Below are positions 1-37,343 of a stretch of DNA of 37,343 nucleotides, piece by piece. Numbering within the stretch: position 1 is the first letter of the stretch; every line of letters begins with the position of its first letter. The notes under the pieces were generated by a model, which had not been told where the DNA came from, made no database searches, and worked only from the letters and a program-made list of their open reading frames with translations. The translations under genes were made by a program, and so were the position numbers. The stretch is taken from positions 1 to 37,343 of the forward strand of contig NZ_QLIT01000115.1 in the NCBI RefSeq assembly GCF_003574485.1. Reading direction: 5' to 3'. Origin of the DNA: Facilibium subflavum. Its GTDB lineage: Bacteria; Pseudomonadota; Gammaproteobacteria; Francisellales; Francisellaceae.

Positions 1-284
1 GTTCATCTACCCGCTACGGACTCAGACCCCGACACCTCCACGCATACTCGCCTTTACGTATTGCGTAGTGCTGATTTCAGGCATATGAAAACCTTGATCA
101 GGTGCGACGATGGTATATTACGGGGCTCAATACCTTCACTCGCGTTGTGGCTGATAGACCGCCCTTACTACAGCTTCATAATGTTCGTTACCTTGCATTA
201 TGTGTAGTTCGGTTCCAGACTGGTGGCTAGCCTTTTTCTGGGCTGGATTGTCCAGCTTGATTGCCTTAGCTTTGCTTGGCGCAC
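1..284 (-). mobile_element. Group II intron, 5' part (domain I), cut by window edge
   Basis: On the minus strand the element starts at 284 with GTGCG, the usual 5' boundary of group II introns (GUGYG). A small CTGGA/TCCAG hairpin follows, then an intron-like core containing CTAGCCACCAG and GGAACCGA, and a 7-bp stem CATAATG/CATTATG. At minus 88-82 the heptamer TCATATG sits in a hairpin loop closed by a TCAAGG/CCTGA stem. It is the exact reverse complement of the seven bases CATATGA immediately upstream of the boundary (291-285), which is the position and geometry expected for EBS1 and IBS1. No EBS2-IBS2 pair was found by eye. Domains II-VI and any reverse transcriptase would lie left of position 1. 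The call rests on boundary, motif and pairing, not on a seen RT. Confidence 0.8.
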
Positions 285-303
285 TCATATGTTCTTATAC
301 TCC
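285..303 (-). other. 5' exon of the intron: ribosome binding site and start codon
   Basis: Minus-strand sequence just before the intron reads AAAGGAG, nine bases, then ATG at 288-286 and one further A at 285 before the intron's GTGCG. The intron therefore appears to sit inside the second codon of a translated gene whose remainder would be past the left window edge. Reading from this ATG into the intron gives 50 codons ending in TGA at 138-136, which is intron RNA and probably not a real protein. The interrupted gene cannot be identified from here. Confidence 0.5.
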
Positions 304-370
304 TTTGATTAAACCTCTATTTATTACATAGTCTCTTATTGATTTGATTTACTACTGCATGAAGATGCCT

Positions 371-1846
371 TTAATCAAATGCAGGTTGAGATTCCGGGAT
401 AATTCCCCCTTTAAGCCTGCCATCATCTGGCTGCTGCCCTAAGAGTCTTGCCGGTTTCCCCTGTTCAAGATTTGCCTCAATCTGCTCCAGTGAAACGCCT
501 TTGGTCTCAGGCAAATACAATAGGCCAAATATTACAGCGCAAAAACAAAATCCCGCAAATATCAGCATGGTATAACCACCGCCTAATGCGTTAAATAACG
601 GCAAAAAGCATAGTGAAACGACAAAGTTTGCTAACCACTGTATTGCTGTTGCAAAACTCATTGCTGTGCCACGAATTCGTGTTGGATAAAGTTCTGAAAT
701 CATCAGCCAGAAAATACATCCTAAACTTACTGCAAAAGCCATCATGTAGATCAATACGCTAAAAAATGCAATCCACGGGCTTAAATGTGGATTAAACTGA
801 TGCCAAGCCAAAGCAACAAGTGACAAACCAGCAATAAGTGCCCCAAAGATCAATAGGCTTCGCCGGCCAATTTTATCAACAGTAAACAAGGCAACAATCG
901 TAAATACCGTATTGATCAACCCCATAATAAAAGTGGCAAACAATGAGATATTTTGGCTAAACCCTGCTTCATTAAAGACAAATGGCCCGTAATACATGAT
1001 GATATTAATACCAGCTACCTGCTGTAAAACACCTAAAGCAAGCCCAATCAACATGACTTTTCTAATCGGTTTTTGAAACAAAGTCCGTAATTTCACTTGG
1101 CGCTTTACCTTCAAGGTATCTTTAATTTCATCAAGCTCTGCATTAATCATGGCTGTGTCATTACCACGAATTTTAGTCAAAATTTTCCTGGCATGATCCA
1201 GGCCAAATTTTGTTGCCACCCAACGTGGTGATGGTGGCATATATTTAAGCCCAATAAGCAGAAGAACTGGCGGGATCACACCGATTAAGAACATCAAGCG
1301 CCAACTTGAAGCACTGATATCATGAAGTAAATAGCCCACCAAAAAAGAAATGGCTTCGCCACCGGTAATAGCGACACTGTTAAACAGGACCAGCTTTCCG
1401 CGAATATCCAATGGTGAAACCTCTGAAATAAAAAGAGGTGAGGTAAATGAGGCAATACCAATACAGGCACCTAAAATAAAGCGTCCAATCAGCAATGAAT
1501 ACCAGCCTTGAGAAAGTGCTGCGATCAATGTGCCGACAATAAATAAGTAAGAAACCATGATCAATGTTTTTCGCCGCCCAATTAAATCGGTAATTCGGCC
1601 ACAAAAAAGCGCACCTAAAAATGCGCCTAATACTGTTGAACTTACGACAGAAGACCACTGCCATGAACTAAGACCAAATTGATGCGTTATCTGCCATTGA
1701 CCATCTGCGATAATGCCGGTATCAAAGCCAAATAACAACCCCCCCATCCCGGCAATAACAGCAACAAAATAAACAAACCGGTAGTTGTTTTTACAATTAT
1801 CTTCCACTTGCTCCTCCTTAGTTTTCCTTTTAGCCGAACGGCTCAT
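371..1846 (-). CDS. Sugar porter family MFS transporter (proton:sugar symporter)
   Basis: This is a 491-residue inner-membrane transporter of the sugar porter family (XylE/GalP/AraE-like), expected to bring a sugar in with protons. It has 12 predicted helices. Family signatures are in order: GGLLFGFDTGII in helix 1, GRRKTL after helix 2, PPSPRW (variant of PESPRW) before the central loop, QQVAGINIIMYYGP in helix 7, DKIGRR after helix 8, and PETKG at the end of helix 12. The frame opens with TTG at 1855, but the ATG at 1846 is a more usual start; neither has a strong ribosome binding site. The substrate cannot be told from sequence. It stands alone, on the same strand as the intron downstream of it. 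The general call is secure. Confidence 0.92.
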   Translation of the reverse strand: MSRSAKRKTKEEQVEDNCKNNYRFVYFVAVIAGMGGLLFGFDTGIIADGQWQITHQFGLSSWQWSSVVSSTVLGAFLGALFCGRITDLIGRRKTLIMVSYLFIVGTLIAALSQGWYSLLIGRFILGACIGIASFTSPLFISEVSPLDIRGKLVLFNSVAITGGEAISFLVGYLLHDISASSWRLMFLIGVIPPVLLLIGLKYMPPSPRWVATKFGLDHARKILTKIRGNDTAMINAELDEIKDTLKVKRQVKLRTLFQKPIRKVMLIGLALGVLQQVAGINIIMYYGPFVFNEAGFSQNISLFATFIMGLINTVFTIVALFTVDKIGRRSLLIFGALIAGLSLVALAWHQFNPHLSPWIAFFSVLIYMMAFAVSLGCIFWLMISELYPTRIRGTAMSFATAIQWLANFVVSLCFLPLFNALGGGYTMLIFAGFCFCAVIFGLLYLPETKGVSLEQIEANLEQGKPARLLGQQPDDGRLKGGIIPESQPAFD

Positions 1847-1855
1847 TGCTTTCAA

Positions 1856-2467
1856 ACAATACTTTTGTAGTAATTTTATTTATGTATGCGATCAGCCAAG
1901 TCCATCATAATAAATACACCACACTACTGCTTATATGTGGGACACCCATTTAAAACAAATTATTTCAACGCAAGTTTTACGCGTTTATGCATGCATCCAC
2001 ACGAAAAAAAGCCAAGCAAGTCTCAGGAAAAGCGTATTGGGTTACTGGCCTTTTCCCTCATTGATTACGCATTATTTCGCTGATCTTTTTGGTGTTTAGA
2101 TAAATGGCATCATACAGCATTCTGCTCAGAGCCTTATAAACACGCTTCTGCTTTGTACGCAAACTCCAGAAATAGCGCTTATAAATTTACAAATTTCCAA
2201 CATATATCGAATATAAAAAATATAATTTAACATGTCACGTAATTTTTATACCATTTTAAAATAATTAGTAATATCACCTAGATGAACAGAAGATAAATCC
2301 TTAATATAAAAGCACGCTTCTACAGAATCTAAACCAAAGTGTATAAATTAAGTTCTTTATTTGTTTTATATAAGACCGCAAAGACTAAAATACATGTTTT
2401 AAAATTTACATAAATATTATAGACTTGCTAAACCACACTTAAAATACTACAGAAAAGGCATCAATTC
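1856..2467. other. Gene-free intergenic region, about 610 bp
   Basis: This AT-rich stretch lies between two divergent genes. A 65-codon plus frame (1886-2083) has no ribosome binding site, no recognisable motif and an odd composition, so I do not call it. No tRNA, strong hairpin or convincing promoter was seen by eye. It must contain the promoters of the MFS transporter (minus) and the secreted protein (plus). Confidence 0.6.
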
Positions 2468-2941
2468 ATGGTAAAAAAACTCATATTAAGCACGTTTTTG
2501 CTTGGAGCAACATTAAGCCCAGCTTTTTTAATGGCACAAGCACCTCAATGCACAGGCAAAGATGCAAGCTTCCTTGAAGGTAAAGTGATATCAAATTTAA
2601 GTTTTCATGATGGCAAATCAAGAAAAGGAGTCGAACTATCCCACACCATTTTTTATATCGAGGACAGCAAAACAAATCAGCGCTATCAGGTATCTATTGA
2701 TAATGTGTACGCCAAGGATTATGACCAATCGCATGGTCAAAGAATCCCAGAAAGCTTTAGTAAAAATATTAAAAAAGCAGATCACGTTCAACTGTGTGGC
2801 GAGCTTTACAATGGTGGAGAGTATGGTATTCATTGGGTACACAACAACTGTGGTAACAACAATGCAGGCCCAACAGGTTATGTCATTGTCAACGGCGGAA
2901 AATCCTTAACAAGCTCACAGGAGTACTGTAACTTGTGGTAA
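2468..2941 (+). CDS. Secreted DUF3465-like protein
   Basis: This encodes 157 residues with a clear signal peptide: positive MVKK, a hydrophobic core, and likely cleavage near residues 23-25. The mature part is about 130 residues. Its C-terminal half (VQLCGELYNGG, then GIHWVHNNC and GPTGYVIVNGGK) matches the pattern I associate with DUF3465, a small secreted domain with GEY...GGxIHWTHH...GWI. Cysteines at 28, 110, 128 and 154 could form two disulfides in the periplasm. An AAGG about 11 bases before the ATG supports the start. The function is unknown; the DUF3465 link is by motif memory and remote. It is convergent with the outer-membrane protein gene 17 bp away. Confidence 0.75.
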   Translation: MVKKLILSTFLLGATLSPAFLMAQAPQCTGKDASFLEGKVISNLSFHDGKSRKGVELSHTIFYIEDSKTNQRYQVSIDNVYAKDYDQSHGQRIPESFSKNIKKADHVQLCGELYNGGEYGIHWVHNNCGNNNAGPTGYVIVNGGKSLTSSQEYCNLW

Positions 2942-2958
2942 ATAAAAAACTTTATTAC

Positions 2959-3822
2959 TTAAAAAGTATAACTTATCCCCATTGTCACCGTATTGACTGA
3001 ATTAACCTTTGATGTTGAAAATACATGGTCATATTCAAGATTCAAACCAATGCCATTGGTAAATAAGTAACCTGCACTAGCACCCGCACGTGCGGCAACG
3101 CCATTGCCGATGCCTCCAACATCCGTGCCATTTTGTGTTGCGCTATTACGCACATAAGCACCACCGAGCTTACCGACAAAATTAAAGCCCGACTCAAATA
3201 AGTAACGTGCTCTTAACATAAGATTTATATTCCAGCTTTTCACGGTCACTTGATCTTTTGTCTGTTTGCCATCGTAGTTACCGCCAAACTCAAAGCCCGC
3301 TAAGAAGCCTTTATAAAAATGCCAATCATAGCCAATATTACCACCAAATGCCGCAGCATAACCTTTACTATCAATATTTGCTGCACCCACATTGGCACCA
3401 ACAAAAAATCCTGCATACTCATAAGGTAAGAGATGCGGTGAAGGTGGAACTTTGTTGTAGTCAAAATGATTGGATAATTGCAGCTGATAAATCAACGCTT
3501 TCGTTTTAGGATGATAAATTTTAATCGTACTTGAAGGCTGATCAATAACCACATAACCGTCTTGATATGCTATCTGTGGCGCAGGATGACCTGGTAGCTG
3601 ATCAACCAGAATAATCGGCAAGTTTGAACTACTAACCGTTGGAACAAATTTAATATAGGTTTTCCCATCATTAACAAAAGCAGTTAATGGTTGATAAGCC
3701 GGCGCTGACGAAACCGTTTTGATATCAAAGTTAAAATTAGTTGATGGCAGCGTAATTTCATCTGCAAATATCATTGTGCTGGAAAGCGCACATAATACCA
3801 AAGTAGTGATTTTTCTTAACAT
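2959..3822 (-). CDS. Outer-membrane beta-barrel protein with VirB9/CagX-like N-terminal segment
   Basis: This encodes 287 residues from the ATG at 3822 (an in-frame ATG at 3837 would add five). Residues 1-20 are a signal peptide ending IFA before DE. Residues about 44-104 (PLTAFVNDGKTYIKF, LPIILV, GYVVID) resemble the C-terminal beta domain of VirB9/TrbG/CagX proteins (FDDGxxTYIxFP...LPAxFVV...YVVD). Residues about 136-287 are alternating amphipathic strands ending in Phe (TMGISYTF), an OmpA/Opa-like barrel of probably eight strands. No type IV secretion genes are near. No Shine-Dalgarno precedes either ATG, and the start follows directly on a hairpin and T-tract. Barrel confidence is high; the VirB9 likeness is inference. 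Confidence 0.8.
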   Translation of the reverse strand: MLRKITTLVLCALSSTMIFADEITLPSTNFNFDIKTVSSAPAYQPLTAFVNDGKTYIKFVPTVSSSNLPIILVDQLPGHPAPQIAYQDGYVVIDQPSSTIKIYHPKTKALIYQLQLSNHFDYNKVPPSPHLLPYEYAGFFVGANVGAANIDSKGYAAAFGGNIGYDWHFYKGFLAGFEFGGNYDGKQTKDQVTVKSWNINLMLRARYLFESGFNFVGKLGGAYVRNSATQNGTDVGGIGNGVAARAGASAGYLFTNGIGLNLEYDHVFSTSKVNSVNTVTMGISYTF

Positions 3823-3852
3823 AAAAAAATAACCCATGTGACAACATGGGTT
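3823..3852 (-). terminator. Intrinsic terminator after rplQ, overlapping the next gene's leader
   Basis: The minus strand reads AACCCATG, loop TTGTCA, CATGGGTT, then A and seven Ts. The perfect 8-bp stem and T7 tract are a good intrinsic terminator 48 bp past the rplQ stop, and probably end the whole ribosomal operon. The T-tract runs straight into the ATG (3822) of the outer-membrane protein gene. Confidence 0.75.
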
Positions 3853-3853
3853 A

Positions 3854-3881
3854 AGTATAGACGCTTTATAAAGCTGTGAAA
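3854..3881 (-). promoter_or_regulatory. Possible sigma-70 promoter for the outer-membrane protein gene
   Basis: Minus-strand TATACT (3859-3854) is one base off the -10 consensus. TTTCAC (3881-3876, spacing 16) or TTCACA (3880-3875, spacing 15) could serve as a poor -35. A start 6-8 bases downstream would fall at the base of the hairpin, giving an mRNA whose 5' end is that hairpin. Confidence 0.4.
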
Positions 3882-3899
3882 ATAAAAGAATGCCAAAAA

Positions 3900-4349
3900 T
3901 TAAGCTTCTTCTACTTCCTCCACTGCTTCAATATGCTGTGGGCGGTCAACTAGCTCAATGAAAGCCATTGGTGCTTTGTCACCAAAACGGTAGCCACATT
4001 TTAATACGCGAGTATAACCACCTGGACGTGTTTCATAACGTGGCGCTACTTCTTCAAATAGCTTTTTAACTGCCGCTTTATTGCGTAAAGTGTTGAAAGC
4101 TTGACGTCTTAAAGCAACGATTTGTGCCTTGAATTCACCAGCTTCCATGTTACTTTCATTTTTACGCAATTCAACTTCGCGTTTTGCTAATGTAATCAAA
4201 GGTTCAATGTGACCTCTTAGCTCTTTAGCCTTAGGTAAAGTCGTTTTAATCAACTCATGTTTTAACAGTGAAGCTGACATGTTTCTGAACATCGCTTTGC
4301 GATGACTACTTGTTCTACTAAACTTACGACCGCTCTTACGATGACGCAT
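3900..4349 (-). CDS. rplQ: 50S ribosomal protein bL17
   Basis: Large-subunit protein bL17 near the polypeptide exit region. The N-terminus ([23 protein letters not shown]) and the C-terminal [28 protein letters not shown] block are canonical. At 149 residues it is longer than the 127 of E. coli. The extra length is mainly an insertion around residues 57-82 (rich in K, E and R), plus a glutamate-rich tail. From memory Francisella L17 has a similar insertion, which suggests relationship. GAAGGA ahead of the ATG is a good ribosome binding site. It is the last gene of the alpha operon, 30 bp after rpoA, and is followed by a terminator. Confidence 0.98.
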
Positions 4350-4379
4350 AGTAATTTCCTTCTAGTTAAAATTATAATA

Positions 4380-5357
4380 TTACTTACCAATCAACTGTTC
4401 TGGTGGCCAGTTGTCAATTCTGACACCTAAAGAAAGACCACGTTCTGCAAGAACAGATTTAATTTCATTTAAAGATTTACGACCCAAATTAGGAATACGC
4501 ATTAAATCAGATTCAGGGTATTGTACTAAATCACCTAAGTAACGAATATTTTGCGCTTTTAGGCAATTTGCCGATCTAACGGTCAACTCCAGATCTTCAA
4601 CAGGCCTCAATAACAGTGGATCAATCTCTGGTGTTTCCTGCGTACTCTTGCGACCCAAAGGTGCTTTAAGGTCAACAAATACCGCGATCTGCTCATAGAA
4701 ATATGTCAAAGCGATTTCTATGGCTTTTTCTGGTTCTACTGTTCCCTTCGTACGCATATATACTTCCAGACTTTCGCTCATATCATCAACTTGTTGCACC
4801 TTAAAGGATACATCCAAGACCGGGTTAAACGAAGCGTCTAATGGAATATAACCAACGAGCATGTCCTCTTCTTGCGATTGCGTATACACAGTTGAAGGCA
4901 CAAAACCTCGCCCTTGCACTACTTTGATGGACATATCAATCCGTCCACCTTCGTTTAAATGCGCAATGATGTAATCTGGATCTGTCACCTGAACGTTGCC
5001 GCTCACTTCCAAGTCTCCAGCTGTAACAAGCCCTGGACCTGTTTTTTCTAAAGTCAAATAAGCTTCTTCTGTTTCATTTTTCAGAATAACAGCAAGCTTT
5101 TTTAACTTAAGAAGAATTTCCACGACATCTTCTTGCACACCATCTAAAGTACAATACTCATGTAAGGCCTGATCAATCTGAACCTCTGTGACGGCGGCTC
5201 CTGGAATTGATGATAGAAGAATTCTTCTGAGAGCATTTCCCATAACATGACCAAAACCAGCAGCAAAAGGTGAAAGCGTTACTTTAAAACAGTTCTTACT
5301 CACCTCTTCAACATTGCTAATTTGTGGCTTGCAGGTCTCTACTGGACAAGTTTGCAT
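4380..5357 (-). CDS. rpoA: RNA polymerase subunit alpha, divergent in the N-terminal domain
   Basis: The alpha subunit nucleates polymerase assembly through its N-terminal domain and contacts UP elements and activators through its C-terminal domain. I take the ATG at 5357 (325 residues): it has GGAG eight bases upstream and aligns with the E. coli start (MQ...KP). The upstream in-frame ATG at 5381 would add eight residues. The beta-contact motif [11 protein letters not shown] is intact, as are the DNA-binding residues of the C-terminal domain ([20 protein letters not shown]). Between about residues 185 and 197, however, the near-universal RTDLDKL segment is missing. [14 protein letters not shown] stands there with about four residues fewer than E. 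coli. It lies between rpsD and rplQ, as usual. Confidence 0.97.
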
Positions 5358-5387
5358 TAAGCGCTCTCCATTCTCTGACATTAACGA

Positions 5388-6008
5388 TTATTTAGAATAC
5401 AACTCGACAATCAGCTGTTCGTTGATTTCTGCTGGCAATTCAGCACGATCAGGCGTGTTTTTGAATGTGCCTTCAAGCTTAGTTTCATCCAGCTCAATCC
5501 AGCTCATTGCAGGACGCTGCTTAGATAGCTCTAATGCATTTTGAACACGTAACTGCTTCTTCGCTTTCTCACGTACAGCAACCACATCACCTGCTTGGAC
5601 AGCATATGATGGGATGTTACAGCTTTTACCATTCACAAGAATGCCTTTATGCGTCACTAGCTGGCGAGCCTCTGCACGAGTCGCACCAAAACCAAGACGA
5701 TAAACCACATTATCTAAGCGGCTTTCTAATAACTGCAACAAGTTTGCACCTGTATTGCCTTTACGTCTTGCTGCTTCAACATAATAACGTCTGAACTGGT
5801 TTTCTAATATACCATAAATACGACGTACTTTCTGCTTTTCACGCAACTGTAAACCATAATCAGATAAACGCCCTTTTCTTGCGCCATGCTGACCCGGAGG
5901 CGTATTAATCTTACACTTTTCTTCAATTGATCTTACACCACTTTTAAGCTGTAGATCAGTGCCTTCTCGACGAGAAAGCTTACATTTTGGTCCTAAGTAT
6001 CTTGCCAT
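5388..6008 (-). CDS. rpsD: 30S ribosomal protein uS4
   Basis: Primary 16S-binding protein of the 30S body; in E. coli it also represses the alpha operon by binding the rpsM leader. At 206 residues it has the normal length. It starts [19 protein letters not shown], has the S4 RNA-binding domain in the middle ([33 protein letters not shown]), and ends VELYSK. There is no zinc-type CxxC cluster at the N-terminus, so it is the zinc-free form. It lies between rpsK (18 bp upstream) and rpoA (30 bp downstream). Confidence 0.98.
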
Positions 6009-6026
6009 TTTACTTACCTTAAAATC

Positions 6027-6413
6027 TTATACACGACGTTTTTTCGGAGGACGGCAACCATTATGAGGTAATGGTGTAACATCAGTAATACTTGTCACTT
6101 TGAAGCCTTTCGCATTTAACGCACGAACAGCTGATTCACGGCCAGGTCCTGGACCTTTTACTAAAACGTCTAAGTTTTTCACACCATATTCTAATGCAGA
6201 TTCACCTGCACGCTCAGCTGCAACTTGTGCTGCAAATGGTGTACTCTTACGAGAACCTCTAAAACCGCTACCACCAGATGTCGCCCAAGATAATGCATTA
6301 CCCTGTCTATCAGTGATCGTCACAATCGTGTTGTTAAAAGATGCATGGATATGCGCAATCGCATCCGGCACACTCTTTTTAACTTTTTTCTTAGGCTTTA
6401 CAGCTTTTGCCAT
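6027..6413 (-). CDS. rpsK: 30S ribosomal protein uS11
   Basis: Platform protein of the 30S subunit near the mRNA exit channel and the E site. It has 128 residues, against about 129 in E. coli. Diagnostic blocks are [37 protein letters not shown] and the C-terminal [18 protein letters not shown], in which the [13 protein letters not shown] tail is nearly invariant. The N-terminus is lysine-rich. It is the second gene of the alpha operon, after rpsM. Confidence 0.98.
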
Positions 6414-6443
6414 AAGTTCGATTCCTATTTGTTATAATTGTAC

Positions 6444-6800
6444 TTATGCCCTAATTGGCTTTCTTGGCCCTTTACGCGTACGAGCATTCGTCTTCGTACG
6501 TTGACCTCTTACAGGTAGATTACGACGGTGTCTTCTACCACGATAAGTTCCCAAATCAGCAAGACGCTTGATATTCATAGAAACTTCACGGCGTAGATCA
6601 CCTTCTACTGTAAACTTGCCCACTTCTGTTCTTAAAGACTCAATCTGCTCTTCTGTTAAGTCTTTAATCTTTTTAGTTGGTTCAATACTACAAGCAGCAC
6701 AAATTTTCTGTGCGCGTGGACGCCCAATGCCATAAATTGCTGTTAAAGCAACATCAGCATGTTTATGGTCAGGGACGTTTATCCCAGCTATACGAGCCAT
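6444..6800 (-). CDS. rpsM: 30S ribosomal protein uS13
   Basis: 30S head protein that contacts P-site tRNA and the central bridge to the 50S. It has 118 residues, as in E. coli. Motifs are [20 protein letters not shown] at the start, [12 protein letters not shown] (helix-two-turn-helix region), and the basic tail [19 protein letters not shown] followed by RKGPRKP. It is the first gene of the alpha operon, with its own promoter in the 111-bp gap after rpmJ. Confidence 0.98.
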
Positions 6801-6865
6801 TCACAATACTCCATCTATCGTTTAAATAATTTTGTTAAATCTTTTCGACAATCTCAAGGTGCACA

Positions 6866-6894
6866 AAGATAGCTTCTTTTTCATAAAAAAGCAA
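6866..6894 (-). promoter_or_regulatory. Alpha operon promoter (upstream of rpsM)
   Basis: Minus-strand TTGCTT (6894-6889) and TATCTT (6871-6866) are separated by exactly 17 bp. They lie between rpmJ and rpsM, where the alpha promoter lies in E. coli. The leader to the rpsM ATG would be about 60 bases. Both boxes are imperfect (3/6 and 4/6 matches), so position is the main support. Confidence 0.5.
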
Positions 6895-6911
6895 GCCATT
6901 TCGATCATTTC

Positions 6912-7025
6912 TTAACCTTGACGCTGTTTATGTCTTTTATCTGTACAAATCACACGAACCACACGGTTACGTTTTATTACCTTGCAGTTCCTACAGATTC
7001 TTTTTACGGATGCTCTGACTTTCAT
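6912..7025 (-). CDS. rpmJ: 50S ribosomal protein bL36
   Basis: Smallest large-subunit protein: 37 codons, starting [19 protein letters not shown] and ending HKQRQG. The four zinc ligands are present (Cys11, Cys14, Cys27, His32), so this is the zinc-binding C+ form, one residue shorter than E. coli RpmJ. A GAGGTGAG sequence precedes the ATG. It lies between secY (24 bp upstream) and the alpha promoter, closing the spc operon as in other gammaproteobacteria. Confidence 0.97.
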
Positions 7026-7049
7026 TAGCTCACCTCATTTTTGTTAAAA

Positions 7050-8381
7050 TTATATTTTACCGTAATTGCTTAAATTTGCTTTTTTCAACAATGAATCATA
7101 CTGTGTTGACATCATATGTGACTGAACCTGTGCCATAAAGTCCATAATGACTACAACAACGATCAGTAAAGATGTTCCACCAAATGTAAATGACAAACCA
7201 TGTCCAAAAAAGTTCATGATAAAAATTGGCAGAAGACAAATTGCCGTAATGTAGATTGAACCAACCAACGTCAATTTGCTCATTACTGAGTCAATATACT
7301 TTGCAGTTTGTTCACCAGGTCTAACACCAGAGATAAATGCACCTGATTTTTTCAGGTTATCTGCAGTTTCTTTTGGATTAAATACCAATGCGGTATAGAA
7401 AAAGCAAAAGAATATGATTGCAGCAGCAAAAATCACTGTATACAACAGGCTTCCTGGCTGCAACGCTTCACCAATTTCAGCTAACCAGCCAAGTGATGAA
7501 GAAGCGGCAAACCAGTTTGACAGCATACCTGGAACCATTAGAATGGATGAGGCAAAAATCGGTGGAATCACACCAGCCATATTTAGCTTTAATGGTAAAT
7601 GGCTTTTTTGCGCAGCATACATTTTACGCCCTTGTTGGCGCTTTGCATAATTTACTGTGATGCGGCGCTGTGCACGCTCCACAAAAACAACAAACGCAAC
7701 AACTGCCAGCAGGATAATAAACAATACCCAGACTGATAGGTAGGAAATGGCACCCTGGTTTGCTTGTGAAAGCGTTGTACTGACTTCAAATGGCAGGTTG
7801 GCAACAATTCCTGAGAAAATCAGTAATGAAATACCATTACCAATGCCGCGCTCAGTCATTTGCTCACCCAACCACATCAGGAACATACTACCGGTTGTCA
7901 TTGAAATAATAGCAGCAAAATAAAATAAAAATCTTGAATCTACATCCACAAGACCTGGTTGGTTAAAGGTATAAACCGCAATACCAAACGATTGTATCAA
8001 CGCTAGTGCAAGCGTCGCATATCGCGTATATTGCGTAATCTTTTTCTGACCAGACTCACCTTCTTTTTTCAACTCCATCAGCTTTGGCGATACCGCGCTC
8101 ATCATCTGAAAAATAATAGAAGCCGAAATATAAGGCATTACCCCTAACGCAAAGATACTAAGTTTTGTTAACGCACCACCTGAGAACATATTAAACATGT
8201 TCAACAGCCCGTTTCCACCGGCTGTTTGTGCCGACATTAACTTGCTTAGTTGCTCTGCATCAATGTAAGGAATAGGGATATAGACACCAAGTCTGAAGAC
8301 AATAATGCCCAGCAGAACAAAAAGAAGACGAGCCCTTAATTCCTTAAGCCCACCACCCTTTTTTAGATTTTTTTTTGCCAT
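7050..8381 (-). CDS. secY: Protein translocase subunit SecY
   Basis: Channel subunit of the SecYEG inner-membrane translocon. It has 443 residues, the same as E. coli, with ten predicted transmembrane helices. Recognisable segments are the N-terminal [19 protein letters not shown], the plug-region FNMFSGGAL, the cytosolic loop [37 protein letters not shown] before helix 9, and [11 protein letters not shown]. It lies between rplO (8 bp upstream) and rpmJ, the standard place in the spc operon. Confidence 0.98.
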
Positions 8382-8389
8382 AGCTGATA

Positions 8390-8821
8390 TTACTCTACTT
8401 TTCCGCCTGCCGCTTCAATAGCTGCTTTTGCACCTTTTGTGCAATGAATGCCATCGATTGTTACTGCTTTTGTAATTTCACCTGATGCAATGATTCTTGC
8501 TGAAAGCATATCCTTACGAATAATACCGGCTTGCTTCAATACATCAAGATTAATTGCTTCTGCTGCGATATCGTTAATTTCATGTAAACGCACTTCAGCA
8601 ACCAAATGTCCTTTACGTGAAGTAAAACCAAACTTAGGAAGCCTTCTTTGAAGTGGCATCTGACCACCCTCAAAACCTACTTTATGGTAACCGCCAGAAC
8701 GTGCTTTCTGACCTTTATGACCACGGCCACAAGTCTTACCTAAACCACTGCCTATACCACGTCCAACGCGTTTTGCAGCAGGTTTAGAACCAGGAGCTGG
8801 AGAAATCTCATTTAGTCTCAT
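8390..8821 (-). CDS. rplO: 50S ribosomal protein uL15
   Basis: Late-assembling 50S protein with a glycine- and arginine-rich N-terminal extension that threads into 23S rRNA ([28 protein letters not shown]), followed by a globular L15 domain with [18 protein letters not shown]. It has 143 residues, against 144 in E. coli. It starts [15 protein letters not shown], and sits 6 bp after rpmD and just before secY. Confidence 0.98.
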
Positions 8822-8827
8822 TTTTCA

Positions 8828-9013
8828 TTACCCCTCTATGTTCACCATATAGTAGATCTTGTTTGCCATACCGCGATTTTCCGGCGTGTCAATAATCTCT
8901 ACTGTTTGATGAATTTTACGTAAGCCCAAACCTCTTGCACATGCTTTATGTTTCTCAGCACGGCCAATCAGGCTTTTTGTCAATGTAACTTTAAATGTTG
9001 CTTGCTTTGTCAT
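8828..9013 (-). CDS. rpmD: 50S ribosomal protein uL30
   Basis: Small 50S protein of the L30 ferredoxin-like fold, 61 residues (E. coli 59). It contains [25 protein letters not shown] and ends YYMVNIEG. The frame is open three codons further to a GTG at 9022, but the ATG at 9013 matches the family start and has AAGGGTGA upstream. It begins 5 bp after the rpsE stop. Confidence 0.97.
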
Positions 9014-9018
9014 AACAA

Positions 9019-9519
9019 TCACCCTTGAATCGCTTCAACAGAAAGACCGCGTTTTTCTGCAATCTCTTCCGGAGATTTAATTTTTGCCAGACCATTAATC
9101 GTTGCACGAACAACATTGACCGGATTTGTTGAACCATATGTTTTCGCTAAAACGTTATGAAGCCCAACCACCTCAAACACAGCACGCATCGCACCACCGG
9201 CAATAATACCCGTACCTGCTGATGCCGGTTGCATAAAGACTTTTGATGCACCGTGCGAAGCGGTAGTAGGGTACCACAATGTATCGCCATTTAAATTAAC
9301 GTCAACCATGTTGCGACGTCCGTTTTCCATTGCTTTTTGAATCGCAACAGGTACTTCACGTGATTTCCCACGACCAATACCAACACGACCTTTACCATCG
9401 CCAACAACAACTAAGGCGGCAAAGCTCATGATTCTGCCACCTTTTACTGTTTTGGCATGTCTTTTAACGCTGACTAATTTTTCAATTAAGCCATCAGTTT
9501 TTTGCATATCGTTAGCCAT
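9019..9519 (-). CDS. rpsE: 30S ribosomal protein uS5
   Basis: 30S protein with an S5 double-stranded RNA-binding N-terminal domain ([33 protein letters not shown]) and a C-terminal domain ([25 protein letters not shown]). It takes part in decoding fidelity and mRNA helicase activity at the entry channel. At 166 residues it has the same length as E. coli. It is placed rplR-rpsE-rpmD. Confidence 0.98.
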
Positions 9520-9534
9520 TTTATCAGTCGCCTT

Positions 9535-9888
9535 TTAAAATTTTAAACCACTCTCTCTAGCTGCATCAGCTAGCGCTTTAATACGTCCATGGTACTTATA
9601 ACCAGAACGATCAAAAGCAACTTCTGTAATACCTTTTTCCACAGCACGCTGTGCAATTGCAGCACCAACTACTTGTGCTGCCTGGATATTACCACCATGT
9701 TTGCAGCTTTCCTTAATTGACTTCTCAACAGTTGAAGCTGCAACTAAGATTTGCCCACCATCACCAGTAATAACTTGTGCATAGGTATGTTGTGGTGTTT
9801 TATGTACACATAAACGAACTTTATTTAGCTCTTTTAACTTTATACGTGTGCGTTTAGCACGACGTAAACGAGCATTTTTCTTATCCAT
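9535..9888 (-). CDS. rplR: 50S ribosomal protein uL18
   Basis: 5S rRNA-binding protein of the central protuberance, 117 residues, the family's usual length. It has a basic N-terminus ([16 protein letters not shown]) and the conserved [39 protein letters not shown] and GLKF end. It is 13 bp after rplF in the spc order. Confidence 0.98.
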
Positions 9889-9901
9889 CGCCCTAACTCA
9901 C

Positions 9902-10438
9902 TTATTTTTTCTTAGCTTCTTTGGTAATGACTCTTTCATCCGCATAACGAACACCTTTACCCTTATAGGCTTCTGGTCTTCTATAATCACGAATATCAGC
10001 AGCAACTTTACCTAGTAGCTCTTTGTTAGCACTTTTTAACACGATTTCAGTTTGTGAAGGCGTTTCAGCCGTTACACCTTGTGGTAATGTATGATTGACA
10101 GGGTGAGAAAAGCCCAGTGTCAAATTCACGGTATTACCTTGTGCTTTAGCACGATAACCTACACCAACCAGCTGCAATTTTTTCTCAAAGCCCTGGCTTA
10201 CACCGATAACCATGTTATTAATTAAAGCTCTTGCTGTGCCAGAGTGCATTGTCGCATCTTTTGACTGCTCGTTTGGCACAATTTTCACTTCTTTGTCAGC
10301 AATTTCGACACTGACAGCATTATTAATCTGCTTTGTTAGCTCGCCCTTGCTGCCTTTAACAGTGACAACATTGCTTGTATCAACAGCAATGCTCACGCCA
10401 CTTGGAATAACAACAGGCTTTTTTCCGATTCTAGACAT
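9902..10438 (-). CDS. rplF: 50S ribosomal protein uL6
   Basis: Binds 23S rRNA near the factor-binding site and stabilises the sarcin-ricin region. It starts [19 protein letters not shown] and has two tandem L6 domains ending with [18 protein letters not shown] and a lysine tail. It has 178 residues from the ATG at 10438, with AGGAGA upstream; a TTG one codon earlier is unlikely to be used. E. coli L6 has 177. Confidence 0.98.
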
Positions 10439-10453
10439 CAAATATCTCCTGTT

Positions 10454-10846
10454 TTATGCCACGTAGAAAACAACTTCGCCGCCAACGTTTTCAGTACGTG
10501 CTTGTCTGTCACTCATCAGACCTTTTGACGTTGAAATCGCAGCAACACCATAACCACCATAAACTTTTGGTAAGTCGTTTGCTGTTTTGTAAATACGCAG
10601 CCCTGGTCTGCTAACACGTTTTAGCATTTCAATCACAGGTCGCCCTTCATGATATTTAAGCTCAACTTGCAGCGTGCCATTGTTTTCAGAAGACGTATCA
10701 AAAGACTTGATATAGCCTTCGCTTAAAAGCAATTCAGCGATTGCTTTTTTCTTTTTTGATAATGGCATTGCAACCGTTTTTTTGTTTGCAGACAAACCAT
10801 TTCTTATTCTTGTTAGCATATCTGCAATAGGATCTTGCATACTCAT
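10454..10846 (-). CDS. rpsH: 30S ribosomal protein uS8
   Basis: 16S rRNA central-domain binder and, in E. coli, translational repressor of the spc operon through the rplE leader. It has 130 residues, as in E. coli. Diagnostic blocks are [38 protein letters not shown], and the C-terminal [13 protein letters not shown] followed by GGEVVFYVA. It lies between rpsN and rplF. Confidence 0.98.
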
Positions 10847-10861
10847 AATTTTAACCCTCTA

Positions 10862-11167
10862 TTACCAGCTAGCTTTTTTCAAGCCTGGAACATCGCCACG
10901 CATTGCATGCTCGCGCAATTTATTTCTACACAGGCCAAACTTTTTATATACCGCATGCGGTCTGCCAGTGATACGGCAACGTTTTTGCAAACGCGAGCGT
11001 GATGAATTCACTGGAAGCTTTTGCAATTGGATCTGTGCATCCCACTTTTCATCATCAGTGGCATTTGGACTCAAGATGATTGCTTTTAGCTCAGCTCTTT
11101 TTTGAGCGTATTTTTCAACCAGCTTTTGTCTTTTCAATTCTCTTTGGATCATTCCAACTTTTGCCAT
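10862..11167 (-). CDS. rpsN: 30S ribosomal protein uS14
   Basis: 30S head protein; 101 residues, the long form that lacks the zinc-binding CxxC motifs. It ends [38 protein letters not shown], the classic S14 signature. The N-terminus [21 protein letters not shown] is also standard. It lies between rplE and rpsH. Confidence 0.98.
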
Positions 11168-11181
11168 TGTTTGGTAACTCC

Positions 11182-11721
11182 TTACGATTTTAATGGGAAG
11201 TTAAATGCGCTTAACAATGCTTTACTGTGCTCATCACTTTTTGCCGTTGTTGTGATCGTAATATCTAAACCACGAATTGCATCAACTTTATCGTAATCAA
11301 TCTCAGGGAAAGCAATGTGCTCACGCACACCCATACTATAGTTACCACGACCGTCAAAAGACTTAGCACTTAAGCCACGAAAGTCACGAACGCGCGGAAT
11401 TGCAATTGAAACCAAACGATCTAAAAATTCATACATACGTTCGCCACGCAAAGTAACTTTGCAACCGATTGGCCAACCATCACGAATTTTAAAACCTGCA
11501 ATTGATTTTCTTGATTTTGTCACAATTGGTTTTTGACCTGCGATTATTTCAAGATCTTTCACTGCAGATTCCATCGCTTTTTTATCTTTTGCAGCTTCAC
11601 CAACACCCATGTTTAGCGTGATCTTTTCAATGCGAGGCACCTGCATCACATTGTTCAAACCAAGCTCTTTTTGCAGCTGTGGAACCACTTTTTCTTGATA
11701 GAAAGCTTTTAGCCTTGCCAT
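11182..11721 (-). CDS. rplE: 50S ribosomal protein uL5
   Basis: 5S rRNA-binding protein of the central protuberance that also touches P-site tRNA. It has 179 residues, as in E. coli. Conserved parts are [53 protein letters not shown] and the FPEIDYDKV segment near the end. It starts [17 protein letters not shown] and is 10 bp downstream of rplX. Confidence 0.98.
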
Positions 11722-11731
11722 ATTCTACTAC

Positions 11732-12055
11732 CTATAGATCTACTAATTCGCCATTTGATTTAAAATAGCGAACTTTTTTACTACCATCTTCTACAAATTT
11801 AAAGCCAACACGGTCAGCTTTTTTTGTAGCCGGGTTATACAAAGCAACATTCGAGGCGTGGATTGATGCTTCTTTCTCAACGATGCCGCCCTCAACCCCT
11901 TTATTTGGATTAGGCTTCACATGCTTTTTGACTAAATTCACACCTTCCACAACAACACGATCTTTATCAGAAAGTATTGAAACGACTGTTCCTCTGCGAC
12001 CTTTATCTTTTCCAGCAATAACAATAACGTCATCGCCTTTTTTCAGTCTATTCAT
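11732..12055 (-). CDS. rplX: 50S ribosomal protein uL24
   Basis: Assembly-initiator protein at the rim of the exit tunnel. It has 107 residues (E. coli 104). It has a KOW motif at the N-terminus ([20 protein letters not shown]), then [15 protein letters not shown] and [17 protein letters not shown], and ends KSNGELVDL. It is 14 bp after rplN. Confidence 0.98.
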
Positions 12056-12069
12056 TGTTATACTCCAAC

Positions 12070-12438
12070 TTATAGCACTTCTGGGGCAAGTGAAACAATT
12101 TTCATAAACTGCTCACTACGCAGCTCGCGTGTCACTGGGCCGAATATACGTGTACCAATTGGCTGGTTATTGTTATTCAAAAGGACAACAGCATTACCAT
12201 CAAAACGTAAAACAGAACCATCACGACGACGAACGCCTTTGGCTGTTCTTACGACAACGGCATTATGCACGCTACCTTTTTTAACTTTACCACGTGGGTT
12301 AGCTTCTTTGACAGAAACCTTAATTACATCGCCAATATTTGCATATCTGCGATGAGATCCACCCAACACCTTGATACATTCTACCCTACGAGCGCCACTA
12401 TTATCAGCAACTTGAAGTTCAGTTTGCATCTGAATCAT
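12070..12438 (-). CDS. rplN: 50S ribosomal protein uL14
   Basis: Interface protein that forms inter-subunit bridges. It starts [20 protein letters not shown], with [44 protein letters not shown] and [10 protein letters not shown]. It has 122 residues, against 123 in E. coli. It is the first gene of the spc segment, with its own strong promoter in the 130-bp gap after rpsQ. Confidence 0.98.
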
Positions 12439-12491
12439 TGTTTATACCTCATTTACGTCAATTTCTAATCAGTGGCGTCAAAAGACGCACC

Positions 12492-12519
12492 ATTATAACA
12501 GCCAGGCAAGAAAATGCAA
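12492..12519 (-). promoter_or_regulatory. spc operon promoter (upstream of rplN)
   Basis: A perfect minus-strand TATAAT (12497-12492) lies 16 bp after TTGCAT (12519-12514). It is followed by the GC-rich discriminator GGTGCGTC, as in promoters under stringent (ppGpp) control. It lies between rpsQ and rplN, the same place as the E. coli spc promoter. The 130-bp gap here is the widest inside the S10-spc part after the rpsJ-rplC gap. Confidence 0.75.
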
Positions 12520-12568
12520 TTTTTTTGCCCAAGCTACAGCAATCCATTTTACGATTGTTTAAACGCTA

Positions 12569-12820
12569 CTATTTTGCACGCTCAACAATTGAAACCAAAC
12601 GCCACTTTTTAGTCTTTGAGTAAGGTCTTGTTTCAGTAATTGTTACGGTATCGCCTTCTTTACAATCATTAGCTTCATCATGCACATGATACTTAGTTGA
12701 TTTTGAAACAAACTTACCATACAAAGGATGCTTAACCTTACGCTCAACCACAACAGTAATGGTTTTATCCATCTTGTCGCTGGTGACTTTTCCCAGTAAT
12801 GTTCTTAATTTATCACTCAT
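12569..12820 (-). CDS. rpsQ: 30S ribosomal protein uS17
   Basis: Early-assembly 16S-binding OB-fold protein. It has 83 residues (E. coli 84). Signatures are [43 protein letters not shown] and [14 protein letters not shown]. It starts 2 bp after the rpmC stop and is the last gene of the S10 segment, ahead of the spc promoter. Confidence 0.98.
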
Positions 12821-12822
12821 CT

Positions 12823-13032
12823 TTAAGCACCTGCTTTTTGTTTTTCAGACAAGATTGTATTAATGCGAGCAATATCACGACGAATAGTCTTAAACATATG
12901 ATTCTTCGTTAATTGCCCAGTACCTTTTTGCATACGCAAATTAAACTGCTCTTTTAAAAGATCAATTTTCTGCGCTTTTAGCTCTTCAGCTGATTTCGCT
13001 TTTAGCTCTTGAATCTTTTCTTTTGCTTTCAT
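12823..13032 (-). CDS. rpmC: 50S ribosomal protein uL29
   Basis: Two-helix protein at the exit tunnel, part of the docking site for trigger factor and SRP. It has 69 residues, slightly longer than the 63 of E. coli because of a lysine-rich N-terminus. It contains [17 protein letters not shown] and [14 protein letters not shown]. Its ATG overlaps the rplP stop (TAATG), suggesting translational coupling. Confidence 0.98.
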
Positions 13033-13445
13033 TACATCACCGTTTTTTCTACAAATGTAGTTAACACAGGAAGCTTGGCAGCTGCGCGTGCAAATGCTGA
13101 CCTTGCTAGCTCTTGGCTTACACCTTCGATTTCATAAAGCATTTTACCTGGCTTGATTTGAACAACCCAATACTCCACATTACCTTTACCTTTACCCATA
13201 CGAACTTCTAAAGGCTTTTCAGTAATTGGCTTATCTGGGAACATACGAATCCAAACTTTACCACCACGCTTAATATGACGATTAATCGCACGACGGCCTG
13301 CTTCAATTTGTCTAGCAGTGATACGGCCACGAGTTGTTGCCTGCAAACCAAACTGCCCGAAGCTTACCTTGTTACCACGTAAAGCCATACCACGGTTACG
13401 CAATTTTTGCTGTTTACGGAACTTTGTACGTTTAGGCTGTAACAT
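13032..13445 (-). CDS. rplP: 50S ribosomal protein uL16
   Basis: Late-assembly protein near the A site, needed for peptidyl transferase activity and for tRNA binding. It has 137 residues, close to E. coli (136). It starts [21 protein letters not shown], then has [35 protein letters not shown], and a C-terminal LPVLTTFV. The 81-region arginine neighbourhood ([18 protein letters not shown]) that oxygenase YcfD modifies in E. coli is conserved. It overlaps both neighbours by one base. Confidence 0.98.
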
Positions 13446-14140
13446 TATTTAGCCCCTCTTCTTTTTGCTTTTCTTGGCGCTTTGTCTTCTTTTTCACTGG
13501 CACGTTCTTGGCCAGGAAGCACTTCGCCTTTAAAAATCCACACTTTAACACCTAAAATACCATAGGTTGTCAAAGCCTCAGAAGTTGCATAATCAATATC
13601 TGCACGGAAAGTGTGAAGTGGGATGCGCCCTTCTTTTGCCCATTCAGTACGTGCAATTTCAGCACCGCCCAAACGACCAGCAATTGACACTTTAATACCT
13701 TCAGCACCCATTTTCATTGCAGTTTGAATCGCACGCTTCATCGCACGACGAAACATTACACGCTTTTCTAACTGCTGCGCAATACTATCAGCAACCAATT
13801 GCGCATCCAATTCAGGTTTACGAATTTCTTCGATATTAATCTGAACAGGAATACCCATTTTCTTTGTTAATACTTGACGCAATACTTCAACATCTTCGCC
13901 TTTTTTACCGATCACGATACCAGGGCGTGCAGTGTAAATAGTTACCTTTGCATTTTGCGCTGGTCTTTCGATCTTAATGCGACTTACTGAAGCATTTGCC
14001 AATTTTTTATGAAGATAGCTACGAACCTCAATATCCGTATTTAACTTATCTGCATAATCTTTTGCATCTGCATACCATACTGAACGCCAGTCTTTAATAA
14101 AACCTAGGCGTATTCCGGTAGGATGAACCTTCTGACCCAT
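13445..14140 (-). CDS. rpsC: 30S ribosomal protein uS3
   Basis: 30S head protein lining the mRNA entry channel. It has 231 residues from the ATG at 14140, which matches the family start [13 protein letters not shown] and has AAGGGG upstream; the frame opens nine codons earlier inside rplV. A KH domain with GxxG ([12 protein letters not shown]) is followed by the S3 C-terminal domain ([30 protein letters not shown]). The tail is lysine-rich. Confidence 0.98.
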
Positions 14141-14150
14141 TGATTGCCCC

Positions 14151-14486
14151 TTAATTTTTCTCAGCAACCTTCACAGTAACATGTGAAGTTCGTTTTAAAA
14201 TACGATTGCCACGCCCTTTTGCGCGCGCTTCAAAACGTTTCATAGTTGGACCTTCATCAACGTGTACTGTCGAAACATATAACTCGTCAATATCCATACC
14301 ATCATTGTGTTCAGCATTTGCAATCGCAGACGTTAGCACACCTTTGATCAAACTTGCAGCTTTTTTATTGCTAAAAGAAAGAAGGTTTAATGCTTTTTCA
14401 ACCGGCAAGCCACGAATCTGGTCTGCAACCAGACGCGCTTTTTGCGCTGAAATACGCGCATGCTTTAATTTTGCTTGGATTTCCAT
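14151..14486 (-). CDS. rplV: 50S ribosomal protein uL22
   Basis: Large-subunit protein whose long beta hairpin lines the exit tunnel and takes part in nascent-chain stalling. It has 111 residues (E. coli 110). Conserved parts are [19 protein letters not shown], the [29 protein letters not shown] hairpin region, and [18 protein letters not shown]. No deletion of the macrolide-resistance type is seen in the hairpin. It lies between rpsS and rpsC. Confidence 0.98.
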
Positions 14487-14500
14487 TACTAAAACCTCAA

Positions 14501-14779
14501 TTATTTTTTCTTAGCTTTTTTATCTGCTGCGTGTCCGCGGTAGGTGCGAGTCACAGCAAACTCACCCAACTTGTGGCCGATCATGTTTTCATTAACTAAA
14601 ACAGGCACATGTTGACGACCATTATGCACAGCAATGGTTAAACCAATCATATCTGGCACGATCATTGATCTTCTAGACCAAGTTTTTATCGGTTTTTTCG
14701 AATTTGACTCTTGCGCATCAAACACTTTCTTTAATAAGTGATGATCAACGAAAGGGCCTTTCTTTAATGAACGAGGCAC
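14501..14779 (-). CDS. rpsS: 30S ribosomal protein uS19
   Basis: 30S head protein paired with uS13, bridging to the 50S. It has 92 residues, as in E. coli. It starts [19 protein letters not shown] and contains [41 protein letters not shown] and [15 protein letters not shown]. It is 16 bp after rplB. Confidence 0.98.
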
Positions 14780-14795
14780 AATATTCTCCCTTTAA

Positions 14796-15617
14796 TTATT
14801 TACGTCTTTGAACAATTAACTTATTCGAACGCTTATTTTTACGCGTTTTCTTACCCTTAGTTTGCACACCCCAAGGCGTTACAGGGTGACGGCCACCAGA
14901 AGTACGACCTTCACCACCACCATGTGGGTGATCAACCGGGTTCATCGCAACACCGCGTACAGTAGGACGAATACCACGCCAACGATTTGCGCCCGCTTTA
15001 CCGATTGATCTCAAGCTATGTTCAGAGTTGGACACAACGCCAATAACTGCACGGCAATCTAATAATACTTTACGCATTTCGCCTGAACGCAAGCGCAAAA
15101 TTGCATGTGTATTATCCTTACCAACGATTTGAACTGAAGTTCCCGCAGAACGCGCCATTTGCGCACCCTTGCCTGGCTTCATCTCAACGTTATGCACAAC
15201 CGTACCCAATGGGATGTTACGAATTGGCATACAGTTACCCGGCTTGATTGACACATGGCTTCCAGAGATGATCTCGCTACCCTCTTTAATACCTTTAGGC
15301 GCGATCACATATCTTCTTTCACCATCCTTATAAAGCACCAATGCAATATAAGCAGTGCGGTTTGGATCATATTCTAGTCGTTCAACTTTAGCAGAAATGT
15401 CATCCTTATTGCGCTTAAAGTCGATAACACGATAATGATGCTTATGACCACCACCTTTGTGACGTGTTGTAATACGACCCTCGTTATTACGACCAGCCGT
15501 TTTTGTTTGCTTCTCAACTAAACCTGCAAACGGTCTACCTTTATATAGCTCATCGTTTTTAATCTGAACGACAAAACGACGACCAGGAGAGGTTGGTTTT
15601 GCTTTAACAACTTTCAT
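14796..15617 (-). CDS. rplB: 50S ribosomal protein uL2
   Basis: One of the most conserved 50S proteins, required for subunit joining and peptidyl transferase activity. It has 273 residues, as in E. coli. It contains [39 protein letters not shown], and the C-terminal [19 protein letters not shown] segment whose histidine lies near the peptidyl transferase centre. It lies between rplW and rpsS. Confidence 0.98.
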
Positions 15618-15636
15618 ATCTTATCCTCACCCCTAC

Positions 15637-15933
15637 TTATTCGGCATCAATGAAATTGATGTCGTGACCTTCAGCAAGCTTAACATAAGCCTTCTTCCAG
15701 TCTTTAGTTCTACCTTCAATACGGCCAAAACGGCGCGCTTTACCTTTAACATTCACGGTTTTCACTGAATCAATCTTTACTTCAAAAAGCGTTTCAACGG
15801 CTTCTTTGATTTCAGGTTTTTTCGCATCAGTGGCAACTTTAAATACAACATGGGAAGCCTGATCTGCAGCTTCATATGCTTTGCTTGTCACATGCGGGCT
15901 TAGCAATATTTTCAATAGTCTTTCTTGTTTCAT
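15637..15933 (-). CDS. rplW: 50S ribosomal protein uL23
   Basis: Exit-tunnel rim protein and docking point for trigger factor and SRP. It has 98 residues (E. coli 100). It starts [21 protein letters not shown], contains [42 protein letters not shown], and has the loop R-F-G-R that reaches into the tunnel. The ATG overlaps the rplD stop by four bases (ATGA). Confidence 0.98.
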
Positions 15934-16553
15934 GATAAACGCTCCTCAACTTGCTTAACCGCACTTTGCGTCATAATAACCTTGTCAAAGCACATCAATG
16001 AAACTGGATTGATTTCGTCCGCATCACAAACAGCAACGTTTTTAATGTTGCGTGAAGCCAGGTAAAGCTCTTCTGTGAACTCATCCATACTTACAACAAT
16101 TAATGCATCTTTAACATTAAGCTGCTTAAGTTGGGCAACAAAATCTTTTGTCTTTGGTGTTTCAGCCTTAATCGTATCAACCGTGATCAAACGCTCGTTT
16201 CTGACTAACTCAGATAGGATTGACTGAATCGCAGCACGGTACATCTTACGGTTAACTTTTTGTGCATAGCTTCTTGGCTTAGCAGCAAAGGTTACACCAC
16301 CTTTTCTAAATATAGGTGAACGAATCGTTCCGGCACGCGCGCGGCCTGTACCTTTCTGACGCCAAGGTTTTGCACCGCCACCTGAAACCTCAGAGCGCGT
16401 TTTTTGCGCTTTAGAGCCTTGACGGGCACCAGCCATATAAGCAACGGCAACCTGATGCACCAAGGATTCATTATAATCTCTAGAGAACACGCTATCAGCA
16501 ACATTCAATACAGAATGCTCTTGACCAGCTAATGTTTTTACATTTAAATCCAC
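15930..16553 (-). CDS. rplD: 50S ribosomal protein uL4
   Basis: Tunnel-constriction protein; in E. coli it also shuts down S10 operon transcription and translation by acting on the leader RNA. It has 207 residues (E. coli 201). It contains [58 protein letters not shown], the tunnel loop. Here it lies downstream of an attenuator-like hairpin between rpsJ and rplC, which could be its target. Confidence 0.98.
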
Positions 16554-16567
16554 TTTCTTTCTCCCTC

Positions 16568-17212
16568 TTAGCCTTTAACCTTTACAGCAGGTGTTACGAT
16601 AACATCACCGCCTTTTGCCCCAGGAATACCGCCTTTAAGCAGCAACAATCCATTTTCGGCATCTACTTTAACAACTTCAAGAGTTTGAACAGTGGTTTTA
16701 ACGTTACCCATCTGACCTGCCATCTTTTTATTCTTAAAAACACGACCAGGCGTTTGGTTTTGCCCCGTTGAACCTAACACACGATGCGAAAGTGAATTGC
16801 CGTGTGTTGCATCTTGCATGCTGAAGTTATGGCGTTTCACACCACCTTGAAAACCTTTACCTTTTGAAGTACCACTAACATCAACTTTCTGACCCGCTTC
16901 AAACAGCGTTACATCAATTGATTTACCGACTTCAAATTCATCTAGCCGAGTTGCATCTATTCTGAACTCCCACAGACCGCGACCAGGCTCAACACTTGCC
17001 TTGGCATAATGGCCGGCTTCTGGTTTATTCACACGTGAACGTTTTTTCACGCCAGTTGTCACCTGAATAGAAGTATAGCCATCCGTGTCAGTTGTTTTAA
17101 CCTGTGTTACCGTATTTGGTTCCACATGAATGACTGTCACAGGAATAGACGAACCATCTTCAGCAAATATGCGTGTCATACCGCATTTGCGGCCTACGAT
17201 ACCTAAAGACAT
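16568..17212 (-). CDS. rplC: 50S ribosomal protein uL3
   Basis: Early-assembly 23S-binding protein whose loop reaches the peptidyl transferase centre. It has 214 residues from the ATG at 17212 ([20 protein letters not shown] upstream). The frame opens nine codons earlier at a TTG, which is unlikely. It contains [56 protein letters not shown], including the Gln that PrmB methylates in E. coli. It heads the rplC-rpsQ run, separated from rpsJ by 167 bp. Confidence 0.98.
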
Positions 17213-17276
17213 CTTTTTTCCTCTTTTGTTATTATTCAACCCTGTAATTACAATTGACTACAGGACATAGCACACC

Positions 17277-17299
17277 AAAAAGCGGCTTTAACGCCGCTT
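17277..17299 (-). terminator. Attenuator-like hairpin between rpsJ and rplC
   Basis: The minus strand has AAGCGGC, loop GTTAAA, GCCGCTT and a run of five Ts: a perfect 7-bp GC-rich stem with a short T-tract, i.e. a modest intrinsic terminator. It lies 80 bp past the rpsJ stop and 64 bp before the rplC ATG. As no clear promoter is visible between it and rplC, partial termination or regulated attenuation is more likely than a full stop. Confidence 0.65.
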
Positions 17300-17379
17300 C
17301 ACGGTATATATTTCCATCCACAACAAAGCGCTAAGCGCCATTGCAGATAATCAGTTTAACCAAAAAATGGTAACGTATT

Positions 17380-17700
17380 CTAACTCAAACTGATTTGAAC
17401 ATCAACACCTGCTGCCAAATCCAACTTCATCAAAGCATCAACTGTTTTTTCAGTTGGCTCAACGATGTCGATTAATCGCTTATGTGTTCTTGTTTCATAC
17501 TGATCACGTGCTTTCTTGTTCACATGTGGTGAAATTAGCACAGTAAATCGCTCTTTACGCACGGGTAATGGAATAGGCCCTTTCACCTGCGCACCTGTTT
17601 TCTTTGCTGTTTCTACGATCTCTTTTGTTGAAGCATCGATAAGCTTGTGATCAAAAGCTTTCAATCTGATACGAATACGTTGATTGCTTATATTTGCCAT
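17380..17700 (-). CDS. rpsJ: 30S ribosomal protein uS10
   Basis: 30S head protein; in E. coli it also pairs with NusB in antitermination. It has 106 residues (E. coli 103). It contains [57 protein letters not shown] and a hydrophobic end. It follows fusA by 15 bp with no tuf gene between, and is separated from rplC by a hairpin, so it reads as the last gene of the str transcript. Confidence 0.98.
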
Positions 17701-17715
17701 TTTCTAAAACCTTAA

Positions 17716-19812
17716 TTATGAGTTACGCTTTTTAATGATTTCTTCTGCAATATTGCCTGGGACTTCTGCATATTTCTCAAATTCCATTGAGAATGACGCA
17801 CGCCCTTGAGAAATAGAACGTACATTTGTTGCATAACCAAACATCTCTGCCAACGGCACAGAAGCATTAATAACTTTACCACTTGGATTATCATCCATTC
17901 CGGCAATCATGCCGCGACGACGATTCAAATCACCAATCACATCACCCATGTAGTCTTCAGGTGTAACCACTTCAACTTTCATCATTGGTTCAAGAAGTAC
18001 AGGTGTTGCTTTAGATGCACCGGCTTTAACCGCCATTGATCCTGCGATTTTAAATGCCATTTCAGATGAATCCACATCATGGTATGAACCATCATAAAGC
18101 GTCGCTTTAACATCAATCATTGGATAACCTGCAATCACACCGTTTTCAAGCTGCTCCTCAATACCTTTTGCAACAGCATTGATGTATTCTCTAGGAACAA
18201 CACCACCAACGATTTGATCAACAAATTCAAAACCTTTGCCCATTTCTTGCGGCTCAAGCTTCACCCAAACATGACCGTATTGACCACGGCCACCTGATTG
18301 ACGAACGAATTTACCTTCAGCTTCAACTGGCTTTTTAATCGTTTCACGGTAAGCAACCTGAGGGTTCCCGACATTTGCTTCCACCTTGAATTCACGTTTC
18401 ATACGATCAACAATAATATCCAAGTGAAGCTCACCCATTCCAGAGATAATTGTTTGGCCAGACTCTTCATCCGTTTTTACCCTGAAAGATGGATCTTCCG
18501 CCGCAAGCTTGCCAAGCGCAATCGACATTTTCTCCTGGTCAGCTTTAGATTTTGGCTCTACGGCAACCGAGATCACAGGCTCTGGAAACTCCATACGCTC
18601 CAAGGTAATAATGCTATTTTCATCACACAAGGTATCACCTGTTGTCACCTGTTTTAAACCGATACAAGCAGCAATATCACCAGCGCGAACTTCTTTAATC
18701 TCTTCACGTTTATTAGAATGCATCTGTACGATACGGCCAATACGCTCTTTTTTGCCTTTAACCGGATTATAAACCGAATCACCTGACTTCAGCACACCTG
18801 AATAAACGCGCACAAAAGACAAATTACCAATAAATGGGTCTGTTGCCAGTTTAAATACAAGCGCAGAAAATGGCTCATTATCAGAAGATTTACGCGAGCT
18901 TTCAGTACCATCTTCAAGCTCACCCTTGATTGATGGCACCTCGTTTGGCGCAGGCAAATAACGGATAACCGCATCAAGCACTGCTTGAACACCTTTGTTT
19001 TTAAATGCAGAACCGCAAAATGCCAATACGACCTCATTCGCGATAACACGTTGACGCAACGCAGAATAAATTTCATCATACGTTAGCTCTTCGCCTTCAA
19101 GGTATTTTTCCATCAGCTCTTCATTTGCTTCAGCGGCAGCTTCAACCAATTCTTGACGAAGCTCTTCGGCACGACCTTTAAGCTCAGCTGGAATTTCTTC
19201 CATACGATAAGTAAGGCCATAATCTTCTTCATTCCACATAATCGCTTTCATGTGAACAAGATCGATGACACCCTTGAATTCATCTTCTGCACCAATGTTT
19301 AATTGCATCGGCACAACATTTGCTTTCAAGCGTGTTTTAATTTGACCCACAACACGCTCAAAATCTGCACCCGCACGATCCATTTTATTCACAAACACAA
19401 TACGGGGAACACCATATTTATTCGCCTGGCGCCATACAGTTTCTGATTGTGGCTCAACACCTGAAGAACCACAAAAAACAACTACAGCACCATCTAGAAC
19501 ACGCAGTGAACGCTCAACTTCAATCGTAAAGTCAACGTGCCCTGGTGTGTCAATAATGTTAATACGATGCTTATCAAACTGCTTATCCATGCCTTGCCAG
19601 AACACGGTTGTCGCCGCAGAAGTAATCGTGATACCACGCTCCTGCTCCTGCTCCATCCAGTCCATTGTGGCAGCACCCTCATGGACTTCACCAATTTTAT
19701 GCGTTAAACCAGTGTAGAATAAAACACGCTCAGTTGTGGTGGTTTTCCCAGCATCAACGTGCGCACAAATGCCAATATTTCTATATTTTTCAAGCGGCGT
19801 TACTCGAGACAC
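17716..19812 (-). CDS. fusA: Elongation factor G
   Basis: Ribosomal translocase GTPase, 698 residues (E. coli 704). The GTP motifs are AHVDAGKTT (P-loop, residues 17-25), RGITI in switch I, DTPGHVDF (about 87-94) and NKMDRAGA (about 141). Domains II-V follow, ending with the domain-IV tip region and [11 protein letters not shown]. It is one copy of the standard type, in the str position between rpsG and rpsJ. No tuf follows it. Confidence 0.98.
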
Positions 19813-19823
19813 GATAAACCCCC

Positions 19824-20306
<483 letters not shown>

Positions 20307-20323
20307 TTATTTCAAAATTAAAC

Positions 20324-20698
20324 TTATGACTTAGGACGCTTAGTACCGTACTTAGAACGGCCTTGCTTACGATCTTTAACACCTGATGTATCAAGCGCAC
20401 CACGAACAGTGTGGTAACGAACACCCGGCAAATCTTTTACACGACCACCGCGGATCAAAATCACGCTGTGCTCTTGAAGGTTGTGGCCTTCACCACCAAT
20501 ATAAGTTGTAACCTCGAAACCACTTGTCAATCTCACACGAGCGACCTTTCTCAAAGCTGAGTTTGGTTTTTTCGGGGTTGTTGTGTAAACGCGCGTACAA
20601 ACGCCACGTCTTTGCGGACATGCCTTTAATGCTGGCACATTCGTCTTAACAACCTTTTTCTTACGCGGTTTGCGCACCAACTGATTAATAGTTGCCAT
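20324..20698 (-). CDS. rpsL: 30S ribosomal protein uS12
   Basis: Decoding-site protein. It has 124 residues, as in E. coli. It contains [30 protein letters not shown] and [33 protein letters not shown]. Lys at the position of E. coli Lys43 (TTPKKPNS) and Lys88 (GRVKDLPG) are wild type, so the common streptomycin-resistance substitutions are absent. It is the first gene of the str operon, with CGGAG before its ATG and a perfect -10 about 60 bp upstream. Confidence 0.98.
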
Positions 20699-20758
20699 TA
20701 TTTACTCCGTAGTTTTTTAAACATCAAATCTTTGCATTAAAAATTATAAAGACGCGGA

Positions 20759-20788
20759 ATTATACACACAATCGCACACAAACATCAA
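20759..20788 (-). promoter_or_regulatory. str operon promoter (upstream of rpsL)
   Basis: Minus-strand TTGATG (20788-20783), an 18-bp spacer, and a perfect TATAAT (20764-20759), followed by the GC-rich discriminator TCCGCGTC, as in stringently controlled ribosomal promoters. The leader to rpsL is about 55 bases. The rest of 20699-20970 is AT-rich and must also hold the promoter of the divergent gene at 20971; no second convincing promoter was seen. Confidence 0.75.
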
Positions 20789-20970
20789 TAGGCTGTGTGA
20801 AGTTTTTAAGCAAAAAAGTGAATCACAAATCATTTAAAGTTATGCAAAGAAAAACAAAGATCCAACAGAAAGCAGCTTAATTAAATCATAATGATCAGCA
20901 TAATCTACCCACCATGCTATATTTATACCAACCTGTTTATTTTTAGACATGAATAATCATAGGATACGTC

Positions 20971-21282
20971 ATGAACCAAAAAAAACGCCCTTTTACTCAC
21001 CATTATGCCAGCGCTTTTGATGGCTATTTAAACGTCAATATCGCCTACCCTATATCCGGTATACTTGGTTATCGAGATATTACTTCAAATCACAGCTTTG
21101 CTTCAGCGATAATTTCCCTATCCATTTACTGCTTTGCTGGTATTATTATTTATCTTTGCTCTTATATAACACTGAGCTCTTTTTATATCTATGGGATTAT
21201 TATCCTTATCGTAAGTGTCATTGTTATGGTAATAACCTATAAAGAAATTACGACACTTAATAGCATGGATTTTCGGCATTAA
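20971..21282 (+). CDS. Unknown small two-helix membrane protein
   Basis: This 103-residue protein is not recognised. The N-terminal third is polar and basic at the start (MNQKKRPFTHHY), followed by two hydrophobic stretches at about residues 43-67 and 71-90, then a short polar C-terminus. The charge pattern suggests both ends in the cytoplasm. AGGA eight bases before the ATG supports the start. It is divergent from rpsL and convergent with hslU, on its own. Real gene likely; function unknown. Confidence 0.65.
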   Translation: MNQKKRPFTHHYASAFDGYLNVNIAYPISGILGYRDITSNHSFASAIISLSIYCFAGIIIYLCSYITLSSFYIYGIIILIVSVIVMVITYKEITTLNSMDFRH

Positions 21283-21292
21283 AAAGGAGACA

Positions 21293-21320
21293 GTGTTTAT
21301 GTAAAAATCATCATAAACAC
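21293..21320. terminator. Inverted repeat between convergent genes, possible two-way terminator
   Basis: GTGTTTATG (21293-21301) and CATAAACAC (21312-21320) form a perfect 9-bp inverted repeat with a 10-base loop, in the 72 bp between the unknown membrane protein (plus) and hslU (minus). Neither side has an immediate T-run; on the minus strand five Ts begin about eight bases past the stem. It is AT-rich, so a weak terminator at best. Confidence 0.4.
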
Positions 21321-21354
21321 CCAGGTAATGCTCCAGTTTCGTCAATAGAAATAT

Positions 21355-22704
21355 TTACAGGATATACTGACTTAAATCACGATCTTTTACAAGCGCATTA
21401 AGCTTTTCATTAACATAAGATGCATCAATTGCAATAACTTTATCCGCACGATCAGGCGCATCATAAGACAACTCCTCAAGTAATCGCTCAAGCAATGTAT
21501 GAAGCCTTCTTGCACCAATATTTTCCACCTCTTCATTAACATGATAAGCAATCTCTGCAATGCGTTTGATTGCATCATCACTAAAGCTTACTTCAATGTT
21601 TTCTGTTTTAAGCAGGGCTATATACTGCTTAATCAATGAATAATCTGGCTCTGTGAGAATTTTCACAAAATCATCTATCGTCAGTGAACGAAGCTCCACG
21701 CGAATCGGTAAACGGCCTTGCAGCTCAGGAATTAAATCTGAAGGCTTTGCAACATGAAAAGCACCTGAACCAATAAATAGAATATGGTCGGTTTTAATCA
21801 TGCCATATTTTGTTGATACGGTTGATCCTTCAACAAGCGGCAAAAGATCACGCTGAACACCTTCTCTTGAGACATCCCCACCACGATTTTCACCTTTCTT
21901 ACACACCTTATCAATCTCATCAATAAAAACAATTCCATTTTGCTCAACGGCTTCAACGGCTTTGGCTTTAATATCATCTTCATTGACAAGTTTACTTGCC
22001 TCTTCATCCTGCAAAAACTTTAATGCCTTTGCAACTTTCACCTTACGGCGCTTTTTCTTATCAGAGCCCATTGACGCGAACATATCCTGCAATTGACTGG
22101 TCATATCTTCCATGCCAGGCGGGCCCATGATCTCCATACTCATCTTAGGTGCGGCAAACTCAATCTCAATTTCCTTATCATCCAGCTCACCGGCCTTAAG
22201 CTTCTTTCTAAATAACTGTCTGGTGCTGCTTTCTGTTTTCTCATCAGCGTCAACCGGCTCATTTGCAAAACCAACTTTGGCTTCTCTTGCCGGTGGTAAA
22301 AGTGCATCAAGCACTCTTTCTTCAGCTAACTCATGGGCTCTTGCTGCCACTTTTGCTTTTTCCTGCTCACGGTACATCTTAATTGAAATATCTGCCAAAT
22401 CACGAATAATGGATTCAACATCTTTTCCAACATAACCAACTTCGGTGAACTTGGTTGCCTCAATTTTAATAAATGGCGCATTTGCAAGCTTGGCCAGGCG
22501 TCTTGCAATCTCCGTTTTTCCTACACCTGTAGGCCCAATCATTAAAATATTTTTAGGGGTGACTTCTTGGCGCATATTTTCTTCTAGCTGCATCCTGCGC
22601 CAGCGGTTTCTTAGGGCAACCGCAACTGCCTTTTTTGCATCACTTTGACCAATAATAAATCGATCCAGCTCAGTAACTATTTGTTTTGGTGTCATATGTG
22701 ACAT
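21355..22704 (-). CDS. hslU: ATP-dependent protease ATPase subunit HslU
   Basis: AAA+ unfoldase that feeds substrates into HslV. It has 449 residues (E. coli 443). It starts [20 protein letters not shown], has Walker A GPTGVGKT (57-64), the pore motif GYVGKDVE, the I-domain insert in the middle, Walker B FIDEID (about 260), and the sensor-region RFGR-like arginines. The C-terminus DLSQYIL is of the type that inserts into HslV. It follows hslV by 34 bp in one operon. Confidence 0.98.
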
Positions 22705-22738
22705 AAATTAACCTCTTCAACGCTTTAACATAAATAAA

Positions 22739-23299
22739 TTAAGAAACACTAACCGCTTTATTCGGCAAGCTTTCAATCGTTAGATTATGGTTGGTATAAA
22801 TACAGATATCTGCAGCAATGCTTAAACTTTTCTCAACGATTTCTCGCGCTGATAGTTTTGTGTTAGCAATCAACGCATGGGCTGCAGATTTTGCATAAGC
22901 CGAGCCTGAACCAATAGACAAAACACCCTGCTCATCAGCTGCCATCACATCTCCGGCACCTGAAATAAGCAAAGACTTATTCTCATCAGCCACAATCAAC
23001 ATTGCTTCAAATTTACTCATCATTCGATCCAGGCGCCATTCTCGCACCATCTCAACAGAAGCGCGTTCCAGATTTCCTTGATAATATTCAAGCTTTTGTT
23101 CAAACTTTTCAAATAACGTAAACGCATCGGCGGTTGATCCGGCAAAGCCAGTCAATACTTTACCATCGCTTAGGCGTCTGACTTTTACAATATTATCTTT
23201 TGCAACCGTATGGCCAAGCGTTGCCTGCCCATCACCACCGATCACGACTTCATTATCACGTCGCACACATAAAATTGTTGTGCCTTTCATTACTTCCAT
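22739..23299 (-). CDS. hslV: ATP-dependent protease peptidase subunit HslV
   Basis: Proteasome-beta-like peptidase, 186 residues. The catalytic Thr is the first T of GTTILCVRR, reached after removal of MEVMKG. The same six-residue leader length occurs in HslV forms starting MEQFHG, so I keep the first ATG. GAGGAG lies three bases before it; an ATG three codons later would put the site 12 bases away. It contains [38 protein letters not shown] and [12 protein letters not shown]. First gene of hslVU. Confidence 0.97.
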
Positions 23300-23530
23300 A
23301 AGCTCCTCATTACTTTGCTTGTTCTATCACAAACCATACAAAATTTTGCCATATTACAATATTAATAAGCCGCCTTACAGGCTTTTTGCTTACAATTAAA
23401 ATTTGCACAATGGCTTATGTTTGGTGTCTTGCTTTTAAAAAAACATTCTATCTAGATTGCGCTAAAAGCTAAAATTACAAGTCAAAATTATAAAATATTT
23501 TCCCCACCCCTTTGTCTGCAATTGTAACAA
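23300..23530. other. Divergent hslV-gatC intergenic region
   Basis: About 300 bp between divergent hslV and gatC, AT-rich. On the hslV side I looked for the heat-shock pattern (CTTGAAA spaced to CCCCAT) and did not see it, nor a convincing sigma-70 pair. A short repeat AAGCC/GGCTT (around 23368-23386) is too weak to call. The gatC promoter is listed separately. Confidence 0.5.
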
Positions 23531-23559
23531 TTCCATGTTTTTACGCACAATGCTATGAT
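23531..23559 (+). promoter_or_regulatory. gatCAB promoter with extended -10
   Basis: TTCCAT (23531-23536), a 17-bp spacer ending in TGC, then TATGAT (23554-23559): an extended -10 (TGnTATGAT) with a poor -35. Transcription would start near 23566, leaving a leader of about 30 bases. Confidence 0.55.
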
Positions 23560-23597
23560 AACCTTTATGGTATTGATGAATAATTTATTTAATAATA

Positions 23598-23885
23598 ATG
23601 GCTATTTCACAAAACGAACTTTATCGTATTTTAGGCTTGTCAAAACTTGCAGCAGATGAGCAAACACTTCAAACTTATACCGATGATCTGAACAATGTGC
23701 TGCAACTACTCGATAGTATCCATCATATCGATACAGATCAGATAAAACCCATGGTCTCGCCTTTACAAACCGGTGCGCACTTACGCCCAGATATCGCAAC
23801 AAAACAAAATAATGAATCAACGTTTTCATCATTTGCACCTCACTATGAGCAGTCACATTTTATCGTACCTAAAGTCATTGAATAA
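23598..23885 (+). CDS. gatC: Asp/Glu-tRNA amidotransferase subunit C
   Basis: Small subunit that belts GatA to GatB in the GatCAB amidotransferase, which converts Glu-tRNA(Gln) or Asp-tRNA(Asn) to the amide form. It has 95 residues, normal for the family. The N-terminal helix (LYRILGLSKLAADEQTLQ, YTDDLNNVLQLLDSI) and the IKPMVSP and HLRPD segments are typical. There is no Shine-Dalgarno: the leader ahead of the ATG is only A and T. It is 24 bp before gatA. Confidence 0.93.
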   Translation: MAISQNELYRILGLSKLAADEQTLQTYTDDLNNVLQLLDSIHHIDTDQIKPMVSPLQTGAHLRPDIATKQNNESTFSSFAPHYEQSHFIVPKVIE

Positions 23886-23909
23886 CCCCATTCCAAAGAG
23901 ATACACATA

Positions 23910-25364
23910 ATGAGCTTATTAAAAAACCTTCGAGAGCAACTGGATAGAAAAGCAATTTCATCGGTTGAATTAACACAACATTATTTACAACAGATTAAGA
24001 CTAAAAACCCCTCGTTAAATGCGTTTATCACGGTAACAAAAGACCATGCACTTCAACAAGCCAAAAAGGCTGATGATATAATACAGCAAGGCAAACAAAC
24101 CTTTTTAACAGGTATTCCAATTGCCCATAAGGATAATTTTTGCACCAAAGGTATTCTTACAAGTTGCGCATCAAAGATATTAAGCAATTTCCACGCCCCT
24201 TTTAACGCAACGATTGTCCAGCGACTTGAAGACCAAGGCATGATCATGCTTGGCAAGACCAATATGGATGAGTTCGGCATGGGCTCATCCAATGAAAACA
24301 GTTTTTATGGGGCTGCGAAAAACCCATGGCGCCTGACACATGTTACTGGGGGTTCCTCAGGTGGCTCGGCATGTAGTGTTGCTGCAGAGCTTACCCCCAT
24401 TGCCACAGGCAGTGATACTGGTGGCTCAGTCAGACAACCTGCTGGATTTTGCGGTGCAACCGGCATGAAGCCAACTTATGGCAGCGTTTCCCGCTATGGT
24501 TTGATCGCTTATGCATCCTCTTTTGACCAGGCAGGGGTCATTGGGAAAGATGCCTATGATATAAGCCAGGTCTTAACTGCAATGGCCGGGATAGATGAAA
24601 ACGATGGCACAAGTGTCAAAACGCCAGATGATCTGTTTACTCAAGATCTCTCCTTAGCACCCCAAAAACGCAGTATTGGTGTTGATATGCAATTGTTATC
24701 TCAGCTTGATAGCAAAGCCCAAGCACTACTACAAAACGCTATTGAGGTGTTTAAGTCACAAGGTTATACCATAAAAGAAATTCAGCTGCCTGATCTTCAT
24801 ACGGCAGTATCGACTTATTATATTCTGGCACCAGCAGAAGCTGCAACGAACCTGGCACGCTTTGATGGTGTACGTTATGGCTTTCAAGATAAAAATGCAG
24901 ACAATCTGGATAGCCTTTATACGAACACAAGAAGCCAGGGCTTTGGTAATGAGGTTAAACGACGAATTGTGATTGGCAACTACGTGCTTGCTGCCAGTCA
25001 GTATGATGCCTATTACCATAAAGCACAGCAAATTCGTCGGAAAATATTTGACCAGTTTGCTGCTTTATACCAAAGCGTTGATATGGTTTTATTACCAACC
25101 ACCACAAGTTGTGCCTTTGAAATTGGCGCGCAAAAAGACCCTGTTCGCACCTATCTAGGTGATATGTATACCGTTATAGCAAACTTGACCGGTGCACCAG
25201 CAATCGCATTTCCAATTGGCCAACTTGATAATCTTCCTTTTGGTGCACAGCTTATGGCAAATAACTTCCAGGATTATCTGTTAACACAAGCCGTTCACCA
25301 CTTCCAACAGCATACAGACTTTCATTTATATGATTCTGACAAACAAAAAGGAGTAGCAATATGA
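23910..25364 (+). CDS. gatA: Asp/Glu-tRNA amidotransferase subunit A
   Basis: Amidase-signature subunit that releases ammonia from glutamine for GatB. It has 484 residues. The Ser-cisSer-Lys triad is visible: Lys74 in AHKDNF, Ser149 in GGSSGGSA and Ser173 in GSDTGGSVRQPA. The full signature region and the C-terminal NLTGAPAIAFPIG segment are present, so it is intact. AAAGAG lies upstream of the ATG. It overlaps gatB by four bases (ATGA), so the two are translationally coupled. Confidence 0.98.
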   Translation: MSLLKNLREQLDRKAISSVELTQHYLQQIKTKNPSLNAFITVTKDHALQQAKKADDIIQQGKQTFLTGIPIAHKDNFCTKGILTSCASKILSNFHAPFNATIVQRLEDQGMIMLGKTNMDEFGMGSSNENSFYGAAKNPWRLTHVTGGSSGGSACSVAAELTPIATGSDTGGSVRQPAGFCGATGMKPTYGSVSRYGLIAYASSFDQAGVIGKDAYDISQVLTAMAGIDENDGTSVKTPDDLFTQDLSLAPQKRSIGVDMQLLSQLDSKAQALLQNAIEVFKSQGYTIKEIQLPDLHTAVSTYYILAPAEAATNLARFDGVRYGFQDKNADNLDSLYTNTRSQGFGNEVKRRIVIGNYVLAASQYDAYYHKAQQIRRKIFDQFAALYQSVDMVLLPTTTSCAFEIGAQKDPVRTYLGDMYTVIANLTGAPAIAFPIGQLDNLPFGAQLMANNFQDYLLTQAVHHFQQHTDFHLYDSDKQKGVAI

Positions 25365-26785
25365 GCTTTGAAATGGTGATTGGTTTAGAAGTTCATATTC
25401 AACTGCAAACCCAATCCAAAATATTCTCAAGTGCGCCAACAAAATATGGCCAGGCACCTAATATACAAGTCTCCTGGGTTGATTTAGCCATGCCAGGCAC
25501 ATTACCTGTGATCAACAAAAAGGCTGTTGAAATGGCAATCATGTTTGCCCTTGCCACTAAAGCATATATCTCGCCAGATAGCTTTTTTGCTCGTAAAAAC
25601 TATTTTTATCCAGACTTGCCTAAGGGCTATCAAATCAGTCAATCAAACAATCCTATCGTACAAAATGGTCAGATTGAAATTCTAACATACAGTGGCAAAA
25701 AGGTTATTCATATTGAACGGGCGCACTTAGAAGAAGATGCTGGAAAGTCTGTGCATGACTTTCTTGGCAGTGAAACTGGGCTTGATTATAACCGTGCCGG
25801 CACGCCTTTACTGGAGATTGTGACCAAACCTGATTTTCGCAGCGCTGATGAAGTCGTGAGTTTTTTGAAAACACTTCATCAGATGGTACGCCATTTGGGC
25901 ATTTGTGATGGTAACATGCAAGAAGGTTCATTTCGATGTGATGTTAATCTCTCAGTCAAAAAACCTGAGGACCCACAACTTGGCACACGCGTAGAAATGA
26001 AGAACATCAACTCCTTCCGATTTATTCGCCAGGCCATTGCATATGAATTTAATCGCCAGGTCAAGCGGATTGAAAGGGGGCAAAAAATCACCCAGCAAAC
26101 ACGCCTATATGATCCAGATAAGGATGAAACGCGCCCGATGCGAGATAAGGAAGATGCCTTTGACTATCGCTACTTTCCTGATCCTGATTTATTACCTATC
26201 TTAATAAATGATACGATGATTGAACAAATAAAAGCAAAAATGCCCATGCTTGCAAATAAGCGCCAGGAGAAATACCAAAAAGTACTCGGTAGCGATGAAG
26301 TTGCATTTTTAATGGATAATCCAGCCATTGCCAACTATTATGATGAAGTATGTAACAGCATTGCGCCAAAACAGGCATATAACTGGGTAAGCATAGAACT
26401 TCAAGCACTTTTTAATCGCCTGCAACGCACTTTTGATCCCACAGCAATCCCTGCAGATATATTGATTGAAATTATCCAAAAGATTAATGATGATACGATT
26501 TCAATCGCCGCAGCCAAAAAGGTCTTACAAAGCTATTATGAATCGCCTCACACGATTGATAAAATCATTGACAAGCTGGGACTTCGCCAAAGTAGTGACA
26601 CCACTTTGATCGAATCACTTGCTGATGAGATTATTGCTAATAATCCACAGCAGGTTGCCGATTTTCATGCGGGGAAAACAAAACTGCTTGGCTTCTTTGT
26701 TGGTCAAATCATGAAGCAAAGCAAAGGGCAAGCTAACCCAAAACAGGTAAATGAAGTTGTTTTAAAAAAGCTTTCTACCACTTAA
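25361..26785 (+). CDS. gatB: Asp/Glu-tRNA amidotransferase subunit B
   Basis: tRNA-binding kinase and transamidase subunit. It has 474 residues. It contains GLEVHIQLQTQSKIFS, PGTLPVINKKAVE, YFYPDLPKGYQISQ, HLEEDAGKS, DYNRAGTPLLEIVTKPD, GNMQEGSFRCDVN and the C-terminal YqeY-like tail ending GFFVGQIMKQSKGQANP, which docks tRNA. AAAGGAG before the ATG lies within gatA. It is complete. Its presence in a gammaproteobacterium suggests indirect charging of tRNA(Gln) or tRNA(Asn); which one cannot be told from here. Confidence 0.98.
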   Translation: MSFEMVIGLEVHIQLQTQSKIFSSAPTKYGQAPNIQVSWVDLAMPGTLPVINKKAVEMAIMFALATKAYISPDSFFARKNYFYPDLPKGYQISQSNNPIVQNGQIEILTYSGKKVIHIERAHLEEDAGKSVHDFLGSETGLDYNRAGTPLLEIVTKPDFRSADEVVSFLKTLHQMVRHLGICDGNMQEGSFRCDVNLSVKKPEDPQLGTRVEMKNINSFRFIRQAIAYEFNRQVKRIERGQKITQQTRLYDPDKDETRPMRDKEDAFDYRYFPDPDLLPILINDTMIEQIKAKMPMLANKRQEKYQKVLGSDEVAFLMDNPAIANYYDEVCNSIAPKQAYNWVSIELQALFNRLQRTFDPTAIPADILIEIIQKINDDTISIAAAKKVLQSYYESPHTIDKIIDKLGLRQSSDTTLIESLADEIIANNPQQVADFHAGKTKLLGFFVGQIMKQSKGQANPKQVNEVVLKKLSTT

Positions 26786-26818
26786 GTTTCTTTATAACCG
26801 AGGATAAGTGATATTTTT
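26779..26818 (+). terminator. Weak candidate terminator after gatB
   Basis: CACTTA (26779-26784) and TAAGTG (26805-26810) can pair over a 20-base loop, followed by ATATTTTT. The first arm includes the gatB stop. The stem is short and AT-rich, so this is only a candidate. Confidence 0.3.
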
Positions 26819-26892
26819 CATACAATAGGCTTGTATTAAAGGTTAAGCTGCGCAAGAATAATAAGATAACAAAACATAACGTAAATACATCG

Positions 26893-27534
26893 ATGCTTAT
26901 CTTCTCTTTACTCAGCCTTTTAATATTGCAACTTTTAGGCGTTATGCTGCCAGGTCCTGACTTTTTTATGGTGTTACGGTTTTCACTAAAGCTTGGCCGC
27001 AATGCCGCACTTGTTGTTTCAAGTGGTATTGCCAGTGGCGTCTTAATCTATTCAAGCCTGGTTGTTTTATTTCTTGGTTATTTAAGTGATAATTTTTTAT
27101 CAGCCATCCGGTGGATTGGCTTATTTGGCGGAATTTATTTGCTTTATATTGCTTATCACTGCTTTAAAGCGGCTCCTTCTGCAAATACTGCCATACACAA
27201 CCAAACACCAAAAGTAGAAATCTCACGTAAGCACCTGTATTTAACAGGTCTGGGTTGCAATCTGTCAAACCCAAAAGTGATTATTTTCTTTGCAAGCTTT
27301 TTGCCTTTATTCGTCATGAAATCAAGCGCCTTATGGTACCATGTAAGCATTATTGCGATCATGTTCTTAAGCACTTTACTCTGGTTTAGCTTTGTCGCCT
27401 GTGTCATGGGGTATCATCGTATTCGATCATTATTTATTAACCACATGAACAAGCTTGAGAAAGGTTTTGGTGTCCTATTAGTTCTTTTTGCTTGTCTGCT
27501 GTTTTATGAGTTCTTCTCTGCCTACCACTTTTAA
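26893..27534 (+). CDS. LysE/RhtB family amino-acid exporter
   Basis: Inner-membrane exporter of the LysE superfamily, 213 residues with about six hydrophobic segments. The family signature near the N-terminus is MLPGPDFFMVLRFSLKLGRNAALVVSSGIASG, then GGIYLLYIAYHCFK, a charged linker, and CNLSNPKVIIFFASFLPLF in the second half. Substrates in this family are amino acids or related compounds; which one is not readable. There is no clear ribosome binding site before the ATG. It is convergent with putP. Confidence 0.88.
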   Translation: MLIFSLLSLLILQLLGVMLPGPDFFMVLRFSLKLGRNAALVVSSGIASGVLIYSSLVVLFLGYLSDNFLSAIRWIGLFGGIYLLYIAYHCFKAAPSANTAIHNQTPKVEISRKHLYLTGLGCNLSNPKVIIFFASFLPLFVMKSSALWYHVSIIAIMFLSTLLWFSFVACVMGYHRIRSLFINHMNKLEKGFGVLLVLFACLLFYEFFSAYHF

Positions 27535-27607
27535 CAACACAACCTGTATTTATAAAACTGACACCCTGACCAATAACAATCCACCCAAGGCTGCAATAGC
27601 GTTAGCG

Positions 27608-29074
27608 TTAGCTTTGGCTTAACTTGGCAACGTGCTCATACTCTTTAGACATCAAAACCGTGGCTGGTTTTGCAAGTAAGCTTACCGTAACAATAGAAAC
27701 AACTGCAAAAACAAAACCAGGTAGCAATTCATATAACTCAAATACACCACCTAAAAATTTCAAATGTGGCCAGATTAATACGGTTAATGCACCGGTAATA
27801 ATACCTGCAAAAGCACCTGCAAGATTCATTCGCCGCCAAAATAATGATAAAAGCACAACCGGGCCAAAAGATGCACCCAATCCCGCCCAGGCATAACCCA
27901 CCAGATTTAAAATTGAGCTTTTTGGATTTGCCGCCAGCAAAAGTGCGACAATGGCAATTAAGAATACAACGATACGGCTTGAAAATAAAAGCTCTGTTGT
28001 CGAAGCTTTCGGACGGAAAAACTTATGATAGAAATCCTCAACAACTGCGCTTGAAGAGGCTAATAATTGCGCTGACGCTGTACTCATGGTTGCCGATAGC
28101 ACTGCTGCTAATAAGACCCCTGCAATCCACGGGTTAAAAAAAGTATTAGACAGCACAATAAAAATTGTCTCAGGGTTGCTTAAGCCTTTTGACGAAAAAT
28201 ATGCCAAACCAAAAAGTCCCGTAAATACAGCACCTAATAAGGCAATACACATCCAGGTCATGCAGATAAATTGTGCCTGAGGAATTGATCTGGCTGTTTT
28301 TGTTGCCATAAAACGCACCAAAATATGTGGCTGACCAAAATATCCAAGCCCCCAGGCAAAAAGCGATAAAACACCGATAATGCTGGTGCCTTTAAATGCA
28401 TCCAAATAGACAGGTGACTGCTGTGCCACATCTGTAAGCGCGGTATTAATGCTGCCAATATGATATAAAACAACTACAGGCACAAGAATCAATGCTAAAA
28501 ACATCAAACAGCCTTGAAAAAAATCAATCCATGATATTGCAAGAAACCCACCAATACAGGTATAAATTAAAATAATTGCTGCAGTCAAACCCAGCCCTGC
28601 TGCATAACTAATGCCAAAAGTTGAACTAAACAACAATCCACCGGCCACAAAGCCTGAAGCAGTATAAAAAGTAAAAAATATCAAAATCACGATTGCGGTT
28701 AATAAGCGAATAAATCCCGTTTTATCGTGGAAGCGATTTTCAAAGTATGCAGGAATTGTGATAGAGTCTTTAGCAACTTCAGTATAAATGCGTAAACGTT
28801 TTGCAACAAACTGCCAATTTAAATAAGCCCCTAAAGCAAGACCTAAAGGAAGCCAGATTTGATTTAATCCATGGAGCATAACAGCACCTGGTAGCGCTAA
28901 CAAAAGCCACGAGCTCATATCCGAAGCACCGGCTCCTAAAGCGGCAATCGGCCCACTTAGCGAACGACCTCCCAACATATAATCATTTAAGTTCTTAGTA
29001 TAAAAATAAGAACAGATACCTAAACTAAAAATAATCGCAATATAGATGACAAAAACAACTGTTAATATAGACAT
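27608..29074 (-). CDS. putP: Sodium/proline symporter
   Basis: SSS-family sodium-coupled proline uptake protein, 488 residues (E. coli 502), with about 13 helices. It closely follows PutP: LNDYMLGGRSLSGPIAAL, GAGASDMSSWLLLALPGAV (Asp52 and Ser54 match Asp55 and Ser57 of E. coli, which bind sodium), LGAYLNWQFVAKRL, YTCIGGFLAISW, and FGQPHILVRFMA. AGGGGA before the ATG. It lies 47 bp after a 25-codon membrane peptide gene under the same promoter. Proline specificity is by family resemblance. Confidence 0.94.
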   Translation of the reverse strand: MSILTVVFVIYIAIIFSLGICSYFYTKNLNDYMLGGRSLSGPIAALGAGASDMSSWLLLALPGAVMLHGLNQIWLPLGLALGAYLNWQFVAKRLRIYTEVAKDSITIPAYFENRFHDKTGFIRLLTAIVILIFFTFYTASGFVAGGLLFSSTFGISYAAGLGLTAAIILIYTCIGGFLAISWIDFFQGCLMFLALILVPVVVLYHIGSINTALTDVAQQSPVYLDAFKGTSIIGVLSLFAWGLGYFGQPHILVRFMATKTARSIPQAQFICMTWMCIALLGAVFTGLFGLAYFSSKGLSNPETIFIVLSNTFFNPWIAGVLLAAVLSATMSTASAQLLASSSAVVEDFYHKFFRPKASTTELLFSSRIVVFLIAIVALLLAANPKSSILNLVGYAWAGLGASFGPVVLLSLFWRRMNLAGAFAGIITGALTVLIWPHLKFLGGVFELYELLPGFVFAVVSIVTVSLLAKPATVLMSKEYEHVAKLSQS

Positions 29075-29121
29075 ACTTCCCCTGACCCTTACTTATGCAC
29101 GAACAACAAACATGAAAGCAT

Positions 29122-29199
29122 TCAAAGGTTTCTAAGATAATTGATTAAAGATAACCCAATAATTGCGGCCAGTGGTGCAAAAAACACTACCCATGACAT
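29122..29199 (-). CDS. 25-residue membrane peptide upstream of putP, possible symporter accessory
   Basis: An ATG at 29199, six bases after a strong GGGGAG site, opens 25 codons ending TGA at 29122. The peptide begins MSWVVFFAP, has one hydrophobic span (about residues 3-19, VVFFAPLAAIIGLSLI) and ends NYLRNL with one positive charge, i.e. a single-span membrane peptide. It lies 47 bp ahead of putP and about 40 bp after a promoter with a perfect -10. Small single-span companions are known for other sodium symporters (MetS with MetP, YhdT with PanF, YjcH with ActP), so an accessory role is plausible. Too short for usual gene callers. The role is inference. Confidence 0.65.
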   Translation of the reverse strand: MSWVVFFAPLAAIIGLSLINYLRNL

Positions 29200-29246
29200 A
29201 ACTTTCTCCCCTTATTGTTTACATTAAGGTGCTTTAGAATACGCTT

Positions 29247-29275
29247 ATTATACAAAGCGACAATAAACTTTTTAA
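29247..29275 (-). promoter_or_regulatory. Promoter of the small peptide-putP operon
   Basis: Minus-strand TTAAAA (29275-29270), 17 bp, and perfect TATAAT (29252-29247). Transcription would begin near 29240, about 30 bases before the GGGGAG ribosome binding site of the 25-codon gene. Confidence 0.65.
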
Positions 29276-29288
29276 CTGGTAATTTCAT

Positions 29289-29305
29289 AGACAGCAAAAC
29301 TGTCT
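29289..29305. promoter_or_regulatory. Inverted repeat just upstream of the putP -35
   Basis: AGACAG and CTGTCT form a perfect 6-bp inverted repeat around a 5-base centre (CAAAA on plus). It ends 13 bp upstream of the -35 box, the place where an activator or repressor might bind. No known operator matches it in my memory. Confidence 0.4.
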
Positions 29306-29344
29306 GTTATTAAATCACGCGTTAAAGTTCTATAAGCACCTCAC

Positions 29345-29362
29345 CGTATCCTATAAGATACG
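29345..29362. repeat. CGTATC/GATACG inverted repeat in ettA-putP gap
   Basis: Perfect 6-bp inverted repeat with a 6-base loop (CTATAA on plus), 56 bp past the ettA stop. Neither side has a T-run, so it is a poor terminator; the T-rich stretch on the minus strand comes before it. The rest of 29200-29417 holds the putP promoter and no other gene. Confidence 0.4.
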
Positions 29363-29417
29363 AAAGCAAATTGCAAAAGTTTACAAAAAGAAAAAATTCG
29401 TCATGAATGAACGTAAA

Positions 29418-31097
29418 TTAGCTAACTGCTATCTTTTTATACTTAATTCGATGTGGATCTACTGCGTCATCTCCAAGACGCTTTTTCTTATCTTCCACAT
29501 AGGCTGCATAATTTCCTTCAAACCAGGTCACTTGACTGTTACCTTCAAATGCAAGAATATGTGTCGCAACACGATCCAAAAACCAGCGATCATGCGAGAT
29601 AATCATGACACAGCCAGGAAAAGCCAAAATCGCCTCCTCCAATGCGCGTAAAGTCTCTACATCCAGATCATTCGTTGGTTCATCCAATAGCAGTACATTA
29701 CCGCCTTTTCGTAATAGTTTTGCCAGATGCACACGATTGCGCTCACCACCTGATAAATCTTTGATAAATTTTTGTTGATCTGATCCTTTAAAATTAAAGC
29801 GGCCAACATACTGTCTTGAGGCAATTGTATATTTACCCACCGTAATAACATCCAAACCATCTGAAATTTCTTCCCAAACTGTTTTGTTATCATCCAATGT
29901 ATCTCGAGATTGGTTAACATAAGCTAAATCAACAGTCTCACCAAGCGCAACACCGCCTTGGTCTGGCGACTCAATACCTGAAAGCATTTTGAAAAATGTT
30001 GATTTTCCCGCACCATTTGGCCCAATAATACCGACAATAGAGCCTGCAGGCACCTGGAAATCAAGCTCATCAATTAATAAGCGATCCCCAAACCCTTTAA
30101 CGACTTTATTCACATCAATCACTTTGTTTCCAAGACGAACCCCAGGTGGAATATATAAGTCTTGTGTTGCATTTCTTTCTTGAAACTCCTGGGAACTTAA
30201 CTCTTCAAAGCGCGACAAACGTGCCTTTGATTTCGCCTGGCGCCCCTTGGCATTTTGTCTTACCCACTCCAGCTCTTGCTGTAGGGCTTTTCTATGAGCG
30301 GTTTGCTTTTTCTCTTCTTGCGCAAGTCTTTGCTCTTTTTGCTCTAACCATTGTGAATAATTACCTTTAAATGGAATACCCTCACCGCGATCAAGCTCTA
30401 AAATCCACTCAGCCACATTATCAAGAAAATAACGGTCATGCGTAATCGCAACAACCGTGCCTTTATATTCTTGCAGGAATCGTTCAAGCCAGGCAACACT
30501 TTCTGCATCCAGATGGTTCGTTGGCTCATCCAGCAACAATATATCTGGATTAGATAATAATAATTTACACAAAGCCACACGGCGGACTTCCCCGCCTGAA
30601 AGCTTGGTTACATCTGCATCCCAGGCAGGTAAACGCAAGGCTTCAGCCGCGACTTCTAATTTGCGCTCAATCTCCCAGGCACCAGCTGAATCAATTTTAT
30701 TTTGCAGCTCACCTTGCTCTGCCAGTAACGTATTCATTTCATCATCTGACATCGGTTCACAAAATTTCATGCTGATTTCATCAAACCGGGTAATCATGGC
30801 TTTTAAATCAGCTAACGCCTCTTCAACGTTCCCTTTAACATCTTTCGTCGGATCCAATTTTGGTTCTTGCGGTAAATAACCTATTTTCACACCCTTTCTT
30901 GGTGCTGCTTCACCAACAATGTCTGTATCAATCCCTGCCATGATACGTAATAAAGTTGACTTACCAGAGCCGTTTAAACCTAACACACCAATTTTTGCGC
31001 CATCGAAAAACGATAATGAAATGTCTTTTAAAATATAGCGGTTTGGTGGCACTACCTTACCGACTCTGTGCATAGAATAAATATATTGTTCTGCCAT
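29418..31097 (-). CDS. ettA: Energy-dependent translational throttle protein EttA (ABC-F)
   Basis: ABC-F ATPase that binds the ribosomal E site and gates the first elongation step according to ATP/ADP ratio. It has 559 residues (E. coli 555). It starts [18 protein letters not shown] and has two ABC domains: Walker [10 protein letters not shown] (40-48), signature LSGGE, Walker [12 protein letters not shown]; then GPNGAGKST (about 357), [12 protein letters not shown] and [11 protein letters not shown]. The linker with [18 protein letters not shown] is the P-site tRNA interaction motif. It has its own promoter and AAAGG before the ATG. Not a resistance-type ABC-F. Confidence 0.97.
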
Positions 31098-31129
31098 AAT
31101 AAACCTTTAAGTTTTATTTAAACGCGCTC

Positions 31130-31138
31130 ATTGTACCA
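31130..31138 (-). promoter_or_regulatory. ettA promoter, extended -10
   Basis: Minus-strand TGGTACAAT is an extended -10 (TGn then TACAAT) 32 bp ahead of the ettA ATG. A -35 is not clear at 17 bp. A GC-rich GAGCGCG follows as discriminator. Confidence 0.45.
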
Positions 31139-31234
31139 GAAAAAGATAGAATATTCATCGGTTATTATTTGAACGTTTTATGATTTTTTATCTATGATAA
31201 ACCCAGACCATAATGGATGATGGAAATATTTTTT

Positions 31235-32338
31235 TTAGAAGTTATAAACCAAAGAAGTCGTCGTGGTTGTGCCCACACGTTTTTTGCCACTGCTTGCCCA
31301 GCTGCTACCATTAACCTGAAAGCTAAACTGTAAGGCCAGGTTCTTATATAATTGTGTTGATAATGAAGAGTTTGACTGATAGGTTGTACCATTATCCCCG
31401 GCATAGTTCACTAAAAAGCTTTGCTTAAAAGAAGAAGAATCCGTAAAGTTCCACACATAATCAAGTCCTGACTGCCAACCTACAGCATTTGAGAACTCAC
31501 CTGTCTGTTTTACTTTTTGCTGTGTTAAACTTGGACCTGTACTGACACTTAACGTCATATTATCATTACTGTAAAGCTGACGTAAATAACCTAAAGATTC
31601 CGTTAATATATAGCTATAAGTATCTAGCTGGTTATTAAGGTAGTTTACACTAAAATAAATACCGTTATTTTTGTCAAAATTCCATGACGTCTTGGCAAAT
31701 GCATTAAACTTATTTGTCTTAACCCCATCACCATTATCTCGATCATCACGGCTGTATAAATAATTCATCGTCAAAGTGTTTTGCCATGGAATGATAGGCG
31801 TGTAGCTTAAATTTGCATTACCATTATAATTTGTTGATGCCGAATTTCCCGTTGTCATGCTGCCACCTAAGCCAAAACTTGTTCCTTTCCATGGCTCAGC
31901 GACAGCAATGTTAGGCTGTTTAGTTTTAACCGTTTGATCATTGATAATACTCTCAGGCAGTCCAGCATGACTCGTTTTTTCAATACCAACCTCGCTATCT
32001 GCTGATTTTTTATCTTCAGACTTTGATGGTGTTTCTTGTGTATCTGTTTTATCTGTTTGTGCCCAAGGACTCAATGGCTTGATTCTTTGCGCTGTTTTTT
32101 GTGTCTTATCCTCATTTGGCAAGGTCGTGTCACTTGTGTTTGCCATACTACTATCTGGTGATGTTTGCTTATCTGCACTTTTTGCCTGTTTTTCATATTT
32201 TTGTGCAATTGCTTCATATGTTTTTGCCAGATCATGATATTTGTCTGCAAGCTTTTGCGCCTCTTGTGGTGTAATCGCATAAGCATAGCCTGTCAGCATC
32301 AAAGCTAAGGTTACTGCTTTTAATAATTTATTGTTCAC
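31235..32338 (-). CDS. DUF481-type outer-membrane barrel protein with N-terminal coiled coil
   Basis: This is a 367-residue protein. Residues 1-21 are a signal peptide ending AYA. Residues about 22-58 (EAQKLADKYHDLAKTYEAIAQKYEKQ) form a coiled coil. Residues about 59-150 are a polar, low-complexity linker. From about 152 it is a beta-barrel ending in Phe, with GNSASTNYNGNANLSYTPIIPW, YSRDDRDNGDG and LGYLRQLYSND of DUF481 (YdiY) type. The start is a GTG at 32338 with AAGGAG six bases upstream. DUF481 proteins usually lack the coil and linker. Function unknown; salt-induced in E. coli (YdiY). It lies 28 bp after lptM, likely one operon. Confidence 0.8.
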   Translation of the reverse strand: MNNKLLKAVTLALMLTGYAYAITPQEAQKLADKYHDLAKTYEAIAQKYEKQAKSADKQTSPDSSMANTSDTTLPNEDKTQKTAQRIKPLSPWAQTDKTDTQETPSKSEDKKSADSEVGIEKTSHAGLPESIINDQTVKTKQPNIAVAEPWKGTSFGLGGSMTTGNSASTNYNGNANLSYTPIIPWQNTLTMNYLYSRDDRDNGDGVKTNKFNAFAKTSWNFDKNNGIYFSVNYLNNQLDTYSYILTESLGYLRQLYSNDNMTLSVSTGPSLTQQKVKQTGEFSNAVGWQSGLDYVWNFTDSSSFKQSFLVNYAGDNGTTYQSNSSLSTQLYKNLALQFSFQVNGSSWASSGKKRVGTTTTTSLVYNF

Positions 32339-32366
32339 CCTTATCTCCTTTTAATTTTCACTTAAC

Positions 32367-32567
32367 CTAGTTTGATTGCTGCTGTATCGCGCCATTTTTC
32401 TTAGCTTGACTGCTTTGTGTCATACTGCTTGTCTTCGTGCTGTCTTGATTTGGTTGTGAGGCATCTTCTTTTGATGTTTGTGGTAAATAAAGTGGACCCA
32501 TTTGCCCACACCCTGATAAAGCAATACTCATTATCAATAATGTCAAAAAGCTTTGTTTTTTTGTCAT
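32367..32567 (-). CDS. lptM: LPS translocon maturation lipoprotein LptM
   Basis: This 66-residue lipoprotein is from the ATG at 32567 (the frame opens two codons earlier with TTG). A signal peptide ends in lipobox LSGC with Cys20, followed by GQMGPLYLP. That matches the CGxKGPLYxP start of LptM/YifL, which mimics LPS and helps LptD-LptE assemble; the usual Lys is Met here. The rest is a Ser/Thr/Gln-rich tail, as in the family. In E. coli it sits by dapF; here it is in front of a DUF481 barrel gene and divergent from an asmA-like gene. Confidence 0.85.
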   Translation of the reverse strand: MTKKQSFLTLLIMSIALSGCGQMGPLYLPQTSKEDASQPNQDSTKTSSMTQSSQAKKNGAIQQQSN

Positions 32568-32574
32568 AATCAAG

Positions 32575-32602
32575 TTGGCTCTTGTTCAAACTTCGGTAAA
32601 AT
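32575..32602 (+). promoter_or_regulatory. Promoter of the asmA-like gene
   Basis: TTGGCT (32575-32580), 16 bp, TAAAAT (32597-32602). A start near 32609 would leave an ATG at 32612 nearly leaderless without a ribosome binding site, and would give the GTG at 32678 a normal leader. This favours the downstream start. Confidence 0.5.
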
Positions 32603-32677
32603 AATGAAAACATGATAAAAAACATAGACCGTGAAGCCAATCATAAATTCATTATTTTTAACGAAAAGGTAAAAATT

Positions 32678-33979
32678 GTGCTAAAAAAAACACTATTGGT
32701 TATTATTACTGCCCTAATTATTTTGTGTATTGGAATCACAATCTGGTTGGGTTTCTTCTTTAATCCCAACGAGTATAAAAGTCTGTTAAATAAGCAACTT
32801 AACAACAACCCAAACATTCATGTTAAAATAAAAGGCAATATCAGTTGGCAGCTATGGCCACTAAGCCTGACTGCACAAGATATTAGCATAGATAGCGCAA
32901 AAGCCTTCTCAAGCCATTGGCAACAGGCAAAACTTAAAATAAGCCTGATAAATCTTTTTTCCTCACAACCTTTGCCTATCAAAAAAATTCAGCTGATAAA
33001 TGGTCAAATTCATCATAACCACATGGCGCTACCGATTAAAAAACTAACACTGCAGCAAGCACATTTTAGCAAGCTAAACCGTATTATGCTCAGTGCTGTT
33101 ATTCAGAATAAACACATGAATGCGACTGTTAACACGATGCTTTCGCAGGATAAAAATTTACATAAGTTTACTATTTATCCGACAACAATCACCGGAGAGA
33201 TTGGTCATCATCCTTTTCAAATTACCGTTGCATCATTTGACTATCAACAAGGCGACAATCAAATCACAATAAGCCCAATTCACACTAAAATTGCCGGATC
33301 AACGATTACAACAAACTTAAATATTCCAAGTCTAAATCCACTTAAGCTGAATATCAAATCTTCTGCAAAAACCTTGAATATCGAAAAGCTTATTAACCTT
33401 CATGGCTTTAAGCTGCAACTATCTAATATTATGATTGATATTAAAGCACACAAAAAAAAGCAGATTTCAGGCAATGTTGACATCTCTGCAAAAAGCGGGC
33501 TTTTAACAGGTATTGATCTTAATGCGTTAGCTCACGCGGTTGATAACTTCTTACAAGCACTTATGCAAGGTGCGCATATTGGCAACGCATTTGCGTCATT
33601 CCAACAAACGTTTGCTCCTGTTATTGGGGATGGGAATATGAAACCAGACCCAACTAAATCAACACAATTAGGTGAATTGAATATAAACAGCACCTTTGAT
33701 CAGGACCAATTAACAACAAAATCAATCAACTGGCAAGCCAAAAATTTCACTTTATCAGGTAGGGGGCTCATAAGCTTTTCTTTGGCCAGTGCTTACTACC
33801 CTGTTTCAATCAACCTTAAAGGGAAAACGCCTTTTAGCATCCCCTACCAGCTTGTCTATCAGAATCGGCAATTTAAGGGGCAGATAAACCAGGATAAACT
33901 CAAAGAACATCTACAACCTATTATTGAAAAAGCGCTTAAAAATACACTGCAAAACAAACTACACTCACTTTTTGGATAG
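32678..33979 (+). CDS. AsmA family protein
   Basis: Envelope protein of the AsmA group, bridge-like lipid-transfer family members that span the periplasm. I choose the GTG at 32678 (433 residues) with AAAAGG eight bases upstream. It then starts like the family, KKTLLVIITALIILCIGITIWL anchor followed by FFNPNEYK. An ATG at 32612 would add 22 polar residues. The C-terminal region (LNINSTFDQDQLTTKSINWQAKNFTLSGRGLISFS) is typical AsmA repeat. It is shorter than E. coli AsmA (617), so a smaller family member. The stop is 6 bp before recG, in one operon. Confidence 0.82.
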   Translation: MLKKTLLVIITALIILCIGITIWLGFFFNPNEYKSLLNKQLNNNPNIHVKIKGNISWQLWPLSLTAQDISIDSAKAFSSHWQQAKLKISLINLFSSQPLPIKKIQLINGQIHHNHMALPIKKLTLQQAHFSKLNRIMLSAVIQNKHMNATVNTMLSQDKNLHKFTIYPTTITGEIGHHPFQITVASFDYQQGDNQITISPIHTKIAGSTITTNLNIPSLNPLKLNIKSSAKTLNIEKLINLHGFKLQLSNIMIDIKAHKKKQISGNVDISAKSGLLTGIDLNALAHAVDNFLQALMQGAHIGNAFASFQQTFAPVIGDGNMKPDPTKSTQLGELNINSTFDQDQLTTKSINWQAKNFTLSGRGLISFSLASAYYPVSINLKGKTPFSIPYQLVYQNRQFKGQINQDKLKEHLQPIIEKALKNTLQNKLHSLFG

Positions 33980-33985
33980 CCATAC

Positions 33986-36046
33986 ATGGATGATTTAGCA
34001 GATCTAAAAGGCATCGGCAAAACGCTTTTAACCAAGCTTCATAAAGCACAGATTCAAAGTGTTCAAGATCTGTTATTGCATTTACCAAAAGACTATGAAG
34101 ATCGCCGAATCATCCACAAGATTGCAGATACAATCAATGGGCAAAAACAGCAAATTGAAGGCATTATCCAACAAGTGGACGTTAATCAATTTGGCAAAAA
34201 ACATTTAAGCTGCTATTTCTCTGATGAAACCGGCTTGTGTAAAATGCATTTATTTCGCTTTTATCCAAACCAGATAAAGCTGTTAAAAAAGGGACAAAGA
34301 ATCCTTTGCTATGGCCAAATCATACGTCATACACAAGACAGTCAAATGATTGAAGTAATCCACCCTGAATGGAAGATCATTGATAAAGATGCGAATATAT
34401 CAGGCACGATTACCCCTGTATACTCTTCCATTGAAGGGATAAGCTCAGCGGTATTGTATAAGTTTATCTGTCAATTACAACACAAAAAGCCCTTCGATGA
34501 ATTACTGCCTGCTACGCTTAGATATGAACATAAGCTCAGTGATATTAATACCGCACTTGATAATATACACTTTCCTGATAAACAGTCTTTCTCCAGTATT
34601 TATCAACAAACACTTAAAGCAAGATATCGTCTGGCACTTGAAGAAATTCTCGCCCACCATTTAAATGCCAAAATTGCGAGAACGCAGAGCCACACTACAG
34701 ATTTTCCTTCCATAAACCCGAATAAAAGCCTGTTAGAAACATTTATCAAACAGCTGCCTTTTGCCCCAACAAAAGCGCAACGGCGCGTGATCGATGAAAT
34801 TTTATATGATTTCACGCTTAAAAAACCATTATCAAGGCTTTTACAAGGTGATGTAGGCTCTGGCAAAACGATGGTAGCTGCCGCTGTTTTAATACAGGCT
34901 GCACGAAATGGCCTTCAATCCATTATCATGGCGCCGACAGAAATTCTCGCAGAACAGCATTTTAAAAATCTTTCCCAATGGTTGCAGGCCTTTGATATAG
35001 AAGTTGTATTTCTTGCACAAAAACTTACAACAACACAACGAAAAAAAACATTTGAGACGATTCAATCACATCCAGATTGTGTCATCGTTGGAACACATGC
35101 GGTTTTTCAAGACAGTGTGAGCTACTCAAATCTTGGCCTTGTCATCATTGATGAGCAACATCGCTTTGGGGTTGAGCAACGCCTGGCTTTGATGGCAAAA
35201 GCACAATCAGCAAATAACAAGACACCACACCAGTTAGTAATGACTGCAACACCGATTCCAAGAACGCTTGCTATGACCGTTTATGGTGATTTGGATCTTT
35301 CCATTATTGATGAATTACCCCCCAACCGCAAACCAATCCAAACCAGTGTGATCAGTCAGGATAAAAAAGAAAAGCTGATACAAAAATTACAAAATCATGT
35401 TAACAACAATGGGCAGGCTTATTGGGTGTGTCCTTTAATTGAGACCTCTGAAGCACTTGCAACGCTACAAGATGCAAGCTCCTTATATGAAACCATTAAA
35501 GGTTTATTACCTAAAGCACGTATTGGTCTTGTTCATGGGAAAATGAAGGCTGAAGAAAAAGCGAAAGCCATGATCGCTTTTAAAGCGCATGAAATTGACA
35601 TTCTTGTGGCAACCACTGTTATCGAAGTCGGTGTTGATGTGCCTAATGCCAGTATTATGATTATTGATAATGCCGAAAGGCTTGGGCTTTCTCAATTACA
35701 CCAATTACGTGGGCGCGTTGGCCGCGGCAGTAAACACAGTTATTGTATTTTATTATACCAGGCACCTTTATCCAAGACAGCAAGAAAGCGTCTGGAGTTA
35801 ATGCGTCAAACACAAGATGGCTTTATCATCGCAGAAGAGGATCTAAAATTAAGGGGGCCTGGTGATATTTTTGGCAAAAATCAAACTGGGGAAATTCACT
35901 TTAAAGTTGCCGATTTAAATCTTCACCAGCAGTTATTTAACGAAGTTGGTGCAATTGCACAAAAACTAATACAAAATCATCCAAAAAATATAATATTGAT
36001 TATCAACCGCTGGCTAAAAAAAGCAGCGGATTACATTAAAGCGTAG
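33986..36046 (+). CDS. recG: ATP-dependent DNA helicase RecG
   Basis: Branch-migrating helicase that reverses forks and processes Holliday junctions and R-loops. It has 686 residues (E. coli 693). The N-terminal wedge has an OB fold after LKGIGKTLLTKLHKAQI. The helicase motifs are Walker A GDVGSGKT (about 288-295), DEQH (389-392), TATPIPRTLAMT, HGKM, ATTVIEVGVDVPNA and QLRGRVGRG. The C-terminal TQDGFIIAEEDLKLRGPGDIFGKNQTG is the RecG-specific motif. Complete. Downstream of the asmA-like gene by 6 bp. Confidence 0.98.
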   Translation: MDDLADLKGIGKTLLTKLHKAQIQSVQDLLLHLPKDYEDRRIIHKIADTINGQKQQIEGIIQQVDVNQFGKKHLSCYFSDETGLCKMHLFRFYPNQIKLLKKGQRILCYGQIIRHTQDSQMIEVIHPEWKIIDKDANISGTITPVYSSIEGISSAVLYKFICQLQHKKPFDELLPATLRYEHKLSDINTALDNIHFPDKQSFSSIYQQTLKARYRLALEEILAHHLNAKIARTQSHTTDFPSINPNKSLLETFIKQLPFAPTKAQRRVIDEILYDFTLKKPLSRLLQGDVGSGKTMVAAAVLIQAARNGLQSIIMAPTEILAEQHFKNLSQWLQAFDIEVVFLAQKLTTTQRKKTFETIQSHPDCVIVGTHAVFQDSVSYSNLGLVIIDEQHRFGVEQRLALMAKAQSANNKTPHQLVMTATPIPRTLAMTVYGDLDLSIIDELPPNRKPIQTSVISQDKKEKLIQKLQNHVNNNGQAYWVCPLIETSEALATLQDASSLYETIKGLLPKARIGLVHGKMKAEEKAKAMIAFKAHEIDILVATTVIEVGVDVPNASIMIIDNAERLGLSQLHQLRGRVGRGSKHSYCILLYQAPLSKTARKRLELMRQTQDGFIIAEEDLKLRGPGDIFGKNQTGEIHFKVADLNLHQQLFNEVGAIAQKLIQNHPKNIILIINRWLKKAADYIKA

Positions 36047-36081
36047 ATGTCAAAGAAACTGAACTTTCCCTAATTTTGTAA

Positions 36082-36260
36082 GAATTTGCTGTTGGTGAGC
36101 TGCAAACCAAAATTTACCCCTGTATCGTAGGGTTGCGTAAAAAAGATGACTCAACAACACCTAAAAGCAGTAAAGAGCCGGAAAAATTCCAGCGCATAAC
36201 AACCCAAATTCAGTCGCTTTTTATCCTGAACATGCTTTCAAAGTAGCTGAAGTGGAATAA
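36082..36260 (+). pseudogene. Decayed coding remnant, unidentified
   Basis: In the 262-bp gap after recG, one frame is open without a start from 36082 to 36243 (54 codons). It reads like protein: IYPCIVGLRKKDD, then a Lys/Ser patch, then EPEKFQRITTQIQSLF, before a TAG. A second frame (36216-36257) overlaps it and reads AFYPEHAFKVAEVE, then TAA. A frameshift near the T-run around 36218 would join them into QIQSLFYPEHAFKVAEVE. There is no start codon or ribosome binding site. I do not recognise the parent gene; a mobile-element or regulator fragment is possible. Chance open frames cannot be excluded. Confidence 0.35.
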
Positions 36261-36265
36261 AATAC

Positions 36266-36274
36266 TGCTACAAT
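36266..36274 (+). promoter_or_regulatory. Possible extended -10 before the monooxygenase
   Basis: TGCTACAAT is an extended -10 (TGn then TACAAT), about 35 bp before the ATG. No good -35 is seen. An inverted repeat GTTAG (36282-36286) and CTAAC (36290-36294) lies at the expected start of transcription. Confidence 0.35.
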
Positions 36275-36308
36275 ACAAGAAGTTAGCAACTAACGAATAA
36301 GAACACAT

Positions 36309-37343
36309 ATGCAAAAAATAGCAATTATTGGTGGGTCAATTGCTGGTAACGCAATGGCATTAGCGTTATCACGTTTAGGCTTTGATGTTAACCTTTATGA
36401 ACGATCTCATTCTGCTTTGTCTGATAGAGGTGTGGGGATTTGTATACCAAAAGAATTACGCCATGCCTTGGTCAAAGAAAAATTTTTCAACCATGATGCT
36501 AAATACCTTGAAATAGATGATAGACAGTTTGTTGTTAATGACCATAACCATGCCAGAATTATCTGGAAGCAGCCGGTTAATATCATGGCACATAACTGGT
36601 CAGAGATTTATTCGCAATTACATCAAAAACTGCCACAGAATATTTACCATAAAGGAGTCAGTGTTGATAATATCTCTCAGGCTGATAATAAAGTGACATT
36701 ATTACTATCCAATGGCGAAAGTACAACCGTAGACTGGCTTTTTTGCTGTGATGGTGTTAATTCCATTTGCCGGCAAAGCCTATTTCCAGATGCGCAACTT
36801 GAAGCCGCACCTTATATCGCATGGCGAGGTGTTATTGCCAAAGATAAACTCAATGAAGCACAATTCTTTGAGCGCTTGAATTATTTCTGTTATGACCATG
36901 GCCATGTCGTGACTTACTATATTCCAAGCATATCAGGTGGCATTGAGCTTAACTGGGTTGCTTATCAAAAGCTTGATAATAGCCTTAAGCAAAAACTCTT
37001 AACAGATAAAAACAACCAGTATTGTTTAACAGGCATTCCCACAAATAGACTCACCAAATGGCATTACACGATGCTTGATGCACTGGCAGATGATATGCCA
37101 AATATTTTTGCCCAGGCCATGCGCAGTACACCATCCCCTTTTATTCAAAACATCTTTGATGTCAAAGTACCTGCTTTGAAAAAAGGACGTATTTGTTTAT
37201 CTGGTGATGCGGCTTTTATTTCAAGGCCACATACTGCCAGTGGCGCAACAAAAGCATTACAAAGTGCACTGATACTATCACAGCAATTAATCAATCATAA
37301 TAATGATCTAGAAAAAGCCACGGACGAGCCCATCCATCTAACT
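36309..37343 (+). CDS. FAD-dependent monooxygenase, partial
   Basis: Class A flavoprotein hydroxylase type, 345 codons, running off the window end. It starts MQKIAIIGGSIAGNAMALAL, with the FAD-binding GGSIAG (residues 8-13) where the usual GxGxxG carries a Ser. The C-terminal part has GDAAFISRPHTASGATKAL (GD motif at residues 299-300), and VDWLFCCDGVNS matches the DG motif region. The pattern resembles 2,6-dihydroxypyridine hydroxylase-like monooxygenases. The substrate is unknown. The ATG at 36309 has no strong Shine-Dalgarno. The ORF appears intact up to the edge. Confidence 0.85.
   Translation, partial: MQKIAIIGGSIAGNAMALALSRLGFDVNLYERSHSALSDRGVGICIPKELRHALVKEKFFNHDAKYLEIDDRQFVVNDHNHARIIWKQPVNIMAHNWSEIYSQLHQKLPQNIYHKGVSVDNISQADNKVTLLLSNGESTTVDWLFCCDGVNSICRQSLFPDAQLEAAPYIAWRGVIAKDKLNEAQFFERLNYFCYDHGHVVTYYIPSISGGIELNWVAYQKLDNSLKQKLLTDKNNQYCLTGIPTNRLTKWHYTMLDALADDMPNIFAQAMRSTPSPFIQNIFDVKVPALKKGRICLSGDAAFISRPHTASGATKALQSALILSQQLINHNNDLEKATDEPIHLT

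Follow-up and report, generated by a model that had tools for sequence, protein, structure and literature searches.

A gene of 25 codons located directly upstream of putP in the window (the whole stretch of 37,343 nucleotides of Facilibium subflavum DNA analysed here) probably encodes a small accessory subunit, hereafter the companion, which would sit on helices 2 and 7 of the sodium/proline symporter PutP and stabilise or activate one class of these transporters. The first-pass annotation had proposed an accessory subunit or regulator of PutP, and this proposal was supported, as far as sequence comparison can tell, by the linkage of the small gene to putP across phyla, by its occurrence as one copy per genome, and by the PutP residues that track its presence.

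Layout and coding nature of the small gene

The arrangement that had been described, comprising TTAAAA-17-TATAAT, GGGGAG, 25 codons with one hydrophobic span, a stop, 47 bp and then putP, was recovered in every element at the coordinates listed in Table 1. The peptide, MSWVVFFAPLAAIIGLSLINYLRNL, is the translation of the minus-strand frame, and the transporter matched TIGR02121 with 644.7 bits (cut-off 515.5, E 9e-194). Strong SD-like sites were also found before most companion homologues, and the interval that separates the companion gene from putP contained no terminator-like site. A promoter common to both genes had been claimed as well; the consensus match exists, but its sharing by the two genes is only plausible, since the scan of the region gave three sites against 7.2 expected in shuffled sequence, which is not above chance. 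In addition, the match was not conserved in the aligned relatives.

Table 1. Coordinates of the features discussed, given as positions of the window.
Feature	Position	Strand	Basis
Promoter-like TTAAAA-17-TATAAT, 10/12	29247..29275 (TTAAAA 29275-29270; TATAAT 29252-29247)	minus	consensus scan
GGGGAG, Shine-Dalgarno-like, 6 nt before companion ATG	29206..29211	minus	sequence
Companion gene, 25 codons, single-span membrane protein	29122..29199, stop included (ATG at 29199; TGA ends at 29122)	minus	ORF, homologues and HMM
putP, sodium/proline symporter, 488 aa	27608..29074 (ATG at 29074)	minus	TIGR02121, Pfam SSF
PutP residues 80-92, helix 2, including Q88; proposed companion-facing face	28799..28837	minus	columns tracking the companion
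PutP residues 262-293, helix 7, including F269, L280, F284, L287; proposed companion-facing face	28196..28291	minus	columns tracking the companion

The frame was aligned across eight loci, namely the window, one further genome (G004) and six genomes of a single genus (g4), in which the DNA could be aligned in the small frame and in putP, but not, over all eight, before or between them. The codon-conservation check proposed by the first-pass annotation gave, over a 21-codon block, a pN/pS of 0.19-0.29 between the window and its close relatives and of 0.15-0.22 within g4. Drift of the frame together with the surrounding DNA had been named as the outcome that would speak against a gene; the reverse was observed and the test was passed, because the amino acid pattern (SWxVxFxPLxxIIGLSLxNYxxN) was kept among the eight loci while the start position, the length of the gap and the flanks, which were unalignable, changed. 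Judged by these substitutions, the 25-codon frame is a real, conserved gene under purifying selection, and with the HMM matches upstream of other putP genes added, the reading frame is far beyond chance. That it should be a chance ORF or a toxin-like hydrophobic peptide which happens to lie upstream of putP is hardly conceivable: the peptide is indeed short and hydrophobic, and the promoter match is at chance level, but these pN/pS values, the conservation across phyla and the strict linkage to putP contradict such a reading.

In one genome (G349, locus L036), an intact companion was followed by a putP that tblastn recovered in pieces in different frames; these frameshifts may represent an assembly error or a pseudogene.

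The companion family and its predicted topology

Family HMMs were built from twelve and then from thirty-one members. The search upstream of putP that had been suggested for the relatives detected a companion at 53 of 154 putP loci, to which a locus with a weak score (L202) and another recognised by eye (L183) can be added. Companions directly upstream of putP were found in at least four phyla (Pseudomonadota, Bacillota, Balneolota and Thermodesulfobacteriota), and the named bearers included Ectothiorhodospira, Caenispirillum salinarum, Halobacillus, Salipaludibacillus, Aquibacillus, Cytobacillus firmus, Mesobacillus campisalis, Balneolaceae and Desulfobacteraceae. Most homologues had 30-41 residues, the 25 residues of the window's companion lying below this range, and the family consensus read MEHaLTtATWFWLLVPMPLLiiLSiItyfteRre, with one proline that was invariant in 54 of 54 companions. 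Lysine and arginine were distributed very unevenly, with none before the span and 114 after it, so that the positive-inside rule predicts an N-terminus outside and a C-terminus inside the cell, while the C-terminal tails differed in both length and sequence (companions of 25-61 residues). The companion of the window matched the HMM A5, carried the invariant proline, had lysine or arginine only after the span and lay directly upstream of putP.

No model covering the putP companion family was present in Pfam or NCBIfam. A six-frame search with a narrower profile (A3) in 398 genomes from across the phylum gave a clear copy in the window's genome alone, and the family is therefore sparse in this phylum-wide sample; a tblastn search of plasmids with a 34-residue companion returned no real match. 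The bearers are, by name, mostly halophilic or alkaliphilic (Halobacillus, Salipaludibacillus, Ectothiorhodospira, Balneolaceae), which hints at a salt- or pH-related role of the companion, such as osmotic or sodium tuning, although this association is confounded with phylogeny.

Linkage to putP, gain and loss

The linkage was assessed by a six-frame search with profile A5 in 200 Bacilli genomes, which was not limited to putP neighbourhoods. All 15 matches at E<1e-5 immediately preceded a gene for a PutP homologue and had its orientation. Three weaker matches were also obtained, two of them inside long frames and the third (L243) without PutP nearby; the latter was a lone companion-like frame of 28 residues, MTHSITAISLFWLFVPMVLLMILLILSL, possibly an orphan or a remnant. 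When 17 named genomes were searched with the profile, 11 had exactly one copy and six had none at E<=0.01.

In most bearers, the distance from the companion to putP was between -11 and about 20 nt, frequently -4 (an ATGA overlap). Such tight overlap is a common arrangement for stoichiometric partners and thus suggests stoichiometric synthesis; in the window's own bacterial family the gap was 47-179 nt, with no tight overlap. When presence or absence of the companion was mapped onto a tree of 97 PutPs, 7 changes were required, against about 31 in shuffles; as read from this tree, its presence follows the PutP phylogeny with several losses. No copy was found up- or downstream of putP in the 17 genomes of genus g6 (L011-L024 and L026-L028), a sister genus in the window's family whose PutP is ~60% identical, and the companion was likewise absent from the PutPs of E. 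coli, Pseudomonas and Bacillus sonorensis. Since many PutPs do without it, the companion is not needed for the basic transport cycle. A 69-residue hypothetical protein encoded between putA and putP on the E. coli plasmid NZ_CP041417.1 (L263, 427-636) was considered and rejected as a companion homologue.

Relation to described symporter partners

The first-pass annotation had compared the peptide with tiny single-span companions of other sodium symporters (MetS, YhdT and YjcH). This held for MetS, the small single-span subunit of the methionine/alanine importer MetPS, whose gene accompanies that of a sodium symporter; this symporter, however, belongs to the NSS rather than the SSS family. YjcH and YhdT are small membrane proteins whose genes precede those of the SSS symporters ActP and PanF, respectively, but both are larger, with about 80-100 residues and two spans. 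The Pfam and NCBIfam scans gave no match to MetS / MaAIMP_sms for eight companions (E<=10) or for that of the window (E<=1), and none of these companions matched the YjcH or YhdT profiles. Matches to CcmD (heme exporter protein D) reached 12.7-14.1 bits against cut-offs of 25.6-25.95, in a gene context of putP instead of ccm, and were discarded, as were matches to Microcin and DUF4017, which fell below the cut-off.

With YhdT and YjcH set aside for their size and second span, the described family that comes closest is NCBIfam NF045580 (symport_access, symporter small accessory protein). Its members, too, have about 35 residues and a single span, and their genes immediately precede that of an SSS symporter and share its orientation, an arrangement seen at 15 of 15 loci checked (L246-L260). 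However, the symporters next to them share only about 25% identity with PutP, and their consensus (MLGIxDxQIxxAYLLxxLSxxLCVVYGxxxWNS) differs from that of the companion (LTxATWFWLxVPMPxxIxLS). The hhalign comparison of the two profiles gave a probability of 2%, that is, no detectable relation; the NF045580 profile, at its 35-bit cut-off, had no match in the window's genome or in 15 genomes, 11 of them companion-bearing, and hmmscan of nine companions gave no NF045580 match. Like the putP companion, NF045580 is a likely symporter subunit; no published work on its function was encountered.

A further parallel is offered by MAP17 (PDZK1IP1), a protein with a single transmembrane helix whose partner transporter shares the fold and superfamily of PutP (SSS/SLC5). 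MAP17 is eukaryotic and larger than the putP companion, the helix TM13 of SGLT2 is missing from PutP-like proteins, and no sequence relation between the two small proteins is claimed; an independent origin is likely. MAP17 is the single-span auxiliary subunit of human SGLT2, which needs it for function or stability; it contacts TM13 of SGLT2 and remains associated with the bundle module, which does not move (PMC10803289). Accessory subunits do not appear in a review of prokaryotic SSS proteins (PMC7918813), and, in agreement with the first-pass annotation, which knew of no described partner of PutP, no description of one was found in open-licence papers.

PutP residues that track the companion

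PutP columns were ranked by the difference in their behaviour with and without the companion. The top-ranked columns clustered on two segments, residues 80-92 and 265-287, corresponding to helices 2 and 7 in LeuT numbering, an assignment taken from the order of helices in an AlphaFold2 model; the choice of these segments was made once the pooled ranking had been seen. Where the companion is missing, the columns that change are Q88, Y/F280 and F284. In the four companion-less lineages (g6, the Rossellomorea group, L069 and a ten-row proteobacterial clade), these three positions were changed nearly always, and L287 also shifted. A stricter ranking over the four contrasts placed Q88 and F284 first, with four of the five top columns on the helix 2/7 segments. 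An independent-pairs sign test with three well-supported contrasts gave nearly always the same direction, these contrasts being too few for per-column significance. The PutPs of g6 have G or S at position 88 and W at 269; with the companion lost and these residues altered, compensating changes of PutP may be readable in this genus.

The association was examined further in 45 PutPs whose sequences were new to the analysis, the absence of a companion being already known for 34 of them. The signature of an aromatic residue at 280 together with F284 occurred in two (L272 and L273), both of which had, at about 1400-1500 of the locus, a companion overlapping the start of the transporter gene (MLPLSTTLWLVVPPIVILAAAIVYFLRKERPN and MLPLSTALCLVIPPIVILTIAILYFFRKEGPN, respectively), the companion of L273 being recognised by eye, with an HMM E above 0.05. 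The other 43 showed neither the signature nor a detectable companion. The transporters of L272 and L273, both from Thermodesulfobacteriota, are PutP-like, 34-36% identical to the PutP of the window and below the TIGR02121 cut-off, and the companion family may accordingly extend to further SSS subfamilies.

Such a correlation with residues of the PutP protein would be unexpected if the short frame were a leader whose translation controls putP by attenuation, ribosome arrest or translational coupling, its peptide having no task in the membrane. A short frame with a good SD does stand in the 5′ region of putP, the two frames overlap in many genomes, which could couple their translation, and conserved Trp and Pro are also seen in some arrest peptides. 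Nonetheless, the conservation follows the transmembrane helix and the charge asymmetry rather than the codons near the stop, and Rfam gave no match. Because of this asymmetry, of C-terminal tails that vary in length and sequence, of overlaps with putP that leave an attenuator no room, and of the correlated PutP residues, the leader reading fits poorly and is very improbable.

The correlated face of PutP suggests a stable interface, and the close overlap of the two genes points to stoichiometric synthesis, both of which speak against a regulator or quality-control adaptor that would bind PutP transiently and affect its insertion, its turnover by membrane proteases or its activity under osmotic or sodium stress. 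This reading is unlikely, even though many small membrane proteins act as regulators or adaptors, the preponderance of halophile and alkaliphile names among the bearers fits a conditional role, and the companion gene was lost repeatedly while putP was kept.

Proposed function and its implications

For the accessory subunit, the following course is proposed. The companion would be made together with PutP, presumably by co-transcription, and its helix, with a kink or an opening at the invariant proline, would pack against the bundle helices 2 and 7 of PutP, around Q88 and residues 269, 280, 284 and 287. This packing would stabilise or activate the Na+/proline symporter, much as MAP17 does for SGLT2; the binding, the stoichiometry and the effect on transport are what we infer. 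Whether PutPs fall into two classes is an evenly balanced matter: a one-subunit class would comprise those of E. coli, Pseudomonas and g6, and a two-subunit class, spread over several phyla, would carry a stoichiometric subunit of 25-40 residues docked on bundle helices 2 and 7.

If true, bacteria would have in the two-subunit class their own equivalent of SGLT2-MAP17, with a separate origin within the superfamily that SGLT2 and PutP share. PutP serves as a model among sodium symporters. Transport assays on the PutPs concerned would have to be run differently if they have a conserved companion that gene callers easily miss. Such a companion would also give a minimal bacterial system for the tuning of an SSS transporter by a single-span subunit, as in MAP17 and the drug target SGLT2, for which the column analysis supplies concrete PutP residues to mutate.

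Structure models

In L004, companion and PutP form a natural read-through in one frame; this was modelled with AlphaFold2, the stops being replaced by Gly, and the companion helix reached a pLDDT of about 90. This value was rejected as a sign of contact, for the companion modelled alone scored as high (pLDDT 92). In the Foldseek/VIA alignments, which span the PutP part of the model only, the modelled transporter agreed well with SSS structures, namely NIS (Z 35.3, rmsd 3.0, 455 aligned), the sialic acid symporter (Z 34.4, rmsd 3.3, 456 aligned) and SGLT2 (Z 31.3, rmsd 2.9, 476 aligned).
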